Assembly (NCBI GenBank): GCA_030041335.1
Contig: JASHOB010000196.1
Span: 1 to 64,000, forward strand
Source of the DNA: Alphaproteobacteria bacterium
GTDB taxonomy: Bacteria > Pseudomonadota > Alphaproteobacteria > ATCC43930 > CGMCC-115725
Length of the DNA stretch: 64,000 nucleotides
Reading direction: 5' to 3'
Shown: piece after piece, positions 1 through 64,000 of the stretch
How the letters are laid out: every line of letters begins with the position of its first letter
How positions within the stretch are numbered: position 1 is the first letter of the stretch
The notes under the pieces: model-generated
The model's database searches: none
The model's input: only the letters and a program-made list of their open reading frames with translations
What the model was told of the DNA's origin: nothing
Made by a program: the position numbers and the translations under genes

Positions 1-945
1 TTCTATGGCAAGGTCGAGGACGAAGGCATCCGCTGCTGCTATCACGGCTGGCTGTTCGGCGTCGACGGCACGTGCCTCGACCAGCCGTGCGAGCCGGAGC
101 ACGGGCTCCACCGCGAGGTCGCGCGCCAGCCCTGGTACCCGGTCGAGGAACGCTATGGGCTGGTGTTCGCCTATCTGGGGCCGCCCGAAAAGAAGCCAAT
201 CCTGCCGCGCTATGACATTCTCGAGCGTCTGGCACCCGGCGAGCAGTATCAGCAGGTCATTGGCGGCCAGGGTGCCACCGGGGACGACAGTTTTGAAGTC
301 CTGCCCTATAGCTGGCTCCACATGAACGATAATGTACTGGACCCATTCCATGTGCAGGTCCTGCACTCGACATTCACCGTGGTGCAGTTCGCCGCCGAAT
401 TCAAAGTCATGCCGACATGCGACTTCGTTCCGGTCGAGGACGGCGTTTATTATTCCGCCTATCGCCAGCTCGATGACGGTCGCGAGGTCGATCGCATCTC
501 CCATTGGATCAGCCCAAACATCATGAGCGTGCCGAGCATCCGCATGGACAGCGGCCCGTCGACCGGCGTGAGCTGGGTCGTTCCCGCCGACGATGAGAGC
601 TATTTTCAGGTCTTCGTTCAGAAGGTGCGCGAGAAACGGCCGTTCGCGCTCGCGATCGATGGCAAGCTTTGGGGCGAAAAGACCGAACAGGAACGGCAGG
701 CGGTGCCGGGCGATTTTGAGGCGCAGTTCGGGCAGGGCACGATCTCTCTCCACTCCGAGGAGCATCTGGCGCAAAGCGATCGCGGCATCGTCATGCAGCG
801 CCGCTTTCTGGAACAGCAGATCAAGATCGTGCAGGAGGGCGGCGATCCGGCGGGCGTGATCTTCGATCCGGCGAATTCGGTCATTCATGTCCGCTCGGGC
901 AATTTCTTCCGCGCCGACAAGCGCGAACCAGTGCCGGCGGAATAG
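1..945 (+). CDS. Rieske aromatic ring-hydroxylating oxygenase, alpha subunit-like (5' partial)
   Basis: Likely terminal oxygenase that hydroxylates an aromatic or related substrate using a Rieske [2Fe-2S] cluster and a mononuclear iron; the substrate is unknown. The open frame runs from base 1, so the N-terminus, including the first CxH of the Rieske motif, lies outside the window. The second half of the motif, CCYHGW, is visible at about codons 12-17. The mononuclear iron site is recognisable near 325-370 as the ND...DPFH...LH pattern (two His; the third ligand, an Asp, should lie further on). The stop at 943-945 is followed directly by the ATG of the hydrolase at 946, so the two genes are almost certainly co-transcribed. 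Family assignment is firm; substrate and partner reductase are not visible. Confidence 0.9.
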   Translation, partial: FYGKVEDEGIRCCYHGWLFGVDGTCLDQPCEPEHGLHREVARQPWYPVEERYGLVFAYLGPPEKKPILPRYDILERLAPGEQYQQVIGGQGATGDDSFEVLPYSWLHMNDNVLDPFHVQVLHSTFTVVQFAAEFKVMPTCDFVPVEDGVYYSAYRQLDDGREVDRISHWISPNIMSVPSIRMDSGPSTGVSWVVPADDESYFQVFVQKVREKRPFALAIDGKLWGEKTEQERQAVPGDFEAQFGQGTISLHSEEHLAQSDRGIVMQRRFLEQQIKIVQEGGDPAGVIFDPANSVIHVRSGNFFRADKREPVPAE

Positions 946-1788
946 ATGCCTTTCGTCGACTCGGACCCGGTCAAACTGTACTACGAGGAGACCGGCACCG
1001 GCTTTCCCATCCTCTTTATCCACGAATATGGCTCCGATTATCGCGAGTGGGAGAGCCAGGTCCGGTACTTTTCTCGGCGCTATCGCTGCATCACCTACAA
1101 TGCGCGCGGCTATCCCCCGTCGGACGTGCCGACCAAGGATGCCGATTATGGTTATGAACAGTCGCGCGACGATGCCGCGCGCGTTCTTCATCACCTGGGG
1201 GTTCCGCAGGCCTACATCGTCGGCTTGAGCCAGGGCGCTTATGCGACGCTGCAATTCGGCCTGCGCTATCCGCAGATGGCGCGAGCGCTGGTGGTGGCGG
1301 GCGTCGGCTCGGGTTCGCCGCCGGCGGCGCGCGCGGAGTTCGTGCAGAACACGCTCGCCACCGCCGAACGGTTCCTCGCGGAGGGCAGCGCCCGAGTGGC
1401 CGAGACCATGGCCATTAGCCCCACGCGCATCCGTTTGCGCGCCAAGGATCCCCGCGGCTACGAGGATTTTCTCGCGCATCTGCGCGAGCATTCCAATGTC
1501 GGCATGGCCCTCGTCGGTCGCAATTACCAGGGCAAGCGGCCGTCGCTCGAGGATTTTGCCGCGGCACTCGGCCAGCTGGCGATGCCGGTGTTGCTGGTCT
1601 GCGGCGACGAGGACGAGCCCTGCATCGAAACCAACATCTGGCTGAAGCGGGTGATGCCCACCGCCGGGCTGTGGTTGGTCCCGCGCACCGGCCATGCCGT
1701 CAATTTGGAGGAACCCGCGGCGTTCAACCGCGCGCTCGCCGATTTCTTCGCCGCCGCCGAAAACGACGCTTGGCGCCCGCGGGACTAG
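946..1788 (+). CDS. alpha/beta hydrolase
   Basis: A 280-residue alpha/beta-hydrolase-fold protein. It has the nucleophile elbow GLSQG (residues about 96-100), a likely acid residue in CGDEDEP (about residue 223) and the catalytic histidine in RTGHAVNLEEP (about residue 250). It starts on the base after the stop of the Rieske oxygenase gene, so translation is probably coupled. Such pairs occur in aromatic degradation clusters, where the hydrolase cleaves a ring-fission product or ester. That role is inferred from context, as nothing in the sequence identifies the substrate. Confidence 0.9.
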   Translation: MPFVDSDPVKLYYEETGTGFPILFIHEYGSDYREWESQVRYFSRRYRCITYNARGYPPSDVPTKDADYGYEQSRDDAARVLHHLGVPQAYIVGLSQGAYATLQFGLRYPQMARALVVAGVGSGSPPAARAEFVQNTLATAERFLAEGSARVAETMAISPTRIRLRAKDPRGYEDFLAHLREHSNVGMALVGRNYQGKRPSLEDFAAALGQLAMPVLLVCGDEDEPCIETNIWLKRVMPTAGLWLVPRTGHAVNLEEPAAFNRALADFFAAAENDAWRPRD

Positions 1789-2190
1789 GCGTCGCGCCAT
1801 CGCCCGCCGTCGCAGGACGACCACTCGTTCCGATCCTCACCGCTGACTCTCGGCGCCGGAAGTGGAAAGCGACGAGTGGGCAAGGCGCGCGCTGCGCCAG
1901 GTGACGATGCCGACAATCCTCGTCACCCCGATGCCATCGACCTGGTCCCTCGCGCCAGCCGACCAACCCGGCGACCCTGTGCCTCCTTGGTTTCGGGATT
2001 TCTTAATCGGGCTCATGCTTCGAGGCCAAAAGCCCGGGGTTGAACCGTCGCAGCTCCGCCGCCCCGAGGCCGGAAAAATCATTGCCCGCAACGATGTCTG
2101 AGGTTGACGAGGGGTTATATCTCCCCGAATATATATCTCGTAGAATATAGCGTATCGAAATACAAAATCAGCCAATCGCTGGGGGATCAC
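1789..2190. other. intergenic region upstream of the outer-membrane barrel gene
   Basis: This 402-base stretch has no convincing gene. Short open frames here lack family resemblance and ribosome-binding sites. The left part is GC-rich like the rest of the window. The last 90 bases turn sharply AT-rich and probably hold the promoter of the gene starting at 2191, with the repeated TATATCTC element described separately and a GGGGGAT ribosome-binding site at 2181-2187. Confidence 0.6.
2116..2139 (+). promoter_or_regulatory. repeated TATATCTC element in an AT-rich promoter
   Basis: TATATCTC occurs at 2116-2123 and again at 2132-2139, 16 bases apart on the same DNA strand. The second copy lies inside the imperfect palindrome CGAATATATATCTCG (2126-2140). 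The element is 52-75 bases upstream of the ATG at 2191, where a regulator could act. The wider 9-mer GTTATATCT (2114-2122) recurs, inverted, in front of the siderophore-interacting protein gene at 8659-8667. The regulator is unknown. Confidence 0.35.
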
Positions 2191-3486
2191 ATGATCGTCG
2201 CAAGCCGCAGGTGTCTCTGCATCGGCGTAGCTATCGTTACGCGTCTTTTGGTTGCCTCAATTCCTGTCTACGCGCAGGAAACGTCGTCGTTTACGACGGT
2301 TCTTACGTCAGTTCGCGCATCCGACGAGGAAATGTCACAGTTCGCGCATCCTCAGTCGTACGCGTTCGATGGCGGTCCGTTGGGCCAGTTGCAGGGCAAT
2401 GCCGCGCTCGATGGATATTTTTTCGCCCAGACCGGCGCAGGGGACAGCAGCACGGTCGGCAATCATACGACGGGTGCCAAGGTCAACGCTTGGGAAATCG
2501 AAGTCGTTAGACCAACTACCTTCACCAATTTTTGGGGATTTGGCGTTCAGGCCGCTGAATACCAAGACATCAATTTGGGGCTGAATGCGCCAAAGAATGT
2601 CAACGGCGACAGGTTTCAAACCGGTCCGATCCGTACCGCGTATCTAGGGATCTCACCGGCACCCGGTTTCAAAATCTCGGGCGGGCAACTTCCGTCACTG
2701 GAAGGATATGAATCGGTCTTTCCGTGGAATAATCCTTCGATGTTACGGACGGCGGTCAACCCGGGGCAAAACAGCAACAGCAAAGGTGTCGAGCTTGACT
2801 ATACCAGTGGGCCGTACACCGGCGCGCTGATGTTCAGCGATGGTTACGATACCGACGTTTTCAACTATTTTACCTGGCTAGGGTCCGTCAAATTCGACGC
2901 CAACAACGAGCTTAGCATTTACGGTGGCACACACTTCGGGAGTACCGGACCGGATGCCTTTGCCTATGGCGAGGGCGGGATGCCAAGCGGTGGTAAATTC
3001 GGCGTTGGCGGTCAGCAGCAACTCGCCGTTGTCAATTCCACCATGATCGGTGCTTGGTACACGTGGCGATACGGGAACCTGCAGATCATCCCCGAATTAC
3101 AGTATCAATTCACGCCGGCGCTGACCAAATATGCGGCGGACACGTCCGGCGGCTTCTCGGACGACATTCCGGGATACACGTCCGCTTTTGTCGCCGCACT
3201 GTTCGGCATCTACAAAATCCCGAACACCAATTTTTCGATTTCGGGTTGGGTAAACTATGGCACGAGCAACGGCTCGGGGGATCAGGACGTTTGGTTCGCC
3301 GCGCCCAATCAAAAACTGGTCGGTTTGGCGATCGCGCCGGCCTGGAAATACAAACAAATCTTTGCCCGCCTCAACGTCGGCTATGCGCACTTGCTGAATT
3401 TGGGCACGCCCGTCTCGGGATACGGCAACTCGGGTACACAGCGAGATACGCTTATCGGCACAATGGAATTCGGCCTCGTTTTTTGA
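2191..3486 (+). CDS. outer-membrane beta-barrel (BBP2/OmpL-like porin) protein
   Basis: A 431-residue secreted protein. The start at 2191 is preferred over an in-frame upstream start at 2104 because it follows GGGGGAT and directly precedes a signal peptide with a VYAQ cleavage region. The mature part alternates short hydrophobic and Gly/Tyr/Asn-rich strands and ends in FGLVF with a terminal aromatic residue, as outer-membrane barrels do. It most resembles the pfam BBP2 (OmpL-like porin) group; this is from memory of the family. Base composition and codon use are clearly more AT-rich than in neighbours, and an IS remnant follows, so the gene may have been acquired. Transported substrate unknown. 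Confidence 0.72.
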   Translation: MIVASRRCLCIGVAIVTRLLVASIPVYAQETSSFTTVLTSVRASDEEMSQFAHPQSYAFDGGPLGQLQGNAALDGYFFAQTGAGDSSTVGNHTTGAKVNAWEIEVVRPTTFTNFWGFGVQAAEYQDINLGLNAPKNVNGDRFQTGPIRTAYLGISPAPGFKISGGQLPSLEGYESVFPWNNPSMLRTAVNPGQNSNSKGVELDYTSGPYTGALMFSDGYDTDVFNYFTWLGSVKFDANNELSIYGGTHFGSTGPDAFAYGEGGMPSGGKFGVGGQQQLAVVNSTMIGAWYTWRYGNLQIIPELQYQFTPALTKYAADTSGGFSDDIPGYTSAFVAALFGIYKIPNTNFSISGWVNYGTSNGSGDQDVWFAAPNQKLVGLAIAPAWKYKQIFARLNVGYAHLLNLGTPVSGYGNSGTQRDTLIGTMEFGLVF

Positions 3487-3624
3487 ATCTGGAGGAGCCA
3501 GGGACATCTCCACAATTCGGTGCGGCTCGGGCGTCGAGTTGATTCTCGTCGATCGGTCGAGGTCGTGCTTGGCTTGGCGCCCGGCATCGAAAAAATTGGA
3601 TCGGGGACGCCCCCCCGTGTCACC

Positions 3625-3854
3625 GGCCGGAACGATCGGCCCGTCAAGGACGCGACCGTGAACCGGTTCTACTACGAAACTCACGACCGGCGCCGCAGCC
3701 ATCCCGCCGACTTCGCACTCCCGATAGCTTCGTGCAACGGCTTAAGACGCGCGGAGATCTCACACCTTATGAATACATCTACAAGGTACGGACAGAGGCG
3801 CCTGATCGATTCACGCTTTATCCGCCTCGCAAAATGCCGCGACTAAACGTCTAG
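3625..3854 (+). pseudogene. IS481-type transposase C-terminal remnant, frameshifted
   Basis: Two frames together give the C-terminal end of an IS481/integrase-core transposase. Frame one (3625-3714) reads KDATVNRFYYETHD...HPADF, and frame three (3726-3854) reads QRLKTRGDLTPYEYIYK, then a short basic tail and a stop at 3852-3854. In intact relatives these segments are separated by eight codons. Here 23 bases lie between them, so one base has been lost. The DDE catalytic core upstream is missing and no terminal inverted repeats were found. This is a dead fragment marking a past insertion between the barrel gene and the quinone oxidoreductase gene. Confidence 0.8.
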
Positions 3855-3927
3855 CTGCGATCCCTTATGCGGAGCTGAAAGCGGGCTTGAGCGCTGCGTC
3901 AAGACCGTCGCGCGCGCCGCTTCCGGC

Positions 3928-4908
3928 TCAGGTCGTGACCACGACCTTGCCGACCGTGCGGCGCGCTCCAAGCGCCGCGACAGCGGCAGGGGCGTCATTG
4001 AATTCGAAGACATCACGTACCAGCGGGCGGAAGACGCCGGCACGATAAAGCTCAAACAATTCCTTGAAGATCATATCTGCCAAGGCCGGGTCGCGACGAC
4101 GCTCCTCGCCCCAATAGACTCCCATCGCCGCCGCATTCTTCAACAGCAGCCGGTTCGACGGCAGCTCGGCAATGCTGCCGCCAGCGAAACCGACAATCAT
4201 CAGACGCCCCTGCCAACCGAGACAGCGCAGGCAATCGACCGCTATGGCACCGCCGACGGAATCGATCGCGATGTCGACGCCTTCAACTCTTTCTGCGGTC
4301 GCGATGCGGCGCACCGCCTCGACGATTTTCTCAGCGCTATAATCGATGACATGATCGGCGCCGAGAGTGTGACATAGGGCGGCCTTGTCGGCGCTTCCCA
4401 CCGCAGCAATTACCTTCGCGCCCCAATGCTTGGCGAGATGAATGGACGCCGAGCCGACGCCGCCAGCGGCGGCCGTCACCAGCACCAAGTCACCCGGCTT
4501 CATGGCGGCGCGTTTGCGCAGTGCCAAGTACGCGGTCGGATAGGTGGTTAGCATGGCGACACCGTCATGCGACGGCATCTCGGCCGGCAGGAGTTGCGAA
4601 CCGTCGCGCGGCGCGATGGCATACTCCGCAAAACCGCCAAAGTTGCAAGGCGCGGCGAGCCGATCGCCGACCTTGTAGGGCGATTCGGGCCCTACCGCGG
4701 CCACAGTGCCGGCGATCTCGACGCCGGGGGAGAAGGGCAGCGGTGGCTTGACCTGGTACTGGCCGCGCACGACGAGCGTGTCGAGAAAATTCAGTCCCGC
4801 CGCTTCGACACGTAACAGCGTCTCGTCACCTTTTGGCTGAGGCGCCGCAATGTCGGCAAGACGCATCGTGCCTTCTGGTGATATTTGTTCGACGAGCCAA
4901 GCGCGCAC
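3928..4908 (-). CDS. NADPH:quinone oxidoreductase family protein (MDR superfamily)
   Basis: A 326-residue cytosolic medium-chain dehydrogenase/reductase of the zeta-crystallin/quinone reductase branch. The N-terminal GroES-like domain contains GLNFLDTLVVRGQY (about residues 38-51), and the Rossmann nucleotide-binding segment is VTAAAGGVGSASIHLAKHWG (about 143-162). The cysteine ligands of zinc-type alcohol dehydrogenases are absent, so a zinc-free NADPH-dependent reductase is expected. The physiological acceptor is unknown. The gene is divergent from that at 5115, with 206 bases between them. Confidence 0.9.
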   Translation of the reverse strand: MRAWLVEQISPEGTMRLADIAAPQPKGDETLLRVEAAGLNFLDTLVVRGQYQVKPPLPFSPGVEIAGTVAAVGPESPYKVGDRLAAPCNFGGFAEYAIAPRDGSQLLPAEMPSHDGVAMLTTYPTAYLALRKRAAMKPGDLVLVTAAAGGVGSASIHLAKHWGAKVIAAVGSADKAALCHTLGADHVIDYSAEKIVEAVRRIATAERVEGVDIAIDSVGGAIAVDCLRCLGWQGRLMIVGFAGGSIAELPSNRLLLKNAAAMGVYWGEERRRDPALADMIFKELFELYRAGVFRPLVRDVFEFNDAPAAVAALGARRTVGKVVVTT

Positions 4909-5114
4909 AGATCCTCTCCCTTTGCTTGAGCCGCCACCTTATCATGACATCGGAACAGCGGGGACGCGCCACAAGCGTCCGGCGCCGCTGGCGACGGCGG
5001 CGGGCGAGATAATCGCTGTGGCAGAGGAGAGGCGTCGGGGAACCGAATCACCCCGCGCGAAAATCGCTCCTCTCGCAGCTGCAAATCGACCTGGGTCTTT
5101 TATGGGAGGACACG

Positions 5115-5972
5115 ATGGAGCGCCGGGAACTGATCGATCTCACTGATCGCACGCTCGATGCAATCACGCACCGTGAACCGGGGCGCGCGCCGCTGGCGGT
5201 GAACGCGCGTTATACCGAGAACGGCCAGGGGCTTGCGATCGGCAAGGGCCTCTGGGCAACCGCAAACCCCGGCACCGCCCGCCGAGCGGTGTCGGCGGAC
5301 CTGGTGTCGGGACAAGCGGGATGGATCGGCGCTATTGGCGAGAATGGCAATCCGATTGTGCTGGCGCTGCGGTTGAAGGCGACAGGTGATGGCGTTATCG
5401 AAATCGAGACCGTGGTGTGCCGCGGCCATGAGCGCATCTTCAATCCGGCGGGCATGGTTCCGCGCGCGGCCTTCGACACCGTGGTGCCAAAAGCCGAACG
5501 CGCATCCCGCCAGGCTCTGCGGGATGCTGCCAACGCCTATTTTGATGGGATCGAGCAATCCAATGGCGACATCATCCCGTCGGCCGACGATTGCGCCCGC
5601 GTCGAGAATGGCGTGCAGACGACGCTCAACCCGGAGCTCGGCGGCAAACAGGCCTATCCGTTATGGGGCATGCCGGTCGCCGCCCAGATCGGCACCGGCT
5701 ATTACGCTTATATCGAGGCGATTCGCGACCGCCGCTATCCGGTGATCGACGAAGAACACGGGCTGATCATGGGTGTCGTCGCGTTCGATCATCCCGCCAC
5801 CATGAAGTCGGTCCATGTCAAGGGCAAAGGCGATATTGTCCTGCCGGCGTTCACGCAACGCCCCTCGACGGCGCTGATCGCGGAATTGTTCCAGGTTCGC
5901 GGCGGCAAGATCACCGGTATAGAGGCGGTCCTCGATTTTTTTCCCTACGGCATGTCCACCGGATGGCGATGA
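5115..5972 (+). CDS. conserved hypothetical protein, possibly DUF8021/NTF2-like
   Basis: A 285-residue protein without signal peptide or membrane segments. A good ribosome-binding site (GGGAGGA at 5104-5110) fixes the start. The middle part (YFDGIEQSNGDIIP...DDCARVENG, about residues 139-162) resembles the DUF8021 group, in which an active site-like acidic/ENG segment lies in an NTF2-like fold; this match is tentative and from memory. The C-terminal half ends in GGKITGIEAVLDFFPYGM, typical of SnoaL/NTF2-like proteins. Function is unknown. The neighbouring redox and CoA-transferase genes suggest a catabolic setting but prove nothing. Confidence 0.7.
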   Translation: MERRELIDLTDRTLDAITHREPGRAPLAVNARYTENGQGLAIGKGLWATANPGTARRAVSADLVSGQAGWIGAIGENGNPIVLALRLKATGDGVIEIETVVCRGHERIFNPAGMVPRAAFDTVVPKAERASRQALRDAANAYFDGIEQSNGDIIPSADDCARVENGVQTTLNPELGGKQAYPLWGMPVAAQIGTGYYAYIEAIRDRRYPVIDEEHGLIMGVVAFDHPATMKSVHVKGKGDIVLPAFTQRPSTALIAELFQVRGGKITGIEAVLDFFPYGMSTGWR

Positions 5973-6064
5973 CAGGTTGCCGACAGGGGGACATGATCGG
6001 CCGCTAATTCGATCCTGGCCGATGCGGCCAGCGTCGCGCGCTGACCCCCCGCCTGACGCAGGAA

Positions 6065-7474
6065 CTATCGCGGCAGCCAAACCGGCTGGTCCGCGCCGAC
6101 ATAGCCGCACGGCCGCTCCCAATAAGGTTTCGTCTCGGAATAGTCGGTGATCGGGCCGGGGTAGGTTACCTCGCCCAACGGCGTCCGCATCACCCGCAGA
6201 TCGGAAGGCAGCGGCTCGAGTCCGAAAACCTGCTCCGTCTTGGGCGGCGCATCGAGTGTCCCTAACTCGAGCACCAGCATCGAGGAACGGGTCAGCGACA
6301 CATCGACGGCGAAACTGCCACCGTCATGGGCGCGCCGCAGCAGTCCGCCAAGCGCGCCGGCCGCGGCGAGATAAGCGGTCAGGTAGTCGTTGAGCGTGCC
6401 GGTGGGGGGCAATGCCGGGGCTTCGTACGATCCTTGCTCGACGGCAAGACCGCTTGCCACGCAGCCGACGGGATCATAACCGGCCCGCGTCGCCCATGGC
6501 CCGCCGCCGCCATAGGCGCTGACCGAGACGACGACGATGCCGGGCCGCATCCGGGCGAGGTCGTGAAGGCCAAAGCCGCGGCGCGCCAGCGCACCCTGAC
6601 GCCAGCTTTGCACGAACACGTCGCAGCCGCGAACCAGCTCCTCGAGCTTGGCGTGATCGGCCGCCTGGTCGAGATCGAGATAGGCCGAGCGCTTTCCGAA
6701 ACTGGTATCGATCATTTTGTCGGCGGTATCGGTGTATTTCGGTGAAATGATGTGAAGGACGTCGGCGCCTTGCTCCGCCAGGACGCGGGCCGACGCCGGC
6801 CCAGCAAGCACGTGCGTCACGTCGAGGACGCGCACGCCGGAGAGAGGCCGTGCGGCCGGTCCTAATCGCTCGGGCGCGCCGGCGCCGAGCTGCGCCAACG
6901 CGATGGCCGGACGCGCGGCAAGCCAGCTGCCTTGCGGATGTTCGAGCCATTCCTGGCGCCGCCGCGCAACCACGCCGACCAGCTTGTGCTCGGCGATCGC
7001 ATCCTCGAGTTCGCCACTGTGCCATTGCGCCACCGCCTTGGCGATCGAGGCATCGTCACTCCGACATTTCAGTAGATCGAGCAGCCCGATCAGCATTTTC
7101 ACGTAGATTGATGCGCGCAGCAGGTAGATCTGGCGATTGTCGCGGGTGCGGAAGAAATGCGCCCCGCCGTAGGCGTCGCGGGCGCGCAGACCTTTGCCGC
7201 CTTGAGCGACGTGGAACACGGTCCTGAGACCAGGCACGACGGCGCGGCGCAGATCGACCGTCACATCTTGGCCTCGGCCGCTCCGCATGCGCCAGACGGC
7301 GGCAATCGCCGCCCCCTGCGCCGCCAGCGCTGCCGCCGAAGCGGCGCCGAGTCGATGCGGACTGGCAACGATTGGATCGGCGCCGGTAATCACGATGCTG
7401 CCGCCGGTCTCTTCGGGCGAAACGCCCATTTGGGACAGCAGGCGGTGACAGGTCTCGAGGGCAATGCTTCTCAT
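6065..7474 (-). CDS. family III (CaiB/BaiF) CoA-transferase with duplicated partial domain
   Basis: A 469-residue putative CoA-transferase that would move CoA between carboxylic acids. The C-terminal part from about residue 207 (PLSGVRVLDVTHVLAGP) is a recognisable family III unit, including GTLNDY with the probable catalytic Asp and VDVSLTRSSM. The first 200 residues look like the second part of another such unit: RSGRGQDVTVDLRRAV followed by a YGGAHFFRTRDNR small-domain segment, but with no Asp where the catalytic residue should be. The protein therefore looks like a fused or circularly permuted pair. It stands alone on the minus strand, and its acyl substrate is unknown. Confidence 0.85.
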   Translation of the reverse strand: MRSIALETCHRLLSQMGVSPEETGGSIVITGADPIVASPHRLGAASAAALAAQGAAIAAVWRMRSGRGQDVTVDLRRAVVPGLRTVFHVAQGGKGLRARDAYGGAHFFRTRDNRQIYLLRASIYVKMLIGLLDLLKCRSDDASIAKAVAQWHSGELEDAIAEHKLVGVVARRRQEWLEHPQGSWLAARPAIALAQLGAGAPERLGPAARPLSGVRVLDVTHVLAGPASARVLAEQGADVLHIISPKYTDTADKMIDTSFGKRSAYLDLDQAADHAKLEELVRGCDVFVQSWRQGALARRGFGLHDLARMRPGIVVVSVSAYGGGGPWATRAGYDPVGCVASGLAVEQGSYEAPALPPTGTLNDYLTAYLAAAGALGGLLRRAHDGGSFAVDVSLTRSSMLVLELGTLDAPPKTEQVFGLEPLPSDLRVMRTPLGEVTYPGPITDYSETKPYWERPCGYVGADQPVWLPR

Positions 7475-7854
7475 TTTCGGTCATCCGATGTCGCGCCGCA
7501 GAGCCTGCGGGCTTTCGCTTCGATTGCGGCAATGCCGGGCGAAGTGCGCTGGGCTTCAACCGAACTACCGACGGTGCCCCGGCCCGACTTGAGCCGTTCG
7601 CGATGCGCTTGCTGGTCCGGCGGCGGCGCCGCTGGCGATTTGCCGGCACCGACTAAGGAGAGCGAGAGCAACCTGCGCTTGGCTGACGCTAACGCGCCCG
7701 GGACCGGCGCACCGTGCCGGCATCGCGGCGCATGGACGCCGGACGCGACGCTGTTTGTCCGGGCGAGCGCGCCGCGACGACGAAACGGCCCTTCGTCGCC
7801 ACTCGATTCATGCTGATCGGCGATGATGTCGTTGTCCTTCGGCTCGGCACCGGG
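7475..7854. other. intergenic, no supported gene
   Basis: This 380-base stretch lies upstream of the CoA-transferase gene and downstream of the siderophore-interacting protein gene, both on the minus strand. Short open frames occur on both strands. One 66-codon minus-strand frame ends in overlap with the CoA-transferase start, but none shows family resemblance or a convincing ribosome-binding site. No repeat or RNA structure was recognised. Confidence 0.5.
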
Positions 7855-8631
7855 TCAATGCGGTCGTTCCTCGATATGATCGTGGCCGCCGATGCGGCCC
7901 GGGCGCCAGTACCCTTCGGCGGAAATCTGATCCTTCGCCAGACCCCGCGCGAGAAGGTCGTGGCGCTGCGCACGGACATTGCTGGTCTCGCCGATGATGT
8001 AGGCATGGCCTTGCCCAGGAGGCAGCTTGAAGGCTTTGACGCGCTCCAGCATGAACTCGCTTGGTCCGCCCGGCCCGTGACGCTCCAGCCACTCGAAATC
8101 AAGACGCGCTTTGCAGCTCACCGATTGGCGGTCGGCCCCGTCGGCGATCTCGATCAGCGCCCAGACGTGGGCGTGGGAAGGCAAAGTCTCCAGGATGCCG
8201 AGGATGCCGGGGATGCAAGTCTCGTCGCCGGTGAACAGATGCCAGTCCGCACGGGGATTGAACACGGTCCGGCCGCGCGGGCCGTTCGCATCGATGCGCA
8301 TCCCGGCTTGGACATTGCGCGCCCAGTTGCCCGATGGGCTGTCGCCATGCAGCACAAAATCGATATCCAGGCGCTTTGCCGCCGTGTCGAGGCCGCGAAT
8401 CGTATAATGCCGCCTTCCGTATGTACCGTCACCGAGCGGCATTTGCAGCACCAGGTCCTGGCCGGGTTTATAGGTGAGCTCGCCGAGATCGCTTCCCGTC
8501 AGGGTTATCCGCCGCATGCGCGGGTTGAGATCCTGGGCTGCCACCACTTCCAGCGACCAAAGCCGGGCCGGCGGCCGCCGCATCTCCGGCGTCGGTGGGG
8601 GCGCCGCCGCGTTCATTGTCGACATCGACAT
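7855..8631 (-). CDS. siderophore-interacting protein (FAD-dependent ferric-siderophore reductase)
   Basis: A 258-residue member of the ViuB/YqjH family, cytosolic flavoproteins that reduce ferric siderophores or heme-like chelates to release iron. The FAD-binding motif RRHYTIR lies near residues 73-79. The C-terminal signature GETSNVRAQRHDLL followed by ISAEGYWRPGR (about residues 213-246) is diagnostic. AAGGATT overlaps the first ATG, and an in-frame ATG two codons on has better spacing, so the start may be at 8625. A 36-base imperfect palindrome sits just upstream (8641-8676). No siderophore synthesis genes are nearby. Confidence 0.92.
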   Translation of the reverse strand: MSMSTMNAAAPPPTPEMRRPPARLWSLEVVAAQDLNPRMRRITLTGSDLGELTYKPGQDLVLQMPLGDGTYGRRHYTIRGLDTAAKRLDIDFVLHGDSPSGNWARNVQAGMRIDANGPRGRTVFNPRADWHLFTGDETCIPGILGILETLPSHAHVWALIEIADGADRQSVSCKARLDFEWLERHGPGGPSEFMLERVKAFKLPPGQGHAYIIGETSNVRAQRHDLLARGLAKDQISAEGYWRPGRIGGHDHIEERPH

Positions 8632-8640
8632 AATCCTTTT

Positions 8641-8676
8641 CGCATTTCGATGTTACTTAGATATAACGAAAATGCG
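8641..8676 (-). promoter_or_regulatory. imperfect palindrome, candidate operator of the siderophore-interacting gene
   Basis: CGCATTTCG at 8641-8649 pairs with CGAAAATGCG at 8667-8676, with one unpaired base. The interior, on the coding strand of the gene at 7855-8631, reads GTTATATCTAAGTAAC, itself nearly symmetric. It ends 10 bases before the start codon and spans the space between two minus-strand genes. In Escherichia coli the homologous yqjH gene is controlled by the PadR-type repressor YqjI, which binds AT-rich inverted repeats; a similar regulator here is inference only. Confidence 0.45.
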
Positions 8677-8684
8677 GCGAGGGA

Positions 8685-9290
8685 TCAATAGCCAACCGTG
8701 AACCGTTTTCGGGCGTGCTTGGGCTTTTCCACCTCGTCGATCATGGCAATGGCGTAATCCTCGTAGGAAATATGGCTTTTGCCGCTGGCATCGGTAAGCA
8801 ACTGCTCGAGGCCGAGCCGGAACTTTCCGGTCCGCTCCCCCGGTCCGATCAGTGCCGAGGGCGAAAGGAAGGTCCAGTCGAGCGCGCCCTCACCCTTGAG
8901 CTTGTCGAGGAATGCAATGCCGGCGCCGGCCTCGCCGCGCCACGCCTCGGGCAGGCTCTCAAACACCAGCTTGCCGTCGGCGCCCCGAAGACTGGCGGCA
9001 CCGCCGACCACCAGCAGCCGCTTCACCCCGGCGCTCTTGGCCGCATCGATGATGTTCTCCGCCGGCGATTCCGAAAAACGCACCGCGCTGATCACCACGT
9101 CATGTCCTGAGAGCAGCGGCGCCAGCGCGCCGGGATCGGTCACGTCGCCTTTCTTGGCCGTGACCTTGGCGTCCTTGTGCGCCTTTTCGGGATGGCGCGA
9201 GATCGCGGTGACAGAATGGCCGCGCGACAGCGCTTCCCTGGTGAGGCGCGTGCCGATATTGCCGGTGCCTCCGACGATGGCGATTTTCAT
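8685..9290 (-). CDS. NAD(P)-binding oxidoreductase, NmrA/SDR-like
   Basis: A 201-residue atypical short-chain dehydrogenase-like protein. The start at 9290 is supported by an AGGAGG-type site (complement of 9295-9302) and by the immediate nucleotide-binding motif GGTGNIGTRLTREA at about residues 7-20. Other typical features are the ISRHPEKA loop after strand 2 and GDVTDPGALAPLL (about 56-68). The open frame continues upstream to 9737, but that part lies opposite the divergent esterase gene and shows no homology. These proteins are NADPH-sensing or reductase-like, and no substrate can be named. Confidence 0.88.
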   Translation of the reverse strand: MKIAIVGGTGNIGTRLTREALSRGHSVTAISRHPEKAHKDAKVTAKKGDVTDPGALAPLLSGHDVVISAVRFSESPAENIIDAAKSAGVKRLLVVGGAASLRGADGKLVFESLPEAWRGEAGAGIAFLDKLKGEGALDWTFLSPSALIGPGERTGKFRLGLEQLLTDASGKSHISYEDYAIAMIDEVEKPKHARKRFTVGY

Positions 9291-9395
9291 GATGCTCCTC
9301 CTGTTTTGAGCCAGACCCACAGGCGACAAATCGTGGCGACTTTTCCCACGGTTCCGGGTCGCTATGATAGCGTAAAACCGCAATAGGGAACCGTC

Positions 9396-10943
9396 ATGCC
9401 GAGTGAATTGGTCGCCAATATCGCGACCGGGAAGATTGAGGGTGCCCTCGCTGACGGCATCTTGAGCTTCAGGGGTATTCCCTACGCAGCGCCGCCGGTG
9501 GGTTCGCTGCGTTTCAAACCGCCGGTTAGGCTTGGGCCTTGGTCGAGCGTCCGCGCCGCCACACGCTTTGGCGCGCGTGCGATGCAGAACGACGACGCCT
9601 TCAATCTTGCGCCGGCGATCCGCGCGGTCTTCACGGCGCCCGCAAGAGAGCCGATGAGCGAGGATTGCCTGTTCATCAATGTCTGGACGCCTGCGCTCGA
9701 CGATGGCGGCGACCGGCCGGTGATGGTGTGGCTGCATGGCGGCGGCTTCATCGCCGGTTCCGGTGCCTCGGATCCCTACGATGGCACCAACCTCGCCCGC
9801 AAGGGCAACGTCGTGGTGGTCACGCTAAACCACCGGCTTGGCGCGTTCGGCTATCTTCACCTCGCGGAGCTAGGCGGCGGCGAGTATGCGCAGTCGGGCA
9901 ATGTCGGCATGCTCGACATTGTCGCCGCGCTCGAATGGGTGCGCGACAACGCCACGGCGTTCGGTGGCGATCCCGGCAACGTTACCGTTTTTGGCGAGAG
10001 CGGCGGCGGCGCCAAAACCTGCATCCTTATGGCGATGCCGGCGGCGCAGGGCTTGTTTCACAAAGCCATTGTGCAAAGTGGCCCCAGCGTCGAGACCATG
10101 ACCGCGGCGGCCGCCACCGGTACCGCGCGGCAAGTGATGCAAGCACTCGGTGTCTCGTCGGTACCGGATCTGGCCGCGACGCCGGCCGCGACATTGTTGG
10201 CGGCGCAGAACAGCGTACTGGGGCGGATCGGTGCCTTGTCGTTCGCCAATCGCCGCCGCCAGGGATTCAACCCGGTCATCGACGGCGTGATTTTGCCGGG
10301 CGGACCGTTTGCCCCCGCGGCGCCGGCGATTTCCGCCGATGTGCCCTTGATGATCGGCACCAACAGGGACGAAATGAATCTGTTCTTTGGCATGGCGCCA
10401 TGGACCGAAGGTCTGGCGGAGGATCGGCTCGCCGATGCCGCACGGCCTTTTCTAGGTGATCGCACGGCAGCGATCGTCGCCGCCTATCGCGCGGCAGAGC
10501 CCCACGCGAGCCCGCGCGACATTGTGCTCCGCATTGCCACGGACCAGGCCGTGCGAATACCGTCGCTTACGATCGCCGATCGCAAGGTGGCATTACGCGC
10601 AGCACCCACCTACGTCTATCTTTTCACGTGGGAGACCAAGGTGGCGGACGGCAAGCTCGGATCCTGCCACGCCCTCGAAATCCCGTTCGTCTTCGACAAT
10701 CTCGACAAGACACGGCTCACCGGCGACGCGCCGACGCGCGGCATGCTGGCAGAGGCCATGAGCCGCGCCTGGATTGAATTCGCCTACAAGGACAGTCCCA
10801 ACCATGCCGGGATTCCCTATTGGCCCGCTTATGACGCGATCGCGCGTCCTACCATGATTTTTGACCTGCAATGCCGGGTCGAAAACGACCCGCTCGGTGC
10901 CGAGAGAAGAGCCTGGGATAGGGGAACGGAGGCGGTTTATTAG
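9396..10943 (+). CDS. type B carboxylesterase/lipase family protein
   Basis: A 515-residue member of the carboxylesterase/cholinesterase family that hydrolyses carboxylic esters. Visible landmarks are FRGIPYAAPPVG (about residues 28-39), EDCLFINVWTPA (about 88-99), the oxyanion-hole HGGGF (about 115-119), the nucleophile motif GESGGG (about 201-206), the acid in GTNRDEMNLF and the histidine in SCHALEIPF. There is no signal peptide, so it is probably cytosolic. AGGGA at 9386-9390 supports the start. The substrate is unknown. Confidence 0.93.
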   Translation: MPSELVANIATGKIEGALADGILSFRGIPYAAPPVGSLRFKPPVRLGPWSSVRAATRFGARAMQNDDAFNLAPAIRAVFTAPAREPMSEDCLFINVWTPALDDGGDRPVMVWLHGGGFIAGSGASDPYDGTNLARKGNVVVVTLNHRLGAFGYLHLAELGGGEYAQSGNVGMLDIVAALEWVRDNATAFGGDPGNVTVFGESGGGAKTCILMAMPAAQGLFHKAIVQSGPSVETMTAAAATGTARQVMQALGVSSVPDLAATPAATLLAAQNSVLGRIGALSFANRRRQGFNPVIDGVILPGGPFAPAAPAISADVPLMIGTNRDEMNLFFGMAPWTEGLAEDRLADAARPFLGDRTAAIVAAYRAAEPHASPRDIVLRIATDQAVRIPSLTIADRKVALRAAPTYVYLFTWETKVADGKLGSCHALEIPFVFDNLDKTRLTGDAPTRGMLAEAMSRAWIEFAYKDSPNHAGIPYWPAYDAIARPTMIFDLQCRVENDPLGAERRAWDRGTEAVY

Positions 10944-11064
10944 CAGGATCACGACGCAACTCCGGCACAAGCAGATGCGCGGATCGTCGCGAGAACGGCG
11001 CCGGCGCAACGCACGCACAGCGCATACCGGGGGACGCGATTTCGGATTGGGGACGGCTGCGGAC

Positions 11065-12039
11065 CTAGTGCTGTAGATGCGCCATTGCCGCGGGCGGGTA
11101 GCGTGTACCAGCCGCGGCGCCGGGTGGAATCGCCGCACCGAGTTTTGCCACCTCCTCGGCGCTGAGCTTGATCGACAACGCACCAAGGTTTTCATCGAGC
11201 CGCTGCGCGCGCTTGGTGCCCGGGATCGGCACCACCTCACTCCCTTGTGCCAGCAACCAAGCCAGCGCGAGCTGTGCCGTGGTGCAGCCTTTGGCCCGCG
11301 CGATCACCTCGATCTTGTCGACCAGCGCGCGGTTGTGGGCAAAATTCTCTTCCGCATAGCGCGGCATCATGCCCCCGGCCGGCGCATCGGAAATGGTCTT
11401 CACCGCGTCGGTGAGGAAGCCGCGTCCGAGCGGCGAATACGCCACGAAACCGATGCCCAACTCGCGCGTTACCCGCCGCGTCGCCTCGGCCTCGGCACGA
11501 TAGAGCAGTGAGAATTCCGTCTGCACCGCGGCGATCGGATGCACCTTTTGGGCGCGGCGAATGGTGTCGGGCGCAGCCTCGCTCAAGCCAATGTGCCGCA
11601 CCTTGCCTTGGGCCACGAGCTTTGCCATTGCACCGACCGTGTCTTCGATCGGTGTGTTGGGGTCGACACGGTGCTGGTAATAGAGATCGACATAATCGAC
11701 CCCGAGGCGCCTAAGGCTCGCGTCGCATGCACTTTGCACATAGGCGGGGCTGCCATCGACGGCGAAGCCGGCCGCGCCGCGCTTCTGGCCGAACTTGGTG
11801 GCGAGGATCACCTCTCCGCGGCGTCCCTTGATGGCGCGCGCGATCAGTTCCTCGTTATGGCCGTTGCCATAGACATCAGCGCTGTCGAGCAGGTTTAGCC
11901 CGCGCTCGAGCGCGTGATGGATGAGGGCGATCGACGCTTCATCATCGGCGGGACCGTAGATGCTCGACATGGACATGCAGCCAAGCCCGATCGCTGGGAC
12001 TGTCAAGCTGCCTAATTTGCGCTCCTCGATGGCCGCCAT
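11065..12039 (-). CDS. aldo/keto reductase
   Basis: A 324-residue (beta/alpha)8-barrel NADPH-dependent oxidoreductase. The catalytic tetrad is visible as Asp and Tyr in [15 protein letters not shown] (about residues 50-64), Lys in ATKFGQKRG and His in [12 protein letters not shown]. The C-terminal cofactor region is [15 protein letters not shown]. The ATG at 12039 is preferred over a GTG one codon upstream because GAGG lies just before it. It resembles the AKR13/YajO-like groups acting on small aldehydes, ketones or sugars. It is convergent with the esterase gene (121 bases apart). Confidence 0.93.
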
Positions 12040-12306
12040 CACCTGCCTCTTCGCTGGATGCGATCATTGTACCCAATACAATACTGGATCACCAAGGCAC
12101 GCTCGCGCTAAAGGGGCGGGGCGCGCGGTACGGGTTTCCCTGAAGTCAGGGCGATCCCTCCAACCCCGAGAAGCGCCACCCAAGCTCTGTGCATCCGCCT
12201 GGCACCAAAGCGCCCCGCATTCGTCGCCATTAGCATCGATGCGCGGCCTTCCCCGCCCGGCTTCGCGATCGCGAGAAGGCGACGGACGGAACGGAATCCG
12301 CCTCGA

Positions 12307-13113
12307 TCAGCCGATCTTGTCGAGTGCGCGCTCAACGCGACGCAGCCGATCGGGAGGATCGATGGTGGCGGATGACAGGATTTCGAGGCGGGCATCCTCG
12401 AAGACATGAATCTTGCCGCGACGGCGGCGGCGCCAGGCCATCAGAGCGGCGTCGCGCTCGTTCAAGAGAGCGACTATGTCCGGGCGATAAAGCCGCGTCA
12501 GCGCACACAGCCAACGATTGACCGGCCAGCCGGGGCGCGCCAGTTCGATCGAGAAGCGGTCGAGCATGCCGGCGACATCCTCGGCGGCATACCAGGTCTC
12601 GCCGGTCACCCAGCGGTTGGTGGTGAAGAGCCGCGTCGGCGCGCCCGCTTCATCCAACGAGATCGCGATGATGTGGCTGAACTTGTCGTTGCCGTCGCCC
12701 TGGTTGGGCTGTGGCGCGGGCGGCGAGGGGGGATCGATCGGCTGCGACGGCGCGTCGGCGATGGCGAGTTCGGGCATTACCAGAGGGCGGGTTCCCGCCG
12801 GCATGCCACGCGGCCGCATAAAGGTATGGAAATGGCCGTGCTCGTGCAAACGGTGACGTGGCGGTGGATCGGCGGCGTGGCGATGATAAAAATATTGGGC
12901 ATGGGTGGCGACGTCATAGACATCGCCTGGTGGATAATGTGTCCAATCGGTGAGCCCGCCGCCCTCGCGCTTGCCCAACAACTGGTCGAAGATGGTGTCG
13001 CCGGACTTAGCCAAGATGCGCTGCCAGTCCAGCAATTCGCGCCCGGCCTGTTGCATCGCCCTAAGTTCGGCGGGGTTCAAACACTCAACATCCATACGCA
13101 GCACCCAATGCAA
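12307..13113 (-). CDS. conserved hypothetical protein (DUF6969-like) at the end of the lipid-transport operon
   Basis: A 268-residue soluble protein without a recognised catalytic motif. It has a conserved-looking core, HYPPGDVYDVATHAQYFYH (about residues 59-77) and LHEHGHFHTFMRP (about 89-101), rich in His and Tyr, then a Pro-rich linker (about 120-138) and a second domain with TNRWVTGETWYAA. I associate this pattern with DUF6969, tentatively. The gene follows the auxiliary lipoprotein gene with a 1-base gap (or about 19 bases if the in-frame ATG at 13095 is the start), so it is probably transcribed with the Mla-type genes. Function unknown; the clustered His residues could bind metal. Confidence 0.75.
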   Translation of the reverse strand: MHWVLRMDVECLNPAELRAMQQAGRELLDWQRILAKSGDTIFDQLLGKREGGGLTDWTHYPPGDVYDVATHAQYFYHRHAADPPPRHRLHEHGHFHTFMRPRGMPAGTRPLVMPELAIADAPSQPIDPPSPPAPQPNQGDGNDKFSHIIAISLDEAGAPTRLFTTNRWVTGETWYAAEDVAGMLDRFSIELARPGWPVNRWLCALTRLYRPDIVALLNERDAALMAWRRRRRGKIHVFEDARLEILSSATIDPPDRLRRVERALDKIG

Positions 13114-13114
13114 G

Positions 13115-13729
13115 CTAATGCGCGATCAGCAACGTCCAGGTCAATGTATCGCGCATCGCCGTATGCAGCGCGTTATCGAAAGCCGCCACGATCGCCGGTA
13201 TGTCGTTCTTGACCGGGTGCGCCGCCGCCGTCACGGTTCTCGTTCCGACAACCTTGCGGTCGTCGACGCGTACGACGATCAGACCCAACTCGATCCGCAC
13301 CGTCGGCAAACCGGCGTCACCGAGATATTCGGCCTCGAAATGCCGGAGCTCGATCCGCAGTTCGAAATTGCCGCGTATCGCCAAAGTGTCCCGGGTCACC
13401 GCCGCCACACAGGAAGAACGTTGTAATGAATCGACAAGCAGCGACTGGACCATCACCGGGGCCGAATCCGTCCAAGCGGCATTGGCGAAATAATCGAAGC
13501 TGAGCTGATTGCGGCGCAGCGCGATGCGCACGGTGTCGAGAGCATCGGATGAGGTCGGCTTGTCGATCAAAAGCTCGAGCCTGGGCGCCGGGCGGCCGCA
13601 GGAAAAATCGGTGAGGGCTGTGAGCGTGTAGAGCGCGGGAGGCGGACCGCCACCCCCCAACAAGCCGCCGCATCCCGCCAAGCCGAGCGTCATCGAGGCG
13701 ATCACCATCCGTCGAGAGATCGGTGTCAT
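13115..13729 (-). CDS. ABC-type transport auxiliary lipoprotein (PqiC/Mce-associated)
   Basis: A 204-residue lipoprotein. After an Arg-rich start, the hydrophobic segment ends in the lipobox LAGC (about residues 17-20). The rest matches the ABC-type auxiliary component family (PF03886): PALYTLTAL, then a beta-rich domain with LRRNQLSFDYFANAAWTD. Such proteins sit at the outer membrane and help Mce/Pqi/Mla-like systems move lipids across the periplasm. Its start overlaps the stop of the MlaD-like gene by 4 bases (13726-13729), so translation is coupled. Confidence 0.85.
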   Translation of the reverse strand: MTPISRRMVIASMTLGLAGCGGLLGGGGPPPALYTLTALTDFSCGRPAPRLELLIDKPTSSDALDTVRIALRRNQLSFDYFANAAWTDSAPVMVQSLLVDSLQRSSCVAAVTRDTLAIRGNFELRIELRHFEAEYLGDAGLPTVRIELGLIVVRVDDRKVVGTRTVTAAAHPVKNDIPAIVAAFDNALHTAMRDTLTWTLLIAH

Positions 13730-14688
13730 CTTGGCTGATATCCCGCATCGTGGTCACCGAACAGGAACCGTGACGGGTTGCGTTCGAGTTCGTCGACGAC
13801 CCGGCCGACTTTGGCGACGAGGTCGTTGAGATTGATCACCAGCTGTTCGATCTGTCTCACGCCACGTTGCGAGAGATCGCGCAAACCCGGGCGCATTTCG
13901 GTAACGGTGCCGTCAACGTTGCCAACAAGTTTGTCGGCATGGCCGATCAATTTGTCGACATGGCCGACCGCGGTGTTGACGTGACCGACGGTGGTATCAA
14001 CATGATCAACCAAACCACCGGCCTTCTCCACCACCTGATTGGCCGTGGTTGCCAGTTGGTCAATTTTTTTGGTGGCATCGGCGGTGTTGGCCAGGATCTG
14101 TTCGACGTCGTCGCTGTGACTGGCCAGTGCGGCGCTCAGCTTGCGGACGTTCTCGATGACCTGGTCGATCGCGATGCGGTTTTTGCCGCCGAGTATGTCG
14201 TGAATCTCGTCTTCGATTGCCAGGAATTTATCCATCAACTCCGGCGCTCTGTCGAAGACGCTTTGCAGGCCGCCGGTGCGAGACGCGATGAGCGGGCCCA
14301 CCGGCGCGAATTCGTTGACGAAGGGCGGCGTCTCGGGGGTGCCGCCGCTGATTTCGATATAGGACCCGCCCGTCAAGCCCTGGGTTGCCAACGTTGCGAT
14401 CGCGTCCTGGCGAATCTGCGTCGTCGGATCGAGCGCGACCACAACGGTGACATGATTGGGGTGCTCCTTCTCGATGAAGATGTCGGTGACCTTGCCGACC
14501 GGGACGCCATTGTAGCGCACCCCCGAATCCTTGGTGAGGCCAGCCACCGAACCGGCGAAGCTCATATGGAAGAAGGCGCGCTTGGCGTTGAACTGGCCGC
14601 CCAACACCCACAGCATGACGCCCGCTGCGCCGAGCAGCAGGATCACCACGAACGCGCCGACAGCGACGTAATTAGCGCGTGTTTCCAT
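13726..14688 (-). CDS. mlaD: MlaD/Mce-domain periplasmic lipid-binding protein
   Basis: A 320-residue inner-membrane-anchored protein. One transmembrane helix (about residues 7-30) is followed by an MCE domain (about 40-118) containing VRYNGVPVGKVTDIFI and GLTGGSYIEISGG. The C-terminal half is helical and contains a run of near-repeats, VGHVDTTVGHVNTAVGHVDK and further units to about residue 260, likely to form a coiled needle. Mce proteins form hexameric rings that shuttle phospholipids between the membranes. It is co-transcribed between the ATPase and auxiliary lipoprotein genes. The symbol is by analogy, and the longer C-terminus resembles Mce proteins more than E. coli MlaD. Confidence 0.9.
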   Translation of the reverse strand: METRANYVAVGAFVVILLLGAAGVMLWVLGGQFNAKRAFFHMSFAGSVAGLTKDSGVRYNGVPVGKVTDIFIEKEHPNHVTVVVALDPTTQIRQDAIATLATQGLTGGSYIEISGGTPETPPFVNEFAPVGPLIASRTGGLQSVFDRAPELMDKFLAIEDEIHDILGGKNRIAIDQVIENVRKLSAALASHSDDVEQILANTADATKKIDQLATTANQVVEKAGGLVDHVDTTVGHVNTAVGHVDKLIGHADKLVGNVDGTVTEMRPGLRDLSQRGVRQIEQLVINLNDLVAKVGRVVDELERNPSRFLFGDHDAGYQPR

Positions 14689-14712
14689 CGCTGCTCTCGC
14701 CCTTCCGCGCGC

Positions 14713-15519
14713 TTAAGCTGTCTTGCCGTCGAGCGCGGCGCGCCCCCGCGGCCCGTTGAAATAGGCTTGCAGCCACGGATGGGGATCGCGCATGAGTTCC
14801 GTTATAGTGCCAATTTTCAAGCGCTTGTCGACGAGAACGGCGATTCGGTCGCAAATCGCCACCAGCGAATCGAGGTCGTGCGTCACCATAAACACCGTCA
14901 GCCCGAGGCTGCTCTTCAAATCATTGATCAACCGATCGAAATCCCCGGCCGAAATCGGGTCGAGGCCCGACGTCGGCTCATCCAGAAACAACAGTCCCGG
15001 ATCGAGTGCCAGGGCGCGCGCCAATCCCGCGCGCTTGCGCATGCCTCCCGACAATTCGGCGGGATGGAGTGCGGCGGTTTCGGGCGCCAAGCCAACCAGC
15101 GACAGTTTGAGGTGAGCGATCTCCACCAGAAGGTGGTGCGGCAGATCAAATTGTTCCTTCAGGGGCACGTCGATATTCTCCGCAACGGTCAGCGAGCTGA
15201 ACAGGGCACCGTCCTGGAACAGCACACCCCAACGCGCTTCGAGCTGGTGCAGCTGATGGTCATTGAGATCGGCCAGCCGCTGGCCGAACACTTCGACGCT
15301 GCCTGCGGCAGGGGTCATGAGACCGACAATCGTCCTCAGCAGCACGGACTTCCCGGCACCTGAGCCACCGACCACGCCCAGCACTTCGCCGCGCCGCAGT
15401 TCGAGATTGACGCCGTCATGGATGGTGCGGTCGCCGATCCGTGTCACCAGACCGCGGACCCGAACCAGGGGCGCATCGTGGCCATTGTCCTGGCCGTCGG
15501 TCGGGCGCGGGTCAGACAT
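14713..15519 (-). CDS. mlaF: lipid transport ABC transporter ATP-binding protein
   Basis: A 268-residue ATPase energising the Mla/Mce-type lipid transporter. Walker A is GGSGAGKS (about residues 52-59), the ABC signature is LSGGMRKRAGLARAL (about 147-161) and Walker B is LLFLDEPTSGLD (about 167-178), followed by the H-loop in MVTHDLDSL. LSGGM with Lys-Arg is typical of the MlaF group. The start overlaps the permease stop by 8 bases (15512-15519), and the MlaD-like gene follows after 24 bases. Confidence 0.93.
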   Translation of the reverse strand: MSDPRPTDGQDNGHDAPLVRVRGLVTRIGDRTIHDGVNLELRRGEVLGVVGGSGAGKSVLLRTIVGLMTPAAGSVEVFGQRLADLNDHQLHQLEARWGVLFQDGALFSSLTVAENIDVPLKEQFDLPHHLLVEIAHLKLSLVGLAPETAALHPAELSGGMRKRAGLARALALDPGLLFLDEPTSGLDPISAGDFDRLINDLKSSLGLTVFMVTHDLDSLVAICDRIAVLVDKRLKIGTITELMRDPHPWLQAYFNGPRGRAALDGKTA

Positions 15520-16639
15520 TTAGCTGGGAGAACAGGACAGAGAAGAGAGCATCGATCACGATCACCAAGAAGATTGAGCGCACCACCGACATGGTCGTGA
15601 AGTGGCCAACGCTTTCGGCGCTTCGCTCGACCGAAAGCCCGGCATGGCACCCGACCATGGCGATAACGAAGGCGAAGAAGGGTGACTTGATGACGCCGAG
15701 CCAGAAGGTCAAGGGATAAAGCGCCGATCGAAGCTGATCGAGGAACACTGGCGGCGTGATATCGAGCGCTAGCCAGCACAACATGCCGCCGCCGGCAATT
15801 GCGACAAAATTGGCGAAGAAGGTCAAGAGCGGCAGCGAAATCAACAACCCGATCAGGCGCGGCATGACCAGCACCTCGACGGGGTCGAGGCCGAGCACGC
15901 GCATCGCGTCAATCTCCTCGTTGACCCGCATCGCACCGATTTCGGCGGTGAAGGCGCTTCCGGATCGCCCGGCAACGATGATGGCCGTGATCAGGACACC
16001 CAATTCACGCAAGACACTGATGCCCAGCAGATTTACCGTCAGGATCTGCGCCCCGAATTGCGCGAGCTGATCGGCACCCTGGTAGGCGATCACCACGCCG
16101 ATCAGGAAATTCAGCATGCCAACAATCGGCAGTGCGGCCCAGCCATTGTGCTGCAACTGGGAAAGCAGCGCCACGCCGCGCACCCGCGACGGATGAACCA
16201 CGACGCGTGCGGCGGTGACCATGATTCGGCCGAAAAAAGCGAGGAGCGCGGCGGCGGTGGCGGCGATCCGGAAAACCTGCGTCCCGAGATGATCGAGCCA
16301 TTCGGCGACATTGAAATGGCGGTGGCGGCGGCGCGGATGTGTGTCTTTGGCCGCGGCCGCCTGCTCGACATGCTCCAGAAGAGTCAGGAAATGCTGCGGC
16401 ACGTTTTCGAGCGACGCATTGAGCGACCGCGCCGTGCGCAACAGGAGGAAAGCGCCAACCGTGTCGAGCCCGCCAATGTCGGCAAGGTCGAAGCGGAAGG
16501 CGCCTGGCGCCGCCCGACGCAGATCGGTCAAAGCCCGGTCCAGTGCCGCGGCGCTTTCGACCTGCCAATTGCCGCGCAAGGCCACCAGCGTACTCCCCGG
16601 TACCTGGCGCCGTTCGAAGAAAATGCCCGCCTCTGCCAT
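15512..16639 (-). CDS. mlaE: MlaE-type ABC permease with N-terminal STAS domain
   Basis: A 375-residue inner-membrane protein. Residues 1-100 form a STAS-like domain ([19 protein letters not shown]), and residues 150-375 form the MlaE permease with several transmembrane helices, including [20 protein letters not shown] and the coupling helix region [19 protein letters not shown]. In E. coli the STAS protein is the separate MlaB; fusion to the permease is known in other proteobacteria. It is the first gene of a four- or five-gene minus-strand operon: permease, ATPase, Mce protein, lipoprotein, unknown. Confidence 0.93.
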
Positions 16640-16866
16640 GGGCTCAGTCTAGCGATTCGCGCCGTTCCGACAATCCGCCCTGGGCTTGGCGGCAGTCTGC
16701 CTTGGTTCATGGCCGCGGCAGCGGATGTCGGGCTTCGGGGTTTCGATCTCGGCGGCGGCGTGACGGCCATCATTGGCAGCCGCCGGCGACCGGCGCGACC
16801 GTCGAGATCGCCAAGCAGGTCCTGTGCCGCGGCACAAAATTCGCTAGAGTGCCGCGGGAGGCAGTC

Positions 16867-17382
16867 ATGGACCTGAAAAGTCACATTCGCGGCGTGCCGG
16901 ATTTTCCTCGGCCGGGAATATTATTTTACGATATTTCGACGCTGCTGGCTCACGCTGGGGCATGGAAGACGACGGTCGAGCGCCTCACCGCGGCGTTGCG
17001 TCCGCATCGGCCAGAGCTGCTGGTCGGCATCGAATCGCGCGGATTTCTGGTCTCGGCACCGCTCGCCTATTGCCTGGGCTGTGGTTTCGTGATGGTGCGC
17101 AAAAAGGGCAAACTGCCCGGCCAAATCATTCCCCATACCTACGATCTCGAATACGGCACCGACACGATCGAGATTCAAGCCGATGCCGTGAAACCCGGGC
17201 AGCGTGTCGTGATTGTCGACGATCTGCTCGCGACCGGCGGCACGCTGTCGGCGGCAATCCGTCTTGTCCGGCTTGTCGGCGGCGAGGTCGCCGCTGCTGC
17301 CTGCATCATTGAACTCGAGTTTCTGAATGGCCGCGGCCGACTCGATGTGCCATTCACATCAGTCGTCGGCTACGATTCTTGA
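16867..17382 (+). CDS. apt: adenine phosphoribosyltransferase
   Basis: A 171-residue purine salvage enzyme converting adenine and PRPP to AMP. The start at 16867 follows GGGAGG (16855-16860). The PRPP-binding motif is [17 protein letters not shown] (about residues 115-131). The N-terminal [20 protein letters not shown] is typical of Apt, as is the length. The open frame extends upstream to 16543 without homology. Convergent with dapB, 105 bases apart. Confidence 0.96.
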
Positions 17383-17487
17383 CGGCGCCGATGCCAAGGC
17401 AATTGCGGGCGACCGGCATCGCCGCTGCTGCCGCGGCCTGTGTCCTGGCCAGGTCGGCGGATCGTCGGCGGCCCGGTCGACAGGGCG

Positions 17488-18300
17488 CTATAGTCCAAGC
17501 ACGTCCTTCATGCCATAGAGGCCGGGCCGGCGATCGGGCCGGCCGAGCCAGAACGCGGCCTTGATCGCACCTTTGGCAAAGATCTGGCGCGATGCGGCCC
17601 GGTGGGTGAGTTCAAGCCGCTCGCCGGCACCAGCAAAGATTACCGTGTGATCGCCGGCAACGTCGCCGCCCCGCAGCGCCGCGAAACCGATCGTGGCTTC
17701 TCTGCGCCCGCCGGTAATGCCGTCGCGGCCGCGCACGCTGTTGGCGACGAGGTCGACGCCGCGTCCCGTGGCGGCGGCCTGGCCAAGCGCCAAGGCGGTA
17801 CCCGACGGCGCGTCGACCTTGTGCTTGTGGTGCATCTCGACGATCTCGATGTCCCATTCGGGGCCGAGCCGCCGTGCCGCATCCTCCACCATCGCCAACA
17901 GCAACGTGATGCCGAGGCTGGTGTTAGGCGGCCACACGATTGGCACTATCTTCGCTGCCGCCCGCACCGCCTCGCCCTGCTCGGGGTCGAGCCCAGTGGT
18001 GCCGAGCAACAACGGTTTCTGGCTCGCTGCGGCCGCGCGCGCGGAAACCGCTGCCGCCTCCGGCGTCGAGAAGTCGACCACCACGTCGGCGAGGCGAAAC
18101 AGCACGGCCGGATCGTCACTCGCCGCAACCCCGATGGCGCCGATGCCGGCGAGCTCGCCCAGATCGCGGCCCACGGCCGGATGGCCTTTGACTTCGCTGC
18201 CGGCGACCACGCGACAACCCGGCGTGCTCGACGCCTCCGCCACGAGCATTCGCCCCATTCGCCCCGCGCAGCCGCTGATGCCGATGCCCAAGCTGGTCAC
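17488..18300 (-). CDS. dapB: 4-hydroxy-tetrahydrodipicolinate reductase
   Basis: A 270-residue enzyme of the diaminopimelate/lysine pathway, reducing the product of DapA with NAD(P)H. The dinucleotide-binding motif GISGCAGRMGRML lies at about residues 7-19, and the catalytic/substrate motif EMHHKHKVDAPSGTAL at about 151-166. The start is GTG. The usual (S/A)PNxS-type motif reads WPPNTSLGI here. Divergent from murJ across 53 bases. Confidence 0.96.
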   Translation of the reverse strand: MTSLGIGISGCAGRMGRMLVAEASSTPGCRVVAGSEVKGHPAVGRDLGELAGIGAIGVAASDDPAVLFRLADVVVDFSTPEAAAVSARAAAASQKPLLLGTTGLDPEQGEAVRAAAKIVPIVWPPNTSLGITLLLAMVEDAARRLGPEWDIEIVEMHHKHKVDAPSGTALALGQAAATGRGVDLVANSVRGRDGITGGRREATIGFAALRGGDVAGDHTVIFAGAGERLELTHRAASRQIFAKGAIKAAFWLGRPDRRPGLYGMKDVLGL

Positions 18301-18353
18301 GTGTTCTTGCCCCTGTCTTTGCGTCCCAGACCGATTCGCACTAAATCAACGCC

Positions 18354-19901
18354 ATGGCGCTGATCCGTTCCGTCGCGACCCTCGGCTCTTATACCATGAT
18401 CAGCCGGGTGCTGGGTTTTGTGCGCGAGATATTGACCGCCAATTTTCTCGGCGCCAGCGCTGTCAGCGACGCATTCTTCGTCGCGCTCCGTCTGCCCAAC
18501 ATGTTCCGCAGCCTGTTCGCAGAGGGCGCGTTCAGCATCGCCTTCGTGCCGATTTTTGCCGGTAAGGTGGCGGTCGACGGCCGGGCCGAAGCGAAGCGCT
18601 TTGCCGAGGACGCACTAGCCATCCTGCTGGTTGCGCTGCTGCTTTTTCTGCTGTTCGGCGAGATTTGCGCGCCGTGGATTTTGGATGTGATCGCTCCGGG
18701 CTTCCGCGTCGACGCGGATAAATTCGCGCTGGCGCTCGATCTGACGCGCATCATGTTTCCCTATCTGGTGTTCATCTCTCTGGTGGCGTTGCTGGGCGGA
18801 GTCTTGAATTCGCTCGACCGTTTCGCTGCGGCGGCGATCACTCCGGTGTTGCTGAATGTGTTTCTGATCGGTGCTCTCGTCGGCGTCCGGCCGTTGACCG
18901 GAGAGGCGCTGGCCTGGGCCGTGACCGCGTCGGGCATTGCCCAGTTCATCTGGCTGATGGTGTCTTGCGGGCGCGCCGGCATGGCGCTGTCACTCCCGGT
19001 GCCGCGCTTGACCCCGGAGTTGCGGCGGTTGCTGCGCATCATGCTGCCGGGCGTGTTCGGCGCCGGCGTGACGCAAATCAACCTTCTGGTCTCGACGGCG
19101 ATCGCTTCGCTGTTGCCGACCGGCTCGGTCTCGTTCCTCAACTATGCCGACCGTTTGAATCAGTTGCCGTTGGCGGTGATCGGCATCGCGGTAGGGACGG
19201 CGATTTTACCGACGGTGTCGCGCCAGGTAAGGACGGGCGACCACAGAGCCGCCAACGACACACAGAATCGCGGCCTCGAACTGGCGCTGCTGTTGACGTT
19301 GCCAGCGGCGATAGCGCTGGCAGTCGCGGCCTTACCCATCCTGACGGTGCTGTTCCAGCATGGCCGCTTCTCGGTGGCGGATGCGCGAGCCACGGCGCCG
19401 GCGCTCGCGGCCTACGCCGGCGGCCTTCCGGCATTTGTCCTCATCAAGGTGATGGCACCCGGCTTTTTCGCGCGTCATGATACGCGCACACCGGTGGTCA
19501 TTGGCGCGGTCACGGTGGCGATCAACGTCGTACTCACCGTCGGATTGGGCCTCGGCACCGGGCTCGCGCATGTCGGCGTTGCCATGGCTACCAGCATTGC
19601 CGGTTGGGTCAACGCCGTAGGGCTGAGCCTGACACTGGCCCGGCGCGGCCATTTTCAACTCGATAGTGGGGCGCGGCACCGATTGCCCCGCCTCGGCGCC
19701 GCGGCAATTGGCACGGGCGTGGTGCTGGCGCTGCTCGAGTATGCCCTCAATGGCGCGCTCGGCGGCAATCTAGGCGAACGGGGCGCTGCGCTGGCCTTGC
19801 TCCTGGGCGGCGGCATCGCGGCGTTCTTCGCGCTGGCCTTGGCATTCTCTGGCATCGACCGCGTCGCGTTAATGCGCCGCTTGCGACGGCAGACAGCTTG
19901 A
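18354..19901 (+). CDS. murJ: lipid II flippase MurJ
   Basis: A 515-residue polytopic inner-membrane protein of the MOP superfamily that flips the peptidoglycan precursor lipid II to the periplasm. The N-terminal signature [15 protein letters not shown] and [20 protein letters not shown] (about residues 13-57) is characteristic, and about 14 hydrophobic helices follow. It lies 31 bases upstream of trpS on the same strand, an order common in alphaproteobacteria. Confidence 0.96.
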
Positions 19902-19932
19902 CCCGCCGCATAGGCACGGCGATAAAACCGTC

Positions 19933-20931
19933 ATGCCACGCATTTTTTCGGGCATCCAGCCCACCGGAAATCTACATCTCGGCAACTATCTCGGCGCGAT
20001 CCGCAATTGGGTGACGCTGCAGGCCGATTACGAATGCATCTTTTGCATCGTCGATCTCCATGCGCTCACCTTGCCGCAGGACCCGACCGAACTGCGCCAC
20101 GCCACCCGAGAGGTCACCGCGGCCTATATCGCCGCGGGCATCGATCCCGAACGCTGCATCATCTTCAACCAGAGCATGGTTCCGGCACATGCGCAGCTCG
20201 CCTGGCTGTTCGGCTGCATCACGCCGCTGGGCTGGCTCAACCGCATGACTCAGTTCAAGGACAAGGCCGGCAAGGACCGTGAGACAGCCGGGCTTGGGCT
20301 TTATTCCTATCCGGTGCTCATGGCAGCGGACATCCTCCTCTATCGCGCGACCCATGTGCCCGTCGGCGAGGACCAGAAGCAGCATGTCGAGTTGGCCCGC
20401 GACATCGCTGCCGCCTTTAACCGGCGCTACAACACCGAGTTCTTCCCGCTGCCGGAACCGCAAATCTTCGGCACCGCGACCCGGGTGATGAGTCTACGCG
20501 ACGGCACCAAAAAAATGTCGAAGTCGGACGAATCCGATTTTTCACGCATCAACATGACGGACGATGCCGATGCCATCGCCCTCAAGATTCGCCGGGCAAA
20601 GACCGACCCGCTGCCACTGCCGGCGACCGTAGAGGACGTGGCGACGCGTCCCGAGGCTGCCAATCTTCTCGGCATCTATGCCGCCCTGACCGACGAAACC
20701 ATGGAAACCGTCGTGGCACACTTTGCCGGACGCAATTTCTCTGACTTCAAGCCGGCGCTTGCGGAGCGCGCGGTGGCGTCGCTCGGACGCATCGCCGGCG
20801 AGATGAGGCGGATGCTGGCCGATCCGGGCTATATCGACGGGGTGCTGCGGCGGGGCGCCGAACGCGCCGAGGCGATCGCCGTCGAACATCTGCACCTCGT
20901 CTTCGACATGATGGGGCTGTTGCGCCCTTGA
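19933..20931 (+). CDS. trpS: tryptophanyl-tRNA synthetase
   Basis: A 332-residue class I aminoacyl-tRNA synthetase charging tRNA-Trp. The HIGH-type motif is [14 protein letters not shown] (about residues 11-24) and the KMSKS loop is [11 protein letters not shown] (about 193-203). Length and the N-terminal [11 protein letters not shown] match bacterial TrpS. It follows murJ closely and is probably co-transcribed with it. Confidence 0.97.
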
Positions 20932-21216
20932 CCGCGGCCGCCAAGGCAGAACCGCTTCACATGGTCGCCGTGACGCCAAGCCGCAGGACGTGATCATCCC
21001 CTGTGCCCGCCCGCCGCGCCTCGCTGCGGGGCCGCTGGCCACGGCACCTTGATGGCCTGCCAGCGAGCATCCCCGCCGCGGGCTTGGCGGGGTGCCCTGA
21101 GCCCTTCGCCGCGGCGGTATCGAGCCCTCTGGGATTGGTGCGCGCTACCGCGCTGTTAGCGGCGCGCGCGCACTGCTAGAATGCCATCCACCAAGAGCGT
21201 TCTCCGGGAGAGCCTG

Positions 21217-21564
21217 ATGGGGGAAACCGGTACGGTGCAAACCGGCGGCAGGACGGCCACCATCATCTATGTGCTCTATCTGGCGGGGTTGGTGATCGGC
21301 ATCACCCCGATCATCGGATTGGCGATGGCCTACGTCTATCGCGACGATTCTCCGTATTGGCTGCGCACGCATTATCACTATCAGATTCGCACCTTCTGGA
21401 TTGGACTGCTTTACGTTTTTATCGGCGCCATCACGGTGTACCTGTTTATCGGTTGGCTGATCTTGCTGTTTTGGCTGATCTGGTATCTGGTACGTTGCGT
21501 CAGAGGTCTGAAGTTGGCGGGAGAGGGGGAGCCGGTGCCAAATCCGACGACCTGGTGGTTCTGA
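21217..21564 (+). CDS. small integral membrane protein, DUF4870-like
   Basis: A 115-residue membrane protein with about three hydrophobic helices (residues about 12-40, 57-80 and 82-95) and a short polar C-terminus. The start at 21217 follows CGGGAGAG (21205-21212) with good spacing; an in-frame ATG at 21181 has no such site. The segment RDDSPYWLRTHYHYQIRTFW between the first two helices is typical of DUF4870-like proteins, whose function is unknown. It precedes the TauE-like gene by 64 bases on the same strand. Confidence 0.82.
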   Translation: MGETGTVQTGGRTATIIYVLYLAGLVIGITPIIGLAMAYVYRDDSPYWLRTHYHYQIRTFWIGLLYVFIGAITVYLFIGWLILLFWLIWYLVRCVRGLKLAGEGEPVPNPTTWWF

Positions 21565-21628
21565 CGGCGGGCTCGTCCGTTCAGCGTCGTCGCTTGAATT
21601 AAGGTGCCAATTCGTCCGTTATGGCGCT

Positions 21629-22540
21629 ATGGACATTTACCTGCCCATCGCCGGCATGTCGCAGAGCGTGGCCGTGCTTTTGGTCCTGGGTGGCGCCGTC
21701 GGTTTTTTGTCCGGACTATTTGGTGTCGGCGGCGGGTGGCTGATGACGCCCCTCCTGATCTTTATCGGCATCCCGCCGAGCTTCGCGGTTGCCGCGTCGG
21801 CCAATCAAATCGTCGGCAGTTCGGTGAGTGGAACGCTGGCGCAATGGCGGCGCGGCAACATCGACTTTAGTATGGGACTCGTTCTGCTGGCCGGTGGCCT
21901 GATCGGATCGGGCCTCGGCGTTTGGCTATTTGCAATACTTCGTCGCATCGGTCAGATCGAGATCGCGATCAGCTTCGCCTATATTGTGATGCTCGGGATT
22001 CTCGGCGCTTTCATGCTGCTGGAAAGCGTGCGCGCGATATTGGTTCCGCGCCCTGTGGCGCTGCGCAAGCTGCATCAGCACAACTGGACGCACGGCCTGC
22101 CTTTCAAAATGCGGTTTCGCCGCTCCAAACTCTATATCAGCGCAATCGTGCCCGGGGCCGTCGGGTTCGCCGGCGGCTTTCTCTCGGGTGTGTTGGGCGT
22201 CGGCGGCGGCTTTTTGATGGTGCCGGCGATGATCTACGTGCTCGATATGCCGGTTTCCCTGGTACCGGGCACGTCATTGTTTCAGATTATTTTTGTCGCC
22301 GCCGCCGTGACCATCCAACAAGCGGTCGAGAACGGTACCGTCGACATCGTGCTGGCGCTGATACTCGTGCTCGGCGGCGTGGTAGGCGTCAACTTCGGGT
22401 TGCACGTGGGATCGCGGCTCAAGGGTGAATATTTCCGCGCCTTGCTCGGTATGTTGGTGCTGGCGGCAGCGGCAAAACTGGCGGCCGACCTCACCATCAC
22501 GCCGCGCGATCTCTACTCCCTTGAGCTGCGCGTGCCATGA
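21629..22540 (+). CDS. sulfite exporter TauE/SafE family transporter
   Basis: A 303-residue inner-membrane transporter with about eight helices. The two inverted-repeat signatures, GFLSGLFGVGGGWLMTPLL (about residues 28-46) and GFLSGVLGVGGGFLMVPAM (about 189-207), are clear. The family exports sulfite, sulfoacetate or related organic sulfur anions, but the substrate here is unknown. Its stop overlaps the next gene by 4 bases (22537-22540), so the pair is translationally coupled. An internal ATG at 21656 could also serve as start. Confidence 0.92.
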   Translation: MDIYLPIAGMSQSVAVLLVLGGAVGFLSGLFGVGGGWLMTPLLIFIGIPPSFAVAASANQIVGSSVSGTLAQWRRGNIDFSMGLVLLAGGLIGSGLGVWLFAILRRIGQIEIAISFAYIVMLGILGAFMLLESVRAILVPRPVALRKLHQHNWTHGLPFKMRFRRSKLYISAIVPGAVGFAGGFLSGVLGVGGGFLMVPAMIYVLDMPVSLVPGTSLFQIIFVAAAVTIQQAVENGTVDIVLALILVLGGVVGVNFGLHVGSRLKGEYFRALLGMLVLAAAAKLAADLTITPRDLYSLELRVP

Positions 22541-23286
22541 GACCCTTGCCGGCGGCGCTGGCGGTGCTGGCGATGGTGTTTGTGCCGGCAGCTGCACACA
22601 GTGTCGAAGCGCTCAAAGCCGACCTCTCGAATCACCTCGTCGCCATCACGACCGGATTTACCGGCACGAGCCTGGTTCTCTTCGGTACCCGGCAAGAGAC
22701 CGGTGAGGTCGTGATCGTGGTACGTGGCCCGCTCAGCCGCGCGGTGGTGCGCCGACGCCATCACGTCTTGGGATTCTGGATCAATACCGAACGCGCAACC
22801 TTCGACGATGTGCCGGCCTTTTATGCCATCATCAGCAATCAGCCGCTCGATCAGATCGCGCCCGAACCGATCCTGCGCCTGCACGCCATCGGAATTCAAT
22901 ATTTGCATCCTCCGCTGCATTCGCCGCGCGACCTGGGCGCCAAGCGTGAAGCGGCCTTTCGCGAAGCCCTGGTCCGCCGCCAAGAGCGCAACGGTCGATT
23001 TTTCCAGAGTGTCGGACAGATCAAGTTCATCGGTGAGCACTTATTCCGCACCACCGTCGCGTTTCCTTCGAATGTCCCGGTGGGCACCTATACGGTCGAA
23101 GTTTTCCTTTTCCGCGACGGTGCCGTGATCGGACGGGAGACGGTGCCGCTGACGGTGACCGAGGCGGGGGTCGATTCCAATGTCACGCAATTTGCCCAGA
23201 GCGAAGCGTTGGCTTACGCCTTAATTGCCGTCGCGGCCACGGCAATGGCAGGATGGCTTGCAAGCTTACCTTTCCGCACCAGGTGA
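22537..23286 (+). CDS. TIGR02186 family transmembrane protein
   Basis: A 249-residue alphaproteobacterial protein with a signal peptide (residues 1-20, ending AAAHS), a large periplasmic beta-rich domain and one C-terminal transmembrane helix (about 222-243). Segments such as SNHLVAITTGFTGTSLVLFG match TIGR02186/PF09608 proteins, which are usually encoded next to a TauE-family exporter, as here. Their function is not established; coupling to the exporter suggests an accessory or sensory role. Confidence 0.85.
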   Translation: MRPLPAALAVLAMVFVPAAAHSVEALKADLSNHLVAITTGFTGTSLVLFGTRQETGEVVIVVRGPLSRAVVRRRHHVLGFWINTERATFDDVPAFYAIISNQPLDQIAPEPILRLHAIGIQYLHPPLHSPRDLGAKREAAFREALVRRQERNGRFFQSVGQIKFIGEHLFRTTVAFPSNVPVGTYTVEVFLFRDGAVIGRETVPLTVTEAGVDSNVTQFAQSEALAYALIAVAATAMAGWLASLPFRTR

Positions 23287-23295
23287 CCCGGCTCG

Positions 23296-23775
23296 ATGAC
23301 AGACCCATCCGATCTCCAGCGTGTCTTCCTTGTCGTCGTCGACGATACCGAGGAAATGCACGTGGCGCTGCGCTATGCCTGCCGGCGCGCCCGCCATACC
23401 GGCGGCCGGGTGGCGCTGCTTCACGTGATCGAGCCGGCCGACCCACAACCTTTCCGTCAGGTCGCGGAGTTGATCTTGGCCGAGCAGCGTGCCCAAGCCG
23501 AGGAACTCATGCAAAAAATGTCGGCCGAGGTGGTCGAACTCTCCGGGCAACTCCCCGTCGTCCACTTGCGTAACGGCGACCGCGCGCACCAATTGCTCAA
23601 TCTGATCGAAGAAGAACCTGACATATCGATCCTGGTTCTGGCGGCGGGAACCGGCTCCGAAGGGCCCGGGCCGCTGATCAGCCAGCTCGTTGGCCGTCTC
23701 TCGGGGCGATTAAGGGTTCCCATTACCGTCGTGCCGGGCGCGCTCAGCGACGAGCAAATAGACCTCTTGGCGTAA
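23296..23775 (+). CDS. universal stress protein (UspA family)
   Basis: A 159-residue single-domain Usp. The N-terminal strand FLVVVDDTEEMHVALRYACR and the mid-region ILVLAAGTGSEGPGPLISQL (about residues 112-131) fit the family. The nucleotide-loop consensus G-2x-G-9x-G(S/T) is only partly kept, so ATP binding is uncertain. It starts 9 bases after the TIGR02186 gene and is probably in the same operon. Confidence 0.88.
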   Translation: MTDPSDLQRVFLVVVDDTEEMHVALRYACRRARHTGGRVALLHVIEPADPQPFRQVAELILAEQRAQAEELMQKMSAEVVELSGQLPVVHLRNGDRAHQLLNLIEEEPDISILVLAAGTGSEGPGPLISQLVGRLSGRLRVPITVVPGALSDEQIDLLA

Positions 23776-23811
23776 GGCCGGGGCTTCCGCTACCGTCGGG
23801 GGGGCTCTGGC

Positions 23812-23825
23812 CGTTACCGGTAACG
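23812..23825. promoter_or_regulatory. perfect 14-base palindrome, LacI-type operator candidate
   Basis: CGTTACCGGTAACG is a perfect inverted repeat with a central CG, as in operators of LacI/GntR-type sugar regulators. It lies in the 71-base space between the universal stress protein gene and the membrane protein gene at 23847, 21 bases before that start. The half GGTAACG recurs, in the 10-mer ACCGGTAACG, at 54451-54460. No LacI-family gene is in the window. Confidence 0.45.
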
Positions 23826-23846
23826 CAGGTCGAAAGGTTGGGTTTC

Positions 23847-24794
23847 GTGAGTGAAAACGGCGTCACCGACGCATCCGGGACCCGTGCGGCCGATGGCCAG
23901 ACCGGCCCGGAACCGCGGGAGCCGGGGCCGCGCGCCGAAACGGGCGCCCACACCCAAACGCCCGATCCCGCTTCGGATACGTCGGGCGACGACCGTGACA
24001 GATCACAAGCGCGCGTTCGCAGTCCGGCGCGCGCCCCGTTCCAGGAGTTTCGCCGCGACAATGATGCGGTGCGTGAGCCGCCCAAGCAAGTGACGAACGC
24101 GCCAGAACGGACGAGGCAGGGAGCCGGCGCGAGCGAGGTCGTCGCCGTTCGCCAGCCGGCACTATCGCTGCTTTTCATCCTGCTGCTGGTATTGGGGCTT
24201 CTCGGTGCCGGTCTGCTCGCCTGGCAGCTTTACCTTTTGCGAGCCCAAATGAGCGACCTCCGGGCCGCAGTCGCGCAAAACAACAAGATTGCCGATGCCG
24301 CTGGCCGTCTGGCCGACGCGGCAACCCAGGCCAACGAGATCGCGGGTCAATCGTTGGCCAGCTCGACGCGACCCTGGATCGGCGTCGACGCTGTCGAAGC
24401 CAGCCCATTCGAAGTCGGTCAGCCGCTCAACATCGAAGTCCGGGTACGCAATTCGGGCCGAACACCTTCGAGCGACGTGCAGGGGCTGTTTCTTGTCTAT
24501 ATCTCGCCGCCCAACAATCCTCCTGCTCTGCTCGCCGACCAATGCGCGAGCTGCGTGCGCAGCGTGTTGCTGCCGGAAGGCGTCGTTTCCTACAAACTGT
24601 CGGTACGCGACTCGGTGATGACGGCCGATGAGGTCCAGCGCATCAGGGAAGGCAAGGACACGATGTGGATCGTCGGCCGGCTCGACTACCACGACGGCGA
24701 AGGCGAAGCCCATACGACGCGATCCTGCCTCTACTACCGCAGCACCGGCATCGCTTCGTTCACCGCCTGCAGCAGCGGCAACTCGGCAAATTAG
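23847..24794 (+). CDS. membrane-anchored protein of unknown function
   Basis: About 315 residues. The first 105 residues are hydrophilic, low-complexity and rich in Asp, Arg, Pro and Gly. One transmembrane helix follows (SLLFILLLVLGLLGAGLLAW, about residues 110-130), then a short coiled segment (QMSDLRAAVAQNNKIADAAG) and a C-terminal domain with a CASC pair and several Trp residues, probably periplasmic. The GTG at 23847 has GAAAGG at good spacing; a TTG at 23838 is possible. I recognise no family. The coil-plus-domain layout is common in uncharacterised alphaproteobacterial envelope proteins. Confidence 0.75.
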   Translation: MSENGVTDASGTRAADGQTGPEPREPGPRAETGAHTQTPDPASDTSGDDRDRSQARVRSPARAPFQEFRRDNDAVREPPKQVTNAPERTRQGAGASEVVAVRQPALSLLFILLLVLGLLGAGLLAWQLYLLRAQMSDLRAAVAQNNKIADAAGRLADAATQANEIAGQSLASSTRPWIGVDAVEASPFEVGQPLNIEVRVRNSGRTPSSDVQGLFLVYISPPNNPPALLADQCASCVRSVLLPEGVVSYKLSVRDSVMTADEVQRIREGKDTMWIVGRLDYHDGEGEAHTTRSCLYYRSTGIASFTACSSGNSAN

Positions 24795-24808
24795 GGCAGG
24801 TTGCCGCT
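24774..24808. terminator. stem-loop between convergent genes
   Basis: AGCGGCAAC (24774-24782) can pair with GTTGCCGCT (24800-24808), giving a 9-base stem around a 17-base loop, at the junction of the convergent genes ending at 24794 and 24813. No T-run follows on either strand, so a rho-independent terminator is only a possibility. Confidence 0.3.
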
Positions 24809-24812
24809 CAGC

Positions 24813-25454
24813 TCACATGGGTGGCTTTACCCCGTCCTTTTCCGCGACGATGGCTAAGGCCATGTAGTTGCCATCGGGATTCTTGCGCGCGAACATGACG
24901 ACCTGAGCGCCAGGCTTGAGCAGACTCTGATCGCCGCGAACAAAGGCGACGATCGGAATTGTCGGGCTGATGTCAATCTTCACCTCGCCCATCTGTCCGC
25001 TGCTACGGTCCTTATAAGACATGGTGAAGACTTTGCCGTCGGACGAATCGACCATGCCGGCGACGGCGGCATTGGTCATCGTGCTGGTCGGACCCTTATC
25101 CCAGGGATAATGGCCTTCGCCAGCGCCCCGCATCTGTGCGGGAAAGATATGGACCTCGGTCGCGTGCATCATCCCATCCTTGTCGGTCATGGCGGTGATG
25201 CCGATAAAGTCGTTCGGCTTGATGTCGGAGAGCTGCCTGGCAGCGACGCCAGAGATGTTCGTCTTCGGCCCCACGGCCACGAGCGCGGTATCCCCGGCCT
25301 GAGTCTTGATCGTGGCCATGCCATTGTCGAACTTTTCGATGGTGGCGCGAAGCCGTGTTGGCGGCCCGGCGGGTGCCTGGTTCTGCTGTGCCAAAGACGG
25401 AAATGCCGTCAGCATCAACGCTGCCGCCAGCATCCATGTACCTGCTCTGGTCAT
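24813..25454 (-). CDS. periplasmic hypothetical protein (DUF5666-like)
   Basis: A 213-residue exported protein. The signal peptide (residues 1-22, cleavage near LAQ) is followed by two beta-rich OB-like segments, RATIEKFDNGMATIKTQAGD and GKVFTMSYKDRSSGQM, each resembling the DUF5666-type unit that describes how a quantity is expressed through ion or metal binding. That similarity is tentative. GGGAGGAAG precedes the ATG. It is the only gene on this strand between the neighbours at 23.8 and 25.5 kb. Function unknown. Confidence 0.78.
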   Translation of the reverse strand: MTRAGTWMLAAALMLTAFPSLAQQNQAPAGPPTRLRATIEKFDNGMATIKTQAGDTALVAVGPKTNISGVAARQLSDIKPNDFIGITAMTDKDGMMHATEVHIFPAQMRGAGEGHYPWDKGPTSTMTNAAVAGMVDSSDGKVFTMSYKDRSSGQMGEVKIDISPTIPIVAFVRGDQSLLKPGAQVVMFARKNPDGNYMALAIVAEKDGVKPPM

Positions 25455-25565
25455 TGCTTCCTCCCGTTCGATGGTAGGCTCGGCGGGCTTTTACCATGAA
25501 GTCCGCGGGCGCGCCGCCATGCCGCGCGTCACATCTGCGTTACCCCAGTTCGTTCACCCGGGCGG

Positions 25566-26858
25566 TTATGACTCGGCGGTTAGACCGAAAATCTCCCGCG
25601 GCTCGCGCACGCCGCGCAGCATGTGTTCGCCCAAGGACATGAGGCGGTCGGGCAGCGCCGCTGCGGCCGCGAATTCGGCGGACACCAACACCGAGCGGCC
25701 CAGGGGCTCGCACAATTTCTCGATCCGGTCCACCTCGTTGACCGCAGGGCCGATCACGGTGAAGTCGAGCCGGTCTGCGGCGCCGATATTGCCATAGAGG
25801 ACATCGCCCAAATGCAGCGCGAAATCGACCCTGGCCGCCGGCAGCATCGTGTATTCGCGGCCGCTGTTCATGATGTCGAGCGCCTGCATCGCTTCCTCCG
25901 CCGCGTCGAGCGCAAGTTGACAAATCTGCGCTCGGTCGCCCGCGTCAAAGGCAAAGGTCGCAAGCATGCCGTCGCCGATGAACTTCATCACCTGACCACC
26001 GCGGCGGCGCAGCGGCGCGGTCAGTGTCTCGAACACTTCGTCAAGCAGCCGCACGACGTTGAGGCCGGGCTCGCTGTCGGCGATGCCGGTAAAGCCGCGA
26101 ATGTCGGCATACCACAGTATTGCGTGCATGCTCTCGACGGAACCGCGCTCGATCGCGCCGGCGTGGACGCGGCGCCCCGCATCCTCGCCCAGATAGGCCG
26201 CTAGCAAACCCGAGGCGACGACGTGGGAAGCCTCGGCTTTGATCGCCAATGCCAGCGCCGGCAGTGTCATCTGTATCAAGTTCAGGTCGGACTCAGTGAA
26301 ACCCGCGGGTCCGTCGCTCGTGAACGAAAGAAACACGCCCGTGCCGGCGGATTGATCATTGTCGCCGAAGGAAAAAACTTGCGCGTAATAGTCGCTGGCG
26401 CCGGCCGCGTAAAATTCCTCGAGGACCGGAAAATCGCGTTCGTCAATGCCTGCCGCCAAGCGCCGTCGCATGCGCGGGTCGGGCTCGCCCTGTTCGGCAC
26501 GGGCCATAAGGTGACGCACGGGACTGGTATCGAACGAGGGTTCCGCGCGGCCCTTGCGCTCGAACTGCTCTTCCTCGACCGCGGTGTGCTCGCGCCGCCA
26601 GGTGAAGCCATATCCCGACCATTGCGGATGAAGCGTCCGCATCCCGGCGTAGCCGCGCCACAGCTTGACACCGTCAGCCACGAGTTGGCGGCAGAAGCCA
26701 TTGAACAATTGCTCGATCGAGCTGCCTTGCAACCCTTGACGCAATGCCCAGCGATGCAACTCGATGATGCGGTGGCCGAGAACTTCATCGCCAAAAAGAC
26801 CTGCGAAGCTGCGATCCGGAGGCTGCGACTGCGGCAGAACGGTGGTTTCGCTTGGCAT
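25566..26858 (-). CDS. class III adenylate/guanylate cyclase
   Basis: A 430-residue soluble signalling enzyme predicted to make cAMP or cGMP. The N-terminal ~220 residues form a sensor-like region without a recognised domain, containing a His/Trp-rich start and DNDQSAGTGVFLSF. The cyclase domain (about residues 230-400) keeps both metal-binding Asp, in YADIRGFT and in FIGDGMLATF, and the transition-state residues in VIGPAVNEVDRIEKL (Asn and Arg). HLGDVLYGNIG is also conserved. Divergent from the DUF721 gene, with 90 bases between. Confidence 0.9.
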   Translation of the reverse strand: MPSETTVLPQSQPPDRSFAGLFGDEVLGHRIIELHRWALRQGLQGSSIEQLFNGFCRQLVADGVKLWRGYAGMRTLHPQWSGYGFTWRREHTAVEEEQFERKGRAEPSFDTSPVRHLMARAEQGEPDPRMRRRLAAGIDERDFPVLEEFYAAGASDYYAQVFSFGDNDQSAGTGVFLSFTSDGPAGFTESDLNLIQMTLPALALAIKAEASHVVASGLLAAYLGEDAGRRVHAGAIERGSVESMHAILWYADIRGFTGIADSEPGLNVVRLLDEVFETLTAPLRRRGGQVMKFIGDGMLATFAFDAGDRAQICQLALDAAEEAMQALDIMNSGREYTMLPAARVDFALHLGDVLYGNIGAADRLDFTVIGPAVNEVDRIEKLCEPLGRSVLVSAEFAAAAALPDRLMSLGEHMLRGVREPREIFGLTAES

Positions 26859-26948
26859 GCAATGTCAAAGGTGGGAGATCGGCATGTTTCCGTCAACCAT
26901 TTGCCGAAATCTCGACCTCTTTGTCGCGATCCATTAGTCTTGGCGCCG

Positions 26949-27425
26949 ATGACCGAAGCGCGGCGCGGGCGATTGCAGATGGTCGGTGCAGTCCTGCCCC
27001 GAATCGCCGGCAAGACATTGGGAAAACGGGGGTTTGGCGAGGCGCAACTGGTCCGGCATTGGACCGAAATCGTCGGCGAGCGTCTGGCCAAGGACGCCAG
27101 CCCCCTGAAGCTCAATTTTCCGCGAGGTGGCCGCCGCGACGGCACCCTGAGATTGCGGGTTGCGCCCGGGGTCGCACTGGAAATCCAGCACGACGAACCG
27201 GTCCTGCTTGAGCGCATCAACGGCTTTTTTGGCTATCGGATGGTGGCACGGCTCAGCTTGCAGCAGACCGGACCGGCGCCAAGCGCTCGGCCGGCGCCTC
27301 CGCGGCCGTTGAGCGAGGCGGAGGCGACCGAACTCGAACGGCGTGTTGGCGCCATTGCCGACACCGGCCTGCGGACGGCCCTCCTACGACTGGGCGCGGC
27401 GATCCTGGCGACCCAGCGAAAATGA
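26949..27425 (+). CDS. DUF721 (DciA-like) protein
   Basis: A 158-residue protein of the DUF721/DciA family, whose best-studied members load or open the replicative helicase DnaB. The N-terminal KH-like part includes LVRHWTEIVGERLAKDASPL (about residues 38-57) and LRLRVAPGVALEIQHDEPVL, both typical. The ATG at 26949 is chosen because homology starts there, although the frame is open from 26223 opposite the cyclase gene. DUF721, DsbA-like and smc genes in this order are common in alphaproteobacteria. Confidence 0.85.
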   Translation: MTEARRGRLQMVGAVLPRIAGKTLGKRGFGEAQLVRHWTEIVGERLAKDASPLKLNFPRGGRRDGTLRLRVAPGVALEIQHDEPVLLERINGFFGYRMVARLSLQQTGPAPSARPAPPRPLSEAEATELERRVGAIADTGLRTALLRLGAAILATQRK

Positions 27426-27481
27426 CTAGCCATCCGCCAAAATAGGTCATAGCATCAACATCTAGTGGCTTGGAGATCGAT

Positions 27482-28117
27482 ATGCCTAAGATATTGTCGG
27501 TTGCAGCGCTGTTACTCTGCGTTGCGATGCTAGGCATAAAGGTGCCTGGGGCCCTCGCCGACGACAAGACACCCACGGTGACCGCGGCGGACCGCGTTCT
27601 CGGCAAGAGTAACGCGCCCGTGACACTCATCATGTACGCCTCGCTCACTTGCCCCCATTGCGCGGCGTTCGACCAGGAAAAGCTGCCCCTCATTCGCAAG
27701 GACTGGATCGATACCGGCAAGGTCAAGCTGGTCTATCGCGATTTTCCGCTCGATGGCGCCGCACTGTTGGCTGCCGCCATCGCGCGCTGCGCCCCAACTG
27801 ACCGCTATTTTGCCTTCATCGGCTCGTTGTTCGAGAGCCAAAGCCGCTGGGTGCTGGCGCAAGATCCGGTCGACGCACTAAAGCGCGTGGTACGGCTTGG
27901 CGGCATGGACGGCGCCGCGGTCGACAAATGTCGCGCCGACACCAAACTGCAGGAAGCGATCGTGGCCGGCGCGGAAGAAGCCAAGAACAATTACGCGGTC
28001 GAATCGACCCCCACGTTTTTCGTCATCGGGCCCAACGGCGTCAGCACCAGATTGGTCGGCGATCTGCCTTATGCCGACTTTGCCAAGGCGCTCGGCGACG
28101 CGATGCCCAAGAGCTGA
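27482..28117 (+). CDS. DsbA family thiol-disulfide oxidoreductase
   Basis: A 211-residue exported thioredoxin-fold protein. The signal peptide covers residues 1-25 (ending GALAD), and the active site is CPHC in YASLTCPHCAAF (about residues 53-64). The cis-Pro region reads VESTPTFFVIG. DsbA homologues oxidise cysteine pairs in periplasmic proteins, and this branch (PF13462) is common next to smc. TGGAG at 27471 precedes the ATG, and the smc start follows 12 bases after the stop. Confidence 0.92.
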   Translation: MPKILSVAALLLCVAMLGIKVPGALADDKTPTVTAADRVLGKSNAPVTLIMYASLTCPHCAAFDQEKLPLIRKDWIDTGKVKLVYRDFPLDGAALLAAAIARCAPTDRYFAFIGSLFESQSRWVLAQDPVDALKRVVRLGGMDGAAVDKCRADTKLQEAIVAGAEEAKNNYAVESTPTFFVIGPNGVSTRLVGDLPYADFAKALGDAMPKS

Positions 28118-28129
28118 CGGGTCGGCCAA

Positions 28130-31100
28130 TTGCATTTCTCCAAACTAAAGCTCAGCGGTTTTAAGACCTTCGTCGACGCCACTGAACTGGCGATCGAGCC
28201 CGGTTTGACCGGCGTGGTCGGCCCTAATGGTTGCGGCAAGTCCAATCTGGTCGAGGCGCTGCGTTGGGCTATGGGCGAGACTTCCGCCAAGCGCATGCGC
28301 GGCGGCGAAATGGACGATGTCATCTTCGCCGGCACCGAGTCCCGTCCGGCGCGCAACATTGCCGAGGTGACGCTGCTCTTGGACAATCATCGGCGTCGGG
28401 CGCCAGGCGCCTATGCCGAGGAAGACGAGATTGAAGTCACGCGCCGCATTGAGCGCGGCTCGGGTTCCGGCTACCGCATCAACCATCGCGAAGTGCGCGC
28501 GCGCGACGTGCAGTTGCTGTTTGCCGATGTCGCCTCGGGCGCTCATTCCGCCGCGATGGTCGGACAGGGCCGCGTCGCCGCCGTCATCAATGACAAGCCG
28601 GTCGAGCGGCGCGCCATTCTGGAGGAAGCCGCGGGCGTCGCCGGCCTCCATGCCCGTCGTCATGAAGCCGAATTGCGGCTGAAGGCAGCCGAGGCCAATC
28701 TCGCGCGACTCGATGACGTCATCGCGACGATGGCGACCCAACTCGACGGTCTGCGCAAACAGGCAAGACAAGCCCAGCGCTATCGCCGGATTGCGGAGCG
28801 AATTCGCCGACTCGAGGCAGTGGTCCTGCATCGTCATTGGCAGGCGGCCACGGCCTCGCTCGCCGGAGCGCAGACGCGGCTCGATGCCGCCGAGCGAGCG
28901 GTCGCCGAGCGCACCCAGATCTGCCTTGCGACCGCACGGGTGCGCGAGGAAGCGGCCGACGCCTTGCCCGGCCTCCGCCATGCCGAAGCGGCGGCAGCGG
29001 CAGAGCTGCAACGGCTCACCCTCGCGATGCAGGCCTTTGACGATGAAGAGCGGCGCGTGGCGGCGGCCCGGCTGACCTCCCAAGAGCGGCTGGTACAACT
29101 CGCGTCCGACCGCGCGCGCGAAGACGAACTCATCGAAGATGCCGAGACCGCGATCGAAAACCTGGCCGGCGAGCGTGATGCGCTGCGGGCGGCGCAAGCC
29201 CTTGAAGGCGAGGCCGAGACCCAAGCGGTCGGGGCGCTCTCGCTTGCGAGCCAACAAGTCGATGCACTCGAAACCGAGCTGAGCCAACGAACCCGGATCT
29301 TGGTGGACGAGGAGGGTCGCCGCGGCGCCTGGCAGCGGGAGATCGCGGCGGCCGCCGAGCAGCATGGCCAGTTGCTGGCGCGGCAAACCGAATTGCGCCG
29401 ACACTCCGCCGCGCTCGACGTCGAGGCGGCAGCGGTGCCCCGGCGAGCCGGTGTCGAAGGAGCGATTGCCGACGCCGACGATCGGGTCGAGGCGACGGGC
29501 GCGGCGGCCGAGAGGGCCGCCGACACCATGCGCGAGGCCGAAGCCGCGGCGGTGGCGGCACGTGCGCCCTGGCAGGAGGCGCTCGCACGGCGCACCAGGA
29601 TCGAGGCCGAAATCGCGGCGCTCGAGGAACTGCTCGCCGCGATCGCCCACAAGAGCGGCGCGCCGGTATTGGATTCACTAGCGGTGCAGGTCGGCTACGA
29701 GGCCGCGCTCGGCGCGGCTCTTGGCGACGATCTGACCGCGCCGGTCAAGACCGGCGCCGCGATCCATTGGCACGAGCTGCCGGCCTACAGTTACGATCTG
29801 GCGCTGCCGGGCGATGCGCAACCGCTGGCAAATTTCGTCACCGCGCCGGCCGTGCTGAGGCGGCGTCTCTCCCAGGTCGGGGTGGTTGCAGACGCCGAGA
29901 GCGCGGCGCGCTGGCAAAGCGCGTTGGCGCCCGGGCAACGGTTGGTGACACGCGATGGCGGCTGTTGGCGCTGGGACGGGCTGCGGCGGGCGCCGGGCAC
30001 GCCCAGTGCTGCCGGACAGCGTCTCAAGCACCGCAACCGGCTCGCCGAGCTCGCGGAGGAGAAGCTCAAATCGGATGGCGAGGCCGCGATCTTTGCCCAG
30101 CGCTTCGACGCGGCACAGCGCGCGGTTGACGAGGCGGGTGCAGCTGAGCGAGCCGGCCGTGAGGCAATGCGCCAGGCACTGGCGGTGTTGGCCGATGCGC
30201 AGAAAGCCGACGCCGAATATCGCGAGACCGAAGCGGCGATCGCGGCGCGCCGCGCCGCGCTGCAGGAGAGCGAGGCGCGGCTGGCTGTCGAGTTGGACGA
30301 AGCGACGACACGCGAGACTGAAGCCCGGACCGCAATCGCGACCATACCCGAACCGGCGCACCATCACGACGCGATCGCGGCGCTGCGGTCATCGCTGTCG
30401 ATCCAGCGCGGCATCGAAGCCGAGGCACGCGCGGCCAATGACCGGCTGAAGCGCGACGCCGCGCAGCGGGGCGAACGCCTGGCGGCCGTACTCCGCGAGG
30501 CCGATTCCTGGCGTGGCCGTGCCGATGCGGCGAAGCTGCAGCGCCAACGTGTCGCCGACCGCCAGGCCGCGTTGCTGGCAGGCCTTGAGCAGCTCGAGCG
30601 CCGGCCGGCCGAAATCGCCGCGGAGCGCGAGCGCCTGGCGGCCAGCATCGCCGCCTCGACCGGACGGCGCAGCGCGGCCGGCGACGTGCTGGCCGAAGGT
30701 GAAACCCGGCTCAGCGAGGCCGAGGCAGCGGCGAAGGAGGCCGACAGGTCATTGGCATCCGCCCGCGAGGAGCGGGTGCGCGTCGAGGCCGAGCGCAATC
30801 ATTCGCGCGAGCATCGGAGCGAGGTCGAGGCGCGCGTGGCCGAGCGGCTCGGCTGCGACCCGGCGGAAATTCTCGACAACGCGAACATCGATCGGGACGA
30901 CGAGCTGCCGGCGTTGTCGGAAGCGGAGACCCGGCTCGAACAGCTGTTGCGCGAGCGCGACAACATGGGGCCGGTCAACCTGGTCGCCGACACCGAAGCC
31001 GCCGAGATCGAGGCGCGCTACGACGGGCTTGCGCACGAACGCGAGGATCTTACCGCCGCGATCGCGCGGCTGCGCCACGGTATCAGTGCCCTCAACCGCG

Positions 31101-31654
31101 AAGGCCGCGATCGCATGTTGGCGGCATTCGCGATGGTCAATGAGCATTTCGGGAAGCTGTTCGAACGATTGTTCGGCGGCGGCCGAGCGTTCTTGAGGAT
31201 GGACCGGGTCGCGCCCGAACCTGCCCCGGGCGAAGACGGCTCGGAAACCGATGCCGCCGCCGGTGACGGCGCCGTCGATCCGCTTGAGGCGGGACTTGAA
31301 ATTCTTGCCAGCCCGCCCGGAAAAAAGCTGCAGGCGATTTCATTATTGTCCGGCGGCGAACAGGCGCTTACGGCTTTGGCCCTGATCTTTGCGGTTTTTT
31401 TGACCAATCCCGCGCCGGTCTGCGTGTTGGACGAGGTCGATGCGCCGCTTGACGATGCCAACGTGGACCGGTTTTGCGACCTCGTGGCGGAAATCGCGGA
31501 TCAGGCTGACACGCGGTTTCTCATCATTACCCATCATCGCCTGACGATGGCGCGAATGGATCGGCTCTACGGCGTGACGATGGCGGAGCAGGGCGTCTCG
31601 CAAGTCGTCTCTGTCGACCTGCAGCGGGCGGCGGAATTGCGCCAAAGTGCCTAG
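28130..31654 (+). CDS. smc: chromosome segregation protein SMC
   Basis: An 1174-residue SMC ATPase that compacts and segregates chromosomes with ScpA/ScpB. Walker A is GPNGCGKSN (about residues 33-41). Long Ala/Glu/Arg-rich coiled coils (about 165-500 and 650-1000) flank a hinge (about 505-645). The ABC signature LLSGGEQALTALAL (about 1066-1079) and Walker B PVCVLDEVDAPLDD (about 1092-1105) close the head. The start is TTG; no in-frame ATG precedes the conserved FSKLKLSGFKTFVD. Long open frames antisense to this gene are composition artefacts. Confidence 0.97.
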   Translation: MHFSKLKLSGFKTFVDATELAIEPGLTGVVGPNGCGKSNLVEALRWAMGETSAKRMRGGEMDDVIFAGTESRPARNIAEVTLLLDNHRRRAPGAYAEEDEIEVTRRIERGSGSGYRINHREVRARDVQLLFADVASGAHSAAMVGQGRVAAVINDKPVERRAILEEAAGVAGLHARRHEAELRLKAAEANLARLDDVIATMATQLDGLRKQARQAQRYRRIAERIRRLEAVVLHRHWQAATASLAGAQTRLDAAERAVAERTQICLATARVREEAADALPGLRHAEAAAAAELQRLTLAMQAFDDEERRVAAARLTSQERLVQLASDRAREDELIEDAETAIENLAGERDALRAAQALEGEAETQAVGALSLASQQVDALETELSQRTRILVDEEGRRGAWQREIAAAAEQHGQLLARQTELRRHSAALDVEAAAVPRRAGVEGAIADADDRVEATGAAAERAADTMREAEAAAVAARAPWQEALARRTRIEAEIAALEELLAAIAHKSGAPVLDSLAVQVGYEAALGAALGDDLTAPVKTGAAIHWHELPAYSYDLALPGDAQPLANFVTAPAVLRRRLSQVGVVADAESAARWQSALAPGQRLVTRDGGCWRWDGLRRAPGTPSAAGQRLKHRNRLAELAEEKLKSDGEAAIFAQRFDAAQRAVDEAGAAERAGREAMRQALAVLADAQKADAEYRETEAAIAARRAALQESEARLAVELDEATTRETEARTAIATIPEPAHHHDAIAALRSSLSIQRGIEAEARAANDRLKRDAAQRGERLAAVLREADSWRGRADAAKLQRQRVADRQAALLAGLEQLERRPAEIAAERERLAASIAASTGRRSAAGDVLAEGETRLSEAEAAAKEADRSLASAREERVRVEAERNHSREHRSEVEARVAERLGCDPAEILDNANIDRDDELPALSEAETRLEQLLRERDNMGPVNLVADTEAAEIEARYDGLAHEREDLTAAIARLRHGISALNREGRDRMLAAFAMVNEHFGKLFERLFGGGRAFLRMDRVAPEPAPGEDGSETDAAAGDGAVDPLEAGLEILASPPGKKLQAISLLSGGEQALTALALIFAVFLTNPAPVCVLDEVDAPLDDANVDRFCDLVAEIADQADTRFLIITHHRLTMARMDRLYGVTMAEQGVSQVVSVDLQRAAELRQSA

Positions 31655-31657
31655 GCT

Positions 31658-33055
31658 TCAGCCGACGGCGGCGACCCGCTCGAGCTGGGTCTCGTATAGG
31701 CTACAGAGGTAGCTTTCGCGCCACGTCGTTACCGTGTTGTCGCTGACGACATCCATCATATGCCGCCAGCGCATTTGGCGTTCGTCGAGCGACATGCGCA
31801 GGCCGCGATGGATCGCCGAGGCGATATCGTCGGCATCGTAGGGATTGACCAGAAGCGCGGCTTTCAGCTCGTTGGCGGCACCGGCGAAGCGTGACAGCAC
31901 TAAGACGCCCGGATCTTCCGGGTCCTGTGCTGCAACGTATTCCTTGGCGACAAGATTCATGCCGTCACGCAACGGCGTGACTAGCCCGATGCGCGCCGCG
32001 CGGAAAAAACCTGCCAGCACCAGTCGTGAAAAGGCGCGGTTGATGTAGCGCAACGGCGTCCAATCATATTCGGCAAACTTGCCGTTGACGGCCCCGACCG
32101 CCGCTTCGAGGTCGCGGCGCAATGCCTTGTACTCGGCGACGTCGGAACGCGAATGCGGTGCTATCTGCAGAAAGCTGACCTGGTTGCGGTGTTCCGGATG
32201 ATCCGTCAGAAGCGCGTCAATCGCCTCGAAACGGTTGGGAATTCCCTTGCTGTAGTCGAGGCGGTCGACCCCGATGATCAATGCCCGTCCCGAAAGGCTT
32301 TCCTTAAGCCGGGTGGTGTGGCGCGAGCGCGCGGTCCGGCGCGCATACTTGGCGAAGCGTTCAGTGTCGATGCCAATCGGAAATACCGCGGCATTGCCCC
32401 GCCGTTCGCCCAACACAAATGCGCCGCCGCCGTAACAGCGCCCGCGTGTCAGTTCGATTACCGAATCCTGAAAGGCGTGAAGCGACTCTTCGGTCTGGAA
32501 GCCGACGAGATCGTAGGCGGCGAAACTGTGCAGCAACAGTGCATGGCGCGGCAAGGTTTCAAGCAGTTGGCGGGGCGGGAATGGCGTGTGCAGGAAAAAC
32601 CCGATCTGGTTGTTGATGCCGAGCTTACGCAGTTCGTCGCCAAACGGGATCAAGTGATAGTCGTGAACCCAGATGACATCATCGGGCCCAATCATCGGTG
32701 CCAGCAGGGCGGCCATGCGCGCGTTGACCCGAAGATAACCATCGAACGCGGCGCGCGAGAATTTAATCAGACCAATTTGATTGTGGAACAGCGGCCAGAG
32801 CGTGCCATTGGCGTAGCCGATATAATAATCTTGATAATCCTCGGTCTTAAGATCGACCGTTACATAAGTGACATTGGACGATTCCGCGATCCGAGGCTCC
32901 ATTGTCGCGTCGTCCTTGGTTTGGCCGCTCCAGCCAAACCACAGGCCGCCGTAGTGGTCGAGCGCCTCATACATTGCCACGGCCAGCCCGCCGGCGCGCA
33001 CGCCGCCTTCGCTGGGATAGGCCACGCGATTAGAAACGATGATGAGCCGCGACAC
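31658..33055 (-). CDS. otsA: alpha,alpha-trehalose-phosphate synthase (UDP-forming)
   Basis: A 465-residue GT20 enzyme joining UDP-glucose and glucose-6-phosphate to trehalose-6-phosphate. The N-terminal [17 protein letters not shown] with the AGGLAVAM loop, [10 protein letters not shown] (about residues 123-132), [17 protein letters not shown] (about 259-275) and the C-terminal [14 protein letters not shown] are all OtsA hallmarks. GTG at 33055, with GGGAG nine bases before, is the likely start; GTG 33061 and TTG 33088 are alternatives. otsB lies 134 bases upstream on the same strand, so both are probably one operon for osmotic or desiccation stress. Confidence 0.95.
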
Positions 33056-33056
33056 C

Positions 33057-33087
33057 GACACTGTCTCCCATTTGACACTGTCTCCCA
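33057..33087 (-). repeat. 17-base-period direct repeat in the otsA leader
   Basis: The 14-mer GACACTGTCTCCCA occurs at 33057-33070 and exactly again at 33074-33087. On the coding strand each copy carries GGGAG, so the otsA ribosome-binding site is duplicated. The upstream copy serves a start that is out of register with the downstream copy, because 17 is not a multiple of three. It looks like a recent slippage duplication. Confidence 0.7.
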
Positions 33088-33189
33088 ACGTCCCATGCCA
33101 TACTTATGCAATTGGACCGGTCCGCTTCAATCGGGCCGACTAGATTCAATTGGATGAACCAACCAGACCGATCAGGAACCTGCCGTGCC

Positions 33190-33915
33190 TCAGCTATAGT
33201 AACGCGCCAAGCCCGCTATCCATTCCCGCACTGCGGCAGGAGAATCAAGCGAATAGCGAGCGGAGCTTCCCTGCCTTTCACCGACCCGAATGGAAAGCCC
33301 GCCCCGCTGGTTGACGGTTACAAAGCCCGCCTCGTCGGTGCGGTCGTCGCCCACAAATACCGGGACTCGCGTGGCAAAAGACGGCTGGGTCATGAACCAG
33401 GCGACGGCACCGCCCTTGGAAACCGCACGGGGCTTGATGTCGACGGCCATTTTTGACGACAAGGCCTCCAGTTGGGCACAGTCTGCGATCAGGCTGCGCG
33501 TCACCGCTGCGACCTCGTCGGCGAGCGCGGGCGCCGTGCGGTAATGGATCGCCACGCTGTTGCCCTTGTCCTCGATTAAAATACCAGGGTGGCGCGCAGC
33601 GAATTGTCTCAACGGCGCGACGATGGCGCGCAATCCCGGGAGAGGTGGAACCACGAGCGTCTGACCGCCAATCCTTGCCTCGGCGCCGTGCTGTCCCGAT
33701 GCCGGCAGCACGAGCGGATTGAACAAGGCATCGATGCTGCTGAGCGACCGGCCGCTGATGAGTGCGACGGCGCCCAGCGCGCGATCGAGTGCTGCCAAAT
33801 CCTCTCGCAGCGCCGCGGGCACGACCACCGCTTCGGGCGTCGGTGCCAGCTCGATCAGCGTGCCGTCGATATCGAAGAACAACGCCCAATCGGGCCGCGG
33901 TGCCGGCAGGTCCAT
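33190..33915 (-). CDS. otsB: trehalose-6-phosphate phosphatase
   Basis: A 241-residue HAD-superfamily phosphatase completing trehalose synthesis. Motif I is FFDIDGTLIE (about residues 12-21, nucleophile Asp), motif II is ALISGRS (about 50-56), and motifs III/IV include VSKGGAVAWFM and FVGDDRTDEAGF. The start at 33915 is chosen because conserved sequence begins directly after it; the frame extends to 33981 without homology. It lies upstream of otsA on the minus strand. Confidence 0.94.
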   Translation of the reverse strand: MDLPAPRPDWALFFDIDGTLIELAPTPEAVVVPAALREDLAALDRALGAVALISGRSLSSIDALFNPLVLPASGQHGAEARIGGQTLVVPPLPGLRAIVAPLRQFAARHPGILIEDKGNSVAIHYRTAPALADEVAAVTRSLIADCAQLEALSSKMAVDIKPRAVSKGGAVAWFMTQPSFATRVPVFVGDDRTDEAGFVTVNQRGGLSIRVGERQGSSARYSLDSPAAVREWIAGLARYYS

Positions 33916-34300
33916 GGTCCTCGCCTTCCCGAGCAAACGGCGCTCACCGAGAATGCCATGCTGCGAGCGGCAGCATCCCATTCTTGGTCCCTCGCGCCGA
34001 GAAGCGCGAGAAGCCGATGTTGCGCCGTTGCCCGCTCGCCGCCAAGGCAGCCCTTCGCGGTTGCCACGCTCACGTCGGTTGATCGGCCGTCCAGAAAAAA
34101 AATGCCAGAGTGCGACCGCGGGCGGGAGATGGTGGCATGCCCTTGTCGGAGCGCTAGACCAGGTCGCGGGCGAGGCGCTCCAAACTCCGTCTTTGGCCCC
34201 CGTACGCCGACACCCGCGAGCTGACCCCGACGCGCCCTCACGCTATCGCCGTCGACGCCCCGGTCTTGCCGAAAAACGTGGTCCGGACCTATGCTTGCCT
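33916..34300. other. intergenic, no supported gene
   Basis: A 385-base divergent space between otsB and the VOC gene. It contains only short GC-rich open frames without homology. Promoters for both genes should lie here, but I could not define them. No repeat or RNA was recognised. Confidence 0.5.
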
Positions 34301-34720
34301 ATGAGCACCGAACTCAACCATATCATTGTTCCAGCCAAGGATAAGTGGGAGTCCGCGCGATTTCTCGGTCGAATCCTTGGCGTCGAAGCGGGGCCCGAAT
34401 GGGCGCATTTTGTGCCGGTCCGCGTCGGCCGCGTGACCATCGACTTCGACAATGCCAAGGACTTTTCCCACCATCACTGCGCCTTCCTTCTCGGCGAGGC
34501 GGAGTTTGATGCGGCGCTCGACCGCATCAAAAAGGCAGGAATTCGATTTTTCGCCGAGTTCGACCGCACCGGGCCGGGTGAGATCAATCGCAACTATGGC
34601 GGACGAGGTGTCTATTTCGAAGATCCGAGCGGGCACCTGTTCGAACTCATCACCCGGCCCTACGGCGAGGTGCCCGAACAATGGATCGAGGGTAAGGCGG
34701 TACGCGCTACAGGCGGTTGA
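34301..34720 (+). CDS. VOC family (glyoxalase/bleomycin-resistance-like) protein
   Basis: A 139-residue protein with two beta-alpha-beta-beta-beta units. It begins LNHIIVPAKDKWESARFLG with the first-unit His, and ends GVYFEDPSGHLFELITRPYG with the usual C-terminal Glu. These positions commonly bind a divalent metal. The family includes glyoxalases, extradiol dioxygenases and resistance proteins, and the role here is unknown. Its 3' end overlaps the convergent photosensor gene by 14 bases. Confidence 0.9.
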   Translation: MSTELNHIIVPAKDKWESARFLGRILGVEAGPEWAHFVPVRVGRVTIDFDNAKDFSHHHCAFLLGEAEFDAALDRIKKAGIRFFAEFDRTGPGEINRNYGGRGVYFEDPSGHLFELITRPYGEVPEQWIEGKAVRATGG

Positions 34721-35087
34721 TCAGAAACCAGAAATCCTCGCCTGGCGCCTTGAGCATGTGGACGCGCACGATGGGCTCGCTGAAGCGCGTGAACACGTAG
34801 TCGAACTGGCTGTCGACGGTGCCCTTGGCGAGGCCTTCCTTGAACTTGCCGTAAAATTTCGCGGTATTGGTGCATGGCGCGAGATCGCGAAACCAATCGC
34901 GGCCGATAACGTGCTGCTGCCGCATGCCGGAATAGAGGCTCTCGGCGCGATTGTAGGCCAAAACGCGGCCTTCCAAATCGAGGCGAATAATGCCAAAACT
35001 CAGCGAGTCAAACTCGATGGGTGACATGAGGTCGAGCTGCTCAGTGTCACTATCCCCGAAGCGGAACGCCGTGATCGTCGTGTTCAT
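34707..35087 (-). CDS. photoactive yellow protein (PYP) family PAS sensor
   Basis: A 126-residue single PAS domain that aligns almost without gaps to Halorhodospira PYP (125 residues) at a constant offset of three. Cys72 matches the chromophore-linking Cys69 (in DLAPCTNTAKFYGKFKEG), Tyr45 matches Tyr42, and Glu49 matches Glu46, the residues that bind p-coumaric acid and donate the proton. Thr50 is Ser53, Arg52 is Met55, Phe62 is Trp65, and Met100 is probably Ser103. This fits a blue-light photosensor with altered spectrum and recovery. No tyrosine ammonia-lyase or coumaroyl-CoA ligase gene lies in the window, so chromophore supply is unproven. No output domain is fused. Confidence 0.9.
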   Translation of the reverse strand: MNTTITAFRFGDSDTEQLDLMSPIEFDSLSFGIIRLDLEGRVLAYNRAESLYSGMRQQHVIGRDWFRDLAPCTNTAKFYGKFKEGLAKGTVDSQFDYVFTRFSEPIVRVHMLKAPGEDFWFLINRL

Positions 35088-35221
35088 GGCGGCAAGTCTG
35101 CCACGGACTTCTTAATTGTTTATGAATTTTGGGGTCGCCTGAGTCTTTTTGCCTCAAATTTGCTGCAAGCGCTAATCTTGGGTCGGTGCTGAGCCGGCGG
35201 CGCGGGCACAGGGAGGACGCG

Positions 35222-35659
35222 ATGTGGAACGATTTCCGCGCCTTTGTCATGCGCGGCAACGTGGTCGATCTCGCGATCGGCGTGATCATCGGCGCGGCCT
35301 TCGGCCGAATCGTCAGTTCGCTCGTCAGCGATATCATCATGCCGCCGATTGGCCTGATTTTGGGCGAGGTCGATTTTTCCAGCATCTTCATCACCCTATC
35401 GTCCCATCACTACGACACGATCGCGGCGGCAAAGGCGGCAGGTGCGCCGACCATCAATATCGGCGTCTTCGTCAACGCCGTCATCGACTTCATTATCGTC
35501 GCCCTCGTCGTGTTCCTGGTGATGCGGTACGTTAACAAGATGTTACCGAAACCCCCGCCGGCCGAACCGACGACGAAGGACTGTCCCTATTGTATTTCCG
35601 CGATCCCGCTTGCCGCGACCCGCTGCCCGAACTGCACATCGGAACTGCCGGCAAAATAA
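35222..35659 (+). CDS. mscL: large-conductance mechanosensitive channel
   Basis: A 145-residue inner-membrane channel that opens on hypo-osmotic shock. TM1 is VVDLAIGVIIGAAFGRIVSS (about residues 14-33) and TM2 is GVFVNAVIDFIIVALVVFLV (about 81-100). The start at 35222 follows GGGAGGA. The C-terminal tail after the conserved amphipathic helix carries CPYC and CPNC pairs (about residues 120-136), a likely zinc ribbon, absent from E. coli MscL but seen in some alphaproteobacteria. The gene is divergent from the PYP-like gene (134 bases). Confidence 0.95.
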   Translation: MWNDFRAFVMRGNVVDLAIGVIIGAAFGRIVSSLVSDIIMPPIGLILGEVDFSSIFITLSSHHYDTIAAAKAAGAPTINIGVFVNAVIDFIIVALVVFLVMRYVNKMLPKPPPAEPTTKDCPYCISAIPLAATRCPNCTSELPAK

Positions 35660-35901
35660 CGGGGCGACATGGCATCGGCGCACCGGCGCACCGCCGCGGA
35701 ACCGCCGGCAGCACCTTGGCTGGCGCTCCAACCCGCGCCGGCGGCGCCGGCACCGGTGAGCGGCCGCCGATGATGGCGATGAGACGCCCTCTTTAATTTT
35801 AATCGAAGGGTGCTGCGGCGCTCGCCATCGCCACGGCAAATGCCTCCGGTCGTGGCCCGCGCCGGGCATCGCCTTGGGGTGCCAGGCTGCTCGCCTCAGT
35901 A

Positions 35902-36864
35902 TTAGTCCGTTTTTCGTCCGCGCGCGGCAAGGCGGGCCTCGATTGCGTCCCACACCAGCGTCTCGAGTTTGACGCCGTCGAGCCGGTTGATTTCCTGAAT
36001 GCCCGTGGGCGAGGTGACATTGATCTCGGTGAGAAAGTCGCCGATGACGTCGACGCCGACAAAGACGAGACCCTGCTCCGTCAGGGCGGGGCCGATGGCG
36101 GCACAGATGTCGCGCTCGCGCGTTGTCAGTGTCGTCTTCTCGGCGCGACCGCCGACATGAAGGTTGGCACGGGCCTCGCCCGGTGGCGGAACACGGAGCA
36201 CCGCGCCGACGGGCTTGCCTTCGACCAGGATGATACGTTTGTCGCCGCGTCGAATTTCCGGCAAATAGCGCTGCACGATGATCGGTTCGCGGCTCATGCC
36301 GGTAAACAACTCGAGCAGCGCGTTGAGATTGTCGTCGTCGCTGCGGAGATGGAACACGCCGGCCCCGCCGTTGCCGAACAGCGGCTTTAGAATGAGCTCG
36401 CCGTGCTCGGCACGGAATTCGGCGACCGCCTCGCGATCGCTGGTAATGAGGGTCGGCGGCATCAGCCCGTCGAAATGCGTGGCGAACAGTTTCTCCGGCG
36501 CGTTTCGCACACTGACCGGGTCGTTGACGATCAGCACTTCGTCACGCAGATGCTCGAGAAGATGGGTCGCCGTGATATAGGCCATGTCGAACGGCGGATC
36601 CTGGCGCATCAGGATGACGTCCATCGTCGTGAGGTCGAGATTCTCGGGCGCACCGTATTTGAAATGGTTCCCCTGCTCGCGCTTCACCTGCACCGGGCGC
36701 GCCCTGGCGCGGAGACGGCGGCCGCGCAGCGATAATTCCCGGGGCAGGTAATGGTAGAGAGCGTGGCCGCGCGCCTGCGCCTCCAATTGCAGGGCGAAGG
36801 TGGAATCGCCCTCAATATGGAGGCTCTCCATCGGGTCCATTTGAAAGGCAACCGCGAGACTCAT
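35902..36864 (-). CDS. gshB: glutathione synthetase
   Basis: A 320-residue ATP-grasp ligase adding glycine to gamma-glutamylcysteine. The N-terminal [35 protein letters not shown] and the ATP-grasp loop [13 protein letters not shown] are typical. The C-terminal [21 protein letters not shown] holds metal-binding residues. ATG 36864 has GAGG upstream; a GTG at 36876 is possible. The BON lipoprotein gene ends upstream on the same strand (27 bases away). Confidence 0.95.
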
Positions 36865-36891
36865 GCGATTCCTCACCCGGCCAAAGCCCGA

Positions 36892-37626
36892 TCAGGGCAG
36901 CGGCTCGGACTTGATCGTGCCCCTATCGGGGGGCGCTGAATAGGGTGCCTCGTGGTCCGCAGGCGCCGCTTGGTTGACATCCTCCTCGGGCGGCATCGCC
37001 TGTTCCTCGCCAGGGCCATTAACGTCGGCGGCCTCGAGAACGCGCACCAACGGCGTCACCCGGCGAACGCCGGCGATGGTGCGGGCATGGCCGACCACCT
37101 TGTTGAGCTCGGGTTCGGTGCGGGCGAACCCCAGTATGTAGGTGACCCCGTCCGTGGTTTTGATCGTGTAGTTGATCGATTTGATATCGACGTCGGCAAC
37201 GAGCTCACTGCGCAGCTGCGTCGTGATCCACGTGTCGCGCGCGTCGTCGATGAAATGCGTGTCGGGGCCGACCTCCACTTCGTCGAAGACGCGCCGCACA
37301 TCCTTGACATTCTCGGCGCGCCGCACCGCTTCCTCCTTCCAGCGCCGGTCGGGAACATGGCCGGTGATCAGCACCTGGCCGTCGAACACGGTGACGTCGA
37401 GATCGTGTGCCAGCCCCTGATCGTAGGCGCCCCAGGATGCCTGGACTTCGGCCTTGATGGCGTAATCTCGGAGCTGTTGCTCCGGCGACAAGTCTTCGGC
37501 CAGCACCGAGTAGCCCGCGACGGCGCCGCCGCCGGCGGCGACAATACACCCGGACAAAGCCGTACCCGTGGCGAGCAGCGCGGCCAAGGCCGCGGCTATC
37601 GCGGCATGAGAAGCAGTTGGCGACAC
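36892..37626 (-). CDS. BON-domain lipoprotein
   Basis: A 244-residue envelope protein. GTG at 37626 with GGGAG upstream gives a signal peptide ending in the lipobox ALSGC (about residues 23-27). Two BON domains follow (about 57-125 and 130-205), the first with VTVFDGQVLITGHVPDRRWK and the second with INYTIKTTDGVTYILGFART. The architecture resembles DolP/OsmY-type proteins that bind anionic phospholipid at the outer membrane. The tail is acidic and Pro-rich. It shares its strand with gshB downstream. Confidence 0.88.
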   Translation of the reverse strand: MSPTASHAAIAAALAALLATGTALSGCIVAAGGGAVAGYSVLAEDLSPEQQLRDYAIKAEVQASWGAYDQGLAHDLDVTVFDGQVLITGHVPDRRWKEEAVRRAENVKDVRRVFDEVEVGPDTHFIDDARDTWITTQLRSELVADVDIKSINYTIKTTDGVTYILGFARTEPELNKVVGHARTIAGVRRVTPLVRVLEAADVNGPGEEQAMPPEEDVNQAAPADHEAPYSAPPDRGTIKSEPLP

Positions 37627-37881
37627 CAGTATCTCCCAGTTAAGAGCGCGCCACTGTTGGCCGAGTCGCGCTATCGCGCAAGGGCGCCGCGGGTGCTGGC
37701 CGCTGCCTCGCGCCCCGGCGCCGGCAGCAGAATGGCCGCGCCGCCAGGGAGCTCGCCCGTTCCGATGGTGGTGCCGCGCGCCCAAAGGTTGCGCTTTGGC
37801 GGCCACAGTCGCGATCGTGCTCTCGCCGGCCGAAAAAACCGCACCGGCCGCGCCACGATTGCCGGCCTCGGCGTCGCCTCC

Positions 37882-38823
37882 TTATCGAGGTCCGCGTGGC
37901 TCCCGCTTTAGCGCGAGCGCTCGCGCATAAACCTGCCGCCGCGGCAGGCCGGTGGCCGCGGCGACCATCGCTGCCGCTTCGCGGACGCTCGCATTTTGCA
38001 GCGCCGCGTTGAGCCGATCCTCGACCTCGTCGGCGTCGGCCACCGGCGCGGGCAGGGGCGGCGCCGCGACCACCACGATCTCGCCCTTCGGTTCACCGGC
38101 AGCGGCGTAATGTCGTGCGAGCGCGCGCAGACTGCCGCGCCGGACCTCCTCATGCAGCTTCGTCAATTCGCGCGCCACCGCCGCCGGCCGGTCGCCGAGA
38201 ATGTCGGCGGCGTCGCCGAGCGAAGCGACCAGCCGCGGTCCGGTCTCAAACCAGATGAGTGTGGCGGGCACCGGGCGCAACTCGGCCAGCACCGCGCGCC
38301 GCGACGCCCCTTTGGGCGGCAGGAAGCCCGCGAACAGGAACCGGTTGGGCGGTAGACCCGAGACAATCAGCGCCGTCAACACCGCCGAGGCGCCGGGTAG
38401 ACTCGTGACCGGCAAGCCTTCCGCCGCCGCCTCGCGCACCAGCCGATACCCGGGGTCGGAAATCAACGGTGTACCCGCGTCACTGACGAGGGCGATCACC
38501 TCCCCGGCCCGCAGACGCTCGAGCAGCAGCGGACGCATGCGTTCGGCATTGTGCTCGTGGTAGGGCACGAGCGGCGCGCGTATGCCGTGAAGTGTCAGCA
38601 GCTTTGCCGTGACACGCGTATCTTCGCAGGCGATGGCGTCGACGCGGCCCAAGAAGTCGCGGGCGCGCAACGTCAGATCCTGGGCGTGGCCGATCGGCAC
38701 CGCAACCAGATAGAGCCCGGGAGCGACTTTCGCCTCGGCATGTTTACTTCCCCGGATGCGCTGATTAGGCTCGGCGCGCGATCGGTTCGCGAGGGAGGTC
38801 GTCTTTGATTGCTGTTCGCTCAA
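37882..38823 (-). CDS. rsmI: 16S rRNA (cytidine-1402-2'-O)-methyltransferase
   Basis: A 313-residue SAM-dependent tetrapyrrole-methylase-fold enzyme that methylates C1402 of 16S rRNA. Homology begins at GLYLVAVPIGHAQDLTLRA (about residues 36-54), and ALVSDAGTPLISDPG and SLPGASAVLTALIVSGLP are diagnostic. The only in-frame start near the front is TTG 38823, which gives a 30-residue basic extension and overlaps the divergent LpoA-like gene by 19 bases. The C-terminal helix ends in a GLPRRQVYARAL segment. Confidence 0.94.
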   Translation of the reverse strand: MSEQQSKTTSLANRSRAEPNQRIRGSKHAEAKVAPGLYLVAVPIGHAQDLTLRARDFLGRVDAIACEDTRVTAKLLTLHGIRAPLVPYHEHNAERMRPLLLERLRAGEVIALVSDAGTPLISDPGYRLVREAAAEGLPVTSLPGASAVLTALIVSGLPPNRFLFAGFLPPKGASRRAVLAELRPVPATLIWFETGPRLVASLGDAADILGDRPAAVARELTKLHEEVRRGSLRALARHYAAAGEPKGEIVVVAAPPLPAPVADADEVEDRLNAALQNASVREAAAMVAAATGLPRRQVYARALALKREPRGPR

Positions 38824-40031
38824 TTCCTTCGCGCCCGCGCACCGTGCGGCTTGCCGTCGCCATCTTGTTCAGCGCGACGGTCGGTGCCTGCATGACGAAC
38901 GTACCGGCACCGGAGCCAATGCCGCAAGCGCAGCCGTTCGTGCCGCCACCGCCGCCGTCACCGGGCCCGGAGGCGGTGCAGCCAACGCCGCTGCCGCCCG
39001 GCAGCAAGGTGCCGGTGGCGTTGCTGCTGCCGTTGACCGGCCCGAGCGCCGCGCTCGGCCAAGGCATGCTCGACGCTGCCTTGATGGCGGTCTACGATGC
39101 CGCGGCAGATCAGGTCCGATTAATGCCCCACGATACGGGCGCTGGTCCGCGGGCCGCTGCCGATGGCGCGCGTGCCGCCATCAAAGACGGCGCGCGGCTG
39201 ATCATCGGCCCGTTGCTGGCGGCCGATGTCGAAGCGGTGAAGCCGGTCGCGCAGGCCGCGAACGTGCCGGTGCTCGCATTCTCGACCACCGCGAGCCTCG
39301 CCGGCGCCGGCGTCTATCTTCTGAGCTTCCAGCCGCGCCAAGAAATCGGAAGGATCGTTGCCTATGCTCACGGCAAGGGCATCAACCGGTTCGCGATCTT
39401 GGCGCCGCGCACGCCCTATGGCCAGCTCGCCACCGCGGCGCTGCAGGAAGCGGTGGCGGCGAACCAGTCGCAGCTGGTCGTCAGCGGCGACTATGCGCCG
39501 AACCTGTCGAGCCTCAACGACGCGGCGCAGCGCTTCGCGCAGCAAGGCACGAATTACGACGCTCTCTTGCTGCCTGATGGCGGTACCCGCCTCAAGGCGC
39601 TGGCGCCGTATCTTGCCTATTACAATATCGACACCGACAAGATTCGTCTGCTTGGCACCGGCCTTTGGGACGATGCCAGCCTGGGCAACGAGGCGACCTT
39701 GGTCCATGGCTGGTATGCGGCCCCCGACCCCGAGGGACGGCGCAGCTTCGAACGACGCTTCCGTGATGCCGAAGGCCATCCGCCACCGCGGCTGGCGACG
39801 CTCGCCTACGATGCAACGGCGCTGGCGGCGGTGTTGGCGAAGAGCCCGCAAGGGCCCGATTATTCGGTGGCGGCCCTGACCAACCCCAGCGGCTTTGTCG
39901 GTCTCGATGGCGTCTTCCGCTTGAACCGCGACGGGCTGGTCGAGCGCGGGCTTGCCGTGCTCGAGGTCGAGCGCGGCGGCGCCCGTGTGATCGACCCGGC
40001 GCCGCAAAGTTTTGTCGGGGCGACGGAATAG
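38805..40031 (+). CDS. penicillin-binding protein activator, LpoA/LppC-like lipoprotein
   Basis: A 408-residue outer-membrane lipoprotein. The start is TTG with GGGAGG at 38792-38797. The signal peptide ends in VGAC (about residues 24-27) and is followed by a Pro-rich linker. The mature part is a periplasmic-binding-protein-like fold: VALLLPLTGPSAALGQGMLD, LIIGPLLAADVEAVKPVA and FAILAPRTPYGQL. In E. coli LpoA activates PBP1A, and the alphaproteobacterial members are named by similarity. Divergent from rsmI with overlapping 5' ends. Confidence 0.88.
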   Translation: MIAVRSIPSRPRTVRLAVAILFSATVGACMTNVPAPEPMPQAQPFVPPPPPSPGPEAVQPTPLPPGSKVPVALLLPLTGPSAALGQGMLDAALMAVYDAAADQVRLMPHDTGAGPRAAADGARAAIKDGARLIIGPLLAADVEAVKPVAQAANVPVLAFSTTASLAGAGVYLLSFQPRQEIGRIVAYAHGKGINRFAILAPRTPYGQLATAALQEAVAANQSQLVVSGDYAPNLSSLNDAAQRFAQQGTNYDALLLPDGGTRLKALAPYLAYYNIDTDKIRLLGTGLWDDASLGNEATLVHGWYAAPDPEGRRSFERRFRDAEGHPPPRLATLAYDATALAAVLAKSPQGPDYSVAALTNPSGFVGLDGVFRLNRDGLVERGLAVLEVERGGARVIDPAPQSFVGATE

Positions 40032-40054
40032 CGTTGCCATCCTGAGGGCTAGAC

Positions 40055-40768
40055 ATGGCGAATTTCGTTCTAGTGCATGGCGCGTGGCATGGCGGTTGGT
40101 GCTACGCACGCCTTGCCGACTTGCTGCGCGCCAAGGGTCACCACGTTTTCGCCCCGACATTATCGGGGCTGGGGGAGCGCTCCCATCAATTCAGCGGCGC
40201 CATCAATCTCAGCACCCACATCACCGACATTCTCAACCTGATCCAGTGGGAGCGCCTCGATCGGGTCGTGCTGCTTGGCCATTCCTATGGCGGTATGGTG
40301 ATCAGCGGCGTCGCTGATCGCGCCGCAGCCCGGATTTCGGCGCTGGTCTATCTCGATGCCATGATTCCCCACGACGGTCAGTCGGTGTTCGATCTCGCGC
40401 CGCCGGAGATCGTCAAGCTGCAGATCGAGGGAGCTGCAGCAAGCGGGGGCGTCGCGGTGCCGCCGACCCCGGCACTTGCCTTCGAGGTCAACGAAAAGGA
40501 CCGCGCCTGGGTCGACGCCATGTGCACGCCGCAGCCGATTGGCTGCATGAACGAGCGGATCAGATTCACGGGCGGCGGCGTGTCCGCGGTGCCCCGCAAA
40601 ATCTACGTTCTCGCCGCCAACTGGGGTAGCGGTCGGGGCTTTCGCCGCTACTATGAACAGGTCAAGGATCAGCCGGGCTGGACGCGTTTCGAACTCGCGT
40701 GCGGCCATGATGCGATGATCGACATGCCGGAAGGTCTCGCCGCGATTCTGATCGCGAACGCGCTCTAG
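40055..40768 (+). CDS. alpha/beta hydrolase (methylesterase/hydroxynitrile-lyase-like)
   Basis: A 237-residue small alpha/beta hydrolase. The oxyanion loop is FVLVHGAWHGGWCY (about residues 4-17), the nucleophile motif LLGHSYGGMV (about 75-84) and the histidine ACGHDAMIDMPEGL (about 217-230). The arrangement is that of salicylic-acid-binding/methylesterase-type enzymes. Its substrate is unknown. It lies 23 bases after the LpoA-like gene and overlaps hemW at the 3' end by 4 bases. Confidence 0.9.
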   Translation: MANFVLVHGAWHGGWCYARLADLLRAKGHHVFAPTLSGLGERSHQFSGAINLSTHITDILNLIQWERLDRVVLLGHSYGGMVISGVADRAAARISALVYLDAMIPHDGQSVFDLAPPEIVKLQIEGAAASGGVAVPPTPALAFEVNEKDRAWVDAMCTPQPIGCMNERIRFTGGGVSAVPRKIYVLAANWGSGRGFRRYYEQVKDQPGWTRFELACGHDAMIDMPEGLAAILIANAL

Positions 40769-41913
40769 GCGAGCAAGCGCTCCAAGACCGCGTTGAGACG
40801 CTGGCGGCCGGCGGCGGTGGCGCGCAGGCCCGCGCTGTCCAACTCCAGGAAACCGCCGCCGACCAGGGCGTCGAGCCGGTCGCGCGCGAAGGCCGTCTCG
40901 ATCTCGTCGCCTGTCTCGGTGCGAAAGTCGTGGCGCGACAGGCCGGCGGCGAGGCGCAGCCCCATCATCGTCATTTCGTTGCGCCGCTCCGCGGCCGTGA
41001 GCGCCGCGCGCGCCACGCTACCCCGTGCATCGCGCTCGACGGCGCCGAGCCAGGTCTCGGGGACGCGGTGGTTGGCGATGGCATATTTGCCGCCGTCAAT
41101 CGTGAGACGGCCATGAGCGCCAGGGCCAATGCCGAGATAATCGCGGTAACGCCAATAGGCGAGATTGTGCCGACTCTCTTGTCCGGCGCGGGCATGATTG
41201 GAAATCTCGTAGGCCGGCAAGCCGGCCGTGCCGAGCACCTGTTGTGTCGCCTCGTAAAGGGCGCCCTGCGTGTCGTCATCCAATAACTCGAAATCGCCTC
41301 GGGCGTAGGCCGTGGCGAACGCCGTGCCCGGCTCGATGGTAAGCTGATAGACGGAGAGGTGGTCGCCGGCGCGGCGTAGCGCCTCGCCCAATTCGCTGCG
41401 CCAGGCGGCGACGGTCTGGTTTGGCCGCGCGTAGATCAGGTCGAAGGAAAATCGCGCGAAATGCGCGTGCGCCAGTTCGATCGCAGCCAAGGCCTCGGCG
41501 CGATCATGCCCGCGTCCGAGAAAGCGCAGCGCCCTATCGTCGAGCGCCTGTACGCCGAGCGACAGCCGATTGACGCCAGCCGCCGCAATCTCCCGGAATC
41601 GCGCCGCCTCGGCGGAATTGGGATTGGCCTCGAGGGTGATCTCGATATCCGACGCAAAGGACCAATGCGCGGCTGCCCGCTCCAGCAGCGCCGCCACGGT
41701 GGTGGGGGCCATCAGCGATGGTGTGCCGCCGCCGATAAAGATCGAGCCGAGTTCGCGACCGCGCGTCGCCTCGGCACCGCTTGCCAACTCGCGCAGCAAC
41801 GCCGCCCGCCAGCGCGGCTCATCGATGCTCGCGCGCACATGCGAATTGAAGTCACAGTATGGGCATTTCGATTTGCAGAACGGCCAGTGGATGTAGAGCG
41901 CGAGCGATGTCAT
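40765..41913 (-). CDS. hemW: radical SAM heme chaperone HemW
   Basis: A 382-residue HemN-like radical SAM protein. The [4Fe-4S] motif is CKSKCPYC (about residues 13-20) and the SAM-binding GGGTPSL lies at about 59-65; the C-terminal HemN domain follows. HemW inserts heme into respiratory enzymes rather than oxidising coproporphyrinogen; the extra Cys (CxxxCxxCxxxC) of true HemN is replaced by Asn-Ser, consistent with HemW. ATG 41913 overlaps the rdgB stop by 4 bases, so they are coupled. Confidence 0.93.
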
Positions 41914-42503
41914 TGCAAGCACGCCGCCTCGAACTTCGCGAACGCGCGGGCGCGGTGGTTCAGCTCGCGCTTTTCCGCGGGCGGCATCTCGCCGAAGGTC
42001 ATGCCACGGCCCTCGGGCCGGAACATCGGGTCGTAGCCGAAGCCGTTTTTGCCACGCGGCGGCCAAACCAGGTCGCCATGAGCCTCGCCGCGAAACGTCG
42101 TCACGGCACCGTCCGGCCATGCCAGCGCCAGCACGGCGACGAAATAAGCGCGGCGGTCAAGTTTCCCGGCCAACTGTTCTTCGACCTTCGCCATCGCCAC
42201 GGAAAAATCCCTGGCTGCTCCTGCCCACCGCGCCGAATAGATCCCGGGTGCGCCGTTGAGTGCCGGCACGACCAGGCCGGAATCGTCGGCGAGCGCCGGC
42301 AGGCCGCTCGCGGTCGCGGCGGCGCGTGCCTTCAATTCGGCATTGGCTTCGAAGGTCGTGCCGGTCTCCTCCGGCTCCGGAAGGCCGAGTTCGGCGGCGC
42401 CGAGCGCGGTAATGCCACGGGGAGCGACCAGCTCCGCGATCTCGCGCAACTTGCCGGGATTGTGGGTGGCGATCACCAATCGTTGGCCGAGGAGCCTATT
42501 CAA
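41910..42503 (-). CDS. rdgB: RdgB/HAM1 non-canonical purine NTP pyrophosphatase
   Basis: A 197-residue house-cleaning enzyme hydrolysing dITP/XTP to monophosphates. [10 protein letters not shown] (about residues 13-22), [20 protein letters not shown] (about 69-88) and GFGYDPMF (about 150-157) are the family motifs. It overlaps rph by 8 bases upstream and hemW by 4 bases downstream. The order rph-rdgB-hemW is a common alphaproteobacterial operon. Confidence 0.96.
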
Positions 42504-43218
42504 GACCCAGGGCTCGGCGCTGTAGACCGTGAAGCTCCGCCGCGCCTTTGCGCGCCAGCACCAGGAGCTCGGCCAGCTCCGGCTCGGTGAAGGGCGCCCG
42601 CTCGGCGGTCGCCTGGACCTCGACGATGCCGCCTGACGCGGTCAGCACGAAATTAGCATCGGCCTCGGCGGCGGAATCCTCGGCATAATCGAGATCGAGT
42701 ATCGGCACGCCCTGATGGATGCCGCAGGACACCGCCGCGACCGCGTCAATGAGCGGCATCGCGGTGAGCAAGCCGTTCTCGATTAGCTTGCTCACCGCCT
42801 GGTGGACGGCAACATAGCTTCCGGTGATTGCCGCCGTGCGCGTTCCGCCGTCCGCCTGTATGACGTCGCAATCGATCACGATCTGGCGCTCCCCCAGCTT
42901 GGTGAGATCGGCGACGGCGCGGAGGCTGCGACCGATAAGGCGCTGGATTTCCTGGGTCCGGCCCGATTGCCTGCCGCGCGCCGCCTCGCGGTCGCTGCGG
43001 GAATGGGTCGAGCGCGGCAACATGCCGTACTCGGCGGTGATCCAGCCACGCCCGGTATTGCGCAGGAAGGGCGGCAGCCTCTCTTCGACGCTGGCGGTGC
43101 ACAGCACATGGGTGTCCCCGAACCGGACCAGACAAGAGCCTTCAGCATGCTTACTGAAGCCCGGTTCCAGCGATACCGCACGCAGCGCGTCGACCGCGCG
43201 CCCCGATGGTCGCGCCAT
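42496..43218 (-). CDS. rph: ribonuclease PH
   Basis: A 240-residue phosphorolytic exoribonuclease trimming tRNA 3' ends. It starts [15 protein letters not shown] at 43218 and has the typical [20 protein letters not shown] followed by [16 protein letters not shown] (about residues 69-104) and [18 protein letters not shown]. Upstream in-frame extension to 43299 lacks homology. First gene of the rph-rdgB-hemW operon and divergent from hrcA. Confidence 0.97.
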
Positions 43219-43283
43219 TCTGATGCGATCCTTTCCCTGACGGCAGAAAGTTAGTAACGGACACCGCCTCCGTCCAGTCCCGA

Positions 43284-43313
43284 GGTTGACCATCGGCATC
43301 GCCGCCCCTAAAT
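43284..43313 (+). promoter_or_regulatory. candidate heat-shock (RpoH) promoter of hrcA-grpE
   Basis: GGTTGAC (43284-43290) and CCCCTAAAT (43305-43313), 14 bases apart, resemble the -35 and -10 elements of RpoH-type promoters (CTTG... and CCCCAT-like). They lie 37 bases before the hrcA ATG. Alphaproteobacterial hrcA-grpE is often RpoH-controlled. The match is partial, and no CIRCE element was seen. Confidence 0.3.
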
Positions 43314-43349
43314 CTTGGGCGCCGTGTTTCAGGCCACATCACCAGCGTC

Positions 43350-44384
43350 ATGATTACCGAGCTGAACGACCGCAGTCGCGAAATCTTCAGGATGATCGTC
43401 GAATCATACGTCGAGACCGGCGAGCCCGTGGGCTCGCGCACGCTGTCGCGCCGCGGCCGATTCGAATTGTCGCCGGCGACCATTCGCAACGTGATGGCCG
43501 ACCTCGAAGAGGCCGGCTTGCTGTTCGCCCCGCATACCTCGGCCGGGCGACTGCCGACCGAAGCGGGTCTTAAATTATTCGTCAATGGCATCCTCGAAAT
43601 CGGCGGCTTGAGCGAAGAGGAACGGCGCGATCTCGACGGCCGTCTCGCCCCCGGGAACCGCAGCCTGCCCGACGCCTTGGAGCAGGCGACCGAGACCTTG
43701 TCCGGCCTGGCGCGCGCCGCCGGCATTGTGCTGGCGCCGAAGATCGACCGGCCGCTGAAGCATATCGAGTTCGTACCGCTGTCGCCAGGCCGCGCCCTGG
43801 TGGTGATGGTGACGGAGGACGGCCTGGTCGAGAACCGGCTGATCGAGGTACCGCTCGGCACGCCGCATTCGACCCTCATCCAGGCTGGGAATTTCCTCGG
43901 CTCTCGGCTGATCGGCCGCACCGCCGACGAGGCGCGTCACCTCATCGCCGCGGAGATCGAATCCAATCGTGCGGAGCTTGACGAGCTGACCAAAAGGCTG
44001 GTGCAAGCGGGTCTCGCGTCCTGGGCTGGCGGCAATGGCTCTCCGGCCCTGATCGTTCGCGGACAGGCGAAGCTCTTGCAGGACGTCACCGCGCTCGGTG
44101 ATCTGGAGCGGCTGCGCGTGCTCTTCGACGCGCTCGAAACCAAGGAGGCCATGGTCAAGCTTCTGGAGGCGACGCGCGACGGCGAGGGCGTTCAAATCTT
44201 TTTTGGCGCCGACAATCCGCTCTTTGGCGCCACCGGCTGCTCAATGATTGTGGCGCCCTACGGCAACAGTCGCGAACGTGTGGTTGGGGTGATCGGCGTG
44301 ATCGGCCCGACCCGCATCAACTACGCCCGCATCATCCCGCTGGTGGACTATACCGCCAAGGTGATCGGGCGACTCCTCGGATAG
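43350..44384 (+). CDS. hrcA: heat-inducible transcription repressor HrcA
   Basis: A 344-residue repressor that binds CIRCE elements and limits chaperone gene expression; GroE promotes its folding. The N-terminal winged helix contains VGSRTLSRRGRFELSPATIR and NVMADLEEAGLLFAPHTSAGR (about residues 28-69). The dimerisation/GAF-like part ends with MIVAPYGNSRERVVGVIGVI and the conserved INYARIIPLVDYTA. grpE follows after 4 bases. Confidence 0.96.
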   Translation: MITELNDRSREIFRMIVESYVETGEPVGSRTLSRRGRFELSPATIRNVMADLEEAGLLFAPHTSAGRLPTEAGLKLFVNGILEIGGLSEEERRDLDGRLAPGNRSLPDALEQATETLSGLARAAGIVLAPKIDRPLKHIEFVPLSPGRALVVMVTEDGLVENRLIEVPLGTPHSTLIQAGNFLGSRLIGRTADEARHLIAAEIESNRAELDELTKRLVQAGLASWAGGNGSPALIVRGQAKLLQDVTALGDLERLRVLFDALETKEAMVKLLEATRDGEGVQIFFGADNPLFGATGCSMIVAPYGNSRERVVGVIGVIGPTRINYARIIPLVDYTAKVIGRLLG

Positions 44385-44388
44385 GATC

Positions 44389-44913
44389 ATGCAGGACGAT
44401 AACGATATCCCTGAGGCCCCGCCCCCCGAAGCCGCCACGACCGGCCTCGAAGACAGGCTTGCCGAAGCCGAAGCCGAACTGGCTGCGACGCGCGACAAAC
44501 TGTTGCGGGCGCTGGCGGAAGCCGAAAATCTGCGCAAGCGGGCGCAACGCGAGCGCGAGGAAGCCGGCAAATACGCGGCGTCATCCTTCGCCAAGGACAT
44601 GCTCGACGTCGCCGACAATTTGCATCGCGCACTCGCGAGCGCACCCGCTGAAAGCGAATGGGACGAGTTGACGCGCAATCTGCTCGCGGGCGTGGCCGCA
44701 ACCGAACGCGAATTGCAGGCCGCGCTCGAGCGTCACGGCATTAGACGCATCGATCCCAAGGGCGAGCGTTTCGATCACAACTATCATCAGGCGATGTTCG
44801 AGGTCGACGACACCGGCCAACCTTCCGGCACCATCGTTCAGGTATTGCAGCCGGGCTACGTCATTCACGACCGGCTGCTGCGCCCGGCCTTGGTCGCGGT
44901 CGCCAAGGGTTGA
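44389..44913 (+). CDS. grpE: nucleotide exchange factor GrpE
   Basis: A 174-residue cochaperone of DnaK. An acidic N-terminus leads into a long coiled helix (about residues 20-65) with ALAEAENLRKRAQREREEAG, then the beta-domain IRRIDPKGERFDHNYHQAMF and QVLQPGYVIHDRLLRPALVA. It starts 4 bases after hrcA, an order typical of alphaproteobacteria. dnaK/dnaJ are not in the window. Confidence 0.97.
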   Translation: MQDDNDIPEAPPPEAATTGLEDRLAEAEAELAATRDKLLRALAEAENLRKRAQREREEAGKYAASSFAKDMLDVADNLHRALASAPAESEWDELTRNLLAGVAATERELQAALERHGIRRIDPKGERFDHNYHQAMFEVDDTGQPSGTIVQVLQPGYVIHDRLLRPALVAVAKG

Positions 44914-45025
44914 CGCGGCGCCGGCACCTCCTTGCAGGCGTCGCCGGCTCGGAATGCCGCCGGTCCAGTCGTGGCCGGCGCCGGCGGTCGGGCGTCGCGA
45001 CCCGGGTCAATTCTGCGCGGCTTGG

Positions 45026-45199
45026 TTATTGGCGTTCGGCCGAATGCGGATCGGCACTCTTGATCGCGCGTTCAAGGCAGGCAGGGCAGAGGCAGGTTTC
45101 GCCGCGCAACGGCAGCTGCTGCGGCATCGCTTCGCACCAGCAATCCTGACCCGGGCGACATTCGAACCGGGCGCCACAGCGTTCGCACCGCGCCGTCAT
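45026..45199 (-). CDS. cysteine-rich CWC family small protein
   Basis: A 57-residue protein with six to seven Cys: CERCGARF, DCWC and CLCPACL, forming a likely zinc-ribbon. The CWC triad and spacing fit the Cys_rich_CWC family (PF14375). Its ATG at 45197-45199 overlaps the stop of the proline iminopeptidase gene by 4 bases (45196-45199), supporting translation. Function is unknown. Confidence 0.8.
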   Translation of the reverse strand: MTARCERCGARFECRPGQDCWCEAMPQQLPLRGETCLCPACLERAIKSADPHSAERQ

Positions 45200-46143
45200 C
45201 GCTGGCGATGCTGCTCGATTGCGGCGACCAGCGCGGCGCGGATGCCCGGCTCCATCGCCGAGTGGCCGGCATCCGGCACGATGATGTAGTCGGCTTCCGG
45301 CCAGGCGCGGGCAAGCTCGTCGGCGCCTACGATCGGGCACACCATATCGTAACGGCCTTGGACGATGGTCGCCGGCAGATGGCGAATGCGGCCGACCCGC
45401 GCGACCAAGTCCTCTTCGGGCGGAATGAGATTGTGGCGGAAGTAATGCGTCTCGATGCGCGCCAGGCCCAATGCCATCCGCTCCTCGCCGAACGCGGCGA
45501 CCGTGTCGGGACTAGGAAGCAGCGTCGAGCAACTGCCTTCATAGCTGCTCCAGGCGCGGGCGGCGGCGAGATGCACCGCCGGATCGGGATCGGCGAGGCG
45601 CCGATGATAGGCGGCAAGAATGTCGCTGCGCTCATCCTCCGCCAAATGGCCCACGAAGGCGCGCCAAGCTTCCGGATAGATCGTGCGCATGCCGTAGAGG
45701 AACCAATCGATCTCCGCGCGTCGGCACAGAAAGATGCCGCGCAAAACCATCGCCCGGCACCGCTCGGGATAGGTTTCGGCATAGGCCAGCGCCAGCGTCG
45801 AGCCCCAGGAACCGCCGAACAGGAGCCAGCGCTCGATGCCGAGATACTCACGCAGCAGCTCGGTGTCGGCGACGAGGTGGGCCAGTGTGTTGTCTGTCGT
45901 CCCACCAAGGGGGGTCGAGCGGCCGGCGCCGCGCTGATCGAAAATCACGATGCGATAGCCGTCCGGATCGAAAAAACGCCGATGGGTCGCGGTCGCTCCG
46001 GCACCCGGTCCGCCATGGAGGAATACCGCAGGGATGCCATGAGGATTACCCGACTGCTCCCAATACATACTGTAGGTTCCGTCGAGCCGCAGCATGCCTG
46101 AGGCGTAGGGCTCGATCGGCGGAAACAGATCCTGACGGCTCAT
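45196..46143 (-). CDS. pip: proline iminopeptidase
   Basis: A 315-residue S33 peptidase releasing N-terminal proline. The oxyanion HGGPGAG (about residues 43-49), the DQRGAGRSTPL segment, the nucleophile GGSWGSTLALAYAE (about 110-123), the acid in VQGRYDMVCP and the histidine in PDAGHSAMEPG match Xanthomonas-type Pip, as does the length. The frame extends to 46305 without homology, and ATG 46143 fits the family. It is followed by the CWC protein gene with a 4-base overlap. Confidence 0.94.
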   Translation of the reverse strand: MSRQDLFPPIEPYASGMLRLDGTYSMYWEQSGNPHGIPAVFLHGGPGAGATATHRRFFDPDGYRIVIFDQRGAGRSTPLGGTTDNTLAHLVADTELLREYLGIERWLLFGGSWGSTLALAYAETYPERCRAMVLRGIFLCRRAEIDWFLYGMRTIYPEAWRAFVGHLAEDERSDILAAYHRRLADPDPAVHLAAARAWSSYEGSCSTLLPSPDTVAAFGEERMALGLARIETHYFRHNLIPPEEDLVARVGRIRHLPATIVQGRYDMVCPIVGADELARAWPEADYIIVPDAGHSAMEPGIRAALVAAIEQHRQR

Positions 46144-46380
46144 CGCCTCAAAGTCTAAAGCGCCGTCGCGCCGGCGCCAAGAATGAAGCGCCCGAACGGC
46201 GCCCGCGGAAATGTCATCGGGCGAGATCAAGTCGAGTGGAGCAATAGAGCGGCCGGCAACCGCGGCGCCGGACACCCGCCCGTCGCTCATCGGTGCCGAG
46301 ATCACCCAATCGAGGTTTTCTTGTCAGCCGGGTGACGCTGTGTTACCCGAGGTCAACAGCAAATCCATGGGGGAAACGCG

Positions 46381-46602
46381 ATGGCGGATTCATCGGAAGG
46401 CAGACCGGCGGGCCGGCGCCGCGCCAGCTGGAGTTTGTGGCTGCTCCTGATCCTTGTGCCTTTGACGATGTGGGTCCCGCTCTATAACCGGGTCGAACCG
46501 ACGCTGGCGGGTTTTCCGTTTTTCTACTGGTTCCAGTTGTTGAGCATCGTCATCGGCGCCGTGCTGACGGCATTGGCCTATTTCATGACCAAAAACGACT
46601 AG
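46381..46602 (+). CDS. DUF3311 small membrane protein
   Basis: A 73-residue protein with two transmembrane helices (about residues 17-32 and 45-68) and LYNRVEPTLAGFPFFYWFQL between them, the DUF3311 signature. GGGGGAAA precedes the ATG. DUF3311 genes usually precede a sodium:solute symporter gene, as here with 1 base between, and probably assist the transporter (MctP-type systems). Confidence 0.9.
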   Translation: MADSSEGRPAGRRRASWSLWLLLILVPLTMWVPLYNRVEPTLAGFPFFYWFQLLSIVIGAVLTALAYFMTKND

Positions 46603-46603
46603 G

Positions 46604-48145
46604 ATGGTCGTCAACTGGACTGCGCTCACCGTCTTCGTGCTGTTTTTCGGTGCGGTCACGATCCTGGGGTTTGTCGCGTCACGCTGGCGCAAGGGCGATC
46701 TCAGTCTCCTCAGCGAGTGGGGTTTGGCGGGCGGCCGCTTTGGCACCATGGTCACCTGGTTCCTTTTGGGCGGCGATCTCTATACCGCTTACACCTTCAT
46801 CGCGGTCCCGGCCCTGGCCTTCGGCGCCGGCGCCATCGCTTTCTTCGCCGTCCCCTACACGATCCTCGTCTACCCCTTCGTCTTCGTGGTGTTTCCCCGC
46901 CTGTGGTCGGTGTCGCGCCGGCACCGCTACATTACCGCGGCTGATTTCGTCCGTGGCCGTTTCGGCAATCGCAGTCTTGCCCTGGCGGTCGCTGTCACCG
47001 GAATCGTCGCAACCATGCCTTATATCGCGCTGCAGCTCGTCGGCATCGAAGTGGTGATCGCGGCGATGGGAGTACAGGCCGCCGGCGTTGTCGGTGAGCT
47101 GCCTCTTATCATCGCGTTCGTCATTTTGGCCGCCTTCACCTATACCAGCGGACTACGCGCGCCGGCCGCGATCGCCATCGTTAAGGACGTGATGATCTAC
47201 GTCACCGTCGTCACTGCGATCGTCGTCGTTCCGATGCAACTTGGGGGTTTCGGCCGCATTTTTGCGGCCGTGCCGCCGGCAAAGCTGATCCTGCCGCACC
47301 CCGGTCCGGGCACGTTCGGCAGCTACAGCGCCTTCGCCACGTTGGCTTTCGGCTCAGCGCTGGCGCTGTTTCTTTATCCCCACGCCGTGACCGGCGTCCT
47401 GAGCGCGGCGAGCCGCCGGGCCATCCGCCGCAATTCGGCGCTGCTGCCGGCCTATTCGATTGTGCTGGCGCTGATCGCGCTGCTGGGCTTCATGGCCCTG
47501 GCCGCGGGCGTCGCAAAGGCACCGGAATCCGCGCCGCTGTTCAAGCAATATGGCGCCAACTTCGCGGTGCCGGCATTGATCCTTCAAGCCTTCCCGAATT
47601 GGTTCGCGGGCTTTGCCTTCGCGGCCATCGGCATCGGCGCGCTGGTGCCGGCGGCGATCATGTCGATCGCGGCGGCCAATCTCTTCACGCGCAACATCTA
47701 TCGCGCCTATTTCAGACCCGACTGCTCGCCGGCGCAGGAAGCGCAAATGGCGAAGTGGGTTTCACTGGTGGTGAAATTCGGCGCGCTGCTGTTCATTATC
47801 CTGCTGCCACAACAATACGCTATACAACTGCAGCTGCTTGGCGGTGTCTGGATTGTACAAACCCTGCCGGCCGTAATCCTTGGCCTCTATACGCGTTGGC
47901 TCGAACCGAAGGCGTTGCTGTTGGGCTGGCTGGCCGGCATCGCCAGCGGCACCTGGATGGCGGCGGTGCTTGACTTCAAGAGCTCGACCTATCCGCTCAC
48001 GGTTGGCGGCTTCACGATGCCCGGCTATGCCGCGTTTTATTCGGTCCTCGTCAATCTGGCGGTCGCGATCGTGCTCACGATCGTATTCCGCGGCGTCGGT
48101 GCCGCCGACAACGAAGACGAAACCGCGGTCGCCGACTACCGCTAA
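46604..48145 (+). CDS. sodium:solute symporter, MctP-like monocarboxylate permease
   Basis: A 513-residue inner-membrane transporter of the SSS family with about 13 helices. The N-terminal GRFGTMVTWFLLGGDLYTAYTF, the SRRHRYITAADFVRGRFGNR loop and PAAIMSIAAANLFTRNIY are typical. With DUF3311 upstream it most resembles MctP of Rhizobium, which carries lactate, pyruvate and related acids, though other organic acids are possible. Its 3' end overlaps the convergent lactonase gene by 4 bases. Confidence 0.9.
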   Translation: MVVNWTALTVFVLFFGAVTILGFVASRWRKGDLSLLSEWGLAGGRFGTMVTWFLLGGDLYTAYTFIAVPALAFGAGAIAFFAVPYTILVYPFVFVVFPRLWSVSRRHRYITAADFVRGRFGNRSLALAVAVTGIVATMPYIALQLVGIEVVIAAMGVQAAGVVGELPLIIAFVILAAFTYTSGLRAPAAIAIVKDVMIYVTVVTAIVVVPMQLGGFGRIFAAVPPAKLILPHPGPGTFGSYSAFATLAFGSALALFLYPHAVTGVLSAASRRAIRRNSALLPAYSIVLALIALLGFMALAAGVAKAPESAPLFKQYGANFAVPALILQAFPNWFAGFAFAAIGIGALVPAAIMSIAAANLFTRNIYRAYFRPDCSPAQEAQMAKWVSLVVKFGALLFIILLPQQYAIQLQLLGGVWIVQTLPAVILGLYTRWLEPKALLLGWLAGIASGTWMAAVLDFKSSTYPLTVGGFTMPGYAAFYSVLVNLAVAIVLTIVFRGVGAADNEDETAVADYR

Positions 48146-49014
48146 CCGGCATAGCGGCGCTCGGGCCGTCCCTTCACGCCGGTCTCGATCGCAAACAAAC
48201 CGCCCGCTTGCGGCTGTTGCTGCCGCTCGTCGTCCGACAGGCGGAAGGTGGCACTGGTGACGTAGAGCGTGGTGAGATCGCGTCCGCCGAAGCACGGACA
48301 GGTGATATTGGTCACCGGCAATTGGATCGTGTGCATCAGCCGGCCGGCCGGATCATAGCGGCTGAGATGGCCGTGCCCCCAATGAGCCGCCCAGAGGCAG
48401 CCGTCGGCGTCGACCGTGGCCCCGTCGGCGAAGCCTTCCTCGCGCGGGATGTCGATGAAGGTGCGGGGACGAGCGACGGCGCCGGTCGCGGCATCGAAGT
48501 CCCACGCCTGGATTTTCCAGGTAAAGCTATCGGCGTGGTACATCGTCTTGCCGTCGGGCGACCAACACAGCGCGTTGGAAATGTCGATGCCGCCGAATTT
48601 CTTTTCGACGGTGCCGTCGATGCCGAGGCAATACATGGCCCCGGTGGGCTCGCGTTTCGCGTGGTTGGCGGTGCCTGACCAGAATCGGCCCCCCGGGTCC
48701 ACCCGCCCGTCATTGAGGCGGTTGGTCGTCGGCTCTCCCTCGATCATGGCCACCAGTCGTGGGGTCGGATCGGTGAAGTCGAACGTATAAAAGCCATGGC
48801 GCATGGCAAGCACGACGCCGCCCCGTGCGCGCAAGCCGACCGCCCCGGCCTCGGCGGGCATGTCCCAGACGGCATCATGGCCAGTCGAAGGATCGAAACG
48901 GTGCAGCTTTTTGCCGGCAATATCGAGCCAATAGAGTAGCTGATACCAATCGTCCCAGATCGGGCACTCGCCGATCTCGGCGCGGGCGTCGACGACGCAG
49001 CGCATCTCGCTCAT
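48142..49014 (-). CDS. SMP-30/gluconolactonase/LRE family protein
   Basis: A 290-residue six-bladed propeller lactonase. The metal ligand Glu is in AEIGECPIWDD (about residues 11-21), Asn in TTNRLNDGRVDPGGRF and Asp in DGATVDADGCLW. These are Ca/Zn-dependent lactone hydrolases of sugar-acid pathways; the precise sugar is unknown. It overlaps the carboxymuconolactone-like gene by 4 bases (49011-49014), so the two are co-translated. Confidence 0.92.
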   Translation of the reverse strand: MSEMRCVVDARAEIGECPIWDDWYQLLYWLDIAGKKLHRFDPSTGHDAVWDMPAEAGAVGLRARGGVVLAMRHGFYTFDFTDPTPRLVAMIEGEPTTNRLNDGRVDPGGRFWSGTANHAKREPTGAMYCLGIDGTVEKKFGGIDISNALCWSPDGKTMYHADSFTWKIQAWDFDAATGAVARPRTFIDIPREEGFADGATVDADGCLWAAHWGHGHLSRYDPAGRLMHTIQLPVTNITCPCFGGRDLTTLYVTSATFRLSDDERQQQPQAGGLFAIETGVKGRPERRYAG

Positions 49015-49595
49015 CGCGCCGCTCCGGTGGCGAGGGGCGGCAGCGGCGGTTCATTGCCCTCGGGCACACCAACACGTCCGACGTTGAGGAGCAGCGCCAC
49101 CTTCATGTATTCGCCGATTAACGTGATCAAATCGACGAGCTGTTCATCACCCAGAAGATCGCGCGCCTTGGCGAAGACCGGGTCACTCACTTCATGGGCG
49201 CGAATCAACGCGATGGCGAAATCGTAAATCACGGTTTCGTCCGCCGCCATCGCCGCCGGTCTCTTGCCGAAACGCAAATCCTCGATGACGGGGTCGGCAA
49301 GGCCGGCATTCCTGGCGGCGGGCTGGTGCGCGAACCACTCGAACTGCGCGGTCCACTCGCGCGCCAGAATCAATATCGCAAGTTCCTTGAGGCGAAGCGG
49401 CAATTTCGATTTGAAGCGATAATACTCGAACAGCTCGACCATGCCGTGCGCCATCTCCGGGCTGCGGAGCATGACGTCGAATGGTCCGCCCAAACCGTTG
49501 CGCACGGATCTCGCAAGCCGGGCAACCACCGGTTTCTGCGTTTCGCTCAATTGCTCCGGCGACAGTCGGGAAAATCTGGGGCCGTTGCCCGTCAT
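49011..49595 (-). CDS. carboxymuconolactone decarboxylase family protein
   Basis: A 194-residue CMD-like protein. The characteristic helix ELAILILAREWTAQFEWFAHQ (about residues 70-90, partly quoted) leads to AARNAGL, with Glu, His and no Cys, so it is of the decarboxylase-like rather than peroxidase-like (CxxC) AhpD type. C-terminal DLITLIGEYMKVALLLN is typical. It probably acts with the downstream lactonase in ring-fission or sugar-acid catabolism, but the substrate is unknown. Divergent from the MFS operon. Confidence 0.88.
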   Translation of the reverse strand: MTGNGPRFSRLSPEQLSETQKPVVARLARSVRNGLGGPFDVMLRSPEMAHGMVELFEYYRFKSKLPLRLKELAILILAREWTAQFEWFAHQPAARNAGLADPVIEDLRFGKRPAAMAADETVIYDFAIALIRAHEVSDPVFAKARDLLGDEQLVDLITLIGEYMKVALLLNVGRVGVPEGNEPPLPPLATGAAR

Positions 49596-49712
49596 GCGCG
49601 TCCTCTCGATTTAACAGTATTGATTCTGACGCATCTAGGTCTACCATCGAGAGTGTGCGTCGCCTACTGGAACCGGGGGTTCCGCAACAAGAGCAAGAGG
49701 GGGAAGAGGCCG

Positions 49713-51017
49713 ATGACGACACAAACTGGGGTCAGCGCGGCTTCGGTCCCGGCAACGACTGCCGGGACGCGCAAGCGCGCGGTGGCCGCCGCGACCATCG
49801 GCAGCGCGCTCGAATGGTACGACTTCATCGTCTACAGTTTCTTTGCGGCGATGATCGGCAAGCTGTTCTTTCCCGCCGCCGCCCCCAATTCGCAATTGCT
49901 GATCGGTCTGGCAACGTTCGGCGTCGGATTTTTCATGCGGCCCTTGGGCGCCATCGTGCTCGGCGTCTATGGCGATCGGCGCGGACGGCGCGCGGCACTC
50001 ACCTTGACTATCGCGTTGATGATCGTGGGCATCGCCATTCTCACCTTTACCCCAACCTACGATCAGATCGGGATGTTGGCGCCCGTTCTGGTGGTGCTGG
50101 CGCGACTGTTCCAAGGGTTTTCCGCCGGCGGCGAATTCGGCGGCACGACTTCCTATCTCAGTGAATATTCTCTGCAGCATCAGCGCGGTCTTTATGTCAG
50201 CTGGCAGATGTCGAGCCAGTTCATGGCCTCGCTTCTCGGCGGTCTGGTCGCGGCGCTGATTACCAGGTATCTGAGCGCGGACGCGCTTGCCGCTTACGGT
50301 TGGCGCATCCCGTTCGCGATCGGATTGCTGATCGGGCCAGTGGGGTTCTACATCCGCCGCCGTCTCGAGGATACGCCCGCCTTCACCGCCCAGACCAAGC
50401 TCGCCGACTCACCACTCGTCGAGGCGCTTGGCAGCCATTTCAAGGTCATCGCCTGCGGCTTTGGCATGGTCGTGCTGGGCACGGTCTGCGTCTATGTGCT
50501 CGTCCTGTTCCTTCCCGGCTACGCCACGCGCCAATTCCACCTGCCGCAGTCGGATGCGTTCGCCACCACCGCCTATATGAGTTTGGTCGCTGTCATCTGG
50601 GCCGTTATCGCGGGCTGGCTCTCGGATCGGATCGGGCGCAAGCCGCTGCTGCTGGTCGCGAGCATCGGCCTGGTAGTCCTGACCTATCCGCTGTTCGCGT
50701 TTCTCGCGGCGCAACCGAGCCTGACGCGGCTGTTGATCATCCAAACCGTGTTCGCGCTGCTGATCGCGACCTATTCCGCCGTCTCCCCGGCCTTGCTCGC
50801 CGAACTGTTCCCCACCCGCGTGCGCAACACGGCGCTGGCGCTTTCCTATAATATCGCGGTGGCGATCTTCGGAGGATTCGGCCAGTTCATCGTCGCGTGG
50901 CTGATCATCCATACCGGCGATGTGTTGTCGCCGGCCTATTACGTCACGGCCGCCTCCGTGGTCGGCGTGATTGCGGTATTGCCGCTGACCGACCGTACCG
51001 GCAGCGCGCTCGAATGA
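49713..51017 (+). CDS. MFS transporter, metabolite:H+ symporter type
   Basis: A 434-residue, 12-helix major facilitator. The ATG at 49713 follows GGGGAAGAGG. AATIGSALEWYDFIVYSFF (about residues 26-44) is the signature of the MHS group that carries carboxylic acids, alpha-ketoglutarate or proline, and GVYGDRRGRRAAL (about 84-96) is the conserved loop. The frame is open upstream to 49194, but that part is antisense to another gene. First of three genes linked by ATGA overlaps. Confidence 0.9.
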   Translation: MTTQTGVSAASVPATTAGTRKRAVAAATIGSALEWYDFIVYSFFAAMIGKLFFPAAAPNSQLLIGLATFGVGFFMRPLGAIVLGVYGDRRGRRAALTLTIALMIVGIAILTFTPTYDQIGMLAPVLVVLARLFQGFSAGGEFGGTTSYLSEYSLQHQRGLYVSWQMSSQFMASLLGGLVAALITRYLSADALAAYGWRIPFAIGLLIGPVGFYIRRRLEDTPAFTAQTKLADSPLVEALGSHFKVIACGFGMVVLGTVCVYVLVLFLPGYATRQFHLPQSDAFATTAYMSLVAVIWAVIAGWLSDRIGRKPLLLVASIGLVVLTYPLFAFLAAQPSLTRLLIIQTVFALLIATYSAVSPALLAELFPTRVRNTALALSYNIAVAIFGGFGQFIVAWLIIHTGDVLSPAYYVTAASVVGVIAVLPLTDRTGSALE

Positions 51018-51973
51018 GCCTTCGTGCACTGAGCCACGCCGATATCGCGGCCAGTGCCGCGTTGCCTGCCTTAATTCCGGTGATCGCGGCGACGATGCGC
51101 CAGGTATCGGAGCGGCGGGTCGAGATGCCGCTGCGCCATGTCGTGCCGCTGGCACCCGGCGCCGGCTTCGGTGTCATGACGGGTGCGATGGCGGGAATCG
51201 GACACGGCGCCAAGCTTCTCACCCTGATGCGGCGCGAGACGGGGTCGTCTCACGCGGGTCTGCTCATCCTGTTCGAGGGCGAGACCGGCGAGCCCGTTGC
51301 CGTCATGGACTCGGGTCTGCCGACGGCGCTGCGCACGGCTGCGGCAAGCGCGGTCGCAACAGATGCGCTCGCGCGCCAGGACGCGGCGACGCTGGCAATC
51401 CTGGGCACGGGCGAGCAGGCGGCATGGCATATTGAAGCGATGGGCATGGTCAGGCCGCTGCGCGAGGTGCGCGTCTGGGGGCGAAGCTCCGACAAGGCGG
51501 CAGCGCTGGCGCAGCGGCACGAGCATGCCCATGTCGCCGCGACCATCGATGAGGCCTGCGCCGGCGCCGACATCATCTGCACCGCGACGTCTGCAGCCAC
51601 GCCCATCCTCCATGCCGCGCAATTGCCGGAGGGCGTCCACGTCAATGCCGTTGGCGCTTCCATCCCGTCGTTCCAGGAAATAGCGCCCGAGTGCCACCGT
51701 GTTTGTCGCACGGTGGTGGACTATCGTCCCTCCGCGGACGCGCAGGCAGGCGAACTGATCGCGGCGCGCGCGGCGGGCCTGGTCGAACCGGAGCGTGAGC
51801 TGCCCGAGATCGGCGAGGTGCTGTCGGGCAAAGTGCCCGGGCGCGGTTCGGAGCGCCAACGCACCCTCTATCGCTCGCTCGGCATCATCGCGCAGGACCT
51901 GGCCACCGCCCATTTGCTGTTGTGCCGCGCCGAGGCCGCAGGGCGAGGCGCGATTCTCGATCTCGACAAATGA
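51014..51973 (+). CDS. ornithine cyclodeaminase/mu-crystallin family protein
   Basis: A 319-residue NAD(P)-dependent oxidoreductase-like protein. The Rossmann site is LAILGTGEQAAWHIEAM (about residues 127-143). PAALRTAAASAVATDAL-like sequence, GLPTALRTAAASAVATDALA (about 103-122), and GVHVNAVGASIP complete the family pattern. Members include ornithine cyclodeaminase, ketimine reductases and dehydrogenases of amino-acid-derived opines. Its ATG overlaps the MFS stop, and its stop overlaps the amidase ATG. Confidence 0.9.
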   Translation: MSLRALSHADIAASAALPALIPVIAATMRQVSERRVEMPLRHVVPLAPGAGFGVMTGAMAGIGHGAKLLTLMRRETGSSHAGLLILFEGETGEPVAVMDSGLPTALRTAAASAVATDALARQDAATLAILGTGEQAAWHIEAMGMVRPLREVRVWGRSSDKAAALAQRHEHAHVAATIDEACAGADIICTATSAATPILHAAQLPEGVHVNAVGASIPSFQEIAPECHRVCRTVVDYRPSADAQAGELIAARAAGLVEPERELPEIGEVLSGKVPGRGSERQRTLYRSLGIIAQDLATAHLLLCRAEAAGRGAILDLDK

Positions 51974-53427
51974 ACGCGATGCGATTCCCGGAATATGACA
52001 AATACGACGCGCTCGGCCTTGCTGCTCTCGTCAGGCGACGCGAGATCACGCCAGCAGAGATTTTGGACGCGATGGTCGAGCGGGTCGAGGAACGCAATCC
52101 CAAGCTGAACGCCGTCGTGATTGCGGCCTTTGACCAGGCACGGGACGCGATTGCCGCGGGTCTGCCCGACGGGCCGTTCACGGGAGTGCCCTATCTCATC
52201 AAGGATCTCCACGCGCCGGTTGCCGGCCTGCCGCTCTGTCATGCCTCGCGGCTGTGGCGGTCGACCATGTTCGATTTTGACTCGGAGACCGTGGCGCGCC
52301 TGCGCGGCGCCGGCTTCGTCATCGCCGGTCGCACCAACGCGCCCGAACTCGGCATGAACGTCTCGACCGAGCCCGCGCTATGGGGTGCTGCGCATAATCC
52401 CTGGGCGCTCGACCATTCGACCGGTGGCTCGAGCGGCGGCGCGGCGGCGGCGGTCGCGGCCGGCATGTTGCCCGCCGCGCACGCCACGGATTCGATGGGC
52501 TCGATTCGCGTGCCGGCGAGCTGCTGCGGCCTGGTCGGGCTGAAACCGACGCGAGGTCGCAACCCGGTCGGTCCACACCGCGGCGATGCCACGCAAGGGT
52601 TGAGCCACGAGCACTGCGTGTCGCGGTCCGTGCGCGACAGTGCAGCGATCTTGGACGTCACCAATGGACCGGATGAGGGTGCGCCCTGGTTCACCGCGCC
52701 GCCGACGGAGAGCTTCTTGTCCGAGGTCGGCCGCGACCCGGGTCGATTGCGGATCGGCCTCGTTACCGAGGCAGCGAATGGCGCGCCCGTGGACCCGGAA
52801 TGCAAGGCGGCCGTCGAGCGCGCCGGAAAATTGTGCGAGGAACGTGGCCACCACGTCGAGCCTGTCGATCTCGGCCATGACGGGCAGGGGCTTATCGACG
52901 CATGCAATCTAATTCTGTTCTCCGGCCTCGCGGGTCTGATTGCGCAGCGCGAGGCGGAACTCGGGCGCAAGGCAAGGGCCGACGAGCTCGAGCCGTTGAC
53001 CCGCGCCGTTGCCGCCGCCTGGCGCCCGACCTTGGCGGTGGAAATGCACGGCGCGCTGGCTCGGATCAACCGCGTCGTGCGCCAGGCGGCACGCCTGTGG
53101 CGCAAGGTCGATATTGTCATCACCCCGACCCTGGCGCAGCCACCGGCGAAGCTCGGGACGTTGCGCACCGACGGCGACGACTGGAAGGGTGCGGTCGATG
53201 CGGCGTTTCGCTATTGCCCGTTCACGCCATTGTTCAGCGCCAGCGGCCAACCCGCGATGTCGCTGCCGCTGCTGAAGAGCAGTCTCGGCTTGCCGATCGG
53301 CGTGCAATGCGCGGCACGCTTTGGCGAAGATGGTCTGCTGTTTCGCCTTGCAGCACAGCTCGAGAGCGAGTTTCTTGGCGCCTCGCCGATGGTAACGGCG
53401 CGCGCCCCACGTGATGAGGCTCGATGA
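51970..53427 (+). CDS. amidase (amidase signature family)
   Basis: A 485-residue hydrolase of carboxamides. The Ser-cisSer-Lys triad is visible: Lys in YLIKDLHAPVAG (about residues 75-86), the cis-Ser region DHSTGGSSGGAAAAVAAG (about 153-170) and the nucleophilic Ser in SMGSIRVPASCCG (about 175-187). ATG 51970 overlaps the stop of the upstream gene. The operon suggests uptake, deamidation and oxidative deamination or reduction of one amide or imino-acid compound, by inference. Confidence 0.93.
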   Translation: MNAMRFPEYDKYDALGLAALVRRREITPAEILDAMVERVEERNPKLNAVVIAAFDQARDAIAAGLPDGPFTGVPYLIKDLHAPVAGLPLCHASRLWRSTMFDFDSETVARLRGAGFVIAGRTNAPELGMNVSTEPALWGAAHNPWALDHSTGGSSGGAAAAVAAGMLPAAHATDSMGSIRVPASCCGLVGLKPTRGRNPVGPHRGDATQGLSHEHCVSRSVRDSAAILDVTNGPDEGAPWFTAPPTESFLSEVGRDPGRLRIGLVTEAANGAPVDPECKAAVERAGKLCEERGHHVEPVDLGHDGQGLIDACNLILFSGLAGLIAQREAELGRKARADELEPLTRAVAAAWRPTLAVEMHGALARINRVVRQAARLWRKVDIVITPTLAQPPAKLGTLRTDGDDWKGAVDAAFRYCPFTPLFSASGQPAMSLPLLKSSLGLPIGVQCAARFGEDGLLFRLAAQLESEFLGASPMVTARAPRDEAR

Positions 53428-53486
53428 CGTTCACCGGCCCGCGCCCATGAGGGAACGGCTTCTTGCTCTAAGGCATTGCGGCTTCT

Positions 53487-54356
53487 CTAGGCCGCCCGTT
53501 TGGCGACTTGCTGCGACAGATCCGCAAGATTGGGCAGACCCATCCGCAACACTTCCATCGCTTCGTCGGCTTCGAGGTCGATCCGCTCGCCGCGATCGAG
53601 ATAGAGCGTCGTCAGGCGGCGCAGCGGCTGGTTACCCGCCTTTCCGGTGCCGGCGAGCACCACGAATACGTTGCGGCCAAAGGCATAGTGGCGCGCGCCG
53701 GACGCAAATTTGAGAAACGAGACCGAACTGCGCCGTTCGGTGAATGTTCCCAAGGATTTCTCCGAAACACCGGCCGCTTGTTCGAGCGGCACCCAGGAAT
53801 AGTGCTCCGGGTTCATCATGAAGGGCCGCGAATAACGCGCCTTGGGATAGGTCATTGGGCGGCCGTTCACATGCTCCCAGATGGCTTGATAGCCATCGAC
53901 GTTACGTTTGCCCGGCGCGTCGACGCGGCGGTGGAATACGCCGTCCTTAAATTCACCCTCGGCCTTGAGCGCGGCTGCGCCGGCGCGGACTTCGTCCTGC
54001 GACAGATAACCGCTGCCGCTGGCGCCGCCGCACTGCAGGACAATGGTCGCGACCTCGCCGTCGGCGCTTTGCGTCTGCGGGCCATAGGGAGCGCCTTCAG
54101 GGAAATAGCCCACCATTCCCGCTTCGAGCTTGCCGTCGCGGGCGAAGTCGAGAGTGCCCTGGACCTGGTAGCGAATTTGCTCAAAATTATGGCGGTGTCG
54201 CGGCGAGAAAAAATCGCCGCCGATTTTGCCGTAGGAGACTTGGAAATTGTCGACCGTGCCGATCTCGCCTTCCATCATTATGATCGAATGAAAGGTGCCG
54301 CCGCGGTGTTCGAGTCCGCGGACAAAGGTCAGTTGGTCGGCTTGAACGAACTTCAT
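53487..54356 (-). CDS. cupin domain protein
   Basis: A 289-residue bicupin-like protein. The start at 54356 follows GGAGGAAG. Cupin motif 1 is SPRHRHNFEQIRYQVQG (about residues 51-67), with two His and a Glu as likely metal ligands, and a second cupin-like half contains HYAFGRNVFVVLAGTG. It may be a dioxygenase or isomerase of ring cleavage or sugar metabolism, but nothing is decisive. It is divergent from the GH15 gene. Confidence 0.85.
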   Translation of the reverse strand: MKFVQADQLTFVRGLEHRGGTFHSIIMMEGEIGTVDNFQVSYGKIGGDFFSPRHRHNFEQIRYQVQGTLDFARDGKLEAGMVGYFPEGAPYGPQTQSADGEVATIVLQCGGASGSGYLSQDEVRAGAAALKAEGEFKDGVFHRRVDAPGKRNVDGYQAIWEHVNGRPMTYPKARYSRPFMMNPEHYSWVPLEQAAGVSEKSLGTFTERRSSVSFLKFASGARHYAFGRNVFVVLAGTGKAGNQPLRRLTTLYLDRGERIDLEADEAMEVLRMGLPNLADLSQQVAKRAA

Positions 54357-54450
54357 GCTTCCTCCTGTGCCAGCGCGAGGCGAGAACGGGCGAGCTCGAT
54401 GATAAGCCGATTTCCGCTCCGAGCCCAAGCGTGCATCCCCGAGGAACGCA

Positions 54451-54460
54451 ACCGGTAACG
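54451..54460. promoter_or_regulatory. ACCGGTAACG element between the cupin and GH15 genes
   Basis: ACCGGTAACG matches ten of the fourteen bases of the perfect palindrome at 23812-23825; the other half reads CGCA instead of CGTT. It lies in the 192-base divergent space, 89 bases before the GH15 start. A LacI-type site would suit a sugar hydrolase gene, but this is inference. Confidence 0.3.
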
Positions 54461-54548
54461 CACCCCCTTATCAAAGATATCAAGCTATGAAGGTTCGACT
54501 GCTGGTTGTTAAATTACCTGAATCGCCTTAAGAATTTCCTGTATCACT

Positions 54549-56405
54549 ATGACAGAGAAAACTTCTAACTATCCGCGGCCGATCGAGGATTACGCATTGA
54601 TCGGCGATTGTGTCACCGCGGCCCTGGTCGCGCGCAACGGTTCGATCGATTGGCTGTGTTGGCCCCGCTTCGATGCCGATGCTTGCCTCGCCGCGTTGCT
54701 CGGCGACGAAAATAACGGCCATTGGTCGATCGCGCCCGCCGAGCCTGTGATTCGAGTCGAACGCAGCTATCGCGGCGACACCATGGTGCTCGAAACAATA
54801 TTTGAGACCAGAAGCGGCGCTGTTGCGTTGATTGATTTTATGCCGATGTTGCATGGCCAGAGCCTGGTCAGCGCGCGTACGGCCATCGTCCGCATGGTTG
54901 AAGGGCGGCGCGGCAAGGTTCCGATGCAGCTCCACCTGGCGCTGCGCTTCGATTTCGGATCTTCGGTGCCGTGGGTGACGAAACTCGATGACGGGCTGGG
55001 CATCAGCGCGATTGCCGGACCGCATCGCGCGGTGCTGCGCTCGCCGGTCGAGACCCACGGCGAGGACCTTGCCACCACCGCCGACTTCGCCGTGGCGGAG
55101 GGCGAGTCGTTGTCCTTCGTCTTGTCTTACGGCCGCTCGCATCGGCCCATTCCATCCGCCATCGATACGGAACAGGCGCTCGCCACCACCGAGGCGTTTT
55201 GGCAGGAATGGTCATCGCGCTGCCAATATCACGGCCGCTACCGCGACGCGGTGGTCCGGTCCTTGCTGACCTTGAAGGCGCTGACCTTCCGTGACACGGG
55301 CGGGATCGTCGCCGCCCCGACCACGTCCTTGCCCGAGCAGATCGGCGGCAACCGCAACTGGGACTATCGTTTCTGCTGGCTGCGGGATGCGACACTGACC
55401 CTGCTGGCGCTGATGCAGGCGGGCTATTATGACGAGGCGCACGAGTGGCGCGACTGGCTGCATCGCAGCGTCGCGGGGAGTCCTGATCAGCTTCAGATCA
55501 TGTATGGCATTGCCGGCGAGCGGCGGTTGACCGAAGTACGCGTACCATGGCTGCCGGGCTATGCGGGCTCCGTGCCGGTGCGCATCGGCAACGCCGCCTC
55601 GGATCAGCTGCAACTCGATGTTTATGGCGAGGTCATGAATGCCCTGCATCACGCCCGCGACGCGGGCCTGGCCTCGATCCCGTCGGCCTGGAGTCTGCAG
55701 CTCAAGCTCGTCGAGCATCTCGAGAAGATCTGGTCGGATCCCGATGAAGGCATCTGGGAGGTACGCGGCGGACGGCGCCAATTCACCTTCTCCAAGGTGA
55801 TGGCCTGGGTTGCGATCGAGCGCGCGTTGCGCGATGCAAGGAAATACGGGCTCGAGGCGCCGCTCGGTCGTTGGCAGGCGCTGTGCCGCGAAATCCATCG
55901 CACCATCTGCCGCGAGGGGTTCAGCCAGAAGAAACAAGCCTTCACGCAGTCATTCGGCGACAGCGAGCTCGATGCCAGCCTGCTGATGATGCCGATCGTC
56001 GGCTTTCTGCCGCCCGACGATCCGCGCATCAGGGGCACCATCGCCGCGATCGAGCGCGAACTTGTCTTCGACGGCTTCGTCGCGCGCTATCGCAGCGACA
56101 GCAATATCGACGGCCTGCCGCCGGGCGAGGGCGCGTTCCTACCATGCAGTTTTTGGCTTGCAGACAATTATGCCATGCAGGGCCGCATGGCAGAGGCCAC
56201 CGAGCTGTTCGAGCGCCTCTTGGCGCTGCGCAACGATGTCGGTCTTCTGGCCGAGGAATACGATCCGCGGATCAAGCGCCAGGTCGGCAATTTTCCCCAG
56301 GCGTTTTCGCACATCGCGCTTCTCGGCACCGCTTTCTATCTCAGCGGTTCGGCCCCGGTTGGCGACCAATCGGGCACGGTCGCCCCGGCGCCGGTAGCGG
56401 CGTGA
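54549..56405 (+). CDS. GH15 family glycoside hydrolase (glucoamylase/trehalase-like)
   Basis: A 618-residue enzyme. The N-terminal domain YPRPIEDYALIGDCVTAALV (about residues 7-26) with NGSIDWLCWPRFD is the trehalase-like N-domain of GH15. The (alpha/alpha)6 barrel contains NWDYRFCWLRDATLT (about 273-287), and the general base region GEGAFLPCSFWLADNY (about 523-538). No signal peptide, so it is intracellular. With otsAB elsewhere in the window it may recycle trehalose, but glucan substrates are equally possible. No clear ribosome-binding site is seen. Confidence 0.92.
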   Translation: MTEKTSNYPRPIEDYALIGDCVTAALVARNGSIDWLCWPRFDADACLAALLGDENNGHWSIAPAEPVIRVERSYRGDTMVLETIFETRSGAVALIDFMPMLHGQSLVSARTAIVRMVEGRRGKVPMQLHLALRFDFGSSVPWVTKLDDGLGISAIAGPHRAVLRSPVETHGEDLATTADFAVAEGESLSFVLSYGRSHRPIPSAIDTEQALATTEAFWQEWSSRCQYHGRYRDAVVRSLLTLKALTFRDTGGIVAAPTTSLPEQIGGNRNWDYRFCWLRDATLTLLALMQAGYYDEAHEWRDWLHRSVAGSPDQLQIMYGIAGERRLTEVRVPWLPGYAGSVPVRIGNAASDQLQLDVYGEVMNALHHARDAGLASIPSAWSLQLKLVEHLEKIWSDPDEGIWEVRGGRRQFTFSKVMAWVAIERALRDARKYGLEAPLGRWQALCREIHRTICREGFSQKKQAFTQSFGDSELDASLLMMPIVGFLPPDDPRIRGTIAAIERELVFDGFVARYRSDSNIDGLPPGEGAFLPCSFWLADNYAMQGRMAEATELFERLLALRNDVGLLAEEYDPRIKRQVGNFPQAFSHIALLGTAFYLSGSAPVGDQSGTVAPAPVAA

Positions 56406-56470
56406 CGTCGGCGCAGCGGCGGCATATGATGGGTCGAGACGAACGACTATCGGCTTGAGAGCAAGGCGAC

Positions 56471-57463
56471 ATGGCCAAGATCATCATGGGGGTGGGCACC
56501 TCCCACACTCCACTCCTCACCTTTGAAGCGCAAAAGTGGAACGAATATATCGCGCGCGACTACACGCGTGACAATTTGAACCTGTCGGACGGGAGCTGGG
56601 TCAGTTACGAGCAGCTCAATAAAATGCGCGGCGGGCGTTATGCCGAGATTGCCACGCTCGAGACCTTCATCGCGAAGAGCGATGCCTGCCAGCGGGCGCT
56701 CGACCGGCTCGGCGACGATGTCGCCAAGGCCGATCCCGACGTCGTCGTGATCGTTACCGACGACGAGACCGAGTTGTTCGATCGGATGAATACGCCCGCG
56801 GTATCCATCTATTACGGCGAGGAGATCATCACCCATCCGCGCCACCGGCCGGATCCGATGCCGAGCTACATGCCGACCATGCTCAAGACCTATGGCATGG
56901 ACGAGCCGCATCGGTTTCCCGCGATGGCGGGCTTCGCACGCGCGTTGATCGAAGCGTTCATCGATCACGATATCGACGTCGGTGCGGCAGCCCAGATCCA
57001 GGACCCCTACAAATCCGGTTTCGGTCATGGCGTCGGCTTCGTTGAAACGCGGATTTTCCGGGGTAAGAAAATCCCGGTGATCCCGCTCTTGCTCAACACC
57101 TACTATCCGCCAAACGCGCCGCGCGCTTCGCGCTGCCACGATATTGGCCGCGTTCTGCGCAAGTGCATCGAGGCAAGCGGGGAAGATCTGCGCGTCGCCG
57201 TCATGGCATCGGGCGGTCTCAGCCACTTCACCGTCGATGAGGAACTAGACCGCCGCGTCCTCAAGGGATTCGAACAGGGGAAGTCCGACCTGCTGCGCAG
57301 CCTGCCCGCGGGCGCGCTCAATTCCGGCTCCTCGGAGATCCGCAATTGGATTTGTGTCGCCGGTGCGGTCGAAGGCATGACCAATCGCTGGGTGGAATAT
57401 CAACCGCTCTACCGCACGCCCGCCGGCACGGGGATCGGCGCGGCATTCGCCGTCTGGTCTTGA
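56471..57463 (+). CDS. LigB-type extradiol dioxygenase family protein
   Basis: A 330-residue protein of the class III extradiol ring-cleavage dioxygenase family (LigB, gallate dioxygenase, MhpB). The first His is in GTSHTPLL (about residues 9-16) and a later conserved His in MASGGLSHFTVDEELDR. In LigB a second metal His is expected in the strand that reads VIVTDDETELFDRM here, with Asp-Asp-Glu instead. So metal binding may differ. The reaction is likely cleavage of a dihydroxylated aromatic or of a related hydroxy acid. The enolase-superfamily gene follows after 11 bases. Confidence 0.82.
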   Translation: MAKIIMGVGTSHTPLLTFEAQKWNEYIARDYTRDNLNLSDGSWVSYEQLNKMRGGRYAEIATLETFIAKSDACQRALDRLGDDVAKADPDVVVIVTDDETELFDRMNTPAVSIYYGEEIITHPRHRPDPMPSYMPTMLKTYGMDEPHRFPAMAGFARALIEAFIDHDIDVGAAAQIQDPYKSGFGHGVGFVETRIFRGKKIPVIPLLLNTYYPPNAPRASRCHDIGRVLRKCIEASGEDLRVAVMASGGLSHFTVDEELDRRVLKGFEQGKSDLLRSLPAGALNSGSSEIRNWICVAGAVEGMTNRWVEYQPLYRTPAGTGIGAAFAVWS

Positions 57464-57474
57464 CGCCATCCGCG

Positions 57475-58668
57475 ATGAAGATCGTCAAGCTTGAGGATTT
57501 TCATGCCGATGGCGGTTGGCGCACGCTGTCCTATCTGAAGGTCACCACCGACGAGGGATTGGTCGGCTGGTCGGAATTCTACGAAGGCTTTGGCGCCGGC
57601 GGCACCACCGATGTGATCCGACGCTTTGCGCCGGCGGTCATAGGACTCGATCCCCGTCCGGTCGGCAAGATCGGCGCAACGCTCCGGGCGCAGACGCAAT
57701 TAGCGCCCGGCGGGCTCAATAATCAGGCGATTGCGGCGATCGAGAATGCCTGCCTCGACATCAAGGCCAAGGCGCTGGGCGTCCCTGTCTGCGCCCTGTT
57801 CGGCGGTCCGTTCCGCGAACGCATCCAGCTCTACTGGTCGCATTGCGGCAGTTTCCGGGTTACCCACGCCGCGCTCTTCGAGAAGGAACTCGGCACCCCG
57901 GGGATCAAAACCCTGCACGATGTGCGCGCTCTCGGCCAGGAAGCAGTAAGGCGCGGCTTCAAGGCGCTCAAGACCAATCCCTTGCTCTTTGATGGCCCCA
58001 AGCCGCGCATGGCGCCGGCGGGCTTCCAGCCCGGCACGGCGATGCTCGATAAGAACATCGACAATAAGCTGATCTTCGCGATCACGGATCAACTCGCCGC
58101 GTTCCGCGACGGCGCCGGCGTCGAGACCGGACTGCTGATCGACCTCAACTTCAGCCAACATGTCGAAGGCTATAAGCGCATCGCCAAGGCGATTGAACCG
58201 TTCGACATGACCTGGGTGGAGATCGACTTGCACGATCCGCGCGGCCTTGCCGCGATCCGGCGCTCAACCTCGACGCCGGTGGCGTCGCTCGAAACCATCT
58301 ACGGCGTCAAGCAGTTCCGGCCCTTTTTCGAGGAGCAGGCGGTCGACGTCGCGATCATCGACGTACCGTGGAACGGCCTATGGGAGAGCGTGCGCATCGC
58401 TGCCGTCGCCGACTCGTTCGATGTGAACTGCGCGCCGCACAATTTCTACGGCGACCTCGCCAGCCTGATGAGCGCCCATTTTTGCGCCGCGGTGCCAAAT
58501 TTCCGCATTATGGAGTTTGAGGCAGACGATATGCCGTGGACGCACGACTTCGTCACAAAAAAAATCGTGGTCGAGAACGGCGAGCTGGTGCTGCCGACGA
58601 CGCCAGGTTGGGGCGCCGAGGTCAACGAGGAGGCGTTGCAGGCGCATCCGGCCAAACGCCGGCCATAG
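57475..58668 (+). CDS. mandelate racemase/muconate lactonizing enzyme family protein
   Basis: A 397-residue enolase-superfamily enzyme. ATG 57475 matches the start of homology (MKIVKLEDFHADGGWRTLSY). The catalytic Lys region is GFKALKTNPLLFDG, the metal ligands are Asp in LLIDLNFS, Glu in TWVEIDLHDP and Glu in VASLETIYG, and the base region CAPHNFYGDL has a His. This resembles D-galactonate/gluconate-type dehydratases or racemases. It is probably co-expressed with the LigB-like gene upstream. Substrate unknown. Confidence 0.88.
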   Translation: MKIVKLEDFHADGGWRTLSYLKVTTDEGLVGWSEFYEGFGAGGTTDVIRRFAPAVIGLDPRPVGKIGATLRAQTQLAPGGLNNQAIAAIENACLDIKAKALGVPVCALFGGPFRERIQLYWSHCGSFRVTHAALFEKELGTPGIKTLHDVRALGQEAVRRGFKALKTNPLLFDGPKPRMAPAGFQPGTAMLDKNIDNKLIFAITDQLAAFRDGAGVETGLLIDLNFSQHVEGYKRIAKAIEPFDMTWVEIDLHDPRGLAAIRRSTSTPVASLETIYGVKQFRPFFEEQAVDVAIIDVPWNGLWESVRIAAVADSFDVNCAPHNFYGDLASLMSAHFCAAVPNFRIMEFEADDMPWTHDFVTKKIVVENGELVLPTTPGWGAEVNEEALQAHPAKRRP

Positions 58669-59505
58669 CTACTCCGCCGGTACCGCCCGCTTCTGGGCCT
58701 GATGCGCCGCGCGTACCAGCTTCATCAGCACCAGAATCACCAGGATCGTCACCAGGTAGACGAGGAGCTGGGCGCCGTTCGGCCGGTCGCTATAGCCGAT
58801 CAGCGTGTGCAGCAGCCGGCCGAGAAGGCTGTCTTGTGATAGGATCGCCGAGCTGTTCCAGACCGTGCGCGTCAGCGTCTCGGCATACCCCGCCTGTTGC
58901 AGGAACAAGACGGCCTGCGCGGCAAGGCCCGCGGCGAGGAGGGTAATCAAACCGGATGTGACGGTGAAAAGACGATGCGCGGGCACCGCGAGCAAGCCAA
59001 AATACAAGAGCGCCGAGACGGCAACGCCGCCCGCCAGGCCGAGTGCGCCGCCGATCAGCATCGCCACCGTGCTGGTGCCGCCCGCGGCGGCAATCCCATA
59101 AAGAAACAGCACGATCTCCGAGCCTTCACGAAGCACCGCGACCCCGACCACGATCGACAACGCGAACAGCGGCCGTCTTCCGGCGACGACGGCGGCGCCG
59201 ATCTCGCGCATTTCTTGAGCCATGGCTCGCCCGTGGCTTGCCATCCAGACATTGTGCCAAGTCAGCATCACCACCGCGAGCAACAGAATCGCGGCGTTGA
59301 GCAGGTCCTGGCCGGCGCCCTCGAACAACATGCTGATCTGGCCGGCGAAGGCTGCGACCGCGCAGGCCCCGACCACGCCGGCGACAATGCCGTAGCCTAC
59401 CCACACGGCCCGGCCGCGTACCCCTTTTGCCGCGGCAAGTACGATGCCGACGATCAGCCCGGCTTCGATGATCTCGCGGAACACAATGACGAGGGTGGCA
59501 AGCAT
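58669..59505 (-). CDS. FTR1/EfeU family iron permease
   Basis: A 278-residue inner-membrane iron permease with seven helices. The two REXXE iron-binding motifs are REIIE (about residues 10-14) and REGSE (about 127-131). It is the last gene of a minus-strand operon encoding a Dyp-type peroxidase and a cupredoxin, matching EfeUOB-type systems that take up iron. The start is 13 bases after the cupredoxin stop. Confidence 0.94.
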   Translation of the reverse strand: MLATLVIVFREIIEAGLIVGIVLAAAKGVRGRAVWVGYGIVAGVVGACAVAAFAGQISMLFEGAGQDLLNAAILLLAVVMLTWHNVWMASHGRAMAQEMREIGAAVVAGRRPLFALSIVVGVAVLREGSEIVLFLYGIAAAGGTSTVAMLIGGALGLAGGVAVSALLYFGLLAVPAHRLFTVTSGLITLLAAGLAAQAVLFLQQAGYAETLTRTVWNSSAILSQDSLLGRLLHTLIGYSDRPNGAQLLVYLVTILVILVLMKLVRAAHQAQKRAVPAE

Positions 59506-59518
59506 CGCGTGGAAATCC

Positions 59519-59862
59519 CTACGTCACCATCGGTTCGCCGTTGGTGGCGTCTTCGTGAAAATCATCGAAGAGACCGTCAGTCCCTGCCTCGAGCGGTGCG
59601 ATATAAGCGACGATCTGGCCGTGGCCCGGCGCCATTTTTTCAGCGTGGCAAGTGTGGCTCTCGAATTCAGCGGGCATTGCCTCGAGATTTTTGACGATAA
59701 GCTTGACCCGCTGCCCGCGGCAATCGTCAGGGTCCGGGGTATGAACTCATGCTTCTTGAGCGCGCTCGCGGCGTTGTCACCTCCGGCCCATGCGCTAGTG
59801 CCAGCGGTTAACACAACCGTCATGATAATCGGCAGAATCAGGCGCTGAACCGAACAATCCAT
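59519..59862 (-). pseudogene. EfeO-type cupredoxin, single-base frameshift
   Basis: Two frames together give one cupredoxin domain protein of 114 residues. Frame one has a signal peptide (ending AWAGG) and HEFIPRTLTIAAG. After a shift near 59711 the other frame continues VKLIVKNLEAMPAEFESH, then CHAEKMAPG and FDDFHEDATNG, ending at TAG 59519. Restoring one base (GGC-CAG instead of GGCAG) would read AAGQRVKLI, exactly as in relatives. Unshifted translation gives a nonsense tail of 112 residues. It lies between EfeB-like and FTR1 genes, where EfeO-like cupredoxins deliver iron. Either a true mutation or a sequencing error. Confidence 0.88.
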
Positions 59863-59863
59863 G

Positions 59864-61147
59864 TCAGGCGGACTGGAACAGAGACTGGCCGATGAACTCG
59901 CCTTCGGCCGCGCCGCCAGGGCAGGCGAAGATTCCGCTACCGGTATGGGTCACGAACTGGTTGAGCATGTCGAACTTGGACATGCGCTCGAAAATCTTGA
60001 TGAAACCGCTGCGTGGATCGCGTTGATAGGCCAGAAAGAATAGGCCGGCATCGTATTCCATGCCTTGGCGCCAGGGCGGCCACCGCTCTGCGGTGAAATT
60101 GACGCCGTCATTGTAGGAATAACCGCGGCGCAGCAATTGAGCGCCGTCATTGGTGGTGGCGGCGGCGAGCCGGACATGCGCGTTTTCGGCAATGATCGGG
60201 TTGCCGTCTTTGTCGGTCGCTTCGAGATTGAGTGGCGCGTATTCATCTTTCAGGCCGAGCGGAGCCCCCGAATATTTGTGGCGTCCAATGGTCTGCTCCT
60301 GAAAGGCGAGCTTCATCCGGTCCCAATGTTCGAGCGCGATGCGGATGCGCCGCACGACCAGATAAGAGCCGCCACGCACCCAGTCGGGACCCTCTTCGCC
60401 GACCCAGATCAGACGGGTGACGGCCTTCGCGTCCTTCGTGTCGGGATTGCCGGTACCGTCCTTGAAGCCCATGAGATTGCGCGGCGTCTCCTTGCCCGGT
60501 TCCGACAAGAAGCCGTGTTGCGCCCAGCGGATGGCGGCGACGCCGTATGCGAGCCGCGCCAATTGGCGCACCGCGTGAAATGCAATCTGGGGATCGTCGG
60601 CGCAGGCCTGCACCGAAAGATCGCCGCCGGTGCGCTCGGTTTGGAGTTGGTCACCATTAAAGCGCGGCAAATCGACCAGCGCCGCAGGCCGTCGCGCGGC
60701 CAGCCCATACCGGTCGCGCCCGTCCCTTTCGAACAGGCCCGGACCGAAGCCAAAAGTGAGGGTGAGCCGCCCGGGCTTGAGACCCAGCGCCTCGCCGCTA
60801 TCGCTCGCAGGTTTCGCCGGGTCGAGATCGAGCGCTGCCGCGGTGAGACCGTTGGCGAGGCGCGCCGCCGCCGCCGTCCAACGTTGCAAGAGCGACACGA
60901 CCTCGTCGCGTTTCGTGGCGTTGAGATCGAAGGCGGCAAAATAGCAGTGACTTTGCGGCGGCGTCAGAATGCCGCCTTGATGCGCACCCCAAAACGGCTC
61001 GGTATCGGCGGGCGTTGCCGGGATCGCCGGCGGCGTGGTCGGAGCCGTGGCCCGCGCGCTGCCGACCGCGGTGGCCGCCAGTCCGCCCGCCGCGCCAACG
61101 ATAAAACCGCGACGCGATGGCCGCGTGGCGTGGTTCGAGGACGTCAC
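59864..61147 (-). CDS. Dyp-type peroxidase, EfeB-like, Tat-exported
   Basis: A 427-residue heme peroxidase. GTG 61147 overlaps the stop of the upstream gene (GTGA, 61144-61147) and gives a Tat signal PSRRGFIVGAAGG (about residues 10-22), ending in SARA. The Dyp motif LMGFKDGTGNPD (about 225-236) and GGSYLVVRRIRIALEHWDR are typical of EfeB/deferrochelatase. It probably oxidises ferrous iron or releases iron from heme in the periplasm. The frame is open upstream to 61339 without homology. The cupredoxin starts 1 base after its stop. Confidence 0.93.
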   Translation of the reverse strand: MTSSNHATRPSRRGFIVGAAGGLAATAVGSARATAPTTPPAIPATPADTEPFWGAHQGGILTPPQSHCYFAAFDLNATKRDEVVSLLQRWTAAAARLANGLTAAALDLDPAKPASDSGEALGLKPGRLTLTFGFGPGLFERDGRDRYGLAARRPAALVDLPRFNGDQLQTERTGGDLSVQACADDPQIAFHAVRQLARLAYGVAAIRWAQHGFLSEPGKETPRNLMGFKDGTGNPDTKDAKAVTRLIWVGEEGPDWVRGGSYLVVRRIRIALEHWDRMKLAFQEQTIGRHKYSGAPLGLKDEYAPLNLEATDKDGNPIIAENAHVRLAAATTNDGAQLLRRGYSYNDGVNFTAERWPPWRQGMEYDAGLFFLAYQRDPRSGFIKIFERMSKFDMLNQFVTHTGSGIFACPGGAAEGEFIGQSLFQSA

Positions 61148-62286
61148 CTCGCCTCCATCACCGTGTTCACATCGTCCTCGACGTAATAGAAACCCTTGCC
61201 GTCCGGCGCCATCACGATCCCGAAAAGATCGCCGTTGCCCGGCGGCGTCTGCGCCTGGTCGGTGTCGATCCATTGCGCATAGAGCTGTTTGCCGTCGCGC
61301 GGATCGATTTCGACCACCTGGCCGTTCAGCGCGTTGCACACCAGAAGGTTGCCGTTTGGCGCCATCGCCATTGCCAGGGGGCGTTTGAGCAGTCCGTCCT
61401 TGGTTATTTCACGCCCGGTGCCGGCGCTGGTGGTGCGCGTCGGCGCATCAGGAACGGCTACCACCCGATTACCGACCGCATCCGAGATATAAAGCGTGGT
61501 GCCGTCGGGGGCCAGCACGAGACCTGTCGGCCCGATCATGAAGGCATCCTTGTCGGCTTGGGCGCCAAACCCGTCGGCGACAACGGTCTGGCCGGTGACG
61601 ACCGGCCGACTGCCGTCGGGAATCGACAGCTCGAGCCGGAGGACGGTCGCCTTGTTGACGATTACCGCGTCACCGGTCGCGGCGTCCTTTACATCCGGTC
61701 CGGGTACCGTGCCTGCCATGCTGATAAAAAGCGTCGCGCGCGTGCCGTTGTCGATCACCGCCATATTCCCCCAGGGGCCGTTGATGTTGGGTCCCGCGAT
61801 GGTGCCGGCGAGCTTGCCGTTGGCATCGAGAACGATCAGGCAGCCATCGTTCTTCGTTTTGGTGGTGCCATCGGTTGACGGCGTGCTGCCGACGATGATC
61901 CAGCCACTTTTCAGCATGGTCATCGCGGTCGTCAGTCCGACCCCGCCCGGACAGCCGGTCAATTGCCGTGGCAACTTGGCAAACAACCCCACCTTCCGGG
62001 TCTCGGGATTGTAATCGACAATCGTCGTGCCGGTGCCTTGCAGGTTGGAGATGTTGTTAAAATTGTCGACCAGCACATCGTGCTGGTGGATCGCGCCCGC
62101 CGATACCGGCGCAACCACCACGGCATAAGGGTTGAGGTCGCCGTTGCCCGGTACGGTCGAGGTCAGCGTGCTATGGCGATGAATGGTTTCGAGAAAGCCA
62201 TGTCGGTTCTCGGCGGCCGCGGCCGCGGTGGCAAAGGCAGCGGCGAGCGCGACAAGACCCAGACTAAAGAATGTTTTGGCGACCAT
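61144..62286 (-). CDS. secreted NHL/propeller-type protein of the iron operon
   Basis: A 380-residue exported protein. ATG 62286 follows GAGGAAAGG; the signal peptide covers about 24 residues and ends AAAAAENR. Repeated propeller strands such as GPTGLVLAPDGTTLYISDAVG and AMAPNGNLLVCNALNGQVVEID (partly quoted) suggest a six-bladed NHL or SMP-30-like beta propeller. No enzyme motif was recognised. It overlaps the EfeB-like gene by 4 bases, so it is translated with it. Its role in iron uptake is unknown. Confidence 0.82.
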   Translation of the reverse strand: MVAKTFFSLGLVALAAAFATAAAAAENRHGFLETIHRHSTLTSTVPGNGDLNPYAVVVAPVSAGAIHQHDVLVDNFNNISNLQGTGTTIVDYNPETRKVGLFAKLPRQLTGCPGGVGLTTAMTMLKSGWIIVGSTPSTDGTTKTKNDGCLIVLDANGKLAGTIAGPNINGPWGNMAVIDNGTRATLFISMAGTVPGPDVKDAATGDAVIVNKATVLRLELSIPDGSRPVVTGQTVVADGFGAQADKDAFMIGPTGLVLAPDGTTLYISDAVGNRVVAVPDAPTRTTSAGTGREITKDGLLKRPLAMAMAPNGNLLVCNALNGQVVEIDPRDGKQLYAQWIDTDQAQTPPGNGDLFGIVMAPDGKGFYYVEDDVNTVMEAR

Positions 62287-62323
62287 CGTCCTTTCCTCAG
62301 CCCGCACGATATGACAGCATGTT

Positions 62324-62342
62324 GCGAATGCGAATGATTTGC
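62324..62342 (-). promoter_or_regulatory. Fur-box-like site upstream of the NHL-like gene
   Basis: The 19-mer GCGAATGCGAATGATTTGC agrees at 12 positions with the Fur consensus GATAATGATAATCATTATC. It starts 38 bases before the start codon of the NHL-like gene, in the space after the porin gene, and shares the AATGCGAAT core with the site at 63935-63953. It could drive iron-regulated transcription of the downstream part of the operon. Confidence 0.5.
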
Positions 62343-62367
62343 ACTCGCTACCATGGTGGTTGGTACT

Positions 62368-62391
62368 TGATCAAGGGAAAAAGCTTGATCA
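62368..62391 (-). other. perfect stem-loop between porin and NHL-like genes
   Basis: TGATCAAG (62368-62375) pairs with CTTGATCA (62384-62391) across an 8-base A-rich loop. It sits 21 bases after the porin stop. No T-run follows, so it may be a processing or mRNA stability element rather than a terminator. Confidence 0.35.
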
Positions 62392-62411
62392 GTTTCGCGT
62401 GGCCGCCATCG

Positions 62412-63842
62412 CTAGAAGGTAATGCTGGTCCGCAACCCGATGACGGCCTCGTTTTTGATCTTCTCGGTCGGAATGTCAGGATTGACGATGCCGCCTCCGG
62501 GATTGAACACATATTGGAAGTCGGGCTGCAATAGCCACCATGGCGCCACCTGGTATTGATAGGTCACCTCGATCACGGTCTCGACCGACTGAACGGGCGT
62601 GAAGATGCCGAACTCGTTCATGTCCTGGTCCAGGGCGCCGCGCTGGCCACTGACATGAGCGAGCTCGATGGCAACACCGAACGTATCGTCGGGTCGATCG
62701 GGGAGCGGATCTTTCAGGTTCAGCCCGGCATTCATGCTAAAGTCGATCAGATTGCGGTCGCTTTGCGGCGTGCCCATGACCCGCGCAAAGCCGCTCAGGA
62801 TGCGGCTGTCATCCTCCTCGGACTGCCACAGCATCTGATCGACGACGCCATAGATGCTGTAATCGCCATGATGCATCTCGGGGATACCCGTTGAGGCCGG
62901 ATTGGCGAGCGACAGGCCTGTATTGTCAAAACGCTGATCGGCGAAATACTCGCTGTCGTACCAGAAGCCCAGGCGATAAGTGCCGGAGAGCGGCTTCGTC
63001 TCGTTGCTCGTAACCATGCCGCCCAGTGCTGGATAGGAATATTGCAGTTCCGCGATGGCGAGGACTCCGCCATTCAGCGGAAAGCTGGTGCCCGAGGGGT
63101 TGGCAATCTGGGGATCTGGTGGTGGAAAGCTGTTGTCGGGCGACGGGCTGCCGTTGAAGACGCCGGCGAGAATCGTCACGCCGGGCGCCGGCTGCGCGCG
63201 CAAGCGCACGCCCAGCGCCGACAAAGGATAGGCCGGACCGCCCCCCGGTAGATCGGCCGACGGCACCATGGGCCAGCCAAACATTGTGTTGACGTAGAGT
63301 GCGGCATTGATGCTGTTGATGAACTCCTGGTCGAGGCTTTGCTGGCCGATTTTTAGATCGACCAAGCCATCGGCAAATTTCTGCTGGTACCACAGTTCCC
63401 ACAGGCGCAGCGCGCGATCGGCCTCGATGCCGCTCGCTGTCTGCAACGACAGAAGATTCTCTTCGCTCAAATTGCTGCCGTGAATCCAGAGCGCGCTGAC
63501 ATTGAACAAGCCGCCGTACCAATTGAAGGCGCGCTGGGTGTCGAGCTGCAACGTCGCCGTAGTCAACCCGTCATAGGCGAAACCCTGCCTTACGCCGCCC
63601 GTCACATTACCGAGCACCTCGCTCGTCTCCGTGAGGCTCAACGTAATGCCGTATTGGCCGAGAAACGGGCGAATGCCGCCCATGTCTCCGAGCAGGTTGC
63701 TGCGGCGCGCGATACTGGCCCAAAGATCGGGTGGTGGCGGGGAGGCGGAAACGGAACCGGAACCGTCCGGTGTTTGCCCGAGGGCGGGCATCGCCGCCAG
63801 CAAAAAGAGGCCCAAGGCCGCGATCTTAACCAAGCCAGACAC
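62412..63842 (-). CDS. OprB-type carbohydrate porin
   Basis: A 476-residue outer-membrane barrel. GTG 63842 has GGGGGG upstream and yields a signal peptide VKIAALGLFLLAAMPALGQ; a GTG at 63899 is possible but lacks a site. LLGDMGGIRPFLGQYGITLS (about residues 51-70) and the C-terminal PWWLLQPDFQYVFNPGGG and Phe end are typical of OprB porins. It stands first in the iron operon and under Fur-like boxes, so it may admit iron chelates rather than sugar. Confidence 0.88.
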   Translation of the reverse strand: MSGLVKIAALGLFLLAAMPALGQTPDGSGSVSASPPPPDLWASIARRSNLLGDMGGIRPFLGQYGITLSLTETSEVLGNVTGGVRQGFAYDGLTTATLQLDTQRAFNWYGGLFNVSALWIHGSNLSEENLLSLQTASGIEADRALRLWELWYQQKFADGLVDLKIGQQSLDQEFINSINAALYVNTMFGWPMVPSADLPGGGPAYPLSALGVRLRAQPAPGVTILAGVFNGSPSPDNSFPPPDPQIANPSGTSFPLNGGVLAIAELQYSYPALGGMVTSNETKPLSGTYRLGFWYDSEYFADQRFDNTGLSLANPASTGIPEMHHGDYSIYGVVDQMLWQSEEDDSRILSGFARVMGTPQSDRNLIDFSMNAGLNLKDPLPDRPDDTFGVAIELAHVSGQRGALDQDMNEFGIFTPVQSVETVIEVTYQYQVAPWWLLQPDFQYVFNPGGGIVNPDIPTEKIKNEAVIGLRTSITF

Positions 63843-63903
63843 CGGTCGACCCCCCAAATTCTTGCCGTGGGCGGTCCAGCCGCCGCGGGACCCTTGCACT
63901 AAT

Positions 63904-63922
63904 GCAATTCATTCTTATTTGC
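63904..63922 (-). promoter_or_regulatory. Fur-box-like site 1 upstream of the porin gene
   Basis: On the coding strand GCAAATAAGAATGAATTGC agrees at 11 of 19 positions with the Fur consensus. It lies 61 bases before the porin start at 63842, with a second site 12 bases further up. Confidence 0.45.
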
Positions 63923-63934
63923 AATCATATTTCT

Positions 63935-63953
63935 GAGAATAATTCGCATTTGC
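63935..63953 (-). promoter_or_regulatory. Fur-box-like site 2 upstream of the porin gene
   Basis: GAGAATAATTCGCATTTGC agrees at 12 of 19 positions with the Fur consensus, and its inverse contains AATGCGAAT as in the 62324 site. Tandem boxes are common in Fur promoters. The window ends 47 bases further on with no visible gene. Confidence 0.5.
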
Positions 63954-64000
63954 ATTCGCCGGTGACGATGCTATAAACCAGTCGATTTCCTTACCCACCG

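Follow-up and report, generated by a model that had tools for sequence, protein, structure and literature searches.

An intact photoactive yellow protein in a genus of non-phototrophic Alphaproteobacteria that lacks the known chromophore genes

The window, by which we mean the whole stretch of 64,000 nucleotides analysed here, carries a gene whose product is, judged by profile, structural and phylogenetic comparison, a genuine photoactive yellow protein (PYP) consisting of one domain. PYPs as a family are well known, and the interest of the case lies in an intact PYP without known chromophore genes: as far as homology searches can tell, dedicated chromophore genes of the known kinds are absent throughout the genome and throughout the genus. 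The gene is under strong purifying selection, and a functional role of its product as a blue-light sensor in vivo is plausible.

Identity of the protein and its chromophore pocket

The open reading frame runs on the minus strand from an ATG at 35087 to 34707 and comprises 126 codons, with the coding signature of a GC3 of 0.80 and a GC2 of 0.39. The gene and three codons of its chromophore pocket are as follows.

34707..35087, minus strand: PYP gene, 126 amino acids, single PAS/PYP domain (open reading frame, profile, PDB matches and coding signature)
34872..34874, minus strand: codon (TGC) of Cys72, the equivalent of the chromophore-binding Cys69 (present in each of the four genus members)
34941..34943, minus strand: codon of Glu49, the equivalent of Glu46 (alignments)
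34953..34955, minus strand: codon of Tyr45, the equivalent of Tyr42 (alignments)

The NCBIfam profile TIGR02373 (photo_yellow) matches the protein with 110 bits (E 6e-32), while the generic Pfam PAS model reaches 29 bits only. The former score lies below the strict, curated equivalog cut-off of 143 bits, and the protein is not filed under that equivalog. This model was built on four seed sequences and recovers approximately 20% of PYP homologues, and thus it does not define the PYP family, which is delimited instead by the conserved Cys69 together with PYP-specific homology (PMC9664959). A phmmer search retrieved 33 matches from the PDB, every one of them a PYP, a PYP-derived FAST/nanoFAST tag or the PYP domain of Ppr (best E 3.2e-28). 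The PYP of Halorhodospira halophila (PDB 2PHY/1NWZ), likewise a single domain of about 125 residues, is the top match in both sequence and fold, and aligns with the window protein at 43% identity. An AlphaFold model built on three sequences of the genus has a modest confidence (pLDDT 65) and was used solely for the fold class; its top 39 PDB matches are PYP, Ppr or FAST (query TM-score up to 0.76), and heme-PAS domains come next at about 0.58. The protein therefore resembles PYPs more closely than it does other PAS domains, and the profile, PDB and fold matches rule out a generic PAS domain by chance. Viral and mobile origins of the gene were also rejected, as the viral contigs hold no relative and the plasmid relatives are all less than 60% identical. 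The first-pass annotation of this DNA, which had been made from the letters alone, proposed a PYP homologue without an output domain; both parts are supported.

Aligned with H. halophila PYP, Tyr42, Glu46 and Cys69 fall in register with Tyr45, Glu49 and Cys72, the cysteine standing within Ala70-Pro71-Cys72 (Ala67-Pro68-Cys69), and Ile31, Phe92, Phe96 and Trp119 correspond to Ile34, Phe95, Phe99 and Trp120. Tyr45, Glu49 and Cys72 are invariant across all four genus members. The constant numbering offset of three described in the first-pass annotation holds over residues 18-105, but it is 4 at the N-terminus and drops to 2 and then 1 near the C-terminus after two one-residue gaps. Of the 17 residues for which a survey gives a conservation above 70% among PYPs (PMC12826048), sixteen are kept, the exception being Phe62, which is Trp65. 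The window protein also departs from H. halophila PYP in the pocket at Val66, which is Leu69, and further at Thr50, Arg52 and Met100, which are Ser53, Met55 and Ser103. Both the retention of Tyr45, Glu49 and Cys72, which leaves the pocket intact, and the last three substitutions had been read correctly from the sequence beforehand. Mutagenesis work has shown that loss of Met100 slows the recovery of PYP, and a slow recovery would be expected here since the Met100 equivalent is Ser. Loss of Arg52 is ordinary, since the family consensus at this position is Leu52 (PMC12826048), and the protein is not special in having Met or Leu there. Ser at position 50 is shared with the PYP domain of R. centenum Ppr, and because two studied Ser50 PYPs absorb at 432-434 nm (PMC12826048), a blue-shifted maximum at about 430-435 nm is a fair prediction by analogy.

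Conservation, selection and lineage

Each of the four available genomes of the genus has one copy of the PYP gene. The three congeneric orthologues are 82, 81, and 67% identical to the window protein and equal to it in length within one residue, and the pocket is conserved across orthologues of 64–82% identity. Pairwise dN/dS among the three closest genus members is 0.04–0.11, one pair having near-saturated synonymous sites. The conserved pocket and these ratios together indicate that the gene is in use and that its thiol pocket is maintained. A decaying remnant of a former photoreceptor system would agree with the absence of dedicated chromophore genes, but it is rejected by the dN/dS values, and the full-length reading frames in four genomes also speak against it, so that we regard it as scarcely credible.

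Outside the genus, the other 35 genomes of the family yielded one real but distant PYP, of clade C type and 35% identity, and one generic PAS match. In broader samples a PYP was found in 9 of 385 alphaproteobacterial genomes and in 5 of 399 genomes of the phylum, the window genome being counted in each. The view of the first-pass annotation that PYPs are scarce outside photosynthetic bacteria did not survive this comparison, as two surveys have catalogued 789 and 984 homologues, many of them from non-phototrophs (PMC9664959, PMC12826048). The host itself belongs with the latter: no photosynthetic reaction centre is encoded in the window genome, and phototroph status was rejected.

Among 25 PYPs placed in a tree sampled outside clade B (Salinibacter, Leptospira), those of the genus branch as a lineage of their own (support 94/95), with clade C set apart from it beyond a long branch (support 100/100); a position near clade B is compatible with this sampling. 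Clade C PYPs, known from Burkholderiales and Rhizobium and represented within the same family by genome G023, share with the window protein the pocket cysteine and the PAS/PYP fold, but they do not conserve Phe92, Phe96 and Trp119 (PMC9664959), and their genes often stand beside GGDEF/EAL genes. The window protein keeps these three residues and has lost Met100, which clade C retains, and together with the branching this places it outside clade C. It differs also from the Ppr/Ppd-type PYP domains of R. centenum and Methylobacterium, which are fused to phytochrome and to kinase or GGDEF modules whereas the window PYP is free-standing, and from some Ppr-like PYPs (genomes G541 and G664) that are without the cysteine it keeps as Cys72. 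By tree and alignment it is thus a PYP of a divergent lineage which, among the genomes sampled, occurs in a single non-phototrophic genus of Alphaproteobacteria. The clade C type PYP of G023 (L018:8128-8502, minus strand; motif APCTNN) adjoins a PAS-GGDEF protein, and that genome is without a PYP-type ligase and without an aromatic ammonia-lyase.

Chromophore supply

Unlike that of H. halophila, the window pyp has no adjacent pCL or TAL, and its host is a non-phototroph. The window genome (5.17 Mb in 262 contigs) is 100% complete, and the three congener genomes are 80, 61 and 70% complete. Profile PF00221, which comprises the tyrosine, histidine and phenylalanine ammonia-lyases (TAL, HAL and PAL), has no match at E <= 1e-3 in any of these four genomes; the same search is positive in seven other PYP-bearing genomes and in 5 of 14 control genomes. 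The PYP-type 4-coumarate:CoA ligase (TIGR02372) is likewise absent from the four, where scores reach at most 48 bits. It is found at 265–323 bits, beside pyp or within 2 kb of it, in 7 of the 13 other PYP-bearing genomes, and it lies near pyp in all five genomes whose PYP passes the TIGR02373 cut-off (classical PYP). The search for TAL and 4-coumarate:CoA ligase genes that the first-pass annotation had proposed has thus been carried out at the level of genome and genus, and neither component of the classical system (pyp with pCL and TAL) accompanies the window gene. That annotation had named as refuting its reading either an absence of chromophore genes together with no absorbance after reconstitution, or a placement outside the PYP clade. 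The absence of the genes is what we observe; a placement outside the clade is contradicted by the PDB matches, the tree and the fold matches.

The best TIGR02372 match in the window genome, a partial one of 48 bits, was considered as the missing ligase and rejected, being the benzoate-CoA ligase of a box operon and not a 4-coumarate ligase. This operon for aerobic benzoate degradation (box; benzoyl-CoA epoxidation) is located at L019 (contig C126 of genome G000) and holds, besides that ligase, a BoxC of 872 bits and a neighbouring BoxB-like reading frame. No hydroxycinnamoyl-CoA hydratase/lyase over cut-off was found in the window genome; canonical p-coumarate catabolism was therefore rejected. 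Both results weigh against the p-coumarate reading preferred below. Generic acyl-CoA ligases are numerous in the genome.

In the same search several other PYP-bearing genomes also lack the TIGR02372 ligase, namely the clade C genome G023, the fusion-protein genomes G057 and G188, and the Ppr-type genomes G541, G563 and G664. Among them, the PYPs of G541 and G664 are those without the cysteine, and those of G057 and G188 have altered pockets. In the latter two, which are small-genome alphaproteobacteria (approximately 1.3–1.6 Mb), the PYP domain lies near the C-terminus of a long reading frame (L026, L027) and has Gln in place of Glu46 and Ile in place of Pro68; these searches found no chromophore genes there.

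One explanation for the missing genes is that p-coumarate is made or attached by unrecognised enzymes, or that the genes are missing from the assembly only. The fragmentation of the assembly and the broad, poorly predicted specificity of CoA ligases (PMC12826048) give it some room, but the estimated completeness, the same absence in three congeners and the coverage of TAL, HAL and PAL alike by PF00221 make it improbable. We know of no other established bacterial route from tyrosine to p-coumarate.

Gene neighbourhood and proposed function

The surroundings of the PYP gene in the window are the following.

31658-33981, minus strand: otsA and otsB, trehalose synthesis
34301..34720, plus strand: glyoxalase/VOC-superfamily gene, convergent with the PYP gene and overlapping its 3' end by 14 bp
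35109..35126, no strand: imperfect dyad TTCTTAA-N4-TTATGAA, 22-39 bp upstream of the PYP start (four-species alignment)
35222..35659, plus strand: mscL, divergent from PYP, with a C-terminal CxxC-N12-CxxC zinc-ribbon-like tail
35902..36876, minus strand: gshB (glutathione synthetase), adjoining mscL in all four genus members

Beyond gshB follow genes for a BON protein and rsmI on the minus strand. In the alignment of four species the dyad is the most conserved stretch of the region between PYP and mscL, changing in the most distant member, and it occurs once in the window against 0.04 expected; we regard it as a candidate promoter or operator for PYP.

The divergent mscL neighbour, which the first-pass annotation had pointed out, recurs in all four genus genomes. 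The three congeners have PYP, mscL and gshB in the same order and orientation, which rejects an artefact of the window or contig, while the other flank of PYP is occupied there by yifB, with or without the glyoxalase gene; the latter also adjoins PYP in one further member of the genus. In other genera of the family no gshB, yifB or PYP lies within about 1.5 kb of the mscL copies, and mscL and PYP come together only in the window genus among the family genomes compared. It could be supposed that PYP and MscL act together in a light-gated or light-regulated osmotic release, hence their divergent arrangement, and the constancy of this pair beside a variable flank, found nowhere else in the family, would suit such a partnership. 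The genus members are however close relatives in which gshB, as well as BON and rsmI where the contigs reach, are also fixed, so that shared ancestry suffices, and the two genes lie on opposite strands and form no operon. We consider the partnership very improbable; the adjacency is a genus-level arrangement that offers weak evidence of function, and among the papers listed none was relevant to a PYP-mscL link. The trehalose genes otsA and otsB are close to mscL in the window genome only, yifB taking their place in the congeners, and clustering of osmotic genes is therefore not conserved. In the window MscL the cysteine tail replaces the usual C-terminal helix (LLxEIRDLLK); both tail types occur in the family, the cysteine tail in 17 of 25 motif-recovered mscL reading frames (loci L059-L088).

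The main rival to a photoreceptor is a PYP that has kept its fold and pocket but now serves another ligand, or senses redox state or electrophiles through its thiol, and that does not act as a photoreceptor in the cell. It would explain the genus-wide lack of known chromophore genes despite strong purifying selection, as well as the changes in the pocket at Phe62 (to Trp) and at Val66 (to Leu or Ile); glutathione synthetase and glyoxalase genes are nearby, and redox sensing has already been proposed for some methylobacterial Ppr-PYPs (PMC9664959). Against this, Tyr45, Glu49, Ala-Pro-Cys72, Phe99 and Trp120 are all retained, whereas the redox-shifted methylobacterial PYPs lost Cys69 and changed Tyr42, and what is conserved of the neighbourhood is only the order of the genes. 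On this evidence we hold such a shift to be unlikely.

The reading we prefer, at about an even chance, is a real PYP that relies on p-coumarate from the surroundings, is charged through a generic acyl-CoA ligase and passes a blue-light signal to a separate partner; in it we infer the chromophore uptake, the charging, the spectrum and the partner. The p-coumarate would not be made by the cell but taken up, for example from plant material, as has been proposed from operons for TAL-less bacteria (PMC12826048), and would be activated by one of the many general acyl-CoA ligases, so that Cys72 of the apoprotein could carry p-coumarate, or a close hydroxycinnamate, as a thioester. Blue light (approximately 430-435 nm) would then isomerise the chromophore, Glu49 would give up its proton, and the PYP, partly unfolded in a long-lived state, would signal to the partner protein. 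This output is not MCP-based phototaxis, since no MCPsignal domain or chemoreceptor is encoded in the window genome. The net effect would be a PYP that reports light only when hydroxycinnamate is present.

The PYP is intact and under selection, and for its genus the usual sources of the chromophore can be excluded across the genome, beyond the operon, which makes the question of how a PYP is loaded without TAL, raised by a 2025 survey (PMC12826048), directly testable in one lineage. Tentatively, and with rather more doubt than belief, such a PYP may depend permanently on environmental, plant-derived hydroxycinnamate and so serve as a coincidence detector of blue light and plant material, or else it may carry a chromophore other than p-coumarate drawn from ordinary metabolism.
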